A DNA stretch of 64,000 bases from Pseudomonadota bacterium (lineage in GTDB: Bacteria; Pseudomonadota; Alphaproteobacteria; Rhizobiales; MH13): NCBI GenBank assembly GCA_039024915.1, contig JBCCPK010000004.1:310001-374000 (forward strand). Reading direction: 5' to 3'. A program made the translations under genes and the position numbers. The notes under the pieces are model-generated. The model saw only the letters and a program-made list of their open reading frames with translations. It searched no databases and was not told the DNA's origin. Below are positions 1 through 64,000 of the stretch, in pieces. Positions within the stretch are counted from its first letter, which is position 1, and each line of letters begins with the position of its first letter.

Positions 1-340
1 GGAACTCGCCGGAGGGATCCTGGACGAGAATGGTCGTATCTTCTTGTGAGTTTGCTGCGATCTCCAGCTCTCCAGTGCCAAGATACTCGATCAGGTAATC
101 AGGTGCTTCAGCGATGAAGCCGTTGCAGCCGGGGCCTGCAGACGCGGCATCGAATTCGCCGCCCGCCTGAATGGTCAGAACATGTTCACCAAAGCCTTGC
201 TCGAGTTGCGAATCTCCAAAAGTTGGCGCTAGCTCGGCGTCTTGAGCCTGTGTTGGTGCGATTGCTGCTGCAAGTACCGCCCCTGCGGCTACCCCCGTGC
301 GTAACCTCTTGATGGTGCGGATGGACTGTAACGACGGCAT
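1..340 (-). CDS. Exported protein of unknown function, N-terminal part
   Basis: The frame opens at an ATG at 338-340 and runs off the left edge, leaving about 113 residues. Residues 1-32 look like a Sec signal peptide: basic start, alanine-rich hydrophobic core and a probable cut at PTQA|QD. The mature part is acidic and rich in small residues, with a GPGCNGF motif near residues 69-75, followed by what looks like beta-strand sequence (DYLIEYLGTG). The protein is therefore probably periplasmic or secreted. I do not recognise a family from this fragment. It is transcribed away from leuC, so the 341-538 spacer must hold promoters for both. The signal peptide and codon use make the frame convincing; the function is open. 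Confidence 0.7.
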   Translation of the reverse strand, partial: MPSLQSIRTIKRLRTGVAAGAVLAAAIAPTQAQDAELAPTFGDSQLEQGFGEHVLTIQAGGEFDAASAGPGCNGFIAEAPDYLIEYLGTGELEIAANSQEDTTILVQDPSGEF

Positions 341-538
341 GCGATTCCCCCGGGCTGACGCGTTTGCGCGGCACCGTACGCCCGCCCGCGCTCAAATGTC
401 CACCGGCCTCGTCAATCCGATCATCTCCCCTTGGCTATTGGTGGGTTGATGCCACCGCGAAGCCTATCAAGGCGTTGCAAGTAAAAGCTAATGAAGCTAT
501 TTGAAGCCTCCCGCATACCATCATTATAGGACTGCCCG

Positions 539-1951
539 ATGACCGGTTCAGCCGCTCCGCGCACGATGTACGACAAAATCTGGGATGATCATCTTGTTCA
601 CATGCAAGATGACGGCACAGGGCTGCTTTATATCGATCGGCATCTTGTCCACGAGGTTACCAGTCCGCAGGCGTTTGAGGGTCTGCGCATGAGCGGGCGG
701 AAAGTGCGCGCCCCCGAACGCACATTGGCCGTTGTCGATCACAACGTTCCGACCACTGATCGGTCGAAAGGCATTGATGATCCCGAAAGCGCCCTTCAGG
801 TCGATACGCTCGGTCGGAACGCTGCCGAGTTCGGGATCGAATATTACGATCCGGTCGATATTCGGCAGGGCATCGTCCACATCGTTGGGCCCGAGCAGGG
901 CTTCACGCTGCCAGGCATGACCATTGTGTGCGGCGACAGCCATACCTCGACGCACGGTGCGTTTGGTGCGCTGGCCCACGGGATCGGCACGTCGGAAGTC
1001 GAGCATGTTCTGGCGACGCAGACGCTGATTCAGAAAAAGGCGAAGAACATGCGCGTCACCGTCAATGGCGCGCTGCCCGACGGGGTCACCGCCAAGGACA
1101 TCATCCTCGCCATCATCGGCGAGATTGGCACTGCCGGCGGGACTGGCTCGGTGATCGAGTACGCCGGCGAGGCTATACGGTCCTTGTCGATGGAAGGCCG
1201 CATGACGGTCTGCAACATGTCGATTGAAGGCGGCGCGCGCGCAGGCCTCATCGCACCGGATGAGAAAACCTATGACTACATCATGGATCGCCCGCGAGCG
1301 CCGAAAGGTGCGGCTTGGGAGATGGCCAAGACCTATTGGCAGAGCCTGCCTACCGATGATGGAGCCTATTTCGATCGCGAGGTTGTGCTCGACGCTGCCA
1401 ATTTGCCGCCGATCGTCACCTGGGGGACGAGCCCGGAAGATGTGATCTCGGTGACCGGTGCCGTCCCCGATCCTGCGGCTATTGAAGACCCCAATACGCG
1501 GGCATCCAAGGAGCGGGCTCTGGCCTATATGGGGCTGGAGCCAGGCATGCGCATGACCGACATCAAGCTCGATCGCGTGTTTATAGGGTCCTGCACGAAT
1601 GGACGGATCGAAGATTTGCGCGAGGTCGCAAAGGTCGTGAAGGATCGTAAGGTTGCGACCACCCTCAGCGCGATGATCGTTCCCGGTTCGGGGCTCGTGA
1701 AGCAGCAGGCCGAGCAGGAAGGCCTCGATGTGATCTTCAAGGAGGCTGGCTTCGATTGGCGTGAGCCGGGTTGCTCGATGTGTCTTGCGATGAACGCCGA
1801 CAAGCTGACCCCCGAGGAGCGTTGCGCCTCGACATCGAACCGCAACTTCGAGGGCCGCCAGGGCTTCAAGGGCCGCACGCATCTGGTCTCGCCGGCGATG
1901 GCCGCCGCCGCCGCTATTCACGGGCACTTTGTGGATATTCGCGAGGGGTGA
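539..1951 (+). CDS. leuC: 3-isopropylmalate dehydratase large subunit
   Basis: Large subunit of isopropylmalate isomerase, which converts 2-isopropylmalate to 3-isopropylmalate in leucine synthesis together with LeuD. At 470 residues it has the usual length. The aconitase-family signatures are present: [20 protein letters not shown] at residues 131-150, and the three [4Fe-4S] ligands C352 (in GSCTNGR), C412 and C415 (in [10 protein letters not shown]). The ATG start gives the normal N-terminus; the ribosome site is weak. leuD and leuB are not nearby, so the complex must be completed from another locus. The gene is followed by a hairpin that mainly serves the convergent gene. Cytoplasmic. Identification is secure. 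Confidence 0.97.
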
Positions 1952-2017
1952 AGTTGAGCTCCGTCTGCTGAGGTTAGCAAGGCCGACAGTCCCTGGTCAT
2001 TCATCGAGTCGCGACAT

Positions 2018-2050
2018 AAAAAAGGCCGGGGTATTGCTACCCCGGCCCTT
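2018..2050 (-). terminator. Intrinsic terminator of the betaine-binding protein gene
   Basis: A perfect 10-bp stem (GGCCGGGGTA 2024-2033 with TACCCCGGCC 2038-2047) closes a TTGC loop. Six A residues at 2018-2023 become a U-tract on the minus strand, just after the stop at 2072. On the plus strand only a short TT follows, so termination of leuC transcription here would be weaker. Confidence 0.85.
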
Positions 2051-2071
2051 AATGTATCGCCATCCGATCGC

Positions 2072-3097
2072 TTACAGCGCGGCGCGGACCCTGTCAGCAA
2101 CCTCAGCGGAAACCCAAGGGGTCCAAAGGTCCTCACGGGTGCGCAGGAACTCCAGCGCCGCTTCGTCGGCTTCAACATCGTTCTCTTGCATGTACAGAAG
2201 CGCGGCCGATACATCGGCTCCGTTCATACCGTAGTTTCCAAGAAACTCGACGATGGTCGGCGCTTGATCGCCGAATTCGGCGTTAACGCCGATCTCCACC
2301 TTGATGACGGGGTAGGCGGTAGCCTGCGCCGCTGAATCGGCGGGATCCGCCGACATCATCGCGTTCCAGATTTCCTCGTCATAGGCGGGTTCTTCGAGCT
2401 GCAACACCTGATCGCCGACTTTACCAAGGACCCAAGTCGGGCCCCAATAATAGAAGACGATCGGCTGTTCGCGCAGGATGGCGGACTCGATGGCCGCCGC
2501 CAACGCCCCACCCGTTCCGGGGCGGAAGTTCGTGAACGTCTCGTCCAAACCGTAGGCGGCCAGCTTGCGCGTATTGGCGTCCTCGCAGCCCCAACCGGCA
2601 ATGCAGTTGTAGAAGCGGCCCATGTCGGGGTCTTCGGGGTCTTCGAAGACACTGGCTAACTGGGCGAGGTCCGCAACGGAGGTCAGACCCGCAGCGGGTG
2701 CGTCGTCGCCCTCCACAAGGTAGCGCGGTACGAACCATCCCTGCACAGCATCTGGATAGGACACACCCACGGCGCGGACCGTGCCTTTAGCGGTTTCTTC
2801 ATCCCACCAGTCCTGGACGTTTGGCACCCAGATTTCCATAGCGATGTCGATGTCGCCGCGCGCCATGCCGTTGTAAATGGGGAGTGTTGAACCGGGAATG
2901 ACATCTGTCGAGCAGCCGTAGCCTTCTTCAACGATGAACTGCGCAACCCGGTTGTGAAACTGTGCCGATGCCCAGTCGAGGTCGCCAAAAACGATATCCC
3001 GATCGAGATCGCACGCTTGCGCCTTCGCGGGCGCGAGCAGTGCGCTGCCCGCTGTTGCCAGTACAAATGCACTGGCTGCAATAATTGATTTTTTCAT
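2072..3097 (-). CDS. Glycine betaine/proline-type ABC transporter substrate-binding protein
   Basis: Periplasmic binding protein of the ProX/OpuAC type for quaternary-ammonium osmolytes (341 residues). The ATG at 3097 places MKKSIIAASAFVLATAG at the N-terminus, a clear signal peptide ending at AKAQA-CD, and GAGG lies upstream; a longer in-frame start at 3199 would bury the signal. The mature part has the family features FGDLDWASAQFHNRVA, GDIDIAMEIWVPN and the aromatic-rich DAVQGWFVPRYLVEG. No ATPase (ProV) or permease (ProW) gene lies beside it, so it is an orphan in this window and must work with a transporter encoded elsewhere. It ends at a strong terminator. The exact ligand (betaine, choline or proline betaine) cannot be read from sequence alone. 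Confidence 0.88.
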   Translation of the reverse strand: MKKSIIAASAFVLATAGSALLAPAKAQACDLDRDIVFGDLDWASAQFHNRVAQFIVEEGYGCSTDVIPGSTLPIYNGMARGDIDIAMEIWVPNVQDWWDEETAKGTVRAVGVSYPDAVQGWFVPRYLVEGDDAPAAGLTSVADLAQLASVFEDPEDPDMGRFYNCIAGWGCEDANTRKLAAYGLDETFTNFRPGTGGALAAAIESAILREQPIVFYYWGPTWVLGKVGDQVLQLEEPAYDEEIWNAMMSADPADSAAQATAYPVIKVEIGVNAEFGDQAPTIVEFLGNYGMNGADVSAALLYMQENDVEADEAALEFLRTREDLWTPWVSAEVADRVRAAL

Positions 3098-3471
3098 CTG
3101 AGGTTTTTCCTCGTTTCCACTTTCATACACAAAGTAATACATGTCCCGCTCGTCGGCAGACGCGCGATCAATCGCGAGCATGTTTGCTATTGAAAACATG
3201 CAGCGGACATAATTGATCTGAAAGATGCGAGGCGGAAACTAGCGATTGAAGCCTGTGAGTCAACCGGGCTTGCCGATAATGTCGCAGTCCGCAAGCGATA
3301 TACTCCGATACCGCTACGGACCCGTGGGCCGGTCGACCGAGCTGGAACGCGTCTTTCGGCGTTATCATTTTGGCTCAGGCTTTGACTTGATGGTAACCTA
3401 GTTGCGTTAGCCGATTTCACGCGCGCCGGCGCAGCAGCGCCAGTGATGATGCACCGACACGGGAGCGAAGC

Positions 3472-4464
3472 TTGAAGCGAGATGGCAAGCGAGCAGCGCC
3501 GGGCGAAGCGTTCGAACCGGACTCTCATCCCTCCAGCCGCTTTGCTGACTGGCAACGCCATATGCGCAGCGAGCGGCGGTTGGCGCAGGCAACGTGCGAT
3601 GCGTATGGCGCGGATGTTCGCGCGTTCATCGGCTTTCTGGGTAGCGGTCGAAAGGACCTTCCGGAGGCGCTCGCGAATCTGAGGCCTGCCGATATCCGCC
3701 GGTTTCTGGCTGGCCGGTTGCAAGAGGGCGCGTCGGCCCGCACCCGAGCGCGCAACCTTGCTGCAATCCGGTCTTACCTGACCTTTCTGGAATCGCAGGG
3801 TCTGGCGCAGGCAGCGCCGGCGCGTGCTGTGAAGACCCCCAAAACCCCCGACAGGCTACCGCGTCCGATCGACGCCCAAGCTGCGGTGAAAATGGCAAGG
3901 GGCGAAGCGGACGATTTCGAAGCCAAGCCTTGGCTCGTGGCCCGAAACGCAGCGGTCTTTGCGTTGATGTATGGCGCTGGCCTGCGCGTCTCCGAGGCGC
4001 TTTCGCTGACTGGCGGCACCGCTCCGCGACCATCACCATCGCAACAAACGCTTCGGATCACGGGCAAAGGCGGCAAAACCCGGCTTGTCCCGGTTCTGCC
4101 GATGATTGCTGACGCCTGCGAACGGTATCGCGAGCTCGTTCCGATGATCCTGGCACCGGATGAGCCGTTTTTCCGTGGTGCGCGGGGCGGTCCACTCGAT
4201 CAGCGGATTGTTCGCAAGGTCACAGAAACCGCACGCGGTCGGCTTGGCTTGCCCTCAACGGCCACGCCCCACGCGCTTCGCCACGCCTTCGCGACGCATC
4301 TGCTTGCAGGCGGTGGAGACTTGCGAACCATTCAGGATCTGTTGGGCCACGCCAGCCTGTCGACCACACAAATCTATACACGCATCGATGCGGACGCCCT
4401 GATGCAGCGCTATCGCGAAGCGCACCCGCGCGCGGGCGTGGTGCCGGGCGAGCCTGCAGCGTGA
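3472..4464 (+). CDS. xerC: Tyrosine recombinase, XerC type
   Basis: Site-specific tyrosine recombinase of 330 residues that, with XerD, would resolve chromosome dimers at dif. A SAM-like core-binding domain spans about residues 20-120, followed by the catalytic domain. All active-site residues are visible: R172 (GLRVSEAL), K199, H267 and R270 (PHALRHAFATHLL), H293 (LLGHASLSTTQ) and nucleophile Y302. The start is TTG at 3472, six bases after GGGAG. A second Xer-type gene lies at 8.3 kb. Residues about 180-193 (GGTAPRPSPSQQ) form a slightly longer loop between the conserved Arg and Lys. The stop overlaps the next gene by 4 bases (GTGA), so the two are probably co-transcribed. Assignment as XerC rather than a mobile-element integrase is by similarity and location. 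Confidence 0.9.
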   Translation: MKRDGKRAAPGEAFEPDSHPSSRFADWQRHMRSERRLAQATCDAYGADVRAFIGFLGSGRKDLPEALANLRPADIRRFLAGRLQEGASARTRARNLAAIRSYLTFLESQGLAQAAPARAVKTPKTPDRLPRPIDAQAAVKMARGEADDFEAKPWLVARNAAVFALMYGAGLRVSEALSLTGGTAPRPSPSQQTLRITGKGGKTRLVPVLPMIADACERYRELVPMILAPDEPFFRGARGGPLDQRIVRKVTETARGRLGLPSTATPHALRHAFATHLLAGGGDLRTIQDLLGHASLSTTQIYTRIDADALMQRYREAHPRAGVVPGEPAA

Positions 4465-4928
4465 TCGCCAGCCGGAGTCAGTTGAGGCGCCTGCTCGCCA
4501 GCATCGGCGTTGCGTCGTGTTTGCTCAGTCCTTTGGGAGCCGGGGCGCAAACGTCGATTGTTCACGAGCTCCCCAACGGCGGGGCTGATTGGTGCGCTCT
4601 TGCGCCCGTGTCTGTCTGGACTGTTGACCGACCGGCGCAAAACGCGCTGGGGCGTATCACGATCGAACTGTCTTGTGTCGGAGACCAGGTTGAGGCTTTA
4701 CGCGTGAAGGCGGATACGCGCTGTGGCCGCGTTTTATGTTCTTGGAACTGGTCTGAACAAGCCGAACAGGTTGGCGATGCGCTGGTCGCGGTGTTCTTCA
4801 CCTTTAGCGCCACGCGGACCATGCGCCTCAACCTTGATGATGGGCGTCTCAGCGTTTTCGTCGATAATCAATACAATCAAACGGACCGACCGTCCGATAC
4901 ATTGACCGCTCAAATGACCCGGCAATGA
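4461..4928 (+). CDS. Exported protein of unknown function
   Basis: A 155-residue protein starting with GTG inside the stop of the recombinase gene (GTGA overlap), which implies translational coupling. Residues 1-29 form a signal peptide (RLLASIGVASCLLSPLGAGAQ) with cleavage expected after GAGA. The mature part is about 125 residues with three further cysteines, C45, C71 and C87 (the last in DTRCGRVLCSW, where C92 follows), so disulphides are likely in the periplasm. I do not recognise the family. The pairing with a chromosome-resolution recombinase is probably only an operon accident. Confidence 0.75.
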   Translation: MIASRSQLRRLLASIGVASCLLSPLGAGAQTSIVHELPNGGADWCALAPVSVWTVDRPAQNALGRITIELSCVGDQVEALRVKADTRCGRVLCSWNWSEQAEQVGDALVAVFFTFSATRTMRLNLDDGRLSVFVDNQYNQTDRPSDTLTAQMTRQ

Positions 4929-4946
4929 GATACGGGCGCGCAGGCG

Positions 4947-6230
4947 CTAAAGGCCCGGTTGCGGGCTGACCTTGAGTGGCGCGACCTTGAGGCTGGTCAG
5001 CTTATTGCCTTGGCGACGCAGGACGTTGAACCTGAACCCATGGAAGGTGAAGGCCTGTCCGCGATCAGGGATCAGCCTTGCCTCATGGATGACAAGCCCC
5101 GCGATCGTGGTGGCGTGCTCGTCGGGCAGATTCCAATCCATGACCCTGTTGAGATCGCGGATGGGTACTGACCCCTCGGCCACGACAGATCCATCGGGCA
5201 TAGGGCGCACGCCTTCAGCTGAAATATCGTGCTCATCTGCAATATCGCCAACGATTTCCTCGAGAATGTCTTCGAGCGTGATCAGCCCTTGCACTTCACC
5301 ATATTCGTCAACCGCAAGTGCAATATGGGCCTTGCGCTTGAGGAAGGCATTGAGCTGTGCCTGTAGGCCCGTTGTATCGGGTACAAACCAGGGTGCCTGG
5401 GCGATCTCGCTGATCTGGACGTTTGATGGGCTGCCAGCCGCATGGAGCGCGCGCAACACGTCCTTGGCGTGGATGACGCCGACAATATTGTCCGAACGAC
5501 CCTTCCAAAGCGGAATGCGCGTGTAGGGGCTCTTCAGGATTTCGTCGACGATCTCTTCGCGCGGTCGATCGAGATCGATGGCCTGCATCTTTGTGCGGTG
5601 GATCATGACGTCGGATACTTCCAACTCGTGCAGGTCGAGCACGCCGCCGAGCCTGTCGCGGTCGTCTTTCACCACCGAGCCTTCCTGATGCAGGTAGTCG
5701 AGTTGGCCACGGATCTCCTCATGCGCCGACAGGACGTCCATGTTTTCGACGTCAACGCCAAACAGCTTGAGGAGGTTGCGGATGAACCACTGGACTGCGG
5801 CAGTCACAGGCGCAAACAGGAAGACGACGACGCGTACGACCGGCGCGACGATAACCGCGAAGCGATCAGTGTTGGAGATGGCCAGGGTTTTTGGAAGAAC
5901 CTCGGCGAACACCAGCACAAGCGCGGTCATGACCAGCGTTGCAAGCGCGATTCCAGACTCGCCGAAAAGCGAGGTGAAAAGCGCTGTCGCCAGCGCTGAA
6001 GCGAAGATGTTGACCAGATTGTTGCCAAGCAGAAGGGCGCCGATCAGCCGCTCCCGCGCTTCTGTCAGCTTTCCAACCAGACCAGCCCGTTTATCTCCGC
6101 CCTTTTCACGTTGGTGCATGCGCGCACGCGACACGGCAGTCAGCGCAGTTTCGGAACCTGAAAAGAAAGCAGACAGAACCAGCAAGCCCAGAACGGCAAG
6201 CGCAGTCAGCCAGACATCGGATGTGACCAT
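4947..6230 (-). CDS. CNNM/HlyC-CorC family membrane protein with CBS domains
   Basis: A 427-residue protein of the hemolysin/CorC-like family thought to act in Mg or Co ion handling. The N-terminal CNNM domain (residues 1 to about 185) has several hydrophobic segments and the family motif FFSGSETALTAVSRARM. A tandem CBS pair follows (about 205-330, with VIHAKDVLRAL and YGEVQGLITLEDILEEIVGD), then a C-terminal CorC/HlyC domain. The gene lies 11 bases downstream of aroB on the same strand and so is probably the last gene of the aroK-aroB transcript. It faces the exported-protein gene across an 18-base gap. The transport role is family knowledge; nothing here fixes the substrate. Confidence 0.9.
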   Translation of the reverse strand: MVTSDVWLTALAVLGLLVLSAFFSGSETALTAVSRARMHQREKGGDKRAGLVGKLTEARERLIGALLLGNNLVNIFASALATALFTSLFGESGIALATLVMTALVLVFAEVLPKTLAISNTDRFAVIVAPVVRVVVFLFAPVTAAVQWFIRNLLKLFGVDVENMDVLSAHEEIRGQLDYLHQEGSVVKDDRDRLGGVLDLHELEVSDVMIHRTKMQAIDLDRPREEIVDEILKSPYTRIPLWKGRSDNIVGVIHAKDVLRALHAAGSPSNVQISEIAQAPWFVPDTTGLQAQLNAFLKRKAHIALAVDEYGEVQGLITLEDILEEIVGDIADEHDISAEGVRPMPDGSVVAEGSVPIRDLNRVMDWNLPDEHATTIAGLVIHEARLIPDRGQAFTFHGFRFNVLRRQGNKLTSLKVAPLKVSPQPGL

Positions 6231-6241
6231 GCGTATGTGAC

Positions 6242-7363
6242 CTAAGCGGGAGCGAGGATCGTTGCGAGAAAGGCTCGAAGACCGTCTTCTGACACATCCC
6301 TTGCAACAAAGCTCTTGCCTATTGCGTGCGTCAAAATGAACGTCAGTGCCCCGCGAGCCACTTTTTTGTCCTGTTTCATAGCATCGACAAGGTCATCTAT
6401 CCCCGGCGAAAGTCCCCGCATGGAGCCGATTTGGGTGGGTAGGCCGACAGCTTCAAGGTGCGCCATCACGCGGTTCACATCCTGACCGGAACAGTGGCCA
6501 AGAAACTGGGAGAACTGGTGCGCCAGCACCATGCCGATCGCTACGCCTTCTCCGTGCACAAGTGTATCGGCCTTATAACCATTGAGCTTTTCCAAGGCGT
6601 GGCCAAAAGTGTGTCCCAGATTGAGGAGCGCCCGTCGACCGCTTTCTCGCTCATCGGCGGCGACCACACGCGCTTTGGCCGCGCATGAACGCGCGATCGC
6701 TTCGACACGCAACGCATCGTCGCCGGCCAACAAATCTGGGCCATGTCGTTCGAGCCATTCGAAAAAATCATGGTCGTCGATCAAACCGTACTTGACGATT
6801 TCGGCGTAGCCCGCGCGTAACTCTCGCGCTGGAAGGGTTCGCAGCGTGGCGACATCGGCGAGCACCAGAAGAGGTTGATGGAACGCGCCAATCAGGTTCT
6901 TGCCCAGTGGGCTGTTGATGCCGGTCTTGCCGCCGACCGATGAATCAACTTGCGCAAGCAGGCTGGTCGGTATTTGGACAAACCGCATCCCGCGCCGGGC
7001 AATGGCCGCAGCAAAACCAGCCAGATCACCGATCACTCCGCCGCCGAGCGCGACGACAAGATCGCCACGTTCAAGCCGCGCCGAGAGGATGGCTTCCGTC
7101 GCCTCGCGAAGGCTATCCCAGCTTTTTGTGGTCTCTCCAGGCCTTAGGATCAAAGCGCTGTGGTTGATCCCGCTCGATCCCAAGCTCTGCAGCAGCGGAC
7201 TGAGGTGATCCTCGGCCACCTGTTCGTCGGTGATAACCAGACACCGCGTACCCGGTGCGCGCTGCGAAATCGCGGTCCCTGCATCGTTGAGCAGACCGTT
7301 CCCTATCAGGATGTCATAGCCGCGTTCACCCAAGTCGACGCGAACAGTCTGTTGCGCGCTCAC
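6242..7363 (-). CDS. aroB: 3-dehydroquinate synthase
   Basis: Second step of the shikimate pathway, converting DAHP to 3-dehydroquinate with NAD and a divalent metal. With a GTG start at 7363 (N-terminus VSAQQTVRVDLGERGYDI) the protein has 373 residues, typical for AroB, and overlaps the aroK stop by 4 bases. Signatures include ALGGGVIGDLAGFAAA for NAD binding, TSLLAQVDSSVGGKTGIN, and the metal-site segments YAEIVKYGLI and NLGHTFGHALE. An upstream in-frame start at 7411 would lie deep inside aroK and is unlikely. Co-transcribed with aroK. Cytoplasmic; identification secure. Confidence 0.96.
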   Translation of the reverse strand: MSAQQTVRVDLGERGYDILIGNGLLNDAGTAISQRAPGTRCLVITDEQVAEDHLSPLLQSLGSSGINHSALILRPGETTKSWDSLREATEAILSARLERGDLVVALGGGVIGDLAGFAAAIARRGMRFVQIPTSLLAQVDSSVGGKTGINSPLGKNLIGAFHQPLLVLADVATLRTLPARELRAGYAEIVKYGLIDDHDFFEWLERHGPDLLAGDDALRVEAIARSCAAKARVVAADERESGRRALLNLGHTFGHALEKLNGYKADTLVHGEGVAIGMVLAHQFSQFLGHCSGQDVNRVMAHLEAVGLPTQIGSMRGLSPGIDDLVDAMKQDKKVARGALTFILTHAIGKSFVARDVSEDGLRAFLATILAPA

Positions 7364-7983
7364 TGTGACACCGACGACTTGGATAGGTAAGCAGCTAAGG
7401 CTTTCATGCACGCGCGTACCATATCGGTATGCGCCGCGTGGTTGGAGGTCACGGTGATCGCGGCGCGCGCGTAATTCGGTTCGCGCTCCGCTATCAGACG
7501 GCGAAGGGTTCCTTCTGGGTCCGGTGTTTGAAGCAAGGGGCGATGGGATCGGCGCTTGACCCGCTCCATCAATGTTTCGAAATCTGCCTTGATCCAGATC
7601 GAGATTGCTTTGCGCGCCACCTCTTCCCGCGTTTTTGGGTTTTCAAACGCGCCGCCACCAAGGGCTATGATGCGCTGTTTCTCGGAGACCAGCCGCGCGA
7701 TGACTTTGCGCTCGCCATCGCGAAAATGTGCTTCTCCGTGCCGCTCAAAGATCTCAGGAATCGTAAGGTTTGCCGCCTTCTCGATTTCATCGTCGGAATC
7801 GACGAAATCCAATCCAAGAGCTTGCGCAAGGCGGCGCCCTATTGAGGATTTGCCAGCACCCATCATTCCGATCATCACCACGGAACGTCCGGCAAGGGTT
7901 TGCCGAACATCCGCTGCAGATGCTGCGTATGGACCACTTTCAGCCGGGTTGGCCGTCTGCTGGGATGAGGAGGGGGCGTTCAT
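7360..7983 (-). CDS. aroK: Shikimate kinase
   Basis: Phosphorylates shikimate with ATP. The P-loop GMMGAGKSSIGRRLA begins near residue 39, the substrate-site DSDDEIE and GGGAFE motifs follow, and the lid carries RPLLQTPD. From the ATG at 7983 the protein has 207 residues, with a 30-residue N-terminal extension (MNAPSSSQQTANPAESGPY) before the conserved core, as is usual in alphaproteobacteria. A TTG at 8037 would add 18 residues with no support. The gene heads the aroK-aroB-CNNM transcript and is divergent from the small membrane protein and Xer gene at 8.1 kb. Confidence 0.94.
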   Translation of the reverse strand: MNAPSSSQQTANPAESGPYAASAADVRQTLAGRSVVMIGMMGAGKSSIGRRLAQALGLDFVDSDDEIEKAANLTIPEIFERHGEAHFRDGERKVIARLVSEKQRIIALGGGAFENPKTREEVARKAISIWIKADFETLMERVKRRSHRPLLQTPDPEGTLRRLIAEREPNYARAAITVTSNHAAHTDMVRACMKALAAYLSKSSVSQ

Positions 7984-8121
7984 GGCAACGTTGCTTAAGC
8001 AATTTGCGGCACACTTGAAAGCGCTTAAGCCTCGCAAGGGCTTTTGATTTGCAACCGACCATGACCATCGTTGTCAGGTTGAACTTTGATCCGTGCGACA
8101 ATCGCTGCTATCGGAGCGCCC

Positions 8122-8262
8122 ATGCCCACGACTATTCGCATGTTGTTGCGCCTATGTCTGCTGCTGGCCATCGCTGCGGGTGCGATCTACGCGCTTGCCA
8201 ACTATGTTGAGCCGACGCCGCAGCCGCTTTCGGTTCGCGTACCCACAGATCGGTTCGAGTAG
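8122..8262 (+). CDS. Small single-pass membrane protein between aroK and xerD
   Basis: A 46-residue frame that a length cut-off would miss. It has a short basic start (MPTTIRMLLR), one hydrophobic helix (about residues 8-28) and a proline-rich tail (EPTPQPLSVRVPTDRFE). The stop lies 4 bases before the ATG of the recombinase gene, so the two are almost certainly co-transcribed. As I recall, short membrane proteins of this shape sit between aroK and xerD in other Hyphomicrobiales, with a tail ending in an RVP-like motif. The topology suggests a cytoplasmic N-terminus and a periplasmic tail. Function unknown. Confidence 0.65.
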   Translation: MPTTIRMLLRLCLLLAIAAGAIYALANYVEPTPQPLSVRVPTDRFE

Positions 8263-8266
8263 GCCC

Positions 8267-9187
8267 ATGGGCAGCGCGAACGTCGACCTGTTTCTCGATA
8301 TGGTTGCGGTTGAACGAGGGGCGGCAGCAAACACCGTAGCCGCCTATCGCCGGGACCTTTTGGATTTCGCTGATGACTGTCCGCGGGCGATCGATGAGGC
8401 GCACAGCGAGGACATCAAACGTTACCTCGCTCGACTTGAGGCCCATGGTGCAAAGGCATCCACCGCCGCGCGACGGCTGTCCGCGCTCAAGCAGTTTTTT
8501 CAGTTCCTTTATTCTGAGGGAATTCGCCAGGATGATCCATGTGAAGCGCTGCGCGGCCCCAAGCGACCCAAGCCTCTTCCCAAGACTCTAGACGAGCAAT
8601 CGGTGGAGGCTTTGATGCAGGCTGCGCAAACGGCATGTGAGCGCCAGGATCTGTCGCCGAAAGCCTCTGTCAGGGCGCTGCGCATGCGTGCACTTATTGA
8701 GCTTCTGTACGCAACTGGTCTTCGCGTCAGCGAGTTGGTCAGCTTGCCGCGATCTTCGGTTAGCTCGGGTGCCGATGTCTTTATCGTGCGTGGAAAAGGC
8801 GATCGTGAGCGCCTGCTGCCGCTGACGCCGCTCGCCAAGGCGGCACTGGGCCTTTACCTCAAAGCGCTCGACGCTGATCGCCGGCGTTTGCCTTCGGTTT
8901 ACCTCTTCCCGGCCGATAGCGCAGAGGGGCATCTGACGCGCCAGGCCTTTGCTCGCGATCTCAAGGCTTTGGGTGCGGCGGCCGGGTTAGACGCAAAGAC
9001 ACTATCCCCCCACGTTCTGCGTCATGCCTTTGCAAGCCATTTGCTTGCCCATGGTGCGGACCTGCGAACCGTTCAATCGCTTCTGGGCCATAAGGACATT
9101 GCGACCACGCAGATCTACACCCATGTTCTTGATGAGCGCTTGCACGGGCTTGTCGCGACCTGCCACCCGCTCTCTGAGCAAGGCTAG
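8267..9187 (+). CDS. xerD: Tyrosine recombinase, XerD type
   Basis: Site-specific tyrosine recombinase, 306 residues from the ATG at 8267 with GAGTAGG upstream. Earlier in-frame starts would overlap the small membrane protein and add an unrelated Cys/Arg-rich leader. The N-terminal core-binding domain (about 1-100) is followed by the catalytic domain with R153 (TGLRVSELVSL), K177, H249 and R252 (SPHVLRHAFASHLLAHGADL), H275 (LLGHKDIATTQIY) and Y284. Its place divergent from aroK and upstream of accA matches xerD in related bacteria. It would pair with the XerC-type enzyme at 3.5 kb for dif recombination. Confidence 0.92.
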   Translation: MGSANVDLFLDMVAVERGAAANTVAAYRRDLLDFADDCPRAIDEAHSEDIKRYLARLEAHGAKASTAARRLSALKQFFQFLYSEGIRQDDPCEALRGPKRPKPLPKTLDEQSVEALMQAAQTACERQDLSPKASVRALRMRALIELLYATGLRVSELVSLPRSSVSSGADVFIVRGKGDRERLLPLTPLAKAALGLYLKALDADRRRLPSVYLFPADSAEGHLTRQAFARDLKALGAAAGLDAKTLSPHVLRHAFASHLLAHGADLRTVQSLLGHKDIATTQIYTHVLDERLHGLVATCHPLSEQG

Positions 9188-9298
9188 CAGGGCATCTGGC
9201 GCACGCTTGGTGGTGAGCGTGTGCCTTGACTCGGGCCAAGCCGTCCGACAGGACGGCACTCTCAGCAAGCGCGCGCAAAAAGACGCGCCAGGGGCATG

Positions 9299-10255
9299 AT
9301 GCACACCTATCTTGATTTCGAAAAACCGGTAGCCGACCTGGAGGGCAAGGTCGCCGAACTGAAGGCGCTGCAAGAAGAAGATGCAGCGGTGGACGTCGGC
9401 GAGGAAATTGCCCGGCTTGAAGCCAAGGCTCAGCGGGCGCTGACCGATCTGTACGCCAAGCTGACCCCGTGGCAGAAGACCCAGATTGCACGGCATCCAG
9501 ACCGGCCGCATCTGCAGGCCTACGCTGAGGCGCTGTTCACTGACTTCACGACCTTGGCGGGTGATCGCGGCTTTGCGGACGATCATGCCATCCAGGTGGG
9601 TATGGCTCGTTTTTCTGGTCGTTCGGTCATGATTATTGGTCACGAAAAGGGCGACGATACGGCGTCGCGTTTGAAGCATAATTTTGGCATGGCGCGGCCG
9701 GAGGGCTATCGTAAAGCGGTGCGCGCAATGGAACTTGCCGAGCGTTTCCGCCTGCCTGTGATCTCCTTTGTGGACACTGCCGGCGCGTATCCTGGTATCG
9801 GAGCAGAGGAGCGTGGACAGTCCGAAGCGATTGCCCGCTCCACCGAAGCATGCCTTGGCCTCACCGTTCCCACCGTCAGCGTGATCATCGGGGAGGGCGG
9901 CTCAGGCGGCGCAATCGCGCTGGCCACTGCAAACCACGTCTATATGCTTGAGCACGCAATCTATTCGGTGATTTCACCGGAGGGCGCAGCGTCCATATTG
10001 TGGCGGGATTCTTCGCGGGCAAGTGACGCTGCTTCCGCGCTCAAGCTGACCGCCGAGGACCTGACCGCCTTCAAGGTTGTCGATGGCGTGATTGATGAGC
10101 CACTCGGCGGGGCGCATCGGGATCCAGCGCAGACGATTGCCAACGTGCGGGATCAGCTCACGTCAACGTTTTCTGAGATCGATGAGCGTCCCGACGCAGA
10201 TTGGCGAGCTGAACGGCGGCAGAAGTTCCTCGATATCGGACGAGCACTGAGTTAA
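9299..10255 (+). CDS. accA: Acetyl-CoA carboxylase carboxyltransferase subunit alpha
   Basis: Alpha subunit of the carboxyltransferase that moves CO2 from carboxybiotin to acetyl-CoA, the first committed step of fatty-acid synthesis, acting with AccD. At 318 residues it has family length. Motifs include the N-terminal [14 protein letters not shown], the carboxyl-CoA site [25 protein letters not shown] (split by eye at 9770-9844) and the glycine loop [14 protein letters not shown]. Two adjacent ATGs exist (9296, 9299); AGGGG at 9290-9294 suits the second better. accD and the biotin subunits are not in the window. Cytoplasmic; identification secure. Confidence 0.95.
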
Positions 10256-10524
10256 CCAAACGGTCACGTCGTTCACCACCGCTGGTGTCTGCCGCCACGG
10301 TCCGGCCATGATTGTGTGGCCGCAAGTCACCACACTGCCCGGAAAGCTCGATCGGCTGGTGTGAGCGGTTTTGTTGCGAGGCTCATTCCTGTAACGTTCT
10401 TAAGATGATTGTCGTCATTTTTCGCGCCGCACTAACCATCTGGTAAAGCTTTCGTAAGCAGGACACTCCACCATGGTCTTCTTGATCACCTCTGTCTGTT
10501 CTGCGTCATGAAGGTTTAGTTGAC

Positions 10525-11739
10525 ATGCCGTCTTCGATACCCCCCGCAATAGTCCATCAGCACGAAGGCTCGGATGCCCTTGTTCCCGAAGGTCAACCCG
10601 GTGCTGGCGGGGTTGAGCGCCGGACGCTTTTGAAGATTGCTTTACTCGCGGGCACAGCGCCCCTCATCGCTGCTTGCCAGTCGGAGTATTTGCCGAAGCA
10701 TCTCGAACCGCTGCCTTTCCGGATGCAAGCCAAGATGGAGTCGCTAGGTGTCAGCGAGGCTAGCCCCATCTTCATGCGAATTTTTAAGGATGAGAGCATC
10801 CTTGAAGTCTGGAAGGAGACCCGCTCCGGCAAGTATGTGAAGCTGGAGGATTATGAGATCTGCACTTGGTCGGGAGAACTGGGACCGAAGTTCAGGGAAG
10901 GTGACCGGCAGGCGCCGGAAGGCTTCTATACCGTTCGACCCGCGCAGATGAACCCGAATTCAAGTTTTTATCTGTCGTTTAATCTCGGCTTCCCCAATAC
11001 GTTTGACCGGTCGCATGGCCGCACGGGCTCGCATCTCATGGTGCACGGCGCTTGCTCATCTGCGGGCTGCTACGCGATGACCGATGAACAGATCGCCGAG
11101 ATTTACGCTCTCGCGCGTGAAGCGTTCGAAGGCGGACAACGCGCGTTTCAGGTTCATGCGTTTCCCTTTAAGATGACCCCGGAGAACATGGCGAAGCACG
11201 CAGACCATCGGCACTTTGGTTTCTGGCAGATGCTTCAGGAAGGCTATCAGCACTTCGAAGTCACAGGGTTCCCGCCGCGGGTCGATGTTTGCGACCGACG
11301 GTACATTTTCAACGCGGAAGCCGCTGGGCAATTCGCGGCCGCAGAGCAATGTCCGAGCTATACGACGCCACCGGAGATTGCTCGAGCGGTTGAATTGGCC
11401 CAGGCAGAACATCAACAAGCCTTTGAGGTCGCGTTGGCCGAGATTCGCGGAAGCGAAACGGTGCCGGCACTGTTACCAAACGATGCACCCGCGATTGGTG
11501 GAGAGCCGACAGTGATGGTTGCTGAGACCGGGCCTGCGACGGTTCCTGATCCGGCTGGTGCACCGCCGATCCCCACACTTGCCGATGACGCCGGGCTCAC
11601 AACGGCCTCCGTTCCGGATGCTGTATCGCCGCCCGCAAATGGTGTTGAAGCAGTCAACGCCTTCAGCGAACCTACTCGAGGACGTAGTTTTATGGACCGC
11701 GCCGGCTCCATGTTTGATGGGCTGTTCCGCGGGAATTAA
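10525..11739 (+). CDS. Murein L,D-transpeptidase family lipoprotein (YafK-like)
   Basis: A 404-residue envelope protein. A 33-residue hydrophilic leader precedes a signal sequence (RRTLLKIALLAGTAPLIAA) ending at lipobox LIAAC with C51 as the lipid-modified cysteine. The YkuD-type catalytic region follows, with H174-G175 and nucleophile C182 in HGACSSAGCYAMT; the SRSxGC core typical of the fold is replaced by SSAGC. Residues from about 290 onward are a long Pro/Ala-rich, low-complexity tail with no catalytic motif. Family members link meso-DAP stems of peptidoglycan or attach or release lipoproteins. The 270-base gap upstream holds only an AAGG ribosome site that I can recognise. Confidence 0.85.
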   Translation: MPSSIPPAIVHQHEGSDALVPEGQPGAGGVERRTLLKIALLAGTAPLIAACQSEYLPKHLEPLPFRMQAKMESLGVSEASPIFMRIFKDESILEVWKETRSGKYVKLEDYEICTWSGELGPKFREGDRQAPEGFYTVRPAQMNPNSSFYLSFNLGFPNTFDRSHGRTGSHLMVHGACSSAGCYAMTDEQIAEIYALAREAFEGGQRAFQVHAFPFKMTPENMAKHADHRHFGFWQMLQEGYQHFEVTGFPPRVDVCDRRYIFNAEAAGQFAAAEQCPSYTTPPEIARAVELAQAEHQQAFEVALAEIRGSETVPALLPNDAPAIGGEPTVMVAETGPATVPDPAGAPPIPTLADDAGLTTASVPDAVSPPANGVEAVNAFSEPTRGRSFMDRAGSMFDGLFRGN

Positions 11740-11861
11740 GCGCTCTCAATGCGGTTTAGAGCGTTGCCCGCGCGCAACTCCGGGCGGCGCAGCCACTGGC
11801 GAACTTGCACCGTGAAGCCCACGGGTCATACTGGGGCGCAGGACAAACGACGCGTCATGCC

Positions 11862-12707
11862 ATGCCATTTGCTTCGCTTGAAGGCCGCCAACTGCACTAC
11901 ACAGATACTGGCGGCGACCAACCCGCTTTGATTTTTCTGCACGCTTACACGACCAATGGCTCGTTGTGGGACGGTATGATCGCGCGCTTTGCGCCCATGT
12001 TTCGGTGTATTGCGCCGGACCTGCCAGGTCACGGCCGGTCCGAACCCTCCGATCTTCCCAAGGGAATAGGCTCGCTGGCTGAGGATATCGTGCGTTTGCT
12101 CGACCATATGCAAATTGAGCGTGCACATGTTTGTGGCCTGTCTATAGGTGGCATGATCGGTCAGCACCTTGGCTTTGATTATGCAACTCGGATGCGATCG
12201 CTTGTACTCGCCTGCACCAGTGCCGCAATTCCATCGGCGGCCCAGATCGTTTGGGAGGAACGCCTTGAAGTGCTCCGCACGAAAGGTCTTTGGGCTGAGG
12301 TTGGTGAAACGGTGGAACGCTGGTACGGCGCAGGCCTGTTGGAGAGCTTCGGTCCCGCCGATCTCGATCCAATCGGGCGTATGATCGCCTCGACAAGCCT
12401 TGCGGGCGCGCTGACATGTGGAGAGGCAGTGAAGCAGCACGATACACGGAGCCGCCTGGGCGATATCCTTGCGCCGACACTTGTGATCGGTGGCGACCTG
12501 GATCAGTCCTTTGCACCTGAGCATGCCAAAGCTCTTGCCGACGGAATTTCAGGTGCGAAGCTCGTCATGATTCCGGGGGCAGGGCATCTTGCGCCCGTTC
12601 AACAGCCTGACGCGTTCGACGCCGCGATGCGTGCGTTCTTCGAAGGGCAAACGTGGCAAGGCGCAGGACGCACAGCCACCGCGCAGCAGGTGACGATCGA
12701 AGGGTAG
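11862..12707 (+). CDS. Alpha/beta-hydrolase, enol-lactonase-like
   Basis: A 281-residue alpha/beta-hydrolase. Elements in order are the oxyanion-hole HAYTTNGSLW, DLPGHGRS, the nucleophile elbow GLSIGGM (catalytic Ser), an acid candidate D in VIGGDLDQSF, and the catalytic His in GAGHLAPVQQP. The overall pattern resembles 3-oxoadipate enol-lactonase (PcaD), but no other protocatechuate gene is present, so a general esterase or lactonase is equally possible. The ATG at 11862 gives the family N-terminus (MPFASLEGRQLHYTDTGG); an earlier start at 11805 adds 19 unsupported residues. The end is rich in Gln/Thr (RTATAQQVTIEG). Confidence 0.85.
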   Translation: MPFASLEGRQLHYTDTGGDQPALIFLHAYTTNGSLWDGMIARFAPMFRCIAPDLPGHGRSEPSDLPKGIGSLAEDIVRLLDHMQIERAHVCGLSIGGMIGQHLGFDYATRMRSLVLACTSAAIPSAAQIVWEERLEVLRTKGLWAEVGETVERWYGAGLLESFGPADLDPIGRMIASTSLAGALTCGEAVKQHDTRSRLGDILAPTLVIGGDLDQSFAPEHAKALADGISGAKLVMIPGAGHLAPVQQPDAFDAAMRAFFEGQTWQGAGRTATAQQVTIEG

Positions 12708-12761
12708 CCACGCGTTGATTTTCGCCTTGCTGCCTGCCGATGGCGGGCGTAGGGCTGCCGC

Positions 12762-13948
12762 ATGAAAGCCCGCTCAATCACGCTTCTCATGGTCGCCGAA
12801 ATCTTCGGCATGAGCTTATGGTTCGTCTCTGCAGCTGTGCTGCCTGGGATGACGGCTGAGTTTGGACTGTCCGGCGGGCAGCAAGCGGCTCTATCGAGCG
12901 GGGTGCAGGGTGGTTTCGTAATCGGGGCCTTGGTACTGGCAATTTCCGGTTTGCCAGACCGGCTGGATCCGCGCCGTCTGTTCGCGGTTTGCGCGGCTTT
13001 AGCGGGCGGGCTGAATGCTCTGCTTTTGATTGTTCCCGCCGACAGCGTTGCTGCGGTGGCGTTGCGCGTGGCGACGGGCGCGCTCCTCGCAGGCGTCTAT
13101 CCCGTTGGGATGAAGATCGCCGTCGGTTGGGGAACCAAGGATCGCGGTTTGCTTGTTGGAGCTTTGGTGGGATCGGTGGCCATGGGGTCAGCGTCGCCGC
13201 ATTTGATTGCGGTGTTCGGCGGTGCTGATTGGCGTCAGACGGTGCTGATTACCTCCGTTTTGAGCATCCTTGGCGGTTTCCTCGCTCTGGGTTCTGGGCT
13301 TGGGCCACAGCACGCGCGGTCCTCACGGTTCGACCCACAGGCAACGCTTACTGCTTGGACGAACAAGGGCGTGCGCTATGCGATTGCCGGTTACCTTGGA
13401 CACATGTGGGAGCTTTACGCGATGTGGGCCTGGGTCGGGTTGATTGCGACGAGCTCGTTTGCGCTTGTCATCGGTGACGTTGAAGCGGCACGAATGGCAC
13501 CTTTGACAGCTTTCGGTGTCATCGCCATCGGCGCCGTGATGTGCATTCCTGTCGGTTATCTCGCGGACCGCGTCGGCAAAGCACAAGCGGCCACGGGTGC
13601 AATGGTCATTTCTGGCCTCGCGGCCGTCGCCGCCTCTGTAACCTATGGCGGGCCGGTTTGGCTGGTGCTCGCGGTCCTGCTCATCTGGGGCGCAAGCGTC
13701 ATCCCTGACTCACCCCAGTTCTCGGCATTGGTCGCAGACTACGCTCCCGCTGATCAAGCCGGTAGTTTAATGACGCTGCAGACCGCGCTCGGTTTTGCGC
13801 TGACCATGATCACCGTGCAGGTAACGCCCATGCTCGCAGCGCTGTGGGGTTGGCCGCCGGTGCTTTTGTTGATGGCACTCGGTCCGGCATGCGGCATTGC
13901 CGCGATGCGCGCGCTTATCGGCTTAAAGCGAACGGGGAAAGCAGGGGC

Positions 13949-13952
<4 letters not shown>
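12762..13952 (+). CDS. Major facilitator superfamily transporter
   Basis: A 396-residue inner-membrane carrier with about twelve hydrophobic segments. MFS signatures include [16 protein letters not shown] in helix 1 and the loop LPDRLDPRR between helices 2 and 3, followed by a second-half copy at [10 protein letters not shown]. The substrate cannot be inferred; the sequence has the feel of a nitrate/small-molecule or drug carrier family rather than a sugar symporter. Its stop (TAA 13950-13952) interlocks with the secA stop on the other strand in the palindrome TTAA, leaving no room for a terminator between the convergent genes. Confidence 0.85.
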
Positions 13953-16825
<2,873 letters not shown>

Positions 16826-17195
16826 GGCGGGTATGATCTCCCCACATCGTCGCCGGACCGGAAGCGGCCGCGTGATGCGGTTGCATGAAAGCGTATCGAC
16901 GACCCACAATCGCCCGAGAGGTGGAGCCGAGCTGGGGCGGACTGTCGATGGTGAATGGGCAGGCACGTCTGGGCGCGCGCCCTGCAAAAAGGCGCTTCAC
17001 AGATAAGAATGGCCCTTTTGCTTGTCAACGTGCGCAAACACCGCCATGGTCCCACCACATTTTCAAGCGCGTAAGGCTCGCACGCGCATCGAATGTGCTG
17101 CACCCCCTCTGTCCAGTTGCGCATGTCGGACTGATGAACGTCCACTATTCGCGGGCAACGACCCACACCATGATTGAGCCGATAAGGAATTGCCC
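16826..17195. other. Divergent promoter region of secA and the parvulin gene
   Basis: About 370 bases without a convincing gene. It holds the secA ribosome site GGGGAG (rc near 16835-16841) and AAGGAA at 17184-17189 in front of the parvulin ATG. I see no clear -35/-10 pair, riboswitch or SecM-like arrest peptide in either direction. Confidence 0.5.
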
Positions 17196-18077
17196 ATGAT
17201 ACGTTCTGTGCTTCGAAACTGCCGTCGTTTTCTGGCGGGAGCATCAGCCTGCGCTGTGCTGGGCGGTGGTCTCGTCGTGGCCATGGGGTCAGCCCCGGTA
17301 TGGGCCCAGGAGACCCTCACGCCCGATACGGTGCTTGCTACAGTCAATGGCCATGAGATCACCGAGTTCGAAGCACGTCTTGCGGGCCAGGACTTTTCTC
17401 GGCAACTTCAGCAAGTGCCAGCTCCGCAAAGGCTGCCGGCGATCGTCAGCGTCTTGATCGATTTGCACCTGCTTGCCATGCAGGCTGAGGAGGAGGGACT
17501 CGACGACAGCGAAGAGTTCCAGCAGCGTATGGCCTATCAGCAGGCCCGAACCTTGCGGACCGCCTACCTTTTTGAAGTGATTGCCGCGAGTGTCAGCGAT
17601 GACGATGTGCAAGCCGCATACGATGCTTTTGTGGCCGGTTTTGAGCCGACCGAAGAGCGCCGCGCACGGCACATTCTCGTCGAAAGCGAAGAAACGGCGC
17701 GCGAACTGATTGGTCAGCTCAACGGTGGCGCTGACTTCGCTGAGCTTGCTCAGGAGCATTCCACCGGGCCCAGCGGACCAAACGGCGGCGATCTTGGTTG
17801 GTTTACGCGCGGCCGTATGGTGCCAGCATTTGAAGAGGCAGCCTTCGGGATCGAGCCTGGAAGCTACGGACAGGAGCCGGTCGAGACCCGGTTCGGTTTC
17901 CATGTCATTCAAGTCGAGGAAACACGGAACACAGCCCCGCCGGCCTTCGAAGAGCAAGCGGAGACCCTTCGTCAGGAGTTGTTGGATGAGCGCTTCACCG
18001 CGGTCCTAGGCAATCTGCGTGAGGAAGCGGACATAACCTACAATGTCGAGGGCCTTGAGCCGCCTTCACCTCAGTGA
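17196..18077 (+). CDS. Exported parvulin-type peptidylprolyl cis-trans isomerase
   Basis: Periplasmic foldase of the PpiC/SurA class, 293 residues from the ATG at 17196, six bases after AAGGAA; an in-frame TTG at 17190 sits too close to that ribosome site. The signal peptide (FLAGASACAVLGGGLVVAMG) ends near VWAQ. An N-terminal SurA-like helical region (about 45-140) precedes the parvulin domain (about 145-245) with RRARHILVESEETA, STGPSGPNGGDLGWFTRGRM and TRFGFHVIQVEE. Starting divergently from secA, it fits a role in folding proteins just exported by Sec, though the pairing may only reflect conserved gene order. It is followed 42 bases later by argJ. Confidence 0.93.
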   Translation: MIRSVLRNCRRFLAGASACAVLGGGLVVAMGSAPVWAQETLTPDTVLATVNGHEITEFEARLAGQDFSRQLQQVPAPQRLPAIVSVLIDLHLLAMQAEEEGLDDSEEFQQRMAYQQARTLRTAYLFEVIAASVSDDDVQAAYDAFVAGFEPTEERRARHILVESEETARELIGQLNGGADFAELAQEHSTGPSGPNGGDLGWFTRGRMVPAFEEAAFGIEPGSYGQEPVETRFGFHVIQVEETRNTAPPAFEEQAETLRQELLDERFTAVLGNLREEADITYNVEGLEPPSPQ

Positions 18078-18119
18078 CGGTGGCAGACGGGGCCTTAACC
18101 GCCAACGCGGCGTGAATTG

Positions 18120-19379
18120 ATGACGGCGCCTGGCTTCCCTTCGCCCTTCACGCCTAAGCAGCCCCCTTCGCCATTGCCGGTCGATGGGGTGCGCCTTGCG
18201 ACAGCGGAAGCAGGGATCAAGCACGCCGGTCGTCGCGATGTCCTGTTGATGGCGTTCGGCAAGGGTACGGTCGTCGCCGGCACCTTAACGCGGTCAGCGT
18301 GTCCGTCCGCCGCCGTTGACTGGTGCAAAGAGCGTCTTTCAGATGGTGCGCAAGGGGGTGAGGCGCGAGCGCTGCTGGTGAACTCCGGAAATGCAAACGC
18401 CTTCACCGGCATGAAGGGCCGGGAAGCGACTGCAAGGTCTGCCGAGTATGTCCAGCGCGCCTTAGGCGTGCGCAGCGGTGAAATTCTGCTTGCGTCGACA
18501 GGGGTCATCGGTGAACCGCTACCAGCCGAGAAATTCGCGGGCGTCGCCGACAGCCTTGTTGCTTCGCTTTCTGATGCCGGAGACGCTTGGGTCGCCGCAG
18601 CTGAAGCGATCATGACGACTGACACTTTTCCGAAGGCGTTGTCCCGTGAAGTCGCCATTGGCAGTGAGTCGATCACCCTGACGGGCATCGCAAAAGGCGC
18701 GGGAATGATCGCGCCCGATATGGCAACGATGCTCGCCTTTATCGTGACCGATGCAGCGATTTCCCAATCGTTGCTGGACACCATGATCAAGCGCTCGGTG
18801 GCCAAAAGCTTCAACGCCATCACGATCGACAGTGATACATCAACGTCGGACACTGTTCTGCTGTTCGCCACAGGCAAGCGTCTATCAAGTGTCCCCCTTC
18901 AAGCGGCTGACGATCCAAGGATTGAGCAGTTCAGCGACGCCTTGGATCAGCTTTGTCTCGACCTGGCGCATCTGATCGTGCGCGACGGTGAGGGTCTGTC
19001 CAAGTTCATTACTGTCCAAGTAACCGGAGCATCGTCTGATGCCAGTGCTGACCGGGTAGCTCGGTCGATCGCCAATTCGCCGCTGGTCAAGACCGCTTTC
19101 GCGGGCGAGGACGCCAATTGGGGGCGCGTGGTCATGGCGGTTGGTAAAGCGGGAGAACCTGCAGACCGCGACAAATTGACAATCTGGTTTGGCTGCGTTC
19201 GGGTGGCGGTTGGTGGGGCGCGGGACCCCGACTACCGGGAGGAAGATGCGGCAAATGTCATGCGCCAGCCAGACATCACTTTGCGGGTGGACATGGGGAT
19301 CGGCTCTGGATCGGCGACCGTTTGGACCTGCGACTTGACCAAAGACTATGTGGCCATCAACGGCGATTACCGCACATGA
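18120..19379 (+). CDS. argJ: Bifunctional ornithine acetyltransferase / N-acetylglutamate synthase
   Basis: Recycles the acetyl group of N-acetylornithine onto glutamate in the cyclic arginine pathway; it may also use acetyl-CoA. It has 419 residues from the ATG at 18120. The self-cleavage site is visible as KGAGMIAPDMATMLAF near residue 190, where the precursor splits before the Thr that becomes the beta-chain nucleophile. LVNSGNANAFTG and the C-terminal FAGEDANWGRVVMAVGKAG and DLTKDYVAINGDYRT are family signatures. A TTG at 18117 is directly in front. The stop overlaps the next start as ATGA, coupling translation to mutT. Cytoplasmic. Confidence 0.96.
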   Translation: MTAPGFPSPFTPKQPPSPLPVDGVRLATAEAGIKHAGRRDVLLMAFGKGTVVAGTLTRSACPSAAVDWCKERLSDGAQGGEARALLVNSGNANAFTGMKGREATARSAEYVQRALGVRSGEILLASTGVIGEPLPAEKFAGVADSLVASLSDAGDAWVAAAEAIMTTDTFPKALSREVAIGSESITLTGIAKGAGMIAPDMATMLAFIVTDAAISQSLLDTMIKRSVAKSFNAITIDSDTSTSDTVLLFATGKRLSSVPLQAADDPRIEQFSDALDQLCLDLAHLIVRDGEGLSKFITVQVTGASSDASADRVARSIANSPLVKTAFAGEDANWGRVVMAVGKAGEPADRDKLTIWFGCVRVAVGGARDPDYREEDAANVMRQPDITLRVDMGIGSGSATVWTCDLTKDYVAINGDYRT

Positions 19380-19780
19380 CCCTTCGGCTTGTGCTTGTGA
19401 CCGCAGCAGCACTTGTCGATGCAGACAACCGGGTGCTCATCGCAAGACGGCCTGAAGGTAAGGCCATGGCGGGGCTCTGGGAGTTCCCGGGCGGTAAGAT
19501 CGAAAAGGGCGAGCGGCCCGAAGACAGCCTGATACGAGAGCTGCGGGAGGAGTTGGGCATCGAGACTGAAACAGCGTGTCTCGCGCCCCTCACATTCGCC
19601 AGTCACGGATACGATGACTTCCACCTCCTGATGCCTCTATACGTGATCCGCAAATGGCGCGGCGTTCCGGTTTCGCGTGAGGGCCAGGAGCTGGCCTGGG
19701 TGCGACCTAACCGCTTGCGCGATTACCCCATGCCTGACGCAGACGGGCCACTGATCGCGCCGTTGATTGACCTTCTGTAA
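19376..19780 (+). CDS. mutT: (Deoxy)nucleoside triphosphate pyrophosphohydrolase, MutT/Nudix
   Basis: Nudix hydrolase of 134 residues that clears 8-oxo-dGTP before it is incorporated. The complete Nudix box runs from GGKIEKGERPEDSLI into RELREELGIE, with the invariant G, E and REXXEE residues. An N-terminal MTLRLVLVTAAALVDADN strand and the RRPEGKAMAGLWEFPGGK motif are those of MutT. The ATG sits inside the argJ stop (ATGA), so an upstream start inside argJ is rejected. Last gene of the parvulin-argJ-mutT run; a 34-base gap separates it from the next gene. Confidence 0.92.
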   Translation: MTLRLVLVTAAALVDADNRVLIARRPEGKAMAGLWEFPGGKIEKGERPEDSLIRELREELGIETETACLAPLTFASHGYDDFHLLMPLYVIRKWRGVPVSREGQELAWVRPNRLRDYPMPDADGPLIAPLIDLL

Positions 19781-19814
19781 AACTACGAATGCGAGCTGGC
19801 GAAATTAACCCCGC

Positions 19815-22800
19815 GTGAACGCTGCTGAGCTACCCGTTAAGGCTGTGCGGTCATTGGGTGGGTCGGTGAGCAAACTGTTTCCGGAAATGCAGGCGGTGTT
19901 GCGGCCATTGACGCAGCCTGATCTTCAGAGGTTTGCCGATATGCAGCCTCTGGTTGACGCCTGGCGCAAGGCGGTTCGATCGCGTGCTCATTTTGACGAC
20001 CTACTGGACCTTCATTCCGGACCGCTTGCCGGGTTTAGCGACCAGCTTGCAATCGTGGAGCGTTTAGACGCCGAGCATTTCCGTTACCTCCATTACGGTG
20101 CCCAAGTGGCGCGCAATTCGGGCCGGGACATGACGGGCCTATCGACGGCCGACTTTTCAGGGGAGGCTGCCGGCTTCTTCCGTCAAAGCTACTGTAACGC
20201 GCTCGAAGCTGGCGAGCCGCTCTATTCGATAAACCGGGCGGTCATCACGCACCATACCCACAGTTGGCAGCGGCTTTTGCTGCCGGTCACGGCCTCGTCG
20301 GGGACCGGTGACGAATTGGTGATTGCGCTCATACGTCCGCTCATGGGTGTCCGCGAGCTGCTTGCCGATTTCGGACGGGACACCGGCATCGTGGGTGGCA
20401 CGCTTGAGCCCATACGCAAAGACGGTTCGGTGCAAGATTTCCTCCTGCAAACCTTGAGCGATCTGCGGGATGTTTTTGGTGATACGCCGCCGTGTTTACT
20501 CGGTGATCTTTATGGTCGGCCGCTCTCGCTTGATGAGGCAGAACGGATCATGCGCGCGAGTGACGGAACTGTGGTGGTGCAACGGGAGTTGCCCGATAGC
20601 CAGGCGCGATACGGCCGGGCGTTCCTGCTACGGATATCAGGTGGGCGACTTCAACCGGTATTCTCGCTGACCGATGAGACACAACTCATCGAAGCTCGGA
20701 ACTCTGCTGAAGAGCGCAAACAGGCTATGCAGGACTTCGCGGAGACCGCGTCGGACTGGATGTGGGAAGCGGATACAGAACATCGCGTCACCTATCTTTC
20801 GCCTTCGTTCGAGTTGCAGAATAAGCGCCCTGCACGCACCTACCTCGGCAAGAGCCGCTTGGATTTTGCAAATTATCCGAAGAATTCAGAAGTCTTGAAG
20901 GCGCATCAGAAAGACCTCGACGCGAAGCGCGCCTTTCGCGATCTAATCTACCAACTTCCCGATGCAGACGGTTCCCTGCGATGGATACGGGTCAATGGAG
21001 TCCCTCGTTTCTCGAACGATGGGGCGTTCATCGGTTACCGTGGTACCGGTTCGGACGTGACCGCGGAAATTGAGGCTCGTGACCTTGCTGAACGCCGCCG
21101 GCGGCAGATGGAAGAGTTTGCCGCGACCGGCTCAGACTGGCTTTGGGAAAGCGATGGCGATCATCGCATCACAATGATCAGCGATGCGGTGACGAAGCAC
21201 TCGGGCTTTCCGATTGAGTACTATATTGGGCGTGTTCGCACCGAGCTTGGCGATGCGCAAATCAATGCCGAGGTGTTTGCGGCCCATATCGCGGATCTTG
21301 AAGCCCAACGCCCCTTTCGGGATTTTGTCTACAGCGCCTACTCCGCCGCTGGAGAGCTTCGCTACTGGCGCATCAGCGGTAATCCTCAGTATGATGAGGA
21401 CGGTGAGTTCGTCGGTTATCGCGGCACGGGCAGCAACATCACTGAGGAGATGCTGGCAAAACAGGCGCTTGAAGATCAGAAAGCCGTGATGAAGGAGTTC
21501 GCCGACACTGCATCGGATTGGATGTGGGAGATCGACGATAGTTTCAAGTTCACCATGATGAGCCAGGCCATCGAGAAGGTGACCGGTTCTCCCAGTGACC
21601 GCTATGTCGGAGTGGACTGGTTCGCACTTGAAGACGTCCCAGAGAATCGCGAAACCTTTGGGCACCTTCGTGAGCAGATGGTTGATCGCCAGCCCTTCCG
21701 GAACGTTGTGTACAAAGCGTTCACTGATGACGGTGTCGCGCTGTGGTTGCGCAGCAATGGCAATCCACGCTTTGACGAAGACGGTACCTTTCTCGGCTAT
21801 CGAGGCACGGCAAGCGACGTCACCGATGATGTGCAGACGCGAAAGCTTGCCGCCGAGCGCGCGCAGGAGCTTGGTCGGGCATACAAGGTGGGCAAGCTTG
21901 GTGCGTGGTGGTACGATCGGACAACCGATACCGTCCACCTTACCGAGGCGTACCGCAACCTTGTTGGGTTGAGCGATCGGTTCGCTGAGCTTTCGGTCCG
22001 TCGTTTGATGACGTTTATCGCGCGCGAGTGTCGGCCATCCATATTTGCCGCCCATCGCACGGTCTTCAAACACGACGGCAATGCGCAGGCTGATATCCGC
22101 TGGCGTCATGCCAATGGCAACTTCATCGATCTGACGGTGGTTGGACAAGCGGAGCGGGATTCGGCGGGTAAAGTCGTCCGCTTGTACGGCACCGTCCAGG
22201 ATATCACCGCTCGCAAGGAAGCCGAGCGTGAGTTGGAGCGGCTTGCCTATTGCGATCCGCTCACGGGATTGGGCAACCGGGCTGCCTTCAACACCGCTTT
22301 GGACGCGCTTTTCGCCAATCGTGACCGTTCAGATCACAAGGCCGGGCTGCTCCTGCTCGATCTGGATAACTTTAAAGAGGTGAACGATACGCTGGGGCAC
22401 TCTGCAGGTGATGAGTTGCTCAGAACGGCCGCGTCTCGGTTGGTGGGCGCGGTTACATCGTCGGCAGCGGTCTACCGGCTTGGGGGCGATGAATTCGCGG
22501 TGATCGCGCGCGATTTAGCTCATTCGAGAGACGTCTCCGGCTTGGGCTCGAGCATTAAGAGCGCTTTCGCTGGTGCCTTTAATCTCCAAGATGGCGCAGT
22601 GCACGTAACGACCAGCATCGGCATGGTGATGGTGCCTGAGCAAACGAACGACCCCCATGAGGCAATGAGGTTTGCCGATCTTGCGCTGTATCGGGCCAAA
22701 GAGCTTGGGCGGAACCGGCATGTTCTGTTTCATGACAAGCTCGATGCAACAGTGCGTGAGCGTGTTGCGCTTGAGAGCGACCTACGCGATGCCGTCAATG

Positions 22801-23600
22801 CGGACGCGCTTGACGCTCACTACCAAGTACAGGTCGACATCAAGGATGGTTCGATCGCGGGCTTCGAGGCGCTTGTGCGGTGGACACATCCCGAACGAGG
22901 TGTCGTTCCACCCAATATGTTCATTCCCATCGCTGAAGCATCACCCATGATCGGCGCGATCGGCGCCATGATGCTCAAGCGAGCGTGTTCGCAAGGCAAA
23001 GCCTGGCTTGATGCGGGTGGCGCCCCACTTAACATGGCCGTCAATGTTTCAGTTGCGCAGCTATGGCACAGGGACGTGGCGGCAGACGTTCGCGATGCGT
23101 TGAACGCGACCGGCTTTCCTGCTCATTTGCTGACAGTCGAGCTAACTGAGAGTGTTTTCGAGGACACGTCTTTACCGCGTATCCAAAGTCTGTTTGCCGA
23201 GCTTAAGCAGCTTGGCGTCAAGATGGCGCTGGACGACTTCGGGACTGGATACTCATCCTTAAAGTATCTGGACAAGCTGTCGTTTGACCGGCTGAAAATC
23301 GATCGGTCCTTTGTCCACAAGTGCGATCAAGACGCCGAGAAGCGTCGCTTGTTGCAGGGGATCGTGGGTCTCAGTAGCGGTTTGGGGTTACAAACCGTTG
23401 TTGAAGGTGTGGAAACGGAAGCCGAACTGGATGTTGTCCGCGATATGGGCTGCAACATGGTGCAGGGATATTATTTTGCACGGCCGAAGCCATTCCATGA
23501 GGCCTGCCTAGATGCAGCGCGCATTGAAACGACGTCGGGTCTGAAGCCGTTGCTCTGGCGGGACAGTGAAGGGCAAGGGCCCGCACGGATTGCGCTTTAA
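19815..23600 (+). CDS. Multi-PAS GGDEF-EAL protein (c-di-GMP turnover)
   Basis: A 1261-residue signalling protein starting with GTG. An N-terminal PAS-like region (about 45-185) and a linker precede three near-copies of a PAS module, starting at about residues 304, 432 and 559, each with the pattern [DE]FAxTxSDWxWE and ending GYRGTxSxVT. A fourth, different PAS/PAC lies near 688-800. The GGDEF domain (about 810-975) keeps the catalytic RLGGDEFAVI; the EAL domain (about 985-1240) keeps EALVRW, the metal-site N in AVNVS, E in VELTES, DDFGTGYSS, K in LKID, EGVE and the Q of VQGYYFARP. Both enzyme activities therefore look intact. No transmembrane helix is evident, so it should sense a cytoplasmic signal. 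Net activity (synthase or phosphodiesterase) is not predictable. Confidence 0.93.
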   Translation: MNAAELPVKAVRSLGGSVSKLFPEMQAVLRPLTQPDLQRFADMQPLVDAWRKAVRSRAHFDDLLDLHSGPLAGFSDQLAIVERLDAEHFRYLHYGAQVARNSGRDMTGLSTADFSGEAAGFFRQSYCNALEAGEPLYSINRAVITHHTHSWQRLLLPVTASSGTGDELVIALIRPLMGVRELLADFGRDTGIVGGTLEPIRKDGSVQDFLLQTLSDLRDVFGDTPPCLLGDLYGRPLSLDEAERIMRASDGTVVVQRELPDSQARYGRAFLLRISGGRLQPVFSLTDETQLIEARNSAEERKQAMQDFAETASDWMWEADTEHRVTYLSPSFELQNKRPARTYLGKSRLDFANYPKNSEVLKAHQKDLDAKRAFRDLIYQLPDADGSLRWIRVNGVPRFSNDGAFIGYRGTGSDVTAEIEARDLAERRRRQMEEFAATGSDWLWESDGDHRITMISDAVTKHSGFPIEYYIGRVRTELGDAQINAEVFAAHIADLEAQRPFRDFVYSAYSAAGELRYWRISGNPQYDEDGEFVGYRGTGSNITEEMLAKQALEDQKAVMKEFADTASDWMWEIDDSFKFTMMSQAIEKVTGSPSDRYVGVDWFALEDVPENRETFGHLREQMVDRQPFRNVVYKAFTDDGVALWLRSNGNPRFDEDGTFLGYRGTASDVTDDVQTRKLAAERAQELGRAYKVGKLGAWWYDRTTDTVHLTEAYRNLVGLSDRFAELSVRRLMTFIARECRPSIFAAHRTVFKHDGNAQADIRWRHANGNFIDLTVVGQAERDSAGKVVRLYGTVQDITARKEAERELERLAYCDPLTGLGNRAAFNTALDALFANRDRSDHKAGLLLLDLDNFKEVNDTLGHSAGDELLRTAASRLVGAVTSSAAVYRLGGDEFAVIARDLAHSRDVSGLGSSIKSAFAGAFNLQDGAVHVTTSIGMVMVPEQTNDPHEAMRFADLALYRAKELGRNRHVLFHDKLDATVRERVALESDLRDAVNADALDAHYQVQVDIKDGSIAGFEALVRWTHPERGVVPPNMFIPIAEASPMIGAIGAMMLKRACSQGKAWLDAGGAPLNMAVNVSVAQLWHRDVAADVRDALNATGFPAHLLTVELTESVFEDTSLPRIQSLFAELKQLGVKMALDDFGTGYSSLKYLDKLSFDRLKIDRSFVHKCDQDAEKRRLLQGIVGLSSGLGLQTVVEGVETEAELDVVRDMGCNMVQGYYFARPKPFHEACLDAARIETTSGLKPLLWRDSEGQGPARIAL

Positions 23601-23708
23601 CGGTCTAGACAAGGCCTTGTTAAGTGTGGTCGGAACCGGCGCGCCCCATGCAAACACCCTTTAACCGTACAGCGGTATGCAGATGGTCTACGGTTGAAAG
23701 GTATCGGC

Positions 23709-23888
23709 ATGCGGCGGTTCAAAAACACCATCAAACTTTTCGCCCATGATGATCGGGGTGCTACGGCGGTCGAATACACCATCATGATCGCTGGGATTGC
23801 GCTTGCAATTATCATCACCGTCTACCTAGCAGGCGAGCGACTGGCCGAGAGTTACGCAGACATCCCCGATGTCGTCACATCCCGCTGA
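23709..23888 (+). CDS. Flp/Fap-type pilin
   Basis: A 59-residue precursor of a type IVb (Flp) pilin. It has a short basic leader (MRRFKNTIKLFAHDDRG), a prepilin peptidase site G|ATAVEY with the required Glu at +5, and one hydrophobic helix (TIMIAGIALAIIITVYLAG). AAAGG is six bases before the ATG at 23709; a TTG five codons earlier is in frame but less well placed. No tad/cpa assembly genes (cpaABCEF, tadBC) are nearby, so it is an orphan pilin gene that would rely on machinery encoded elsewhere. It follows the c-di-GMP protein by about 110 bases on the same strand, a suggestive pairing since c-di-GMP often controls pili, but that is inference. Confidence 0.9.
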   Translation: MRRFKNTIKLFAHDDRGATAVEYTIMIAGIALAIIITVYLAGERLAESYADIPDVVTSR

Positions 23889-23895
23889 TCGGACG

Positions 23896-24903
23896 TCACC
23901 TTTGTTTGCGGGGCGTCTGGTCGCCTGCAGGCAGTTCCGAGGTATCCAGAGCATCAGCTAATCGTGCCTTGGCTGACCCGGGGCGGAGCGGTTTCTGCTG
24001 TCCGTCGGAGGGTGCCCAACCGGAAAAGGAAAGAACCTGAAAGGTCGCACGAATGCGCCCGTCCTCGTCGGCATAGCGTTGAGCGTAAATCTGGGCCGCT
24101 CGTACAGCGCGGCCCTTAGTCCAGGGAACACGTGTGCGGCCGTTCAGAATATTCGTTGCGCCCATTGCGCGAAGATCTGCCATCAGGACGAACAGGTTGC
24201 CATAACGGACTGTGATGGTGTCGACATCGGTCACCGGTAAGGCGAAGCCGGCTCTTTGTAACAGGCTACCAAGGTCGCGGACGTCGACAAATGGCGCAAC
24301 TCTTGGTGTTACACCTCCGGTGCTTTCCTCTTCTTCCGCAGCAAGGACTGCGCGGAGTTCATGCAGACTGTTGCCGCCTATCATCGCGCCGAGCAAAAGC
24401 CCATCTGGCCGGAGCGCACGGCGAATTTGTATTAACGTACCAGGCAGGTCGTTCACCCATTGCAGTGAGAGCACCGACGTCACCAGATCAAGGCTTTGCG
24501 GAGCAAGCGGCAGCCACTCATCATCGGCAACCGCACGGGGAAGCTGATGAGAAGAGGTAGCCGTGCCCTGCGCGCTTCCGGCCGTTAGGTCGATCAGGCT
24601 CCCCACCCGATGGCTTGAAGCCATAAGATCCGCTGTACGCCCATCGTCCCCCGTGAGGTCTACGGCCAAGTCAAAGTGACGTTCGACGGCGTCAAGACGC
24701 TCGCGAACTTCAGTTCCAACTTGATCCAAGAGAAAACCGCCATCGCGCGCGCGGGGTCGGAGAGACGCCATGAGGGCGCGTTGCCGCCGCTTTTGCAACA
24801 GGACGCGATCGAAGACGTGAGGCGCTGCTGGTTCGGGTTTCAAATGGTCAGACTCGATTGGCAAGGATCGCGATTGCACGGGTTTTGGTGACGAGATCCT
24901 CAT
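23896..24903 (-). CDS. SAM-dependent methyltransferase, BioC/NDUFAF5-like
   Basis: A class I methyltransferase-fold protein of 335 residues from the ATG at 24903; a TTG at 24942 would lengthen it. The N-terminal FDRVLLQKRRQRA motif and central LAPQSLDLVTSVLSLQWVNDLPG are typical of the family related to BioC and human NDUFAF5. The SAM glycine loop is poorly conserved (SLIDLTAGSAQGT replaces the usual DLGCGTG), so activity on SAM is uncertain. The C-terminus contains GRTRVPWTKGRAVRAAQIYA and a region rich in Asp/Gly. It is divergent from comF, a layout I associate with Hyphomicrobiales. A role in respiratory complex I maturation is possible by homology only. Confidence 0.8.
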   Translation of the reverse strand: MRISSPKPVQSRSLPIESDHLKPEPAAPHVFDRVLLQKRRQRALMASLRPRARDGGFLLDQVGTEVRERLDAVERHFDLAVDLTGDDGRTADLMASSHRVGSLIDLTAGSAQGTATSSHQLPRAVADDEWLPLAPQSLDLVTSVLSLQWVNDLPGTLIQIRRALRPDGLLLGAMIGGNSLHELRAVLAAEEEESTGGVTPRVAPFVDVRDLGSLLQRAGFALPVTDVDTITVRYGNLFVLMADLRAMGATNILNGRTRVPWTKGRAVRAAQIYAQRYADEDGRIRATFQVLSFSGWAPSDGQQKPLRPGSAKARLADALDTSELPAGDQTPRKQR

Positions 24904-25210
24904 CCTGCGGGGCTCTCGTCCACTTTCCTTAAGGCGAAGCAACGCCTGAAGATATAGGCCGGCTTGCCGCTCCCACGCGAGCGCCAGCCGCTATGTCCGT
25001 CTGCAGACAGCCATCTCTGCCGTGCGCCAACACCCTTCCCGATGGGTTGGGCCCGGATAGGAAAATTGCTCATGACTCTTCTTTTGCGGTCGCTTACAAC
25101 TTCTGGCCTACGTCGTGTGGCGGGGCATGCTCAAAAAGTGTGCAGCAATGGTGCCGCAGAATTTGGTGGCTAGGTCGTGTGCCGTCAGCGCAGGCAGTGA
25201 GTGGGGTCAA

Positions 25211-26044
25211 ATGGCATCTTCGCCGCATTCTCGTCATCACAGCTCGGGGGGCTCCTCAGCACCGTTGATGGCGTCTCCGCTCAAAGCTGCTCGAGCCGCC
25301 TTGAACCGGCTGGTCGATTTCGCAATACCGCCCATCTGCCCCACTTGCGAAACGATGATGCAAAGCGACGGTGGATTGTGCGGCGCTTGCTGGCGCATGG
25401 TGCCGTGGATCGAAGAACCGGTCTGTGATCGCCTTGGTCTGCCGCTGTCCTACGACTTAGGCCCGGGCGCCGTGTCAGCGGAAGCCCTCGCCTGCCCGCC
25501 CGCGTTTGATCGGCTGCGCGCTGTGTGTGCCTATGAGGGTGTTGCTCCGCAACTCGTTCATGCGCTGAAGTTCAATCAGCAACGGCACCTTGCCCGCTCC
25601 CTTGGTGCCATGATGGCCCGTGCCGGTCGCAAACTGCTGAGCGAGCCGGATACCATTCTTGTTCCCGTTCCACTTCACCCGTTTCGACAGATTGGCCGAC
25701 GATACAACCAGTCAGGGTTGCTCGCAGAGGCGATTGCATCCGCTACAGGCGGCATTGCCAATCATCGTGCCGTGCGCCGGGTCAAGCGTACGAAGCAACA
25801 AGCTGCTTTGTCGCGTGGCGATCGACTGCGAAACGTTGATGGTGCGTTCGCCGTCGGAAAAGAGGGTGAGGCGAGCCTTGCGAATAAGCGGGTCGTGCTG
25901 ATTGATGATGTTCATACAACCGGCGCGACGTTGAACGCGTTGGCCCAAACCCTTAAACGATTGCCTCCGCTGTCGCGGCCTCAAAGTGTCGATGCATTGG
26001 TTTTCGCAACAACAGTTTTGCCAGATCGTTCGCTCTCACTATAA
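25211..26044 (+). CDS. ComF-family phosphoribosyltransferase-like protein
   Basis: ComF/GntX-family protein, 277 residues from the ATG at 25211; other in-frame ATGs lie at 25115 and 25268 and the start is unsure. A zinc-finger-like stretch has CPTC and CGAC near the N-terminus. The C-terminal PRTase part contains YNQSGLLAEAI and the PRPP-binding signature VVLIDDVHTTGATLNALA. In competent bacteria ComF helps DNA uptake, but in alphaproteobacteria the role is unclear. The gene heads a run comF-grxC-nitrilase-DUF1178-MOSC on one strand, with 53 bases to grxC. Confidence 0.87.
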   Translation: MASSPHSRHHSSGGSSAPLMASPLKAARAALNRLVDFAIPPICPTCETMMQSDGGLCGACWRMVPWIEEPVCDRLGLPLSYDLGPGAVSAEALACPPAFDRLRAVCAYEGVAPQLVHALKFNQQRHLARSLGAMMARAGRKLLSEPDTILVPVPLHPFRQIGRRYNQSGLLAEAIASATGGIANHRAVRRVKRTKQQAALSRGDRLRNVDGAFAVGKEGEASLANKRVVLIDDVHTTGATLNALAQTLKRLPPLSRPQSVDALVFATTVLPDRSLSL

Positions 26045-26097
26045 TCAAAAGACGTAGGGGTCGGCGGTTCGGCCCCACCATCGATGAGTGGACAGTC

Positions 26098-26355
26098 ATG
26101 GCCGAAGTTACAATCTACACCAGGGCGATGTGCGGTTTTTGCAGTCGTGCAAAGGGTTTGCTCAACCAAAAGGGTGTGAGCTTCGTCGAGCATGACGCAA
26201 CGCTTAAGCCGCAGGTCAAAGCCGAAATGGTCGACAGGTCCGGCGGTCGCGCAACCTTTCCGCAGATTTTCATCGCTGGAACCCATATTGGTGGCTGTGA
26301 CGACCTTTTTGCTCTCGAGAGGGCGGGCAAACTAGACTCGATGCTGTCCGCGTGA
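26098..26355 (+). CDS. grxC: Glutaredoxin 3
   Basis: An 85-residue thioredoxin-fold redox protein that uses glutathione to reduce disulphides. The active site is CGFC (residues 12-15) rather than the common CPYC. The glutathione-binding TFPQIFI with cis-Pro and the GGCDDL motif are present. The dithiol site points to a class I enzyme. It lies between comF and the nitrilase-family gene; their order is conserved in related bacteria. The start ATG at 26098 gives the standard length. Cytoplasmic. Confidence 0.94.
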   Translation: MAEVTIYTRAMCGFCSRAKGLLNQKGVSFVEHDATLKPQVKAEMVDRSGGRATFPQIFIAGTHIGGCDDLFALERAGKLDSMLSA

Positions 26356-26366
26356 GGGATGAGAGT

Positions 26367-27221
26367 ATGAAAGTTGCATTGATTCAGCTTTGCGCGAGCC
26401 GTGATCACGATGAGAATGTTGAGACGGTTTGCGATTACCTTGAGCAGGCGGGGAAGGCCGGGGCGCGGTATGCGCAGACGCCGGAGATGACGACCCTGAT
26501 CGAACGGGACCGTAAGCGTCTGTCTGCGCAGGTTACCGCTGAGCGGGTTGCGGACGCTCAATCACGTTTTTCAGCCATTGCCGCGAAGCATGCGATGACC
26601 GTCCATATCGGGTCCATGGCAGTGCCGCTCTCCGATGGCCGCTTCGGCAATAGGGCGCACCTTTTTGGCCCGAACGGCGCCATGGTCGCCCACTACGACA
26701 AGATCCACATGTTTGATGTCGACCTCGACAACGGCGAAAGCTGGCGAGAGAGCGCGATTTATGCACCTGGCGACAGATGTGTTGTTGCGCGCGCGACTGA
26801 AGGTGGCCCGCAGATCGGTCTTGGGATTTGCTACGATCTTCGTTTCGCGTCGCTTTTCCGAGCGCAAGCGCAGACGGGTGCTGACCTGATAACCGCGCCG
26901 GCGGCGTTCACGCGGCAAACTGGGCAAGCTCATTGGCATGTGCTGCTGCGAAGCCGTGCAATTGAAACCGGCAGTTTTATGCTCGCTGCCGCTCAGGCTG
27001 GCACGCACGCGGATGGCCGCGAAACCTATGGCCATTCCCTGGTGATCGATCCATGGGGTACCGTTCTTGCCGAAAAAACTGACGATCAACCAGGGTTGCT
27101 GATCGCTGAGGTTGGCCTTGAAGCGGTTGCGGCAGCTCGGAGCAAAATTCCAGCGCTCCAACATGACCGCGCCTTCTCGATCGACGCCGTGGATGCTCGG
27201 CCAGCGCAGGCTGTCGCATGA
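26367..27221 (+). CDS. Carbon-nitrogen hydrolase (Nit1/YbeM-type deaminated-glutathione amidase candidate)
   Basis: Nitrilase-superfamily protein, 284 residues from the ATG at 26367, eight bases after GAGGG; a GTG at 26352 overlapping the grxC stop would add five residues. The catalytic triad is visible: Glu in TPEMT, Lys in YDKIHMFDVDL, and Cys in GICYDLRF. The motif set matches the Nit1 branch, some of which hydrolyse deaminated glutathione. Placement next to a glutaredoxin is consistent with glutathione repair, but the substrate is inferred. Its stop overlaps the next start as ATGA. Confidence 0.9.
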   Translation: MKVALIQLCASRDHDENVETVCDYLEQAGKAGARYAQTPEMTTLIERDRKRLSAQVTAERVADAQSRFSAIAAKHAMTVHIGSMAVPLSDGRFGNRAHLFGPNGAMVAHYDKIHMFDVDLDNGESWRESAIYAPGDRCVVARATEGGPQIGLGICYDLRFASLFRAQAQTGADLITAPAAFTRQTGQAHWHVLLRSRAIETGSFMLAAAQAGTHADGRETYGHSLVIDPWGTVLAEKTDDQPGLLIAEVGLEAVAAARSKIPALQHDRAFSIDAVDARPAQAVA

Positions 27222-27805
27222 TTTCATTAACTCTGGTCTGCGTGAACGGACACAGCTTCGATGGCTGGTTTCGTGGCAATGCGGATTTCGACTCGCAATG
27301 TGAGGCTGGGCTCGTTGTATGCCCAACCTGCGGTGAAACAAATGTCAGACGGGGTTTGATGGCACCGAACGTGTCGACCGCGCGCCGACGAGAGCGAGCC
27401 GCGCAGCAAATCGAGCAGGCGTTTCAGTCCGCTGTGGCTTCTGCTCAATCGGCTGGCGCAAAGCCTGGGCCTGCGGTTCCCGCTTCTGGTCAGAAGGCTG
27501 CAGGTCCGGTGGATGGTGAGGTTTTGCCGAGCCCAGGCACGCCAGCGCGGTTTGCTGCGGGCCTGCAAGACGCGCCCGAACCCGTCAAAGCCTATGTCGA
27601 GGCCGTCCGGAAGCTACGCACCCACATCGAGCAGACCAGCGATGATGTCGGCGACCGCTTCGCCGAAGAGGCGCGCAAAATGCATCACGGAGAGACCGAT
27701 GAGCGCCCGATCCGTGGACGGGCTTCGATAGAGGAGGCGGCATCGCTTGATGAAGAGGGTATCGAGGTTTTTGCGCTCCCTACGCTACCGGAAGATGGCC
27801 ATTGA
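27218..27805 (+). CDS. DUF1178 family protein
   Basis: A 195-residue protein of a conserved alphaproteobacterial family of unknown role. The N-terminus has a zinc-ribbon-like pattern: LVCVNGHSFDGWFRG, then CEAG and CPTCGETNVRRGLMAP. The middle (about 60-125) is Ala/Gln/Pro-rich and variable, and the C-terminus has VEAVRKLRTHIEQTSDDVGDRF followed by EEARKMHHGETDERPIRG, which I recall as the family's conserved block. It overlaps both neighbours by 4 bases (ATGA before, TTGA after), so it belongs to one translationally coupled set with the amidase and MOSC genes. Confidence 0.9.
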   Translation: MISLTLVCVNGHSFDGWFRGNADFDSQCEAGLVVCPTCGETNVRRGLMAPNVSTARRRERAAQQIEQAFQSAVASAQSAGAKPGPAVPASGQKAAGPVDGEVLPSPGTPARFAAGLQDAPEPVKAYVEAVRKLRTHIEQTSDDVGDRFAEEARKMHHGETDERPIRGRASIEEAASLDEEGIEVFALPTLPEDGH

Positions 27806-28563
27806 CGGCCCATGTCGCGAACCTCTGGCGATGGCCTGTTAAAGGCTTTGGCGGGGAAGAACTCGCAACAGTGTCCGTCGCGCCCGGTGAGCTTTTTCCG
27901 TTTGATCGGGCATTCGCAATAGAGAATGGACCATCCGGCTTTGCGCCCGATGCTCCTGTGCACATCGCCAAACGACACTTCGTGTGTATGGTTCACCAGC
28001 CTCAAACAGGTCGATTGTCAGCGCGCTACGACGAAACAACGGCCAGGCTGCTTGTCGACACGCTTGACGGTCGTGCTCTGATTGTTGACCCCGATATCCC
28101 CCATGATCTTGAAGCGTTGACCGCTGAACTTGTGAACCATGGCGTGCGCGGGCCTCTGCGGCTGTGTAGTGCCGAAGACCGGACAGGTGGGCACGGGTTC
28201 ACGGATGTCCCCGACCGTTGGATTTCCATCCAGAACCAAGCGACGCTTGACGCAGTATCCGAGGCATCTGGATCGACCTTCGATCCGCGCCGATTGCGGG
28301 CGAACGTTCTCATCGCGGGATGGGACGCGTGGTCCGAAGAAGAGCTTGTCGGCAAAATACTCAAACTTGGGGACGTTCAAGTTGAGGTTGCCGAGGTCAT
28401 AAACCGTTGCCGCGCCATCGACGTGAACCCCGAGACGGCGGAAATGGACCGAGAGAGTTTGCGCACCATTATGGGGCTTCGCGGGGCACGATCGATCGGT
28501 CTGTACGCCAGGATTATGGATACTGGTACGATACGACCGGGGGACGCTGTTCACCTTGCATGA
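27802..28563 (+). CDS. MOSC-domain protein
   Basis: A 253-residue protein with an N-terminal MOSC beta-barrel (LWRWPVKGFGGEELATVSV, then GELFPFDRAFAIENG) and a C-terminal MOSC domain (RLRANVLIAGWDAWSEEELVG ... VINRCRAIDVNP). MOSC proteins bind molybdenum cofactor and reduce N-hydroxylated compounds or deliver sulphur; the cysteine expected in the NRCxxIDV motif is here (C in NRCRAIDV). It begins with TTG inside the DUF1178 stop. It ends the comF operon. It faces the DUF4167 gene, with about 110 bases between the stops and no obvious terminator. Confidence 0.88.
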   Translation: MTAHVANLWRWPVKGFGGEELATVSVAPGELFPFDRAFAIENGPSGFAPDAPVHIAKRHFVCMVHQPQTGRLSARYDETTARLLVDTLDGRALIVDPDIPHDLEALTAELVNHGVRGPLRLCSAEDRTGGHGFTDVPDRWISIQNQATLDAVSEASGSTFDPRRLRANVLIAGWDAWSEEELVGKILKLGDVQVEVAEVINRCRAIDVNPETAEMDRESLRTIMGLRGARSIGLYARIMDTGTIRPGDAVHLA

Positions 28564-28676
28564 AATCGGGAACTCGGCGTTCGTAGGGTAAGCGGTCGGC
28601 CCAGCCGTCTCTGCCGAGCTCTACGGCCCATATGCGCAATGACTTGAATGTTCGTGGTTGTCGGAGACGCGTGCTT

Positions 28677-29528
28677 TTATTTTTCGTCTGATGATGCCTG
28701 AACAGGCACGTCCGACGTTGCCGCAACTTCCGCGGCAGGCTGTTCCGTGCTGGTCTCGCTGCTGCCCGGTTCGTCAAAGCGATCGCTGACATCGACGCTC
28801 GCTTTCCGGCTGCGCGGTGCGCGACGCGGGCGCTCCGCCTGCTCCCCATTGGGCTCCGCGTGGCTTGCAGCTGCTTCGCTTCTGCCGTCTTGTTCAACGG
28901 TCGCGGCAGGGTCGCTGGCTTCGTTGCCGTTTTGAGATGGTTGATTGTTGTCAGCGGCGCCGTTTTTCTCGTGCTCGGCTGAGCCATTGGCTTTTTCGGT
29001 ACGCCCATCACGCGATCCACGTTCCTGATCGCTATCGGCCGCCCGGGCTTCGTCGCGTCCATCGTCGCGGCCGCGTCGCCCCCGGCCTCGATTGCGACGT
29101 CCACGCCGCTCCCCGTCATCATCGTTCCGATCCCGATCACGCCCGTTGGCCTGGTTCTGACCCCGAACATCGGGCTGCGGCGCATCGGGGTCGGCTGGGT
29201 CGAAGCCTTCGCGCTCATCATCATCGTTGCTGTCGGCGGTATCAATCGGATCATCGGCGCGTCGGACATTGATCGGCTGGTTCATCTGCTGCTGAGCTAA
29301 GGCGACGATCCGATAAAAGTGCTCGGCATGCTGCATGTACGCCTGGTGCAGCACCGTATCGCCGGAAGATTGTGCATCGCGCGCCAGATTGATGTACTTG
29401 TCCGCAATGTGCTGTGCGGTGCCACGAATTTTGACGTCCGGGCCGTTCGATTCATAGCCTCGGGAAAGCGGGCTGGGCCCTTTGCGCCCACGACCACGCG
29501 AACGTTTGTTGGATTGACCGGGTCTCAT
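28677..29528 (-). CDS. DUF4167 domain protein, likely RNA-associated
   Basis: A 283-residue protein with a basic, Arg/Gly-rich N-terminus (RPGQSNKRSRGRGRKGPSP) and the conserved DUF4167 core (about 30-85: DVKIRGTAQHIADKYINLAR, then AEHFYRIVALAQQQ). From about residue 90 on, it is disordered, rich in Asp, Glu, Arg, Gly and Asn, including an Arg-rich block RRGRRNRGRGRRGRDD. This composition suggests RNA binding or ribosome association; the function is unknown. It is placed downstream of prmC, as in other Hyphomicrobiales. The ATG at 29528 is preferred over a TTG six bases earlier. Confidence 0.88.
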   Translation of the reverse strand: MRPGQSNKRSRGRGRKGPSPLSRGYESNGPDVKIRGTAQHIADKYINLARDAQSSGDTVLHQAYMQHAEHFYRIVALAQQQMNQPINVRRADDPIDTADSNDDDEREGFDPADPDAPQPDVRGQNQANGRDRDRNDDDGERRGRRNRGRGRRGRDDGRDEARAADSDQERGSRDGRTEKANGSAEHEKNGAADNNQPSQNGNEASDPAATVEQDGRSEAAASHAEPNGEQAERPRRAPRSRKASVDVSDRFDEPGSSETSTEQPAAEVAATSDVPVQASSDEK

Positions 29529-29900
29529 TGCCAAGGGTTTGGTCTCTTAAGTGATGAAAAGGTCAGGTTGGCTCTACGCTTGGGTGAACCTCGCTGTCCC
29601 GCGGTCCACGCCAGATCCCTGCCGCTCACTGAGCACCATGGCAAACAAATGGAGGCATCCTGTGAGATGCTCCTCAGTTGCGCACTATGCGGGCTCAATT
29701 GTCAGGTTCGTCTACCACTGCCCCCAAAAGCTTGGCACATGGTGCGAATTGCAGGCTCACCGCTTCGCGAGTTGTGCTTTGCTATTCGGCAGTCCTGTAA
29801 CTCCTACCTGCTTCGCGACGTATTTCCAACCCTTTTTTCCGCGTATCAGGACATAGCGGTGATGCAGGCGCGCCTTCACCGTCGCTGCGGGTCTCTAACA
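29529..29900. other. Spacer between prmC and DUF4167 gene
   Basis: About 370 bases with no convincing gene. It carries an imperfect hairpin at about 29651-29675 (GGAGGCATC against GATGCTCC) that could attenuate or end the prmC transcript, and must hold the DUF4167 promoter. No tRNA or recognisable small RNA was seen. Confidence 0.4.
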
Positions 29901-30749
29901 CTAGGGTCGTCGGAAAATGCAGACCCGGTCGTTGCCAGATAAGTCCTTATCCGTACTAACCGGGCTCAGGCCTGCCTGTGCTCCCAGCTTCACCACAGCG
30001 TCGGCCTGCGTATGGCCGATCTCGACGATGACCCACCCGCCAGGCACGGTGCCGCGCATGGCTTGCGGCAGCAGGGCGCGATAGGCGTCAAGACCATCAG
30101 TCCCTCCGATCAGCGCCTGTTCGGGGTCGTGTTTGCGGACCTCTTCCTGCAGATAGCGGTGCTCGCCATTGCGAATGTACGGCGGATTGGAGACAATCAT
30201 ATCGAAGCGCTCGTCCACGCCTTGCAACCATTGTGACATGCGAAAGGCCAGGCGGTCGGAGACCCCCAAGGCGCGCGCGTTGCTGCGCGCCTGTTCGACA
30301 GCCCTTGCGTCGCTATCGATGCCAAGACCGGTCAAATGTGGGCGCTCGCGGGCAAGGGCGATGAGGACTATGCCGCTCCCGGTGCCCAGATCGGCGACAT
30401 GCGGAGAGCTTGTGATTGAAATGCGTTCAAGGGCTGCCTCGACGAGCCGACCTGTATCGTCACGTGGGATCAGTGTGGCGTCATTCAGGGACACTTCGAA
30501 GTCCCAAAAGGGTGCTTTGCCAAGGATGCGCGCCAGTGGCTCGCCAGCCGCTCTGCGGGCGAGAGCCGCCACCAATCGATCCGCCTGCTCCCGCGTCAAA
30601 GCGGTTATGTCGAAGGCGATTTGTTCGGTTTTGCTCAGCCCGGTGATGGCCTCGACCAGCAGCCTCGCCTCTGCCATGGCGTCGCTGAACGGGCGTTTCG
30701 CAATTGTTTCTCGTGCGAGCGCGACCGCTTGTGCGATCGTCGGCGTCAC
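29901..30749 (-). CDS. prmC: Release factor glutamine methyltransferase
   Basis: Methylates the Gln of the GGQ motif in release factors RF1 and RF2 with SAM. At 282 residues it has the usual length: an N-terminal helical domain (residues 1 to about 90), then the Rossmann domain with the [14 protein letters not shown] loop and the substrate-binding NPPYI (in [12 protein letters not shown]). It starts with GTG overlapping the prfA stop by 4 bases (GTGA), so enzyme and substrate genes are translationally coupled. Cytoplasmic; identification secure. Confidence 0.95.
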
Positions 30750-31819
30750 GCCGCCTCGCTTGCTGCCAACAGTTCCATCTGATGGGCGGCGATGAGCGGC
30801 TCGATGACCTGATCAAGGCCATCGCCGGCAAGAACATTATCGAGTGCATACAAGGTCAGACCGATCCGGTGATCGGTCACGCGACCTTGAGGGAAATTGT
30901 AGGTTCTGATGCGTTCGGACCGGTCGCCGGACCCGACCTGACCTTTGCGCGCGTCCGCGCGCTCGTCCGCCGCCTTTTGCCGTTCGGCGTCGTACAGACG
31001 CGCCTTGAGAATCTCCATCGCGCGTGCCCGGTTCTGGTGTTGTGATTTTTCGCTTTGGGTCACGACGATACCGGTTGGCAGATGGGTGATCCGCACCGCC
31101 GAATCGGTCGTGTTCACGTGCTGGCCGCCGGCGCCTGATGCCCGCATGGTATCGATCCGAATATCTTCGTTTCGTACCTCGATATCGATGTCCTTGGCTT
31201 CGGGCAGGACCGCCACCGTGGCTGCCGACGTATGAATGCGGCCGCCAGACTCGGTCTCCGGCACGCGCTGAACGCGGTGCACGCCGGACTCGAACTTCAA
31301 CAGTCCGTAGACACCGGTGCCCTTAACCTCCGCTATGATTTCCTTGAAGCCGCCAACCTCGCCTTCGGAGGTGGACAGCACGTCAAGCTTAAAGCCGCGA
31401 AGTTGCGTATAGCGCTGATACATGCGGAACAGATCGCCCGCGAAAAGTGCTGCTTCATCGCCGCCTGTACCCGCGCGCACTTCGAGGATCACGCCGCCCT
31501 GATCGGCTTTGTCTTTCGGCAGCAGGGCCAGCTGAAGATCGCTTTGAAGCGCATCAAGCTGGCTTTCCAGGCTGGCGACCTCTTCCACGGTCAGCGCGCG
31601 CATTTCGTCATCAAGGTCTGGATCGTCCAGCATCTGTCGTGCGGCGTCCAGCTCATCGCGCGTTTTCTGCAGCTGCTTGGCCTGCTCGGCAACCGGCTCC
31701 AGTTCTGCGTAGTCGCGCGAGAGCTGGACGAACTCGTCCGCTTCCGCGCCGGACGCAAGCCGGGCAGAAATCCCCTCAAAGCGAGCGATCAAGGCGTCGA
31801 TTTTCTGGTCGGAGATCAT
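30746..31819 (-). CDS. prfA: Peptide chain release factor 1
   Basis: Recognises UAA and UAG and triggers peptide release. From the ATG at 31819 it has 357 residues; a TTG three codons earlier is in frame but unneeded. The stop-codon-reading tripeptide is P-E-T within [14 protein letters not shown], and the GGQ loop is [15 protein letters not shown]. The C-terminal [17 protein letters not shown] is standard. It lies between ptsP and prmC in the block lysC-ptsP-prfA-prmC-DUF4167. Cytoplasmic; identification secure. Confidence 0.96.
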
Positions 31820-31844
31820 GGGGTTCAAATAAGCAAGTGGAGCG

Positions 31845-34115
31845 TCAGAGGCTTATGGCATGCTCATGGGCGAAGGCAACAAGACGGTCACGCAATGATG
31901 CGCTGGCCAGCGGGTCCGATAGGAAATCACCTACGAGCGCCTGCAAAGGTTCAAGATCGACATCAAGTACCATGGCTTTGACCGGGCCAACGGAGGCGGG
32001 GGCCATCGATAGGCGCTCGAAGCCCAGGCCAAGCAACGCAAGCGCTTCCACCGGCCTGCCGGCCATCTCTCCGCAGATTGTCACTTCGCAATCGTTCGCT
32101 TGGGACGCCTCCGCAATCTGCTTGAGGGGTCGTAAGAAACTCGCCGAAAGAGGGTCGAAGCGACCTGAAAGCTGTGTGTTTCCACGATCCGTCGCGGTCA
32201 TGAACTGATGCAGATCGTTTGAGCCGACCGATACAAAATCGCAGCGGGCCATCAGCGCGTCGAGTTGATAGAGCAAGGATGGGACCTCAATCATCGATCC
32301 GATCTTGAGATCACGCGGTGTGCCGTAACCATGTTTGGACAGGTGGGCGATTTCGCGCCGGACCAGCCCTTTGGCCGCGTCGAGCTCCGCAACGTCGGTG
32401 ATCATGGGAAACATAATGCGCAGCGATCGGCCGGCCGCTGCCATCAACAGCGCTCGCACCTGCAGGCGCATCAATCCGGGACGGTCGAGACCCAGCCGGA
32501 CCGCGCGCCACCCAAGCGCAGGGTTCTCTTCGCTGTGGCTGCGCATGTAGGGCAAGACCTTGTCCCCTCCTATATCGAGGGTGCGAAATGTGACGGGACG
32601 TTCCCCGGCAGCATCGAGCACACGCGTATAGAGCGCCTCTTGCTCCTTGGTGCGCGGCAGCGATCGCGCAACCATGAACTGTAATTCGGTCCGAAACAGG
32701 CCTATGCCCTCGGCTCCCGTTTCCTCAAGACTGGGCAGGTCCATCAACAGACCGGCATTGTGCATGAGCGTGACGCGCTGGCCGCAGTTGGTTTGGCACG
32801 GCTTGCCGCGCAGCGCCTTGTACTGTGCCTGACGCCGGGCCCGAAAGCGCACCTTCTCGCCGAAGGCTTGCCGAATGTTGTTGGGCGGGTTGATGTGGAC
32901 CGAGCCACCCTCACCATCAACGATGATCGGATCACCTTGCTCGACCAAAGCAACAATACCTGTGACCCGACCAACCACCGGAACGCCCATAGCGCGTGCG
33001 ATCACTGTGATATGGCTAGTTGGTCCCCCTTCCTCGATCACCAGACCGCGTAGTCGGCTTCGATCGTAATCGAGCAGCTCCGCCGCCCCCATCATCCGCG
33101 CGACAATGATGGCATCATCCGGAACGGCTTCCGGCGATCGGGCGTCTTCGCCGGACAATTCGCGAAACAGCCTGTAGGCCAGATCATCAAAATCGTTGAG
33201 CCGCTCGCGGATGAGCGGATCTTTCTGGCGGGACAGCTTGGCGCGCGTGTCCGACTGGACGCGCTCCACCGCGGCCTCGGCTGTCAATCCGGACTCGATC
33301 GCTTCGCGAAGCCGCCGCGTCCAGCCGCGATCATGGGCGAACATTCGGTAGGCTTCGAGTATATCGCGGTGCTCCCCGTGGTGAGCGACCGATCCGCTCT
33401 CCACCATCGAATCGATCGACAGCCGCAGCCGGGCGAGCGCGCTGTCGAGCCGTTCGATCTCCCCATCGATGCTCTCAGCAATCATGTTGGTGACGACCAG
33501 TCGCGGCTCGTGCATCACCACGTGCCCAAGTCCGATGCCTTCGCTGAAGCCCTCTCCGTCGAGCGAAAACTGGCGCGCGCTCTCGGCGTCTGGCCCGTTG
33601 CGCGAAAGCCCCTGCAGCTCGCCCGCGCCTATCATTTCGGCGATGACCATGGCGACTGTTTGCAGCGCTTCAACTTCCTCGTCGGTGTAGCTGCGCCGCG
33701 CCATGTTCTGCACGGTCAACACACCCACAACGCGCCCCGCGCGAAGGATCGGCACCCCCAAAAAGGATCGATAGGCTTCCTCGTCGGTCTCCGGCAGGAG
33801 GGTGAAGCTTGGGTGCTTTTGCGCGTCGGCGAGATTGAGCGGCTCAGCGCTGGCGGCGATGACGCCCACAAGCCCTTCGCCCAGTCGCAGGGACGCTTTA
33901 TGAACCGCCTGTTTGTTGAGACCTTCGGTCGCCGACAGCTCCAGAACGCCGTCAGCTCGCAACAGGTAAAACGAGCAAACCTCGGCCACCATGTTGGAGG
34001 CGATCAGCACCGTTATTCTGTCGAGCCGTTCCTGTCCACTGATGCGCTCCGCCATGACCTCGCGCAAGCGCCTGAGCAGGACACGTGGCCCCGCCAATGC
34101 GCTGCGGGTGGGCAT
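31845..34115 (-). CDS. ptsP: Phosphoenolpyruvate-protein phosphotransferase, nitrogen PTS (EI-Ntr)
   Basis: EI-Ntr passes phosphate from PEP to NPr (PtsO) in the regulatory nitrogen PTS. The 756-residue protein has an N-terminal GAF domain (about 20-170, with [20 protein letters not shown]), the phosphohistidine domain with the active His in [15 protein letters not shown], and the PEP-binding TIM barrel ([26 protein letters not shown], and a CGEMAGRP loop with the catalytic Cys). The start ATG is six bases after GAGG. No PTS permease is present. It precedes prfA, a conserved placing next to lysC. Confidence 0.95.
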
Positions 34116-34177
34116 GGTGACCTCGAACCTCGTCGTAAGTTGGTCAGCTTTGACCGATACGTATGGTCGCCGGAAAG

Positions 34178-35449
34178 CTAAGCTGCATCAAGACCATATA
34201 GCGAATGCAGCGTCCGAACAGCAAGTTCGGTGTAAGCAGCATCAATAAGGACGGAAATTTTTATTTCTGACGTCGTGATGGCGCGAATGTTGATGTTACG
34301 TTCCGAAAGCGCCCGGAACGCATCGGCTGCGACACCGGCATGGCTGCGCATACCGATACCGATTACCGACACTTTGACGACGTCCTTCGATCCCTCGACT
34401 TTATCGTACTCAATCCCGACACTGGGGTCGTGCAAGATATCGATTGCCTTGTCATAGTCGGCTTCGGGCAAGGTGAAGGTGATGTCCGTCGTTGCGCCAT
34501 CTGCTGAGATGATCTGGACGATCATATCAACATTGATGCCTGCAGCGGCGAGGGGACCAAAAACACTTGCAGCCACGCCGGGCCGGTCCTTGACGCGGCG
34601 CAAGGATATCTGAGCTTCATCGCGCGAGAACGCAATGCCCGTGACGGTCTGCTGTTCCACAATATCCTCCTCGTGACAGATCAAGGTGCCGATTGGCGTA
34701 TCGGTGCGCAAGGCAGGGTCATCAGGATCGTCAAATGACGACCGAACAAAGACCGGCACGTCGTGCACCATGGCCAGTTCCACCGAGCGAACCTGTAAAA
34801 CCTTTGCGCCAAGCGACGCCATTTCGAGCATCTCTTCAAACGCGATCCGTCCAAGTCGTTGCGCTTTGGACGCGACGCGCGGGTCGGTGGTGTAAACGCC
34901 GTCCACATCGGTGTAGATATCGCAGCGGTCTGCATTGACGGCGGCTGCGATGGCCACGGCAGAGGTGTCAGAACCGCCGCGCCCCAGCGTCGCAATGCGC
35001 CCTTCTGGCGAAATACCCTGGAAGCCCGCGATCACGGCGACCTGACCACCGGCAACGCGCTCAATGAGCTTCGTAGAATCAATCGTCTCAATTCGCGCGG
35101 CGCCGTGCGTTCCATCGGTCCGCAACGGAATTTGCCAGCCATGCCATGAGCGGGCGTCGATGCCCATCGATTGCAAGGCGATGGCAAGAAGCCCTGAGGT
35201 CACCTGCTCACCGGATGCGACGACCGCATCATATTCCCTTGCGTCATAGACCGGCAGGTTCGAACCGGCGACCTTGGGCATGTCGCGAACCCAACCGACC
35301 AACTCATTGGTCTTGCCGGCCATGGCCGAGACGACGACCGCTACTTCATGGCCAGCCTCGACTTCCCGTTTCACGTGGCGCGCAACCGTTTGGATGCGGT
35401 CGAGATCGGCCACCGATGTGCCGCCAAATTTGAGGACCAAACGGGCCAT
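34178..35449 (-). CDS. lysC: Aspartate kinase
   Basis: First step of the lysine, threonine and methionine pathway. It has 423 residues from the ATG at 35449, giving the family N-terminus [19 protein letters not shown]; an extension to 35521 is not supported. The kinase domain has [20 protein letters not shown] and [11 protein letters not shown]. The C-terminal part holds the tandem ACT domains ([37 protein letters not shown]), the site of feedback control by lysine or threonine. It is divergent from the CBS-protein gene across about 190 bases. Confidence 0.96.
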
Positions 35450-35643
35450 AGTTGGACAGAATTCCGGATGATGCGGAGGAAATGACGGCGCGTGGTACCG
35501 GCAAAGTGTCCACGTGTCCATGGCCGGTCCCGCTTCGTTAAACCATAGTATCTGACCTTGTTGCCTTCACCGTGGTGCGCCACAGTTAGGAGTAATCGGG
35601 CCTAGGCTACCCAAGCGCTGTATCAAGAATCGGGAGATAAGGG

Positions 35644-36159
35644 ATGCGCATTCAAGATCGTCCGGAGTTCACCTCCAAACCGAAGCCGTTGAGTTTTACC
35701 GGCGAAACGACCGTCGCGGAGGCTGTCGCCGCGATGTCAGAAAAGAACTTCGGGTCGGTGATGGTGGTTGACGATGAAAGTCGTCTCGTTGGCGTGGTGA
35801 CCGAGCGCGACGTGATGAAGAAGCTTGTGAATCAGAACCGTGACGCCACGTCGACAAAGCTCTCGGATATCATGACGTCGGAGCTGCGCACCGCCAAAGT
35901 TGACGATGATTATCGGGACTGGCTGCGCGTCATGTCCAACGAGCGGTTTCGGCGCCTGCCGATTGTCAGCGAAGACAACAAGGTTCTCGCCGTCATGACC
36001 CAGGGCGACTTCGTGTCCTATTCCTGGCCCGACCTGTTGTACCGCACACAGGAAGCCGCAAAAGAAACGCTCAGCAGGAACAGTCAGTTCGCCCTGATTG
36101 TTGGGGCGTTGATGGCCTACACAATTGTTATGGTCATCGTGCTCGGCGTTTTTGGTTAG
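35644..36159 (+). CDS. CBS-domain protein with C-terminal membrane helix
   Basis: A 171-residue protein with a CBS pair (residues about 10-130: [20 protein letters not shown] and [20 protein letters not shown]) and one hydrophobic helix at the C-terminus ([20 protein letters not shown]). CBS pairs bind adenosine nucleotides and usually regulate a partner; here the partner is unknown and the protein appears tail-anchored in the membrane. GGGAG lies seven bases before the ATG. It is between divergent lysC and ubiG. Confidence 0.85.
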
Positions 36160-36218
36160 GCGCGATCAAGACGACACTTGCTCGGCGCGCTCGCTGGTCG
36201 GATGTAGAAAGGCGCGAA

Positions 36219-36983
36219 GTGGTACGCACTGCAGAACACAGGGATGGGACGACGTCGATCGATCCTGATGAGGTGGCGCGTTTTTCGGCGCTCGCTGCCG
36301 AATGGTGGGACCCGAAAGGCAAGTTTGGCGTCCTGCATGCCTTCAATCCTGTCCGACTTGCCTATGTCCGGGCGAGGGTGGCCGAACATTTCGATCGTGA
36401 TGACAAGGTCACTCGACCGTTCGAGGGTTTGCGCTTCCTCGATATCGGTTGTGGGGGTGGGCTGTTGACCGAACCCATGGCGAGGCTTGGAGCGCAGACG
36501 ATGGGCGTCGATGCTTCCGCAGAAAACATTGCAACGGCCCGGGTCCACGCAGATGAGCAGGGCCTTGAAATCGATTATCGCGCGACGACGGCCGAGGCCA
36601 TTCGCAACGACGGAGAGACGTTCGATGTGGTGCTTGCCATGGAGGTCGTCGAGCACGTCGCAAATGTTCCCAACTTCATCGCCGATTGCGCAGCGATGGT
36701 GAAACCGGGCGGTCTGATGTTCGTTGCCACCATCAACCGGACGGCTAAAGCGTTTTTCATGGCCATAATAGGCGCGGAGCGGTTGTTGCGGTGGCTGCCT
36801 ATCGGCACGCATCACTACGATAAGTTGGTGACCCCGGATGAGCTCACATCGGCCTTTGCCCCAACGGGTATGGCGGTAACAGACCGCTGCGGCGTCGCCT
36901 ACAATCCGCTTGAAGACCGCTGGAAGGCCGCGCCCAACGATCTTGATGTCAATTACATGGTGATGGCCGCCCGTCCGGTCTGA
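36219..36983 (+). CDS. ubiG: Ubiquinone biosynthesis O-methyltransferase
   Basis: Performs both O-methylations in ubiquinone synthesis. It has 254 residues, with a GTG start seven bases after AAAGG. Motifs are [20 protein letters not shown] at the N-terminus, the SAM loop [20 protein letters not shown], and [28 protein letters not shown] and [17 protein letters not shown]. Its closeness to lysC is typical of Hyphomicrobiales. Peripheral inner-membrane or cytoplasmic. Confidence 0.95.
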
Positions 36984-37069
36984 TCTGGACAAGAGCATCT
37001 TCGGCGCTAAGCTTTGTTGTGTCGCGGCGCTCGACTTGAGCGTGCCGCCTGCTTCACCAGAGCTTTGCT

Positions 37070-38293
37070 TTGTCCGATGCTGTACCAGCTGGTGACCCCG
37101 CCAGCCTGACGCCGGTGCGCCCGGCCCCCCGTTTTGCAACCGTTCTTGCGTTGTTGCTTGCATCCGCCCTGACCGTGATGGCTGGAGCGACGATTGCGCC
37201 GGCGCTGCCGCAGATCGAGGCGGCGTTTGCGGACACTGCTGGCGTCGAACTGCTGACTCGGCTCGTGCTCACGGTGACAGCCATCTTCACCGTCATCGGC
37301 TCGCCGATTGCGGGGCTGCTGGTCGATAAGATCGGCCGAAAACCGCTTCTGCTGTTCGGCATGATCCTTTACGCCATCGCGGGGACGAGCGGGCTTTATT
37401 TGGATAGTCTGACCGGCCTTCTCATCGGCCGCGCAGCACTGGGACTATCCGTAGCCTGCAATCTGACGGCTGCCACCACCCTTTTCGCGGATCTCTACGC
37501 CGGGCCCGAGCGCGCGAAGATGTTGGGACGTCAATCGGCTTTTATGGGCGCCGGCGGGGTGGTGTTCCTCCTGTTGGGAGGCTGGCTCGCAGAGCTGGGC
37601 TGGCGGGCACCGTTTGGTATCTATGTCGCGTCGCTCGCCGTGTTCGTCCTCATTTTATTGTTCGTGGACGAGACGCGAGACCGGGCGAGCCGACAGCCCG
37701 ATGCTCCGAAGGATCGCTGGCCGGTGGGCACTGTCCTGATGATCATGGGGTTCGTCCTGATCGCACAGATCGCGTTCTATCTTTGGCCGGTGCAGCTTCC
37801 ATTCTTTCTCGGCGAGCGATTCGATGTCAGTGGCCCAGCTGTAGGACTTGCCATTGGCTGCGCGTCGGGGACAACGGCCGTTACCGGCATCCTTTACCGG
37901 CAGTTCCGGGAGAGGCTCGGCGATTTCGGCTTGGTCGCGCTGGTTTACGCCCTGTTGGGCCTGACCAACATTCTGCTCGCCCACGCGACAAGCTATCTGA
38001 TGGTCCTCCCGATCCTTGTTCTCGGCGGCGCTTCGATCGGGCTGATGTTCCCGCACGGTGCAAACTGGATGACCTCCGTCGTTCCCGATGGACTGCGCGG
38101 TCAAGCAGTTGGGCTGGCATCTTCTGCGCTTTTTTCGGGCCATTTTCTGTCGCCGGTTGTCAGCCAGCCCATAATGGGGCGGATCGGTTACGGGCCCGGC
38201 TACCAGGTCTTTGGCATTATTTTGATCGCTCTTGGAGCGCTTGTTTTTCTTGCGCACCTCTGGGGTCGCCGGCGGCAGGCGGCTCAGTCGTAG
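37070..38293 (+). CDS. Major facilitator superfamily transporter
   Basis: A 12-helix inner-membrane carrier of about 407 residues. The loop 2-3 signature is GLLVDKIGRKPLLLFG, and helices follow in two halves around a charged loop (VDETRDRASRQPDAPKDRW). The N-terminus is uncertain: the frame opens at a TTG (37070) without a ribosome site, and a GTG at 37115 is an alternative. Substrate unknown; the drug/metabolite efflux branch of MFS is the nearest guess. It is unrelated in sequence to the MFS carrier at 12.8 kb. Its stop overlaps an opposing open frame by 10 bases. Confidence 0.83.
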   Translation: MSDAVPAGDPASLTPVRPAPRFATVLALLLASALTVMAGATIAPALPQIEAAFADTAGVELLTRLVLTVTAIFTVIGSPIAGLLVDKIGRKPLLLFGMILYAIAGTSGLYLDSLTGLLIGRAALGLSVACNLTAATTLFADLYAGPERAKMLGRQSAFMGAGGVVFLLLGGWLAELGWRAPFGIYVASLAVFVLILLFVDETRDRASRQPDAPKDRWPVGTVLMIMGFVLIAQIAFYLWPVQLPFFLGERFDVSGPAVGLAIGCASGTTAVTGILYRQFRERLGDFGLVALVYALLGLTNILLAHATSYLMVLPILVLGGASIGLMFPHGANWMTSVVPDGLRGQAVGLASSALFSGHFLSPVVSQPIMGRIGYGPGYQVFGIILIALGALVFLAHLWGRRRQAAQS

Positions 38294-38490
38294 CGCCGAC
38301 GCGAAATGTTGAGATCGCCCCAATCGGCGCGCGGAATCGGCTTATCGGGGGTTTGGGCGTCGATTAGCAGCCAACCCGATACCGGGTCGAATATCAGCTT
38401 GTTGGGGCGCACTTGCTCGACACCGGCGTGGCGCGTCGGTAAACCGGCTAGGTAGATTTTGGGGCCACAAGCGACGCCGGGGGCGCAGCC
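38284..38490 (-). pseudogene. Possible C-terminal remnant of an unidentified gene
   Basis: On the minus strand an open frame ends at TGA (38284-38286) and reads back without a stop beyond the nuclease-gene start at 38491. Its last 50 residues look like real protein (YLAGLPTRHAGVEQV, PNKLIFDPVSGWLLID, DWGDLNISRRRYD), but no ATG precedes it in frame; the first possible start downstream is a GTG giving only about 39 residues. One reading is a gene that lost its 5' end when the adjacent nuclease segment arrived. The other is chance coding in a GC-rich spacer. I do not recognise the family. Confidence 0.3.
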
Positions 38491-39513
38491 ATGGGCAAGC
38501 GGGATATCTCGTTCACCAGTTTCAACCTGTATAACCTGCAGCTGCCGGGCGAACCGGTCTATCGCGACCGCGATGGCTGGGACGCTGATATCTACGCCCG
38601 GAAGGTCGCATGGGCGGGGTCCACCCTGAATAGGATGCAGGCCGACGTCTTCGGGTTTCAGGAACTATGGGCGGCGAAGGCTCTGGACGATGTGCTCGAA
38701 GCGGCGGATATGACGGGCGCCTACACACCGCTTGTGCCGCCGGACCACACGGGAAAGCGTATCGTTTGCGCTGGCGCGGTACGTAGCGAGATGCTGGTCG
38801 ATGATCCGCAGTGGCTGGTCGAATTCCCCAAGGAAACCGTCCTGCAATCAACGGGGGAGGACCCCCAGACCGAGACCATCACGGTCACGCTGACGTCCTT
38901 CTCGCGGCCCGTTTTGTACCTGAAGGTTCAGCCCGACCCGCGGACGCCCGTGATCCACGTCTTCGTGTGCCATCTGAAGTCCCGGCGCCCCGCCGACGTG
39001 TGGCGTGAGCGCGACTGGTACGACAAGGAGATCCACGGCCCGCATACGGCAGCGTTGGGGTATGCCATCTCCACCATCCGCCGGACGGCGGAGGCGACGG
39101 CGCTGCGCGTTGCGGTTACGAAGATCACCAAGAAAACCGATGAGCCGGTGGTGGTGATGGGTGACATCAATGACGGCAAGCTGTCCAACACGCTGAACAT
39201 CCTGTCCGAGCAGCCCAGCTATCTCGCCCCGCTGTCACAGGGGGGTGGCGACAACGCGCTTTACACCGCGCAGATCCTGCAAGAGTACCGGTCGACGCGC
39301 GACGTCTACTACACCCACGTTTACAAGAAGGAGCGGGAGAGCCTCGACCACATCCTTTTCTCCGAGCAGTTCTACGACAACTCGCGGCGGCGCCTGTGGG
39401 CGTTTGACGAGATGATCATCGACAATGATCACCTCAACTATGACGACCACAAGCAGAGCGGCACCACCGATCATGGGGTGGTGAAAGCCAGCTTCAAATG
39501 GAAGCCGGCGTAG
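38491..39513 (+). CDS. Endonuclease/exonuclease/phosphatase (EEP) family protein
   Basis: A 340-residue EEP-fold protein without a signal peptide. The family landmarks are in order: TSFNLYNLQL (beta-strand with metal-site Asn), the catalytic Glu in FGFQELW, HVFVCHLKSRRPADVW with the active His, VVMGDINDG (Asp/Asn pair), LDHILFS and TDHGVV (final His). Members cleave DNA, RNA or phosphoesters; the substrate is not apparent. It starts at an ATG after GGGGGC. The block 38.5-40.0 kb uses strikingly C/G-ending codons and is followed by the GFNPQPEPP-repeat gene in the same direction, so the two may form one acquired unit. Confidence 0.85.
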   Translation: MGKRDISFTSFNLYNLQLPGEPVYRDRDGWDADIYARKVAWAGSTLNRMQADVFGFQELWAAKALDDVLEAADMTGAYTPLVPPDHTGKRIVCAGAVRSEMLVDDPQWLVEFPKETVLQSTGEDPQTETITVTLTSFSRPVLYLKVQPDPRTPVIHVFVCHLKSRRPADVWRERDWYDKEIHGPHTAALGYAISTIRRTAEATALRVAVTKITKKTDEPVVVMGDINDGKLSNTLNILSEQPSYLAPLSQGGGDNALYTAQILQEYRSTRDVYYTHVYKKERESLDHILFSEQFYDNSRRRLWAFDEMIIDNDHLNYDDHKQSGTTDHGVVKASFKWKPA

Positions 39514-39551
39514 GGCGCTCGCTGTTGCTCACGGTCAATCACCAGCCATGA

Positions 39552-39567
39552 CGTGACCATTGTCACA
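39552..39567. promoter_or_regulatory. CRP/FNR-family-like operator
   Basis: CGTGA-CCATTG-TCACA matches the CRP consensus TGTGA-N6-TCACA at nine of ten positions and is a clean inverted repeat (GTGAC CATT GTCAC). It lies about 80 bases before the ATG of the GFNPQPEPP-repeat gene and just after the nuclease-family stop. Binding by a CRP-type regulator is inference. Confidence 0.4.
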
Positions 39568-39646
39568 GTTCCATTGAGGGAACGGGCGCAATCTGGACGC
39601 ATGGGAACGGCGGTCCCGCCGCTCCACCTCGATGAGGAGCTGACAG

Positions 39647-40027
39647 ATGCCCCATTTCAGGCCCTTTCACATCAACAACGGGTACAACCCGCACTCCAAT
39701 CCCGAAGCCAAAGGCCCCAACTCGGACGTGGGTTCAGAGCTTGAGAAGCGCGGTTTCAACCCCCAGCCGGAGCCACCCGCGAAAGATCCAATCGGTGAAG
39801 AAACCGATCTTCAAAAGCGGGGTTTTAATCCGCAACCCGAGCCCCCTCCCATGGAGAACGACATTTTCGAGTTCATCGGAGGCGAAACGCCCATCGATGA
39901 AATGGATAGTGACGCCGGGTCCTCCGGGGGACCAAGCGACGGGTATTCGATGCAGATGGATGTCCAATCGCCGCTGGACGACCACGGCTTTGATACCTCG
40001 TCCTGGGAAGACGGGTTCCTGATCTAG
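39647..40027 (+). CDS. Unrecognised protein with KRGFNPQPEPP repeats
   Basis: A 126-residue protein with GAGGAG seven bases before the ATG, a strong ribosome site. KRGFNPQPEPP occurs exactly twice, at residues 34-44 and 57-67, in a 23-residue period, and a diverged copy NNGYNPHSNPE lies at 10-20. The rest (about 70-126) is acidic and low in complexity, ending SSWEDGFLI. There is no cysteine, signal peptide or membrane helix, so it is likely a disordered cytoplasmic protein or a precursor peptide. I do not recognise a family with a known function. It lies about 130 bases after the EEP-family gene in the same direction, with a CRP-like site between. Confidence 0.75.
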   Translation: MPHFRPFHINNGYNPHSNPEAKGPNSDVGSELEKRGFNPQPEPPAKDPIGEETDLQKRGFNPQPEPPPMENDIFEFIGGETPIDEMDSDAGSSGGPSDGYSMQMDVQSPLDDHGFDTSSWEDGFLI

Positions 40028-40050
40028 CCGGAGACGGCCCCATCATTCCT

Positions 40051-40083
40051 CCCGGCCAAGGCTGGTCGATGCCGGCCTTGGTT
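40051..40083 (+). terminator. Candidate terminator hairpin
   Basis: CCAAGGC (40056-40062) pairs with GCCTTGG (40075-40081) around a 12-base loop, shortly after the repeat-protein stop. No U-run follows, so it may be a weak or Rho-assisted end. Confidence 0.4.
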
Positions 40084-40140
40084 CGGCGCGTTCGGTTCCA
40101 TGGCTAGCCTTCATGCGCAAAGCTCGCTACCCATGCGGGA

Positions 40141-40566
40141 ATGACCAGCGCCCGCATCGAACGACTGACCCCTGAGCTTGCTGCCGACTTTCCCCCGGTG
40201 GCCGATGACGTCTTCGACGCTGAGCCAACGAAAGAGCACCTTGAAAAGCTGGCATTGATGCCCGGCCACGCCCTGTTTGTTGCGCTCGGAGGGGACAATG
40301 TGATCGGTCAGCTTTTGTGCATGGCCCAGTTTCAGGCCGACATGCCGCCACAACTCTACATCCATAATCTTGGCGTATCCCCGGCCTTCAAGCGCCAGGG
40401 GATTGCGCAAGCGCTGTTCCGTGCGGCGGCGGATTGGGGTCGTGACTGCGGTTGTGACAGCATCTGGCTTGCCACCGATATCGACAGCCCCGAGGCACAA
40501 GGCTTTTACCGCTCACTGGGCTTCACCCGCCACCAGGCGGAGGTCTTCGCGGGGCCGATTGGCTGA
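40141..40566 (+). CDS. GNAT-family N-acetyltransferase
   Basis: A 141-residue acetyltransferase. The acetyl-CoA-binding A motif reads LGVSPAFKRQGIAQALFRAA (R/Q-x-x-G-x-A), followed by FYRSLGFTRHQAEVF near the C-terminus, a usual GNAT end. The N-terminus is short. The substrate is unknown; small GNATs of this kind include antibiotic, polyamine and protein acetylases. It stands alone between the repeat-protein gene and the NADP-dependent reductase gene. Confidence 0.85.
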   Translation: MTSARIERLTPELAADFPPVADDVFDAEPTKEHLEKLALMPGHALFVALGGDNVIGQLLCMAQFQADMPPQLYIHNLGVSPAFKRQGIAQALFRAAADWGRDCGCDSIWLATDIDSPEAQGFYRSLGFTRHQAEVFAGPIG

Positions 40567-40728
40567 GACGGCAGTTGGGTCAAGCATCCAATACCCTCAA
40601 GATGGTGCGCTTGCCGGTCATAGTCCTCTTTGATGTCTTCCGCCGTGGGCGTTCCAGGACGTTACCGGCGGACATTGGGTTCGCCAGATATGATTTCGGC
40701 GCTGACGTGAACCTTACGGAGAAACGCA

Positions 40729-41382
40729 ATGAAAATTTCGGTCTTGGGGATGGGCATGGTGGGACATGCCCTGGCAACCAAACTTTCCGCATTGGGCCAT
40801 CAGGTGATGATGGCTGCCCGCAATCGCGACAATGAAAAGGCGCAGACCTGGGCGGAGAAGAACAACGCCTCGGCAGGCAGTTTCGAAGATGCGGGTCGGT
40901 TTGGCGATCTTGTCATCATTGCCACCCTTGGATCGGCGACGCTGGACGCTGCGAGGATGGCTGGCGAGAACAATCTCGCGGGAAAGGTCGTCTTGGACGT
41001 CACCAACCCGCTGGACATGTCTGATGGGTTTCCACCCACTCTGATGGACAAGCTGTCGAACACGAGTTCGCTAGGTGAGCAACTGCAAGCCGCGCTGCCG
41101 CGCGCACATGTCGTGAAGGCGCTCAACACAATGAATTGCGATGTCATGGTCGACCCGAGCCGCATTCCCGGTGAGCACGACGTTTTCCTGTGCGGCAACG
41201 ATGCGGGTGCCAAGCAGACAGTGGTTGAACTGCTCAAGAGCTTCGGCTGGACCGATCCGGTTGATCTGGGCCCCATCGAGGCGGCGCGGGGCACGGAGGG
41301 CATGATGAACTTCTGGCTGCGTATGTATGGCGCCGTCGGGCACGCCGACTTCAACTACAAAATCGTGCGCGCAACCCGTTAA
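40729..41382 (+). CDS. NADP(H)-binding oxidoreductase, F420-dependent reductase-like
   Basis: A 217-residue protein with a Rossmann nucleotide site (MKISVLGMGMVGHALATKL, GxGxVG) and AARNRD at the end of strand 2, which suggests NADP(H). The motifs LDVTNPLDM and VVKALNTMNCDVMVDP match the NADPH-dependent F420 reductase-like family common in bacteria that lack F420. The substrate is unknown. GGAG is in front of the ATG. It stands on the same strand before the zinc-type GTPase gene, but the Zur-like operator at 41428 makes that gene a separate transcript. Confidence 0.85.
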   Translation: MKISVLGMGMVGHALATKLSALGHQVMMAARNRDNEKAQTWAEKNNASAGSFEDAGRFGDLVIIATLGSATLDAARMAGENNLAGKVVLDVTNPLDMSDGFPPTLMDKLSNTSSLGEQLQAALPRAHVVKALNTMNCDVMVDPSRIPGEHDVFLCGNDAGAKQTVVELLKSFGWTDPVDLGPIEAARGTEGMMNFWLRMYGAVGHADFNYKIVRATR

Positions 41383-41427
41383 TCAGCGCGTCTCGACACT
41401 TGCATGCTCTTCGCTCGATCGATAGAC

Positions 41428-41446
41428 AATGTTATAATATAACATT
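41428..41446. promoter_or_regulatory. Zur-like operator overlapping a consensus -10 box
   Basis: AATGTTATAATATAACATT is a perfect palindrome of nine bases per arm around one central base. It matches the TGTTATANTATAACA zinc-uptake-regulator box. The sequence TATAAT (41433-41438) lies inside it, so bound Zur would block RNA polymerase directly. The GTPase ATG is 29 bases downstream. Confidence 0.85.
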
Positions 41447-41474
41447 CGGGACATCGTAATCGGGATTTCACACA

Positions 41475-42686
41475 ATGTCAGACGCACGCCTGCCAGTAAC
41501 CGTTTTGTCCGGCTTTTTGGGCGCCGGGAAAACCACGTTGCTCAATCGTATTCTCAACAATCGCGACGGTCGGCGCGTCGCGGTGATCGTCAACGATATG
41601 TCCGAGGTCAACATCGACGCCGACCTCGTCCGTGCCGACACGGAATTGTCGCGCACAGACGAAACGCTGGTGGAAATGTCCAATGGTTGCATCTGCTGCA
41701 CGCTACGTGACGATCTTCTGGCCGAAGTTCGCCGCTTGGCCGGTGAGGGCCGGTTCGACTATCTGTTGATCGAATCCACCGGGATTTCAGAACCTCTGCC
41801 TGTGGCTGCTACCTTTGATTTTCGCGATGAGGCCGGTGACAGCCTATCGGACGTTGCCCGGCTCGATACCATGGTAACAGTCGTGGACGCGGTGAACTTG
41901 CTGGCCGACTATTCGAGCAAGGATTTCTTGCACGATCGTGGCGAAACGCTTGGCGACGAGGACGATAGAACGCTGGTTCATCTCCTGACCGACCAAATCG
42001 AGTTCGCTGATGTGGTTGTCCTGAACAAAACGGCCGACGCGGGGCCGGACCGGACCGACGCCGCGCGGAAGATCATTCGCAGCTTGAACGCTGACGCAAA
42101 GATCATTGAAACGAACCACTCGGTTGTTGATGCGAGCGACGTACTCGATACCGGTCTGTTTGACTTCGAAGCGGCCCATGAACATCCGATGTGGACTAAA
42201 GAACTCTATGGCTTCGCTGACCATACGCCGGAGACCGAGGAGTACGGTGTCGTCTCTTACGTGTATCGGGCTCGCCGACCGTTTGACCCCTCAGCGATCC
42301 ATGCCCTGCTGAACAGCCCGATGCCGGGCGTTATCCGCGCCAAGGGCCATTTTTGGATAGCCACGCAGCCGGAGACCGTCGCGGAGTATTCGCTAGCGGG
42401 ATCGCTGGCTTCGGTGCAGAAGCTTGGCACATGGTGGGCTGCCGTTCCGAAAGAGCGCTGGCCCGATCACGAAAGTGCTCGTACCTATCTGGCAGAGCGC
42501 TGGCAGGAGCCTTGGGGCGATCGCCGACAAGAGCTTGTCTTCATCGGTTCGGGAATTGATTGGCCTCACCTTAAGGCGCGCCTAAACGCCTGCCTTGTCC
42601 CGCAGGAGCTTGCGCCGGGTCCGGATGCCTACCCGGACTTGCCCGACCCGTTTGCTGTGTGGCGTCGGACAGACCAGGCAGCCTGA
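41475..42686 (+). CDS. COG0523 GTPase, putative zinc metallochaperone
   Basis: A 403-residue CobW/COG0523 GTPase. Walker A is [16 protein letters not shown]; the metal-binding CxCC motif appears in [21 protein letters not shown] and LNKTAD (NKxD-like) complete the G domain, and the CobW C-terminal domain (about 265-395) has [14 protein letters not shown]. The Zur-type palindrome at its promoter indicates induction under zinc starvation, fitting the ZigA/YeiR-like branch that hands zinc to client enzymes. No client paralogue such as a zinc-independent FolE or ribosomal protein is adjacent. Cytoplasmic. Confidence 0.92.
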
Positions 42687-42910
42687 GCATCGGGGCGCGG
42701 AACTGAGCACGCATCGGGTCCTGCTGCAGGTCCCCGCGCCCCTTCAAACCGCTTTCTTCCATCCCCATATCCTCCGCGACGCCGGATGCTGCACTGCGGG
42801 TCCGGCCCGTGACACCAGACGCCACATTGGGTCTGGCCCTTTGTTGATTGAACCGTTCGGGCGTGAGATCCATTTTCTGGGGCGCAGGGCGGCTTCCATG
42901 GAGGATGGAT

Positions 42911-45559
42911 ATGAATTTGGACAATTATACCGAGCGCGCCAAAGGCTTCCTGCAGGCCGCGCAGACGGGCGCTCTGGCCAAGGGTCATCAGCGCTTTGTG
43001 CCGGACCACCTTTTGAAAGCGCTTCTCGATGACAAGGAAGGCTTCGCGTCGCGGCTGATCGAGGCCGCGGGTGGCAAGCCCGATGTTGTGCGCCAGCAGA
43101 ACGCGCAGACGCTCGCTGGCCAACCCTCCGTCGAGGGGGGCAACGGCCAACTGTACATGGACCCGGCCATGGCGCGGGTGTTTGAAGCCGCCGATCAGGC
43201 CGCGCAGAAGGCGGGCGACAGCTATGTGACGGTCGAGCGGCTGCTGCTCGCGCTGGCGCTGGATGCCAAGAGCGATGCTGGCAAAGCGCTGAAAGCCGGT
43301 GGGGTGACCCCGCAGGCCCTCAACAGTGCCATCGAAGACATTCGTCAGGGCAGGGCAGCTAACTCGGCCACCGCCGAAGAAGGCTATGACGCGCTCAAGA
43401 AGTACGCCCGCGACCTCACAGAAGTGGCGCGCGAAGGTAAACTTGACCCGGTTATCGGGCGCGACGAGGAAATCCGTCGGACGATCCAGGTTCTTTCGCG
43501 GCGCACCAAAAACAACCCCGTGCTCATCGGTGAGCCAGGCGTCGGCAAGACTGCCATCGCCGAGGGGCTTGCCCTGCGGATCGTCAATGGCGATGTGCCT
43601 GAAAGCCTTCGCGACAAACAGCTGATGGCGCTCGACATGGGCTCGTTGATCGCGGGCGCGAAGTTTCGTGGTGAGTTCGAGGAGCGACTTAAGGCCGTCC
43701 TCTCCGAGATCGAAACGGCGGCGGGCGGCATCATCCTGTTCATCGACGAAATGCACACGCTCGTGGGCGCGGGCAAGGCCGATGGCGCGATGGACGCCTC
43801 GAACCTCCTCAAGCCCGCCCTTGCGCGCGGCGAGCTCCACTGTGTCGGCGCGACAACGCTCGATGAGTACCGCAAGCATGTCGAAAAAGACGCCGCGCTC
43901 GCCCGCCGGTTCCAACCGGTGATGGTATCGGAGCCCACGGTCAGCGACACCGTGTCGATCCTGCGCGGGCTGAAGGAGAAGTACGAGCTGCACCACGGCG
44001 TGCGCGTGCTCGACTCGGCGCTCGTGTCGGCGGCGACCCTGTCGAACCGCTACATCACCGACCGGTTCCTGCCCGACAAGGCGATTGACCTTGTGGACGA
44101 GGCGTCGTCGCGTTTGAGGATGCAGGTGGATTCCAAGCCCGAAGAACTGGACGAGCTTGACCGGCGGGTCATTCAGTTGAAGATTGAGCGCGAAGCTCTC
44201 AAGAAAGAAACCGATCAGGCCTCCAAGGACCGCCTCGACAAGCTCGAAGGCGAACTTTCGGAGCTTGAGCAGAAGTCCGCCGAGATGACCGCCCGCTGGC
44301 AGGCCGAAAAGGACAAGCTGGCCGGGGCGCAGGCCTTCAAGGAGCAGCTCGACGCGGCCCGCACCGAGCTTGAGCGTGCCCAGCGCGAGGGTGATCTGGC
44401 GAAGGCCGGCGAGCTGGCTTATGGCCGCATTCCGGACCTTGAGAAGAAGCTCGAAGCTGCGGAACTCGCTGGCGAGCAAGACGATATGGTCGAAGAGGCC
44501 GTGACGCCCGACATGATCGCCCATGTGGTCAGTCGCTGGACCGGCGTGCCCGTCGATAAGATGCTCGAAGGTGAGCGCGACAAGCTCTTGCGCATGGAGG
44601 ACGAGATCGCCCGCCGCGTGGTGGGGCAGGCGGAGGCCGTGCATGCGGTGTCGACCGCCGTGCGCCGCGCCCGCGCTGGCCTGCAGGACCCGAACCGGCC
44701 GCTTGGCTCGTTCCTGTTCCTCGGGCCGACCGGTGTCGGCAAGACGGAGCTGACCAAGGCGCTGGCGACCTTCCTGTTCGACGATGAGCACGCGATGGTG
44801 CGGCTCGACATGTCGGAGTTCATGGAGAAGCACGCGGTCGCCCGGCTGATCGGCGCGCCTCCGGGCTACGTCGGTTACGATGAGGGCGGCGTGCTGACCG
44901 AATCCGTTCGCCGCAGGCCCTATCAGGTGCTCTTGTTCGATGAGGTCGAAAAGGCCCACCCGGACGTGTTCAACGTGCTCCTGCAGGTGCTCGACGATGG
45001 CCGGCTGACCGATGGTCAGGGCCGCACGGTTGATTTCAAGAACACGCTCATCATCATGACCTCGAACCTCGGCGCGGAGTATCTCGTCGCCGCCAAGGAT
45101 GAGGAAGACTTTGAGAGCGTGCGCTCGAACGTGATGGAGATGGTGCGTGGGCATTTCCGGCCCGAGTTCCTCAACCGGATCGACGAGGTTGTTCTGTTCG
45201 AGCGTCTCAAGCGCACCGAGATGGGCGCGATTGTCGACATCCAGCTGGCCCGGCTGCACGCGCTTCTGGAGGATCGCAAGATCACGGTCGATCTCGACCC
45301 GTCAGCCCGCGAATGGCTCGCCGACAAGGGGTATGACCCGGCTTATGGCGCGCGGCCCCTTAAGCGCGTGATCCAGAAGGAAGTCCAGGACCCGCTCGCC
45401 GAGAAGATCCTCGCCGGCGACGTCAAGGATGGCGACCTGGTGCGCGTGACTGGGGGCAAGTTCGAGAACGGCGCCGACCGGCTGATCTTCGCCGTGGTCC
45501 GGGCGCCGGACAGCGGGAGTGAAGGCTCCGGCAACGATAATGGAGAGCTGGCGGCTTAG
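42911..45559 (+). CDS. clpB: ATP-dependent disaggregase ClpB
   Basis: Hsp100 chaperone that works with DnaK to dissolve aggregates. With the ATG at 42911, six bases after GGAGGA, it has 882 residues ([20 protein letters not shown]). Parts in order are the N-domain (1 to about 145), AAA1 with [15 protein letters not shown], the M-domain coiled coil (about 400-530, rich in Glu/Lys/Leu), AAA2 with [15 protein letters not shown], and the C-terminal oligomerisation domain. I could not find a clear RpoH-type promoter upstream. It is about 13 kb from DUF4167, beside which it often lies in relatives. A palindromic element follows the stop. Confidence 0.97.
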
Positions 45560-45577
45560 GCTGCCACAAACCCCAAC

Positions 45578-45645
45578 GTCATGGCCGGGCTTGACCCGGC
45601 CGTGGACTCACGCGCCTTCTGCACGGCAAGCCGGGCTTAGGACGT
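45578..45645. repeat. Extragenic palindromic (REP-like) element
   Basis: GTCATGGCCGGGCTTGACCC begins a block whose core is a hairpin GGCCGGG (45583-45589), loop CTTGA, CCCGGCC (45595-45601), with a partly matching tail ending GCCGGGCTTAGGACGTC. I associate elements of this wording with rhizobial genomes, where they recur between genes. It could also end the clpB transcript, though no U-run is present. Confidence 0.6.
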
Positions 45646-46415
45646 CAATTGAAGACTAGCCCCGGCTGTGCCGGTTGATCTACTCTAAGAACGCCAAGTA
45701 GCTGCCAGGTATTTGGGCGACTGGCCACGTTTCCAACACAGAAAAGCATCCCTTTCTGTGCGTACTCACCGTTGAATTTTTCTTCCATCCACTGAAGGGT
45801 CGCCTCGTGCGATCCTGTTCGCCTCAGATGATTGTAAAACATGGCATGCGCTTCCCAATCGGCGTTGGCAAAGTCGTGTGGTCCGCTATCGTCTGTGAAT
45901 CTGAATCGGAACTCATAAGGAGTTGGCTCAATTGCTGCCAGGTCTGCGTCAAAGAAGCCCTTGTGTTTGGCCGCTTCCGTAAACCGCGCCCTTTCCTTTG
46001 CGACGCGCTCTGCAGACTTCGCCCTCCAGCTAAAATGTGTTTCTGAAGGCTTAATCAGCGCGAGAGAGCGCCCGGCTTTCGCGGCCTCAGCAATCGATGT
46101 TGATATGTATTGATCCAAAAATGCGGATTTGTCTCGGTCGGGCATACGACCGACAACTTCAATCGTTTCCTCCATGACATGACAGCTTTCAGGGCGTTTA
46201 TCTCGAGTTGGAAGGCGATATTTGAAATTTACCGAGTCCCACCTCTGGAAAGCTTGGTCTCCTGATAGTTGCCGATAGCGAACTGGGAAGAGCCGCTTGA
46301 ACTCGCCGTACGCTGTTATTCCAGCACAGCAGACTGTCTCACCGTGTGCTTTGCTACGCTGCGGCAGCGCTTTCACGAGGATGAAAACTTGGCATTCTTG
46401 AAGCGTTACGGACAT
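45645..46415 (-). CDS. Unrecognised protein coupled to the DUF488 gene
   Basis: A 256-residue protein from the ATG at 46415; a GTG at 46433 is also possible. The start overlaps the end of the DUF488 gene by 62 bases in another frame, indicating one transcript and coupled translation. There is no signal peptide or membrane helix. The N-terminal part (QVFILVKALPQRSKAHGETV, CCAGIT, FPVRYRQLSGD, ESCHVMEETIEVVG) looks like a folded beta-rich domain; the middle is charged (SWRAKSAERVAKERARF) and the C-terminus ends QLLGVLRVDQPAQPG. Cysteines cluster at CC and CH. I cannot name a family. Base composition is visibly more A/T-rich than the flanking core genes, a sign of transfer. Confidence 0.8.
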   Translation of the reverse strand: MSVTLQECQVFILVKALPQRSKAHGETVCCAGITAYGEFKRLFPVRYRQLSGDQAFQRWDSVNFKYRLPTRDKRPESCHVMEETIEVVGRMPDRDKSAFLDQYISTSIAEAAKAGRSLALIKPSETHFSWRAKSAERVAKERARFTEAAKHKGFFDADLAAIEPTPYEFRFRFTDDSGPHDFANADWEAHAMFYNHLRRTGSHEATLQWMEEKFNGEYAQKGMLFCVGNVASRPNTWQLLGVLRVDQPAQPGLVFN

Positions 46416-46869
46416 AGCAATCCGGATCGTCACCGTAGAGGTTTAGTATCTGCAGATCGCCGGTTGCAACTAAATGATCTGCAACTATTGATCTATGACA
46501 GTATCGAGCTTCCCGCTCAAAGCACAACAGGCAAGTGGGGTCCGTAGCCACCTGTCCCCGGAGCTCATCGAGTTCCTCTTGTGCCTCTATGGTTTGAATG
46601 TGGGCGCCGTATATTTCTTCAAACAGAGCGTAGTCGCCACGCTTAGCGGCTTCTCGGCCGGGCTTTGGGTCGCCAAGGCTAGACAAGTGAACATATTCAA
46701 TTCCCTCCATTTCAAGTCGCTCGCGCAACTTGTTTTTGGAGAAGCCCTTCTTCCGGGAGATAGGCACAGCTCGCACATCCGCCAAACGTTTTATTCCAAC
46801 CAGTTTAAGCGATCGGATAAATCGTTCAATATCAGTACCTTCGTAGCCAATCGTGTATACGATGCTCAT
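46354..46869 (-). CDS. DUF488 family protein
   Basis: A 171-residue protein of the DUF488 family. AGGGG lies seven bases before the ATG at 46869. The N-terminus SIVYTIGYEGTDIERFIRSL and LADVRAVPISRKKGFSKNKL are the family signature; CLLCFEREARYCHRSIVADH near the C-terminus carries the conserved Cys/His pattern (C-x2-C and CHR) seen in many members. The biochemical role is unknown; a nucleic-acid or nucleotide role has been suggested for the family. It is followed by an overlapping gene of unknown function, and both are A/T-richer than their surroundings and set among repeats and a broken antitoxin gene, so the pair is probably acquired. Confidence 0.88.
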   Translation of the reverse strand: MSIVYTIGYEGTDIERFIRSLKLVGIKRLADVRAVPISRKKGFSKNKLRERLEMEGIEYVHLSSLGDPKPGREAAKRGDYALFEEIYGAHIQTIEAQEELDELRGQVATDPTCLLCFEREARYCHRSIVADHLVATGDLQILNLYGDDPDCYVRNASRMPSFHPRESAAAA

Positions 46870-46945
46870 GAATAGCCCCTGCTTCAAAACGCTCGTCTCG
46901 AGTCCATGCTGCTTAACAGGGGGTTAAGGCGGCGTTAAGAGGGCA

Positions 46946-47071
46946 TTAAGCCACCAGCTTCATCGCCTTGATCCGCTTCTCCGTCGCCTTCCAATGCTAA
47001 TCCCGTTGCGCGGCGCGCAGATCATGGTCGGCTTGCAGGTTTAGCCACAGTGCCAGCCAAACCACATGCCG
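46946..47071 (-). pseudogene. HigA-like antitoxin remnant
   Basis: Read on the minus strand, the segment gives WLALWLNLQADHDLRAAQRD, an in-frame TAG, then HWKATEKRIKAMKLVA and TAA. The phrase WLNLQxxxDLR is the characteristic C-terminal block of HigA/VapI-type antitoxins, normally followed by a short helix ending in an aliphatic tail. No N-terminal HTH region and no HigB toxin are present upstream or downstream. The stop and missing 5' part mark it as a decayed toxin-antitoxin gene. Confidence 0.55.
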
Positions 47072-47199
47072 TCATCCTCGCCCTTGTGGCGGGGATCACT
47101 GCGGTGTTTGCCGCTGTGGTGATGGTGGCCAAGATAGTATGGTCCCTCGGGACATCCCCGAGGGTGACGATCGGGGGCCATGGTGCGCTTCATCAACTA

Positions 47200-47282
47200 C
47201 CAATCAAGCCCCGGCCTTGAGCCGGGGCCTCGCGCCAGATGATCATCGAGGCCCCGGATACGCTTTGCGCTCCGGGGCTTGG
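47200..47282. repeat. Pair of extragenic palindromes
   Basis: Two hairpins lie side by side. The first is GCCCCGGC (47208-47215), loop CTTGA, GCCGGGGC (47221-47228). The second is GCCCCGGA (47251-47258), a 12-base inner segment, TCCGGGGC (47271-47278). The CTTGA loop is shared with the element after clpB, suggesting one mobile or REP-like repeat family. Confidence 0.65.
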
Positions 47283-47335
47283 GGTTACCCAAACAAGAAC
47301 CGCGCGGCTGGGTTTCCCTGGGCCGCGCCGCATTC

Positions 47336-47530
47336 GCTTGATCAAAGTCTTGCGCTTCAGGCTGTCGCCTTCAACGTGCAACCGGTGCTAGCTCGCTCAA
47401 CGTGCGACTTGCACTCTTTCGATCAAAGTCTTGCGCTTCGCTCGCGAGGCTCGCTCAACGTGCGACTTGCACTCTTTCGATCAAAGTCTTGCGCTTCGCT
47501 CGCGAGGCTCGCTCAACGTGCGACTTTGAT
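47336..47530. repeat. 58-bp tandem repeat array
   Basis: An exact 58-base period is seen: the unit starting CGTGCGACTTGCACTCTTTC occurs at 47401 and again at 47459, with a third partial copy at 47517. An older, diverged copy begins near 47338 with the same GATCAAAGTCTTGCGCTTC core. The array directly follows the palindrome pair and ends at the cspA stop. No spacer variation is present, so it is not a CRISPR. Confidence 0.85.
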
Positions 47531-47532
47531 TG

Positions 47533-47742
47533 TTAGGCAGCTTTAATCACGCTCACGGCCGTCTTGCCGGAGCGCTGATCGGTTTCGGTTTCAAATTCAA
47601 CCTTCTGGCCATCGTGCAGCGGCCCCATCCCGGCGCGCTCAAGCGCGGTGGCGTGAACGAACACGTCTTTGCCGCCATCCGTTGGCTCGATGAACCCGAA
47701 GCCTTTTTGATCGTTGTAGAATTTCACGGTACCCGTGGTCAT
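47533..47742 (-). CDS. Cold-shock protein, CspA family
   Basis: A 69-residue single OB-fold RNA chaperone. The RNP motifs are KGFGFIEP and DVFVHATAL; N-terminus MTTGTVKFYNDQ. The ATG at 47742 is taken; a 19-residue extension to 47799 is not conserved in the family. A long untranslated leader is possible, because nothing else occupies the bases between this ATG and the stem-loop at 47975. The tandem repeats lie just after the stop and would be transcribed with its 3' end. Confidence 0.95.
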   Translation of the reverse strand: MTTGTVKFYNDQKGFGFIEPTDGGKDVFVHATALERAGMGPLHDGQKVEFETETDQRSGKTAVSVIKAA

Positions 47743-48054
47743 GGTGATAGTCCTTATCAGTAGACATGCTGCTGATCCCTCAGAGAATCTGGCATGCAAA
47801 TTGGCGACCCGCGTGCCGAATGCCCGCTAGGTTCGCGTCGTCGAGTCGTCAATTTTTGTGAGGGAAGTGTGCGTCCACCGATGAAGGGGCGACCAAGACC
47901 GTAACAATCATCAAGTGTCGATAGGGACCATGTACGCGCAAACTGTGCGTCTATCAAGGGCAGCGTTCGCGCGCAGCCCCGAGTTATGCGTGTCGGCGCA
48001 CTGTCTCGGGGCTTGCGACTGCTATTTGTTGGTCTGCGATCAGGCTACAGCCGC
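47743..48054. other. Leader region of the cold-shock gene
   Basis: About 310 bases without a gene. The part next to cspA is a likely promoter and 5' leader on the minus strand. It also holds the stem-loop at 47975-48013. No further feature was recognised. Confidence 0.4.
47975..48013 (-). terminator. Stem-loop after the exported-protein gene
   Basis: AGCCCCGAG (47975-47983) pairs with CTCGGGGCT (48005-48013). The 21-base loop contains a second small hairpin (TGCG...CGCA). It is 40 bases beyond the stop of the exported-protein gene. There is no U-run, so termination strength is uncertain. Confidence 0.45.
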
Positions 48055-48471
48055 CTAAATCGCCGTCCCTCTGATCGCGTCGATCGCGTCGCGGTGGTCG
48101 CCTTGGGTGACGCGCAGGAATGGCGAACACATGTTTGGCCCTTCGCGCATGCCCAAAAGGGCGCCACGGTTGGGCACAACCACGATGACCGAGCTTTTGC
48201 CCAGTGAATTGTCCGGTCGGCCATGGCCCAGCTGGTCGAGGTAGCGATCGGTCTCAAGCGGATTGAGGTCGATCATGGCTGGCGCGGTGTCGGGAATTCC
48301 CGCGCGGACGTCGGCAACGGTGCTGAATTGCGGACCGCAGGTGAGCGCGGACAGCGCGTGCGCGGGCTTGGGCGCCAACGTGAGGGCCGCGCCACAGACA
48401 AGCGCGGCGCAAGCTGCACCGAAAACGGACGCTTTGACGAAACGAGCATTGTTAGCAAGGGGGAACTGCAT
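48055..48471 (-). CDS. Exported protein of unknown function
   Basis: A 138-residue protein from the ATG at 48471, about seven bases after GGAGA; an ATG 15 bases earlier is possible. The signal peptide (FVKASVFGAACAALVCGAAL) ends near KPAHA|LS. The mature part is about 95 residues with two cysteines (LTCGPQF and NMCSPFL), likely disulphide-bonded, and a basic VVPNRGALLGMREG segment. Unrecognised family; periplasmic by inference. It stands alone between the stem-loop and a long non-coding stretch. Confidence 0.7.
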   Translation of the reverse strand: MQFPLANNARFVKASVFGAACAALVCGAALTLAPKPAHALSALTCGPQFSTVADVRAGIPDTAPAMIDLNPLETDRYLDQLGHGRPDNSLGKSSVIVVVPNRGALLGMREGPNMCSPFLRVTQGDHRDAIDAIRGTAI

Positions 48472-49039
48472 GGGTTGCTTCTCCATCAAGGTGTCGCCAG
48501 GGGAGAGGAGGGGTTGCCCTGCCGACCGGATCAACAGACCAGCCTCAGGGCTGAGCCTGCTTTGGATAACGCGAACTATATGCCCAAAACTTAGGCATGC
48601 TTACGAAGTAGGCAATGCCCGGCGTTCGTATTTCGCTGATCCGCCCTTTTGGGTTTCACAGTTGCAATGTCCTGTTTTCCGGCGTCGCCAGACCCTTTGC
48701 TTGCCAGCCGCTTCGCAACGGCGAGGCTTATTGCATGTTGCACTGCATCAACCGTGCCAGTCCTTGGCTCGGATTGATGGAATCGTGTCACAGCGTTGGT
48801 TAATGGATCGTATCCGCCGGGTTTTGGGTTAGACGTTCGATGAAGCCGCAGCGTCAAGCTGTTCCTTTTGGGGTTCGCGCACCGCTGATCCTGGCCCGCA
48901 GTAGCCCCGGCGAGGATAAAATCGGCGCTTTTTCCCGTGCAGTTCTGTCCGGAACCAAGCGGTTTCTCGCCCGAGGCTTCACCTTGTCTTCAGCCCGGAC
49001 GGGTAGTATCAAGTGAATGAAACCATTGAGGATCTTATC
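48472..49039. other. Spacer before the metallothionein unit
   Basis: About 570 bases without a convincing gene. Near its right end, CTTG (48983-48986) and CAAG (49010-49013) frame a TTGTCT/TAGTAT pair only 14 bases apart; a TTCACC box at 48978 gives a 20-base spacing, as at promoters controlled by MerR-type regulators. GAGGA at 49028-49032 is the ribosome site of the next gene. Confidence 0.35.
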
Positions 49040-49192
49040 ATGACCGATCGTGATCAGTGCGGCTGTGATGCCTGCACGCCGACGTGCACATGCGCCAAGA
49101 GCGAGCCCAAAGACGGCCAGTGCTGCTGCGGCGAGGCGTGCACCTGCGGGGACGACTGTGCATGCGGCCCAAGCTGCCGCTGCCCGCAATAA
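49040..49192 (+). CDS. Metallothionein-like Cys-rich protein
   Basis: A 50-residue protein with 14 cysteines at positions 7, 9, 12, 16, 18, 28-30, 34, 36, 40, 42, 46 and 48. The pattern is mostly CxC with one CCC, and there is no histidine or aromatic residue. This is the composition of a metallothionein: two Cys-rich halves around a linker AKSEPKDGQ. It should bind soft metals such as Zn, Cd or Cu in the cytoplasm. GAGGA lies seven bases before the ATG. Its TAA stop shares one base with the ATG of the following regulator gene (TAATG), so the two are translated together. It is too short for ordinary gene-length cut-offs. Confidence 0.85.
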   Translation: MTDRDQCGCDACTPTCTCAKSEPKDGQCCCGEACTCGDDCACGPSCRCPQ

Positions 49193-49500
49193 TGGACGCG
49201 CTTGCGCACGACGGCCAGCCGGTCGAAGGCATCGCGATCGACGGGGCTCAGCTCAAGTCGATCCGTCGTGCCCGCAAGATCGGCCGTCCGAAACTTGCGA
49301 AACTGTCGGGCATATCCGAGCGGCAGATTGCGAAGATCGAAGGGTCCTGCAGCCCGCTGCTCAGCCAGGCGCTCCTCAGTAACTTCTCAAATGTGCTGCA
49401 GGTTCCCGTTCCCGTGCTGACCGGTGAGGCGGACCCGGTCGACTTTGATCTTGAGCCTCTGGCGCCCAAGGCATCCAAGACCTGCAGCTGCTGCGGGTAG
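49192..49500 (+). CDS. Xre-family regulator with Cys-rich C-terminus
   Basis: A 102-residue protein with a helix-turn-helix of Xre type (residues about 20-51: LKSIRRARKIGRPKLAKLSG, ISERQIAKIEG). Residues about 70-90 are a Pro/Val-rich linker, and the protein ends in KTCSCCG (C98, C100, C101), plus C53. A cysteine cluster at the very end suggests metal or thiol sensing. Being coupled to the metallothionein by a TAATG overlap, it is a good candidate for its autoregulator. It could also be a general Xre repressor; the DNA target is unknown. Confidence 0.8.
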   Translation: MDALAHDGQPVEGIAIDGAQLKSIRRARKIGRPKLAKLSGISERQIAKIEGSCSPLLSQALLSNFSNVLQVPVPVLTGEADPVDFDLEPLAPKASKTCSCCG

Positions 49501-50260
49501 ATCGCCTCCCCGATGGCGTTCGCCTGCGGGGACAAGTCGGCACTAATCCCCGTCTCAGATATCGCATCCATCATCCGCAACGCCTTTCGCCGATTATCTG
49601 ACGAGGCGCTCGGGGTCGTGATCCGGGCTGGCGGAGGGGCGAAGCGCCTATCCTCTTGAGCGGGTCACGCCGCCGAACGCCAGTTCCGTTGTGCCGATGC
49701 TGACCAGCCCGGCGCAATCGCAAGGGGGTGGGGGTGAAATCGAAGGGTCCGATTGGACCATCAATCAGGCTAGCGCTCGAGGGTCGGATGAAAGACCGCC
49801 CTTTTGCGTCGCGCCCTCCGCGAGAGGTGACGCTCATGGCCCGGGTGGGTCGGCTGCCCAAGCCCCTTCGTATAAGCCAAAGAACGCTTCGCACGGGGTG
49901 CATGAGCTGACCGGACCGGGGATTTCGATCCCCGCGCCACCAGCTCGATCGTGGATCGGCACCGCACAGCTACATTAGACTTCAAACGCGATGCCCCACG
50001 GCACCCCGTCAGTCTCTCAATGCTATCAAGTGGAACGGAGCGAGCCGTTTCGCTGTTTTCGTGCTGCGCGCTTGCTTCGGACCGGTCGACACCGTGGCGC
50101 ACGACGTCCTTAAGCCCGCCGTCTTCCGATCGCCTGACCGCGTCAAAGTGGAGAGGGCTTGGCCCACCGATTGCATGCCCTAATTTTAGACGAAAGTCGC
50201 AATAAGACGGCAATCGTTTTGGAGGCCAAACCGACCGAAGCCACGCGAAAGGATTGCGCC
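49501..50260. other. Non-coding stretch without recognised genes
   Basis: About 760 bases. Frames are open on several strands but none has protein-like sequence. A hairpin with a tRNA-T-arm look (CGGGG...CCCCG, 49917-49934) followed by CCACCA is present but has no matching tRNA body. The end holds AAAGGA in front of the small membrane protein. Confidence 0.4.
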
Positions 50261-50362
50261 ATGGATTTCGAATATCTGCTGCTGACCGTTGAGCTTTTCA
50301 TCATCACCATCATTGCTGGTGTTGTTTACGACCACATGCAAACGGCCCAAGCTGTTATGTGA
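50261..50362 (+). CDS. Very small membrane protein
   Basis: A 33-residue frame with AAAGGA eight bases before the ATG. It has a start MDFEYLLL, one hydrophobic helix (LLLTVELFIITIIAGVVY) and a short polar end. It converges on the alternative-oxidase gene, whose stop is 78 bases away. Such small helices can be subunits of membrane complexes; no family recognised. Its start signal is good but the length keeps confidence modest. Confidence 0.5.
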   Translation: MDFEYLLLTVELFIITIIAGVVYDHMQTAQAVM

Positions 50363-50440
50363 ACGATAACCCCGGCCCGCCATGTTGGATGGCGCGCCGG
50401 AGTAGGCTTCCCAAAGCACTCAAGCTGTTGGATTTCCGCC

Positions 50441-51133
50441 TCAGGCTCCTTTTGGCAGTCCAGCCGGTGCTTCGTCCTTGGGCTTGGCAGGGGTGCCTGT
50501 GCCGTGGTCAAGCGCGTCGGCGAAACCATGGTTGCGATCGCGGTGCCCCGCTTCATCCTCGCGCACCACAACCACCACATCGCGCAGCCGCGCGTCCGGC
50601 TCAAGCTTCCAGTAATCGATGGCGATCTGCGGCGCAGGCACGTTTTCGAGAAGCCCTGCATCGATTGCCGCCAGATACTGGGTGTAACTCACCACGGCCT
50701 CTTCCTCGAGATAGGCAACCACTCTGTGCGCCGTCTTTGGTGCGAACAGGTAGAGCAAAAAGTAGAGATTAAAGAATACGCCCTGGGCGATCAGGATCAG
50801 GAACCGCTCGAAAACCGATGGCTGCGCGATGTTGATGAAGGTCATCAGATGCATGCGCTCATTTTCCGCTTCGTCGAGAAGCTCGGCGATCCAACCCTCG
50901 TCATCGCGAATGTGGCGGATGGATCGTAGATGTTGCAGCATCCCGCCAACCATGCCTGGCACGGCTGCAACGGTTTCCAGAACAACAGCGCGGTGGCCGT
51001 AGCGCTTACGGAAAAAAGCGTCGGCGAAGACGCGCATGAACTTGACCAGCCGGTAGGCGAACCGGTCGCTCAAGCTTTGCGGTGTGTGGTGCTCGACAAC
51101 GCGGTCGGGAATGTTGGCCTTGCGCGAAAACAT
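50441..51133 (-). CDS. aox: Alternative oxidase (cyanide-insensitive ubiquinol oxidase)
   Basis: A 230-residue di-iron quinol oxidase that passes electrons from ubiquinol to oxygen without pumping protons. The four-helix di-iron motifs are all present: [11 protein letters not shown] (E53), NERMHLMTF (E92, H95), [10 protein letters not shown] (E143-E145) and [12 protein letters not shown] (E194, H197). It is shorter than plant enzymes, lacking the N-terminal Cys of the pyruvate-regulated form. Monotopic in the inner membrane. Homologues are uncommon in bacteria but known in some alphaproteobacteria. It is divergent from a single-domain response regulator gene across about 340 bases. Confidence 0.93.
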
Positions 51134-51473
51134 CGGAGTTCGAACCCTTTCTTGGACGATTGAAAACAGAAAATCTGAACACGTCAGGCTTATCGGTCAT
51201 ATAGTTATGCTCAGGTTGAGACTTAAGGGCTTCGGACAGCGACAAGGCGCCGCGGGCGTAGCTGCGCAGCCTGGTCGTCGATCTCAGATCTCCGGGAAGA
51301 TCGTCGGCGAAACCAGCATCAAGCCACTGCGATTTTTGCTCCCATGGGACACAAAGCTAGGTAGTCGCACGGTTGCCGAGGCGACATCGCTCCGGCTTCA
51401 TGGTGCCCCGCAGCATAACAATGCCCAGCCGGTCGACCGGCATTGCGCTGCGCGCGCGAACGAGGAACACGGC
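51134..51473. promoter_or_regulatory. Divergent promoter region: alternative oxidase and response regulator
   Basis: About 340 bases with no gene between the two divergent starts. The right end has AGGAA in front of the regulator ATG. An A/T-richer part (about 51160-51235) is the likely promoter area. I could not identify a convincing FNR, NsrR or ArcA box. Confidence 0.45.
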
Positions 51474-51869
51474 ATGTTTTCATTCCCGGAAACCACTGAT
51501 GAGAAACCATCGGTCAGCCGTTCAATTCTGTACATTGATGATGACGCGGACGATCGCCTGCTGGTGAAGCTGATCGCGCAGCGCGCATTAGGTAGGTCCA
51601 CCACGGTGCATGGTATTGGCGATGTCTCGGCGGCCTACCGGCTGCTCGGGGAGCACAGCTTTGATCTTGTCATCGTTGACAATCGGATTGGTGATGGCCG
51701 GGCACGCGAGACGGTGGCTAAGATTGCAGACCGGCTAGGTGACGCGCGCGTGGCCATCGTCTCGGACTATGTTGAAGAGATCGACGAGGACGCGTTGCCG
51801 GCCAGCATAGACTGCGTTCTGCCCAAGCATGATATGCACCGCTTGTTTGACCCCGGATGGCTATTTTAG
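51474..51869 (+). CDS. Single-domain response regulator (CheY-like)
   Basis: A 131-residue stand-alone receiver domain. It begins at the ATG at 51474, seven bases after AGGAA; upstream in-frame sequence is not protein-like. The acidic pocket is IDDDADD, the phosphoacceptor Asp is in LVIVDNRIGDG, then a Ser in AIVSDYVEE and the conserved Lys in VLPKHDMHRL. No output domain exists, so it should act by protein contact or in a phosphorelay. No histidine kinase is nearby. It is divergent from the alternative-oxidase gene. Confidence 0.88.
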   Translation: MFSFPETTDEKPSVSRSILYIDDDADDRLLVKLIAQRALGRSTTVHGIGDVSAAYRLLGEHSFDLVIVDNRIGDGRARETVAKIADRLGDARVAIVSDYVEEIDEDALPASIDCVLPKHDMHRLFDPGWLF

Positions 51870-51989
51870 TCGGGATCGAACCCGCTTGTAGCTGAAGCAT
51901 TGAACACACGATCGTGAGCAAACGCGATTTGTGAGGCGTATACGCGCGCTCTAGCCTCGAGGCAGCTAAACGGATTTTGGAGCCTTGCC

Positions 51990-53447
51990 ATGCGCCGCAA
52001 AAGTGCGTCTACCCGATCGTCCTTCACTGCGCGCCGATTGGCATTGATGCTTGCCTTGCCGTTGGCCCTCCTGCCGTTGGACAGCACGCCGGCCCTTGCG
52101 CAGACCACGCAACAAGCCTCCGCTGCCGGACCGAATGTGGTTGAAGCGGAACTGCCGCTTTCGTCGCTTTTCACGCTGTTTCGCGCTCGTAACCCTGCCC
52201 AGTTGCAGACCGTGCTGGACGCGCTCGATGACCAGTGGAGCGACGGGTATTATGCGCCATTGATCGAGATCACCGGATTCACGAGCAATGCTAACGCGAG
52301 CGCGGCCATTTTTGCTTTTCTAGAGGAGAAGACCGGGGAAACCCACGGCAACGATTTTCAGGCCTGGTTCCAATGGTTATGGAACCAGCCCGAGGCGATC
52401 ACCTCGGACTATGCCGACTTCAAAGCTGTCATCTACCAGTTCATCCATCCGAACTTTGAAACCTACTTTGCCGGGCGGACTCAATCGGCGCGCATTCGGC
52501 TGGATGAGATTCGCTGGGGCGGCGTGGTGCAGGACGGTATCCCCCCCTTGCGTCAGCCCGATATGATTGCCGCCGATGAAGCGGAGTATCTTGATGACAG
52601 CAACATCATCTTCGGTCTTGAGATAAACGGCGATGCGCGCGCCTATCCCAAACGCATCCTTGCCTGGCACGAGATGTTCGTGGACACCATTGGTGGCGTC
52701 GAGATCGCCGGCGTCTATTGCACGCTGTGTGGCACGGTGATCCCGTTCCGCACTGAGGTCGATGGCGTGAACCACCAGATGGGCACGTCAGGGTTTCTCT
52801 ATCGATCGAACAAGCTGATGTACGATCTGGCCACCCAATCGCTTTGGAGCACCATGCGTGGCGAGCCCGTCGTGGGGCCGCTCGTCGATCAGGGGATCGC
52901 CATGGAGTTTGAGCCTGTCATCACAACGACATGGGGCGAGTGGAAGCGGCGTCACCCCGATACAACGGTGCTGTCGCTCAACACCGGCCATAGACGCGAT
53001 TATGGCGAGGGCGTTGCCTATCGTCGCTACTTCGCGACCGACGAGCTTATGTTCAACACCCCGTTCGATGTCGACGAAACCTTGGCCAACAAGCAAGAGG
53101 TGCTCGGGCTGCGCTTCGCCGGTGCACCTGAAGATCAAGTCGCGATCGATACCGCCTTTCTCGACGCCATGCCGATCTACACCGACACGGTCGGTTTTCA
53201 GGATGTGCTCGTCCTCACCGATGCAAGCGGTGCCAACCGGGTCTACGACCCAATGGGCGTGACGTTTGCGGACTACGACCAGGACTCTGGCTTGACCGAT
53301 GCTGAAGGCGTCGCGTGGACCATGACCGAAGACGCGCTGACCTCCCAGGATGGACGACAGCTGCCGCGCCTTCCGGCCCATCGCGCTTTCTGGTTCGGCT
53401 GGCATGCCGCCTTTCCGGAAACCCGGCTGGTCATGCAAGGCGGCTAA
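51990..53447 (+). CDS. Exported DUF3179 domain protein
   Basis: A 485-residue protein with a signal peptide (RRLALMLALPLALLPLDSTP, cut near ALAQ). Most of the mature part matches the DUF3179 family as I know it: YLDDSNIIFGLEINGDARAY, PKRILAWHEMFVDT, CTLCGTVIPF with the conserved cysteine pair, and SGFLYRSNKLMYD with LWSTMRGEPVVGPL. The function is unknown; the family is periplasmic or extracellular. The frame and start are clear. It is convergent with the CoA-transferase gene, 16 bases apart. Confidence 0.88.
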   Translation: MRRKSASTRSSFTARRLALMLALPLALLPLDSTPALAQTTQQASAAGPNVVEAELPLSSLFTLFRARNPAQLQTVLDALDDQWSDGYYAPLIEITGFTSNANASAAIFAFLEEKTGETHGNDFQAWFQWLWNQPEAITSDYADFKAVIYQFIHPNFETYFAGRTQSARIRLDEIRWGGVVQDGIPPLRQPDMIAADEAEYLDDSNIIFGLEINGDARAYPKRILAWHEMFVDTIGGVEIAGVYCTLCGTVIPFRTEVDGVNHQMGTSGFLYRSNKLMYDLATQSLWSTMRGEPVVGPLVDQGIAMEFEPVITTTWGEWKRRHPDTTVLSLNTGHRRDYGEGVAYRRYFATDELMFNTPFDVDETLANKQEVLGLRFAGAPEDQVAIDTAFLDAMPIYTDTVGFQDVLVLTDASGANRVYDPMGVTFADYDQDSGLTDAEGVAWTMTEDALTSQDGRQLPRLPAHRAFWFGWHAAFPETRLVMQGG

Positions 53448-53463
53448 GCACGGACCGCGCGTC

Positions 53464-55401
53464 TCACCCCGAGGAGCTCTCCCGAGCATCGAGAAAGGCC
53501 TGTGCAGCCTGCTTGCTCTCGTAGATATGCGGCGCGGCACCGACAAGCGTCTCGCCGAGTTTCAGGCGCATGAAAGCGGAGCCTGAATAGCGGGTGACCG
53601 TTCCGTAGTATCGCGCTTCGAGATCGGCGACCATCGCGGCGTAATCGCCAGCGATATCATCGTCGAGAAAGAAGCCGTCATAATTGACGATCACATCAAC
53701 CCGGGTGTCGAGCGGGGCGCAAACGGCTTCGACCTGATCTCGGATAAGGCTTATCTCGTCATGCGTGCGCAGGCGCATCTTTTCAAAGTTGATGAACAGG
53801 CGCTTGCGTTCCGGATCAAGGGCGATGCGTTCGGGCAGATCGAGATGGAGGAGCTCGCGGCGGATATCCATCGGACCTTCCACAAACAGCCGGGGATCCA
53901 TTTCTGTGACCTCACCGAGGATGGGCTCAAAGCCCATTAATGGCAGGATCTCGCGCTCGATGCTTATGCCTGGTGCGACTTCCACGAGCTTGAGACCGTC
54001 AGGCGTCAACTCGAGTACGCAGCGCTCGGTGACGTACAGGACCGGCTGGCCAAGCCGCGCGGCGCGTATGCCGGAAAAGGTGATCTGCTCGACATCGGCA
54101 AGGAATTTCCGCGACTGCCCTTCAGACCGAATGGCCAGCTGGCCATCGGTCACATCCACCGAAAGCCCACGCGTTGTAAATGTGCCAGCGAAGACGAGCG
54201 CCTGCGCGTTCTGCGAGATGTTGATGAAGCCGCCCGCGCCCGCAAGCTTCGGTCCGAAGCGCGAAACATTGACGTTGCCGACGCGGTCGGCTTGAGCGAG
54301 GCCGAGGCACGCCATGTCGAGACCGCCACCGTCGTAGAAGTCGAACAGATTGTTCTGCGGGATCACAGCGTCCGTATCGACTGCCGCGCCGAAGTCGAGA
54401 CCCGATGCGGGCTGTCCGCCGACGACGCCCGGTTCCGCTGTCAGGGTCACATGATCAAGCAGGCCCTCTTCGGCGGCAACTGCTGCGACGCCCTCGGGCA
54501 TGCCGATGCCGAGATTGATGACGCCGTTCATCGGCAATTCAAAGGCGCAGCGCCGCGCGATGATCTTGCGCGCGTCGAGCGCCATGGGCGGGATTGCGCC
54601 CTGTGGCGGCCGGATCCGATTGGTGAAGGCCTGGCTGAACTGCGTTTTGTAGGTTTGCATGTGCGTTTCTGGCGGGGCCACCACGACCGCGTCGACCAGG
54701 ACGCCGGGGATTTGGACCTCGCGGGCAGGGAGGGTGCGGCTGCGCGCCAGACGTTCGACCTGAACGATCACGACGCCGCCGGCATTTCGAACGGCCATGG
54801 CCTGCGCGAGGTTGTCGATGATCAGCGCCTCACGCTCCATGGTGATGTTGCCTGCCTCGTCAGCGGTGGTCCCGCGCAGCAATGCCACCGTCATCTTGGG
54901 CGCAGGATAAAACAGATAGTCTTCACCGCCGATTGTCATCCGCTCAACCTGCGGCTCGGTGGAGCGGTCATTGATTGCGCCACCGCCATTTTTGGGGTCG
55001 ACGAAGGTGTCGAGACCAACCTTTGTTAGCATACCGGGCTTGCCTGCTGCGGCGTCGCGGTAGAGTTGACTGATGCAACCCTGAGGGAGGTTCCAGCCTT
55101 CGATGTCGCCGCTCATGGCCAACTTGGCGACCCTTGGGATTAGGCCCCAGTGACCGCCGACCACGCGCTTGAGAAGGCCCGGCGCACCGAGTCGGTTGAG
55201 ACCGCGATCCTGGCCGTCGCCCTGACCGGCGGCAAAGACAAGCGAAAGGTCCCGCGGGTGGCTGGTCTCATCAAAGCGGCGGGCTATGGCTGCGAGCAAT
55301 TCGTCGGGCACGCCGATGCCGACAAAGCCAGACGTGGTCAGCGTGTCGCCATCGTTGATAAGCGCTGCCGCATCATCCGCCGAAACAACCTTCCGCCGCA
55401 T
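53464..55401 (-). CDS. Acyl-CoA:acetate/3-ketoacid CoA transferase
   Basis: A fused alpha-beta CoA transferase of the YdiF/propionate CoA-transferase type, 645 residues from the ATG at 55401 (MRRKVVSADDAAALINDGDT) with GGGGAGGG in front. The first half has the GFVGIGVPDELL and TEPQVERMTIGG parts; the second half contains NGVINLGIGMPEGVAAVAAEEG with the catalytic Glu site EPGVVGG after TLTAEPG. It moves CoA between short-chain acyl groups in fatty-acid or ketone-body use. A longer frame start at 55575 runs through the upstream terminator and is rejected. Cytoplasmic. Confidence 0.92.
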   Translation of the reverse strand: MRRKVVSADDAAALINDGDTLTTSGFVGIGVPDELLAAIARRFDETSHPRDLSLVFAAGQGDGQDRGLNRLGAPGLLKRVVGGHWGLIPRVAKLAMSGDIEGWNLPQGCISQLYRDAAAGKPGMLTKVGLDTFVDPKNGGGAINDRSTEPQVERMTIGGEDYLFYPAPKMTVALLRGTTADEAGNITMEREALIIDNLAQAMAVRNAGGVVIVQVERLARSRTLPAREVQIPGVLVDAVVVAPPETHMQTYKTQFSQAFTNRIRPPQGAIPPMALDARKIIARRCAFELPMNGVINLGIGMPEGVAAVAAEEGLLDHVTLTAEPGVVGGQPASGLDFGAAVDTDAVIPQNNLFDFYDGGGLDMACLGLAQADRVGNVNVSRFGPKLAGAGGFINISQNAQALVFAGTFTTRGLSVDVTDGQLAIRSEGQSRKFLADVEQITFSGIRAARLGQPVLYVTERCVLELTPDGLKLVEVAPGISIEREILPLMGFEPILGEVTEMDPRLFVEGPMDIRRELLHLDLPERIALDPERKRLFINFEKMRLRTHDEISLIRDQVEAVCAPLDTRVDVIVNYDGFFLDDDIAGDYAAMVADLEARYYGTVTRYSGSAFMRLKLGETLVGAAPHIYESKQAAQAFLDARESSSG

Positions 55402-55457
55402 GAAACCCTCCCCCATTGTTTTTGAGGGTATGGTTTCGCAAGCTGCGCAGAACGTAA

Positions 55458-55490
55458 AGCCCCCGCCGAACGGTTGGTCCGGCGGGGGCT
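55458..55490 (-). terminator. Terminator of the phytase-like gene
   Basis: AGCCCCCGCCG (55458-55468) pairs perfectly with CGGCGGGGGCT (55480-55490), an 11-bp stem with an 11-base loop. On the minus strand it is followed by UUUAC. It lies just after the stop at 55514 and insulates the CoA-transferase gene from upstream transcription. Confidence 0.85.
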
Positions 55491-55513
55491 GGATTGCAGC
55501 GGATGGATTGGCG

Positions 55514-57655
55514 CTACATCTGTGGCGTAATCGCGAAGAACATGGTCTCGCCGGAATGGTCGTCGACGCCGTCATTATCGGTGGAGACCCACATCGTGCC
55601 GTCTTCGGCGATGGCGAGGCCTTCGACCTTGTCGAGAACGTAGCCTCCAGTGGACGTCAGATAGGGAAGGAGATCGACGATGAGCTCCGGCTCAAGAACC
55701 GCCGGCGTGTCGCCCAGAGCGACCATGTCGGCCATAGCGTCGAGCGGCACACGTGTGATCTGCTTGGTGACCGCGCGATCATCGAGCTGATTATCGCGTT
55801 CGATGAAGTAGACGAAGCCGTCATGGGCGACGATTTCCGACAGGCCGACCCATCCTTGCTCCGGGGCCGTCAGCGGGTAATGGATGACGCCCCATTCCTC
55901 GGCTTCAAGATCGTAGCTGAGCACCTTGGCATGGCCATCGGGGTCGTCGCGCCATTCGCGCTGCACGGCGATGTACAGGACGTTTTCCACGCGGGTGATG
56001 CCTTCGAAGCCGAAGCGGCGCTCGACGGCCAAAAGCTCCGGCGGCAAGCTGATGAAGTCCTCGATCTCGCCGTCCGCGCCGACATGATAGATCGCGTGGG
56101 GTATCAGCCGATCCGTTCGACCTTCGGAGGCGATCCAGAAGCCTCCTTCGCCGTCGAGCGCGATGCCTTCCATGTCGAGAAGCTGCGCCGGGCGGCCTTC
56201 CCGTGTGACATCGATGGCGCGCACGATCCGTGCGGGGGTCTCGCTCGGGTCGATGTGGAAGATACGCGGCTGCAGACCATAGAAGCTGTCAGAGACGGCA
56301 AAGATGGTGCCATCATCCGCCATCACCTGGCCGGAGATTGCGCCCCATCCTATGAGGTCCTCAATACCTGCGCTGGTCAGGTGAGGGTAGGTGGCCGCCG
56401 CGTCCTGATATTCGAACAACATGACGTGTGCCCGCGGACCCTCATCGTCCACTTCATTGGCCGAAACCAGCAGATTGCGCGCGGGGATGGTGACGTAGCC
56501 TTCCGGCCCGATGCCCGATGGCAGGAGCTGCTTCAGCACGGGATTGGCCGGGTCAGTGACGTTGTAGACGCCGACAACCGAGCCGCGTTCAGATCCGACA
56601 AAGACGTAAGGCGTGTCGCCGAAGGTATCGAAGGTCACGCTCTCGGGCTCAACGCCCTTGTTGCCGGAGCGCTGTTCGGGATAGTGGCCGATTTCGATGA
56701 TCGCGTACTCGAAGTCGGTCCCGCTCTCATAGATGACGTCGCCATCCTGCGAGAAAATGGTCCAGCCGCGCGATCCGCCATCCATGTCTCCTTCATTGGC
56801 GGTCGCGAAATGGGTGTCGTCGATCCACGTAACGGTGTCGGGCTCGCGTGGGACGGTGATCGTGTCGGAGAAGAGCAGGGCGCCCTCTTCCTCTGTATCG
56901 ACGCCGTCGAGGGTAACGTCGCCCGCCGAGAAGTGGCTGAGCACGTCGCCGACAGACGAAACAATCACCATATGATTGTTTTCCTGAAGGCTGACGACGA
57001 TCTCGCCTTCGCCGTTGATCGAGACATATTCCGGTTCGGGGTCGTCCGGCGCAACGTCTGCGAGGCCCGCGAGATCGACCTGCATGGTCGACCCGCAATC
57101 GAGGCTGCCATCAACGATCTGCGTTATGGTCAGGAAACCCGCCGGCATCTGGCCGACCCGGCCATCGCCAAGGTCTTCGTCGCGTTCGTTTTCAATTGCG
57201 ACCGCCACGAAGCTCCCGTCGGGCGACGCCGCAACGCTGTCGGGCTGGCCGCCAAGATCGCAGCTGGCCAACACGGTGCGGCTTTCCACGTCCAGCGCGT
57301 GCAGAACGCCGGATGGGTCGGTGAAGCTCGCAGAGGTGTTCTCGCCGATAAACGCCGTGGTCCCGACCACCGAGACCGAAGTGGGCTCACCCTCCAGTTC
57401 GAATGCGCCGGCTGGGGCAGGGTTCCCGGGGTCGGTGATGTCGATCAACCCGACCACGCTTGCCGGGCCATCGGTATAGACCAGTGTCATCCCGTCGGAA
57501 GTTGCCGAGATGATTTCAGCCGATGATTCTTCGGCGTCTGGGGCGTTCAGATGCACGGGAAAAGACGCGATACGGTTGAAGTTACGGTCCTGCGCAAACC
57601 CGGGTGACAGGCTGACGACGAGGGCAGCGGAGCCTATGAGTAGGCGGTTTAACAT
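55514..57655 (-). CDS. Exported phytase-like / beta-propeller protein
   Basis: A 713-residue secreted protein. The ATG at 57655 is seven bases after AAGGAGA and begins a signal peptide (LNRLLIGSAALVVSLSPGFA|Q). The N-terminal half (about 25-400) is a beta-propeller-like region with repeated DITDPGNPAPAG, DVTDPANPV and VAVAIENERDED motifs, of the choice-of-anchor I type. The C-terminal half (about 410-710) resembles the esterase-like phytase domain (GWGAISGQVMADDGTIFAVS, IDPSETPARIVRAIDV, LDMEGIALDGEGGFWIASE, EGLAIAEDGTMWVSTDNDG). Phosphate scavenging is possible but unproven. The Asp-rich composition suggests calcium binding. No anchor or secretion gene is adjacent. Confidence 0.85.
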   Translation of the reverse strand: MLNRLLIGSAALVVSLSPGFAQDRNFNRIASFPVHLNAPDAEESSAEIISATSDGMTLVYTDGPASVVGLIDITDPGNPAPAGAFELEGEPTSVSVVGTTAFIGENTSASFTDPSGVLHALDVESRTVLASCDLGGQPDSVAASPDGSFVAVAIENERDEDLGDGRVGQMPAGFLTITQIVDGSLDCGSTMQVDLAGLADVAPDDPEPEYVSINGEGEIVVSLQENNHMVIVSSVGDVLSHFSAGDVTLDGVDTEEEGALLFSDTITVPREPDTVTWIDDTHFATANEGDMDGGSRGWTIFSQDGDVIYESGTDFEYAIIEIGHYPEQRSGNKGVEPESVTFDTFGDTPYVFVGSERGSVVGVYNVTDPANPVLKQLLPSGIGPEGYVTIPARNLLVSANEVDDEGPRAHVMLFEYQDAAATYPHLTSAGIEDLIGWGAISGQVMADDGTIFAVSDSFYGLQPRIFHIDPSETPARIVRAIDVTREGRPAQLLDMEGIALDGEGGFWIASEGRTDRLIPHAIYHVGADGEIEDFISLPPELLAVERRFGFEGITRVENVLYIAVQREWRDDPDGHAKVLSYDLEAEEWGVIHYPLTAPEQGWVGLSEIVAHDGFVYFIERDNQLDDRAVTKQITRVPLDAMADMVALGDTPAVLEPELIVDLLPYLTSTGGYVLDKVEGLAIAEDGTMWVSTDNDGVDDHSGETMFFAITPQM

Positions 57656-57743
57656 GGGCAGTCTCCTTACGGCATACGAGCTTGGGCGTTTGATACCGCC
57701 TCGCATGCCGTAGTTTTGTGACAGCCATATTTCGGTCTGCAGC

Positions 57744-58373
57744 TTATCCGCCGAGAAGCTGTGTAAGGAGCCAGCCCGCGAGAAGGACCCCTAATGTTGC
57801 GGCCATCAGATAGCGCTTGGGGATGGCTAACCGGTCAAGCCTGCGCCCGATGAACTGCGTGGCGACCGCAAGACCGAAATAGCGAAGGGCACGCGAAGCG
57901 GCGACTGCCGCAAGAAAGGTCACAAACGATCCTTGTACGGCGCCCGCACCCAAGGTTGCCAATTGGAGAGGCACCGGCGTCACCGAAACGATGAACACCT
58001 TCCAAAACAGACCGGCGTCGCTCAGATCGGATGTCACGGCTTCAAAATCGGCCAGAAGTCCAAGCTCATCCAGAGCTGGCCGAACCAATGTGTCGGCAAC
58101 CGTATAGCCCAGGACGTAAAATGCTACAGCTCCGACGAGGCAGCCGAGCCACATGAAAAGTGCGATGCGCAAGGCTCGGACCGGGTGGCCGATCATCAGC
58201 GGAATCGCCACCGCCTCCATCGGTATGGGAAGCACCGTCGATTCGACGGCAGATAGCGCGCTTAGCCCCCAACGACTGTTGGCAAGTTTCGCCGTAAGCC
58301 CCGCTTCCTCGGGGATTTCATTCCCTGAGTTCTTTAGCCCGGGCTTGGCAGCGGTATCGGGAGCTTGGGTCAT
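57744..58373 (-). CDS. YqaA-like / SNARE-associated (VTT) membrane protein
   Basis: A 209-residue inner-membrane protein from the ATG at 58373 (MTQAPDTAAKPGLKNSGNEI). Four to five hydrophobic segments follow, with SRWGLSALSAVESTVLPIPM and VTPVPLQLATLGAGAVQGSF, the paired motifs of the DedA/YqaA group. The group is linked to envelope integrity and perhaps lipid movement. An extended frame to 58718 adds 115 unlikely residues. It is divergent from the EF-hand gene. Confidence 0.83.
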   Translation of the reverse strand: MTQAPDTAAKPGLKNSGNEIPEEAGLTAKLANSRWGLSALSAVESTVLPIPMEAVAIPLMIGHPVRALRIALFMWLGCLVGAVAFYVLGYTVADTLVRPALDELGLLADFEAVTSDLSDAGLFWKVFIVSVTPVPLQLATLGAGAVQGSFVTFLAAVAASRALRYFGLAVATQFIGRRLDRLAIPKRYLMAATLGVLLAGWLLTQLLGG

Positions 58374-58709
58374 TGGAAAGCGGTTGAAGGAGCGAGCGTG
58401 AGATGAACGAACACGCTGCATCTGGGCTGCGGGCGCTGCTCCTTCAATGATCTGGCAAGCGGAAATGAAGCCACCCGTTGGTTGGCCAGTGGCTGTAACA
58501 TTGTGTGATCGCCCCGCCGTCTTTCCGCCAGAAAATGGGTCCGCGTGGGCCACATTCGCACGCCAGCTTCCCCTTCGTGCAGCCGGGGTGGCAGCGGATA
58601 GCCCGGGCCCGCACAGCACCGGGCGGGGCGTTCGCACCCACCATGTTCCAGCGCCTCGCCTGGTGCATCTCCATCCGCGCCCATCCGCGCCAAAACAGTG
58701 GAGACTGAT
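58374..58709. other. Spacer between the YqaA-like and EF-hand genes
   Basis: About 335 bases of divergent promoter region. Only the ribosome site GGAGA (58701-58705) of the EF-hand gene is recognised. Confidence 0.4.
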
Positions 58710-58985
58710 ATGACACACGCCAAAGCAACCCGCGCAAAATCGCTCCCAGCTCTTGTGCTGGGCGGTGCGTTTGCCACCGGTTTGGCCCTTGCTGCGCCTT
58801 TAGCGCTGGCTCAGGACGAACCAGGATTCTCCGATGTTGATTTCAACGTCGATGGCGTCGTCAGCCAAGATGAGCTTCTGGCTGCTTTCCCGGATATGAC
58901 CACCGACGATTTCGCCATGGCCGATACGAATGGCGACACGGTCATCACCGAAGACGAGTATGAGGCCATGGCCACCGATATGTAA
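58710..58985 (+). CDS. Exported EF-hand calcium-binding protein
   Basis: A 91-residue protein with a signal peptide (LPALVLGGAFATGLALAAPL, cut near ALAQ). Two EF-hand-like loops follow: DFNVDGVVSQDE and DTNGDTVITEDE, each with Asp/Asn/Asp at positions 1, 3 and 5 and the final Glu at 12. It is likely a small periplasmic or secreted Ca-binding protein; partner unknown. GGAGA is six bases before the ATG at 58710. It stands 128 bases before typA on the same strand. Confidence 0.88.
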   Translation: MTHAKATRAKSLPALVLGGAFATGLALAAPLALAQDEPGFSDVDFNVDGVVSQDELLAAFPDMTTDDFAMADTNGDTVITEDEYEAMATDM

Positions 58986-59113
58986 CGCGGACCACGCCGA
59001 AGTCCGGCTCCGGGCGCGCATACCGGTTCGACCATATGTGCGCTCGGGGCTGGTTTTTGACCGCATTGAGCTATATGGAGCGCCAACCTCCGAGATTTTT
59101 CTGGTGCCCCCCA

Positions 59114-60973
59114 ATGGCTAACTCTTCGTCTGCCGCGCCTGCCGGTCTGCGCAATATTGCGATCATCGCGCATGTCGATCACGGCAAAACCACCTTGATT
59201 GATGTTCTGCTCAAAGAATCCGGGCTGTTTCGCGACAATGAACAGGTCGCCGAGCGGGCGATGGATTCCAACGACCTGGAACGGGAACGTGGCATTACCA
59301 TCCTTGCCAAGGTCACTTCACTGACGTGGCAAGATAAGGCCGGTGTCGGAAACCGGATCAATATCGTCGACACACCCGGCCACGCCGACTTCGGCGGTGA
59401 AGTCGAGCGTATCCTGCATATGGTCGATGGCGTCATCCTGTTGGTCGATGCGGCCGAAGGGCCGATGCCGCAAACGAAGTTTGTGCTCGCCAAGGCTCTG
59501 AAGCTCGGGCTGCGGCCGATTGTGGCCATCAACAAGATCGACAAGCCTGAGAGCCGACCGGACGCGGTGCTCGACGAGGTTTTCGACCTCTTTGCCGCAC
59601 TTGACGCAAACGAAGATCAGCTTGATTTTCCCGTTCTTTACGGGTCAGCCAAGCAGGGCTGGATGGCGGCTGATCCGGCTGGACCCAAAGACGATATGAC
59701 GGCCCTTTTCGAATTGGTGCTCGACCACGTTCCAGCTCCGAGAACCGAGGATGGCGCATTCCGTTTACTGGCAACGACCTTGTCTGCCAACCCCTATCTT
59801 GGCCGGATCCTGACCGGTCGCATCGCGTCTGGAACCGTTCGCGCCAATATGCCGATCAAAGCTCTGGGCCGCGACGGCGCGGTGATCGAAAGCGGCCGGG
59901 CCTCAAAGGTCATGACATTCAAGGGCCTTGAGATGGTGCCCGTCGATGAAGCGCATGCGGGTGATATCGTTGCGCTTGCCGGCCTCGAAAAGGCAACCGT
60001 CGCGGATACGATTTGTGATCCTTCCGTGAGCGAACCGATCGCCGCTCAGCCGATCGATCCGCCGACCCTTTCGATGACGTTCATGGTCAATGACAGCCCG
60101 TTGGCTGGCCGCGATGGTGACAAGCTGCAAAGCCGGGTCATTCGCGCTCGTTTGCTTGCGGAAGCCGAAGGCAACGTGGCGCTCAAGGTTGATGAGGGTG
60201 ACAACAAGGACGCGTTCATTGTGTCAGGCCGCGGTGAATTGCAGCTCGCGGTGCTGATCGAGACCATGCGGCGGGAGGGGTTCGAGCTTGGTGTTTCACG
60301 ACCGCAAGTGGTTTTCCGCAAGGATGACGGCGGAGCGCTGCTGGAGCCTATTGAGGAGGTCACCGTCGATGTTGACGAAGAATTCTCCGGCGCCGTTGTT
60401 CAGAAACTCTCCGAAAGGCGGGGCGACCTGGTTGAAATGGCCCCTTCGGGCGGCGGCAAGCAGCGTCTGATCCTGCATGTGCCAACACGTGGATTGATCG
60501 GCTATCACGGGGAGTTCATGACCGACACACGCGGGACAGGGATCATGAACCGTTCGTTCCACAGCTATGCGCCGCACAAAGGCGCGATCAAGGATCGCCA
60601 TACCGGCGTGCTGATCTCTATGAGCCAGGGTGATGCTGTGGCGTATGCCCTGTGGAACCTTGAGGATCGTGGTCCAATGATGGTCGATCCCGGAACGCCG
60701 GTATACCAGGGCATGATCATCGGTGAGCACACCCGCGGCAATGATCTTGAAGTGAATGTGCTGAAGGGCAAACAGCTGACCAATATCCGAGCCGCCGGCA
60801 AGGATGATGCCGTCCGGTTGACCACACCGATCAAGATGACGCTGGAAAAGGCCCTTGCTTACATTGCCGATGACGAGTTGGTCGAAGTGACCCCGGCGGC
60901 CATTCGCCTGCGTAAGCGGCATCTTGATCCGCACGAGCGTAAGCGAGCGGCGAAGGCGCAAGCCGCAGCCTAG
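59114..60973 (+). CDS. typA: GTP-binding protein TypA/BipA
   Basis: Ribosome-associated GTPase for stress growth and 50S assembly, 619 residues from the ATG at 59114 (MANSSSAAPAGLRNIAIIAH). G motifs are AHVDHGKTTLIDVLL, VDTPGHADFGGEV and NKIDKPE; the translational-GTPase beta-barrel and EF-G-like domains IV/V follow, with RPQVVFRKDDGGALLEPIEEVTVD split across 60301-60371 and the C-terminal domain containing DRHTGVLISMSQGDA and PVYQGMIIGEHTRG. The ribosome site is poor; the start is fixed by homology. The end has a basic tail KRHLDPHERKRAAKAQAAA. Cytoplasmic. Confidence 0.95.
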   Translation: MANSSSAAPAGLRNIAIIAHVDHGKTTLIDVLLKESGLFRDNEQVAERAMDSNDLERERGITILAKVTSLTWQDKAGVGNRINIVDTPGHADFGGEVERILHMVDGVILLVDAAEGPMPQTKFVLAKALKLGLRPIVAINKIDKPESRPDAVLDEVFDLFAALDANEDQLDFPVLYGSAKQGWMAADPAGPKDDMTALFELVLDHVPAPRTEDGAFRLLATTLSANPYLGRILTGRIASGTVRANMPIKALGRDGAVIESGRASKVMTFKGLEMVPVDEAHAGDIVALAGLEKATVADTICDPSVSEPIAAQPIDPPTLSMTFMVNDSPLAGRDGDKLQSRVIRARLLAEAEGNVALKVDEGDNKDAFIVSGRGELQLAVLIETMRREGFELGVSRPQVVFRKDDGGALLEPIEEVTVDVDEEFSGAVVQKLSERRGDLVEMAPSGGGKQRLILHVPTRGLIGYHGEFMTDTRGTGIMNRSFHSYAPHKGAIKDRHTGVLISMSQGDAVAYALWNLEDRGPMMVDPGTPVYQGMIIGEHTRGNDLEVNVLKGKQLTNIRAAGKDDAVRLTTPIKMTLEKALAYIADDELVEVTPAAIRLRKRHLDPHERKRAAKAQAAA

Positions 60974-61143
60974 GCAAGAGTGCTGCGTAAGCGATCGGCG
61001 AAGGCGCCGGGCGAAGTCTGAGCCAACCTACTCTGTGCATAAGCGGCTTCTATCGCGGACAGAAGTTGGCGAGAATTGGTAGCGGGGCGGAATTCCTCCA
61101 AAAGTTGCTTGGCGAACGTAAATTTTGCTCCTAGGCTCCGGGT

Positions 61144-61746
61144 ATGAGCGTGGAAGCTATCACGATCCGCCCCGCTGAACCTGACGATGCGCAGGCCATC
61201 ACCGATGTGCATGACGCGGCTTGGATGGGTGCCTACCGCGGTATTATCCCCGGTGCGGCGCTGGCTCGCATGGTGGCACGGCGCGGCCCGAAATGGTGGT
61301 CACGTCTGATCGCGCATCGCCGCGGCCTTCTTGTCTTGCAATATCATGGGGCCGTCATTGGATACGTCACCTTCGGCGCCAACCGGTCCCGTTCGCTGCG
61401 CGTGCGCGGTGAGATTTACGAGCTCTACGTTGCGCCTGCTTATCAGGGGCTTGGTTTTGGCGCGCGGCTGTTTAACGCGGCAATGGCGCGGCTCCGAGAG
61501 GCACGCATGGCTCACTTCGTGGCATGGGTGCTGGAAGACAACGACATGGCGGTGCGGTTCTACACGTCGATGGGCGGAGAACCGGTCGCCCATGGCGTCG
61601 AGCGTTTCGACCGAACCGATGTGCGCAAGCTTGCCTTCACCTGGGGAGGCCGTGCATCGAGCGGTCGACGTTTGACAGGTAAGACATCGACCGGGAGAGA
61701 TCTCCGTTCCACCGGGCCGCGCATTCGCCGTAAGAACGAGCCTTAA
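61144..61746 (+). CDS. GNAT-family N-acetyltransferase
   Basis: A 200-residue acetyltransferase: ITIRPAEPDDAQAITDVHDA at the start, the acetyl-CoA site YELYVAPAYQGLGFGARLFN (Q-x-x-G-x-G), and WVLEDNDMAVRFYTSMGGEP near the end of the fold. The last 35 residues are basic and Ser/Thr/Arg-rich (SGRRLTGKTSTGRDLRSTGP), a tail outside the fold. Substrate unknown. It is unrelated beyond the fold to the GNAT gene at 40.1 kb. Confidence 0.88.
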   Translation: MSVEAITIRPAEPDDAQAITDVHDAAWMGAYRGIIPGAALARMVARRGPKWWSRLIAHRRGLLVLQYHGAVIGYVTFGANRSRSLRVRGEIYELYVAPAYQGLGFGARLFNAAMARLREARMAHFVAWVLEDNDMAVRFYTSMGGEPVAHGVERFDRTDVRKLAFTWGGRASSGRRLTGKTSTGRDLRSTGPRIRRKNEP

Positions 61747-62030
61747 TGTCGCTCGCGTTCGATCCGATGCGCAGGCCCTCGATGGCGTGCACACTTTTGT
61801 TGTGGTCGGACCAGCTGCTCTTTCTACCCCGCTTCGACGTATCGCAGCACCAACGCACGTGATCCGCACGGCGTCAGGCTGGGCCTATCAGACCGTGTCT
61901 TCAAATGGGACGCACACCGATGGCTATCGACGTTCGGTGATCAGCACTCTTGCTTAAAGTCTTGTGCTCGTCGGGCTGCTAGCTTCCCAGCCCATATCGG
62001 GATCAAACTTTCAACTACGGCGAGCTTTTT

Positions 62031-62576
62031 ATGCGCATCGAAGCCATCCCCATCGGGGACAATCCACCTCACGACGTTAACGTGCTGATTGAGGTTCCCA
62101 CCGGCGGCGAACCGATCAAGTATGAGATCGAGAAGGATTCTGGCACCTTGTTTGTCGATCGTTTCTTGTACACGCCGATGCGCTACCCGGGGAACTATGG
62201 GTTTGTTCCCCACACCTTGTCTGACGATGGCGATCCGATCGACGTTGTGGTTTGCAACGCACGACCGATTATTCCGGGCGCGGTGATGAACTGCCGGGTC
62301 GTGGGTGCACTGATCATGGAAGATGATGGCGGGGGCGATGAGAAGCTCGTCGCCGTGCCCAGCAGCAAGCTGACCAACCGCTATGAACGGGTGCAGAACT
62401 ACACCGATCTACCGCCCATTCAGATCCAGCAGGTCGAGCATTTCTTCTTGCACTACAAGGATCTCGAACCCAATAAATGGGTCAAAATTGGCCGTTGGGC
62501 CGGTGTGGACGAGGCAAAGGATATGGTCAGCACCGCGATCGCCAACGCTGGTGGCAAGCGTCACGGCAGCAGCTAG
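62031..62576 (+). CDS. ppa: Inorganic pyrophosphatase
   Basis: Soluble family I pyrophosphatase, 181 residues, hydrolysing PPi with Mg ions. Active-site landmarks are [27 protein letters not shown] and the [10 protein letters not shown] signature with its three aspartates; the C-terminal [19 protein letters not shown] is typical. The ATG at 62031 gives [20 protein letters not shown]. About 280 bases upstream hold no gene that I can support. ppa near typA is a common pairing in relatives. Cytoplasmic. Confidence 0.96.
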
Positions 62577-62769
62577 CGGAAGCGGTTGGCGCACCCCTTC
62601 AGATGGCAGACCGCGCTGTCTGATCGCGGATTAAACGCCGCCCTTGGGCTCACTCCAAAGACGGTGGTCGTTTATGCTCGGAAGCTCAGCCCCACATGGC
62701 TGACAAGCTGCACTTGATGAGTGTTAGCGTTTGTCTACGTGCGCGCAATGTTGATGTGTGTCTGCTTCC

Positions 62770-63060
62770 TTAGAACACGTTTGGATAGGCGTAGCGGACG
62801 ATCAGTTGCTGCAGGAAATAGATGCCAAGCAGCAGCACGATTGGCGAAACATCGATGCCACCTAGGTTTGGCAGGAAGCGTCGTATGGGTGCCAAGAGCG
62901 GCTCTGTGAGCCCGTGCACAAAACGTCCAATCGTCCCGACCACCTGATTGCGTGGATTGATGACGTTGAAGGCCAGCAGCCAGCTCATCACAGCCGAGAT
63001 GATAATCACCCACCAATAAAGGTTGAGGATGAGCATGATGACGTCCAGCACGGCCCGCAT
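62770..63060 (-). CDS. YggT family membrane protein
   Basis: A 96-residue protein with two hydrophobic blocks: VIMLILNLYWWVIIISAVMS and PIVLLLGIYFLQQLIVRYAY. Between them the conserved FNVINPRNQVVGTIGRFVHG and TEPLLAPIRRFLPNLGGID motifs identify YggT. AGGAGTT lies seven bases before the ATG at 63060. The role is not firmly known; in some bacteria the family is linked to cell-division or osmotic functions. It is convergent with ppa. Confidence 0.93.
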   Translation of the reverse strand: MRAVLDVIMLILNLYWWVIIISAVMSWLLAFNVINPRNQVVGTIGRFVHGLTEPLLAPIRRFLPNLGGIDVSPIVLLLGIYFLQQLIVRYAYPNVF

Positions 63061-63280
63061 TGGATAACTCCTGTTGTCTGGCCGCATAAAGCGGCCGGAA
63101 TCAGCGGGAAACCAAGCCCTGCTGCGTTGGTCCATGTAGGCGTTCGCTGCGGTCAGAGCAAGGCGCTGGATATTGCAGAGCACAACTCGATGTTCGCAAG
63201 TCGTCGGGCCCGCTGGCGGGGCTGTGGTGTCCGTTGATCTCGATAATGATTGAAGCGGGCTCTGACTGCACAGGACCTGC

Positions 63281-63310
63281 TTGACAGCGCGCTGGCCGCA
63301 GCCCTAGATC
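63281..63310 (+). promoter_or_regulatory. Candidate promoter of the tRNA-Ala gene
   Basis: TTGACA (63281-63286) is a consensus -35 box, followed after 18 bases by TAGATC (63305-63310), a weaker -10. Transcription would begin near 63317, about 38 bases before the tRNA. Confidence 0.55.
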
Positions 63311-63354
63311 GGCGCTCCTGGATCAAGGTTCGTACGTGATCCTTGCGCCTGATG

Positions 63355-63430
<76 letters not shown>

Positions 63431-63851
63431 TTTGCCATTTGCATGGTCTCAAGTGCCCCTAAATCCCTGAATGGCAACGCACTTTTCTTGGCTCTAGTAC
63501 CCTCATTTCGGCAGCATGGGATTTGGCCCGCGAAGGCCAGTTTCAGGACCGTTCTCCGCAAGGTGATGTTGCCGCTTTCCCAGAGTTTCGTGGGGTTTGC
63601 GAGGAACGTCAGGACCGGCAAGTTTTTCATCCCACTTACCCTTTGGAGCAGCCTGAAGGGCGAGCTTTTCGCCTAAGAGCGCCATTGCTCTTCAATGGAC
63701 TCGAGTTTTCCGCTTTCAGCGCAGATCAAGCAAACCCAACAGTGTTCAACGGGTTTCTACGAAATTGAATAAGGCTCAAACTGCGTCATTATAGACTGAG
63801 TGTGCATAGCTTTTGTGCTGCTCAAGACAAAGCAGCACTGCGGAGGGTCTC
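63431..63851. other. Spacer between tRNA-Ala and the excisionase-like gene
   Basis: About 420 bases without a gene I can support. Composition shifts toward A/T at the right end (about 63760-63840), just before a strong ribosome site GGAGGG. If an element is integrated here, the attachment core should coincide with the tRNA 3' end; a second copy is not in the window. Confidence 0.4.
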
Positions 63852-64000
63852 ATGCTTAGCAAGCCTTTTCTGACGACCCATGAGATCGCTGACCTCCTAA
63901 AGGTTGGTGAGCAAACGGTCCGCACGTGGATCCATCACAAGGAACTGCGCGCGGTGAAGCTCGGGCGCGAATACCGTGTTGCGGTCAAGGATCTCGAAGC
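63852..64000 (+). CDS. Excisionase-like HTH protein, N-terminal part
   Basis: An open frame from the ATG at 63852, four bases after GGAGGG, that runs off the right edge with about 49 residues. It reads LTTHEIADLLKVGEQTVRTW, then IHHKELRAVKLGREYRVAVK DLE. This is the HTH_17/excisionase (MerR-like winged HTH) motif: ADLLKVGEQTVRTWI is the helix-turn-helix and LGREYRV the wing. Such proteins are usual at the edges of integrated elements or in toxin loci. Lying beside a tRNA it suggests an island that continues beyond the window. Confidence 0.85.
   Translation, partial: MLSKPFLTTHEIADLLKVGEQTVRTWIHHKELRAVKLGREYRVAVKDLE

Follow-up and report, generated by a model that had tools for sequence, protein, structure and literature searches.

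A gene for a small cysteine-rich protein lies directly in front of a gene for an XRE-type regulator with a cysteine-rich C-terminus in the window, the 64-kb stretch of DNA analysed here, and we put at about 0.5 the probability that the two encode a metal buffer and a thiol-tailed, zinc-linked regulator whose tail binds metal and alters its DNA binding. A role for the regulator in thiol-based sensing is a good guess, since the pair recurs in three genomes and the tail is found in 29 of 29 regulators, and the association of the regulator family with zinc genes favours a metal signal, most likely zinc. The novel elements are a regulator of this fold that carries such a tail and a metallothionein family that is absent from Pfam and NCBIfam. 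The features of the window that bear on this are:

41429–41445, overlapping matches on both strands: Zur-box-like palindrome in front of cobW, located by matrix score
41475–42686, + strand: gene for a CobW/COG0523 GTPase, a putative zinc chaperone (Pfam cobW, 3.5e-53)
49040–49192, + strand: metallothionein-like gene, 50 amino acids with 14 Cys (from its composition, its homologues at loci L015 and L016, and purifying selection)
49192–49500, + strand: gene for an XRE-type regulator of 102 amino acids with a helix-turn-helix (HTH) domain and a C-terminal thiol tail, the A of its start codon shared with the upstream stop codon
49477–49497, + strand: codons of the last seven regulator residues, KTCSCCG (C98, C100 and C101), a three-Cys tail being present in all 29 distinct members of the family

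The small cysteine-rich protein and its pairing with the regulator

Translation of 49040–49192 (+ strand) gives MTDRDQCGCDACTPTCTCAKSEPKDGQCCCGEACTCGDDCACGPSCRCPQ, a protein of 50 amino acids with 14 cysteines and no His, Phe, Tyr or Trp, exactly the composition described in an earlier, sequence-only reading of this DNA. In an alignment of its three members (from the window, L015 and L016), all 14 Cys columns are invariant, and the window copy shares 63% identity with the L015 protein and 65% with the L016 protein. Most of the nucleotide differences between the window and L015 are silent, both for the small protein (dS 1.45, dN 0.32) and for the regulator (dS 1.11, dN 0.30), and both genes look real because dS exceeds dN in each. 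The protein is short, Cys-rich and has CxC and CC motifs, as is general for metallothioneins; by composition only, it is presumably a metallothionein, and metal binding is assumed. No Pfam or NCBIfam family was matched by any of the three members at E values up to 10, and an hhalign comparison with SmtA (PDB 1jjd) indicated no relationship (probability 1.3% over 8 columns). The sole PDB match of the small protein, a capsid protein at E 1.6, was set aside as chance.

The last A of the metallothionein TAA is the first base of the regulator ATG, and the TAATG stop/start junction reported previously is therefore present at 49192. This ATG is not preceded by a Shine-Dalgarno-like run and, in the window, no in-frame ATG, GTG or TTG lies between it and the conserved core of the regulator, so coupling of regulator translation to the upstream gene is plausible. 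Between 48600 and 49700, no sigma-70-like promoter was detected, and the single terminator-like match equalled the shuffled mean.

A scan of short exact regulator peptides against 84,980 species, each represented by a single genome, returned 15 regulator relatives, 13 of them labelled as Rhodobacterales and the other two (L020 and L025) only as Alphaproteobacteria. In two of the 15, the small Cys protein is encoded immediately upstream, on the strand of the regulator: L015 (Rhodobacteraceae MAG3), with an intergenic gap of 183 bp, and L016 (Tateyamaria sp. syn59), with a gap of 130 bp. The sequence-only reading asked whether the pair is conserved elsewhere as TAATG-linked genes, and would have been refuted by a pair present in no other genome; the pairing itself is found in these two Rhodobacterales genomes, but the overlap is not, given the gaps. 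Loss of the spacer may have created the TAATG of the window, which would also explain why the N-terminus of the window regulator is about 10 residues longer than those of its homologues.

The small protein is rare. In a scan for short Cys-rich ORFs (30–90 amino acids, at least 9 Cys and 17% Cys) that covered the window, 30 further regulator loci and 800 kb of control DNA in 40 stretches, the metallothionein was confined to the window, L015 and L016; a Cys-rich ORF in the control stretch L093 was an unrelated Arg-rich frame. A profile was built from the three members and a strong match was defined as E below 1e-20, the searches covering overlapping genome samples without metagenomes. Across all samples scanned, strong matches came only from the three genomes: the window genome alone among 101 of its relatives (itself included) and among 385 genomes of the class, the L015 and L016 genomes alone among 18 genomes or records carrying the regulator, G872 alone among 101 genomes, G873 alone among 101, and none of the 394 genomes of family f74. 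Within the limits of a small profile and sampled genomes, the metallothionein has thus never been seen away from the regulator. Weak matches at L063–L067 (E 0.002–0.017) were rejected, as two contain internal stops and those at L063–L066 are Cys-rich frames unlike the family. No metallothionein was found on plasmids at E 1e-3, in a BLAST search whose low-complexity filter may hide it, and viral contigs yielded no relatives of either protein.

A regulator family with a three-cysteine tail

The regulator was correctly described as an Xre-type protein ending in KTCSCCG: the 102-residue product of 49192–49500 has the C-terminus ...KASKTCSCCG, with cysteines at positions 53, 98, 100 and 101. Its Pfam matches are HTH_31, HTH_19 and HTH_3 (best 5.3e-4, all below gathering scores), and profile comparison identified P22 c2 (2.6e-4) and SinR (3.9e-3). 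An AlphaFold model based on 23 sequences (mean pLDDT 80.9, pTM 0.64) has a compact helical domain, with an HTH domain of five helices predicted at about residues 18–77, while the tail is modelled at low confidence (mean pLDDT 60 for residues 91–100 and 52 for residues 101–102). The top Foldseek matches of this model are SinR, CapH and C.BclI, all at probability 1.00 (for SinR, E 2.1e-3 and TM 0.76 on the target), and none reached E 0.001 or better. Assignment of the regulator to the XRE/Cro-type HTH proteins, with a domain of the HTH_3 clan, is supported by profile and predicted fold. The SmtB/ArsR family was rejected, as the Pfam hits are HTH_31, HTH_19 and HTH_3 and the helical model matches SinR, CapH and C.BclI first. 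A type II antitoxin of the Y4mF/HipB kind was also rejected, since the couple_hipB score was 21.4 bits against a cut-off of 71.65 and the upstream neighbour is the metallothionein. No metal sensor is named in the titles of the PDB matches listed for the regulator, whether by profile or by fold.

In total, the family comprises 31 loci that encode 29 distinct proteins (L050 is a repeat of L021, and L059 and L060 have identical proteins), nearly all from Rhodobacterales. A regulator profile search recovered 12 of the 394 genomes of f74, which belongs to the same class as the window genome and to a different order, and which takes in the Rhodobacteraceae DT_102 genome, whose contig came from both sources. 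Among 385 genomes of the class, strong matches were limited to the window genome and G122, and a plasmid search located the regulator on three Rhodobacterales plasmids. No homologue was detected in three congeners of the window genome or in one further member of its family (58–98% completeness), and the unit was probably acquired horizontally. Generic HTH matches at 13 places in 11 genomes other than the window's own (E 1e-6 to 1e-3, 28–44% identity, frames of 149–427 amino acids) were excluded from the family; with a crude ORF caller, 0/13 end in a Cys tail. Matches in G377 and G455 (E 7e-10 and 7e-11, frames of 350 and 342 amino acids), which scored far below the rest, were dropped before the family was counted.

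All 29 distinct regulators feature a three-Cys tail, in the form CxxxCC in 20, CxCC in eight and CCSRC in one, and just two cysteines in total lie outside the last eight residues of these proteins (one in L058, the other C53 of the window regulator). By comparison, not one of 699 predicted control genes of at least 90 amino acids (800 kb) encodes CC within the final six residues or three Cys within the final seven. Conservation of the HTH core is strong, with the motifs KIGRPKLAK and ER. In the regulator tree, the window protein joins L015 (100/97), and L016 is placed elsewhere, with L020 and L026 (90/88); the pairing may have had a single origin, followed by losses. For 26 of the 29 distinct regulators, the flanks examined lack such a metallothionein, so control of metallothioneins is not the main role of the regulator. 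The self-contained metallothionein–regulator circuit originally proposed is therefore not the rule for the family, the pair being present in three genomes.

Zinc genes and Zur-like sites around the regulator

To survey the neighbourhoods, core zinc markers (ZnuA, ZnuB, cobW (COG0523), DUF1826, Zur and CDF) were sought by tblastn with proteins from the regulator loci, and a control was assembled from 40 stretches (800 kb) at round coordinates in eight of the 12 regulator-carrying f74 genomes. Core zinc genes occur in 10 of the 31 regulator loci (363 kb in total, of which 20.5 kb for the window) versus one of the 40 control stretches. Fisher's test gave p = 0.0007, rising to 0.003 with near-duplicates collapsed (7/24) and to 0.008 without the window (6/23), values that are only indicative because the markers were picked once the loci had been viewed and the control positions were not random. 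In the other 21 loci, the stretch that was covered contains no core zinc gene, though many stretches span only about 6 kb.

Several of these arrangements are close. In L022, zur-znuC-znuB (encoding a Fur-family protein, an ABC ATPase and an ABC-3 permease) shares the strand of the regulator and lies about 0.9 kb upstream of it, separated from it by an ORF on the opposite strand, and homology indicates the same arrangement in L023. L051 carries a zur-znu-cobW-cobW-DUF1826-DUF1007-NicO island, the last gene of which converges on the regulator gene. In L059, the gene for a CDF cation exporter (L059:9138-10101) ends 7 nt before the regulator ORF, and the two are likely to be an exporter–regulator unit; the L060 exporter is 94% identical. 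The L059 exporter has Cys near its N-terminus. The regulator is accompanied by zinc-type genes on plasmids NZ_CP155730.1, NZ_CP081236.1 and NZ_CP067131.1 (L045–L047), namely extra copies of HisI and ThrS, DUF1826, COG0523, and AdhC or ZnuA; NZ_CP155730.1 and NZ_CP081236.1 were typed as conjugative. DUF6525 is encoded in nine of the 31 regulator loci versus one of the 40 control stretches. The neighbouring genes that were typed differ among the three loci with the pair.

In the window, cobW lies 6.4 kb upstream of the pair, with clpB and others in between, and so provides a neighbourhood link outside the unit; its product is 79% identical to the second cobW of the L051 zinc island. The window also has an ORF at 39647–40027 with a repeated motif, KRGFNPQPEPP.

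Zur-like sites were scored with a matrix derived from five Paracoccus sites (Table 7 of PMC5387054), for which the maximum is 22.2. The palindrome at 41429–41445 is the only site in the 64-kb window that scores 12 or more. When up to two mismatches were allowed, the palindrome was found at three places in the 3.9-Mb assembly of the window genome, compared with one match for a reversed-pattern control: one in front of the window cobW, one close to a second cobW, and one at a Fur-family gene that has an ABC-3 permease gene about 1 kb away. Given that these places are all near cobW or Fur-family genes, the window cobW is probably zinc-controlled. In 28 regulator loci that total 325 kb, some of them near-duplicates, 13 sites score at least 14, versus four in 800 kb of controls, and 21 score at least 12, versus eight in the controls.

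A Zur-like site precedes DUF6525 in six of the eight distinct regulator loci that have this gene (L018:3264-3602, L022, L023, L026, L027 and L057:10131-10424), scoring 12.8 in L057 and at least 14 in the other five. No such site was found before DUF6525 at L021, L025 or the control L072. DUF6525 is convergent with the regulator in the six loci and in L021, and directly follows cobW in L025 and L072. This pattern of sites and neighbours suggests that DUF6525 may be a member of the zinc-starvation response. Among the regulators themselves, an upstream Zur-like site scoring at least 12 occurs only in L057, where a site with a score of 14.6 starts 28 bp upstream of the gene. The three metallothionein genes have no Zur box in their upstream 300 bp, where the best scores are 5.0, 4.0 and 2.3 of 22.2.

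These data raise the alternative that the regulator assists in the zinc-starvation (Zur) response and not in the response to metal excess, in which case zinc in the tail would keep zinc-sparing or mobilisation genes off and the metallothionein would serve as a starvation zinc bank. Most of the linked genes are of the Zur type, for uptake, chaperones or paralogues (zur, znuB, cobW, DUF1826, and the extra HisI and ThrS), and the sites in front of the L057 regulator and of DUF6525 point the same way. A precedent comes from marine Synechococcus, where an excerpt of PMC9337993 describes a metallothionein gene, in strain WH8102, that is likewise tied to zinc control and is activated by Zur. However, the pairings with a CDF exporter (L059 and L060) and with the metallothionein look like metal-excess functions, and the three metallothionein genes have no Zur box, whereas control in WH8102 is exerted by Zur. 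We regard this alternative as unlikely.

Function of the thiol tail

In the mechanism that we consider most likely, the tail, on a flexible C-terminus, would be the sensor of a metal-responsive regulator. The HTH domain would let the regulator dimerise on DNA, the CxCC and CxxxCC tails would bind Zn(II) or a mimic (for example, Cd(II)), and metal in the tail would change DNA binding. In the window genome and those of L015 and L016, the neighbouring target would be the metallothionein, buffering the very metal that is sensed; the regulator may also control its own expression, and could act by repression or activation. Taken to the family as a whole, this would amount to a class of metal sensor on the XRE/Cro fold, with the C-terminal three-thiol tail as the sensor, which runs zinc modules (zur-znu, CDF export and islands) and, in three genomes, a metallothionein, and which is found in Rhodobacterales and in recipients of their genes. 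We advance this wider proposal tentatively, at somewhat less than even odds.

No common operator emerged from the 200 bp in front of these genes, as no shared inverted repeat with half-sites of 4–6 rose above shuffled levels in 27 such stretches; the operator of SmtB/ArsR repressors is an inverted repeat of the 12-2-12 type. At L022:2928, L023:2928 and L025:2956, a GTATCA-N10-TGATAC repeat in front of the regulator is a candidate operator for these loci; it was rejected as a general operator, being absent from the other loci scanned. Between the metallothionein and the regulator of L015, a palindrome, TGATCAAGCGGCTTGATCA, starts 76 bp upstream of the regulator start; it does not recur beyond L015 and was discarded as a shared operator.

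Adjacent cysteines also suit redox, persulfide and soft-metal signals. Were the tail such a sensor (of redox state, persulfide or a soft metal such as Cu, Hg or As), its zinc neighbours would reflect shared mobile regions, and the adjacency of AdhC, an S-(hydroxymethyl)glutathione dehydrogenase, to the regulator on two plasmids would fit; yet the regulator repeatedly has zinc functions as its neighbours, on different replicons and across several parts of its tree, and we consider this explanation distinctly improbable. It is very unlikely that the tail is a handle for metal handover, turnover or protein contact, with DNA activity independent of metal. The low confidence of the modelled tail (pLDDT 60 and 52) and its position outside the HTH domain are compatible with a handle, as is the C-terminal CCHH of CueR, which in an excerpt of PMC6899792 supplies auxiliary Hg(II) ligands, but the tail is kept in every member of a DNA-binding family found beside metal genes, for which sensing is the simplest explanation. 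That an acquired metallothionein came by chance to adjoin an unrelated regulator is scarcely credible: although the pair is known from three genomes with different typed neighbours, the metallothionein lies within 183 bp of the regulator on the same strand in all three, and the L016 regulator stands apart from those of the window and L015 in the tree.

The reading of the pair as a metal buffer and a metal-responsive regulator has parallels in known systems. In SmtA/SmtB and BmtA/BxmR, a metallothionein gene is likewise beside, or in an operon with, the gene for a small metal-responsive regulator; excerpts of PMC8790569 describe BmtA and BxmR as an operon and smtA-smtB as a divergon, and report that AzuR, an SmtB relative inside a znuABC locus, regulates a metallothionein, an arrangement comparable to that of the Cys-tailed family beside znu genes. 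The regulators of SmtA and BmtA are ArsR proteins, whereas the one described here has an XRE/Cro-type HTH with a C-terminal thiol tail. The small protein has no match to the SmtA/BmtA family, and its window copy, unlike SmtA, has no His or aromatic residues. By profile and predicted fold, the regulator has its HTH in common with SinR, P22 c2, C.BclI and CapH, but the conserved three-Cys tail distinguishes the family from all four. A comparable tail exists in CueR, a regulator with the MerR fold. There, the extreme C-terminal cysteines bind metal in addition to the sensor site, as described in part of PMC6899792; CueR has a separate functional metal site, whereas the tail of the present regulator holds nearly all of its cysteines.

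No description of a metallothionein/XRE-regulator pair was found among the literature matches listed (titles and abstract openings, with few subscription journals), and matches that combined metallothionein with xre were, by title, all on eukaryotes or eukaryotic topics. The main text of a study of zinc limitation in Paracoccus denitrificans makes no mention of XRE, helix-turn-helix or metallothionein. To our knowledge, the families of bacterial metal sensors are ArsR, MerR, CsoR, CopY, Fur, DtxR, NikR, TetR and MarR, and XRE is not among them. If the tail senses metal, XRE would be added to the folds of bacterial metal sensors, and the main interest of these loci is a possible new metal-sensor family. 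If true, this would give a role to an uncharacterised Rhodobacterales regulator and would make its pairing with the metallothionein a minimal two-gene metal-response cassette.
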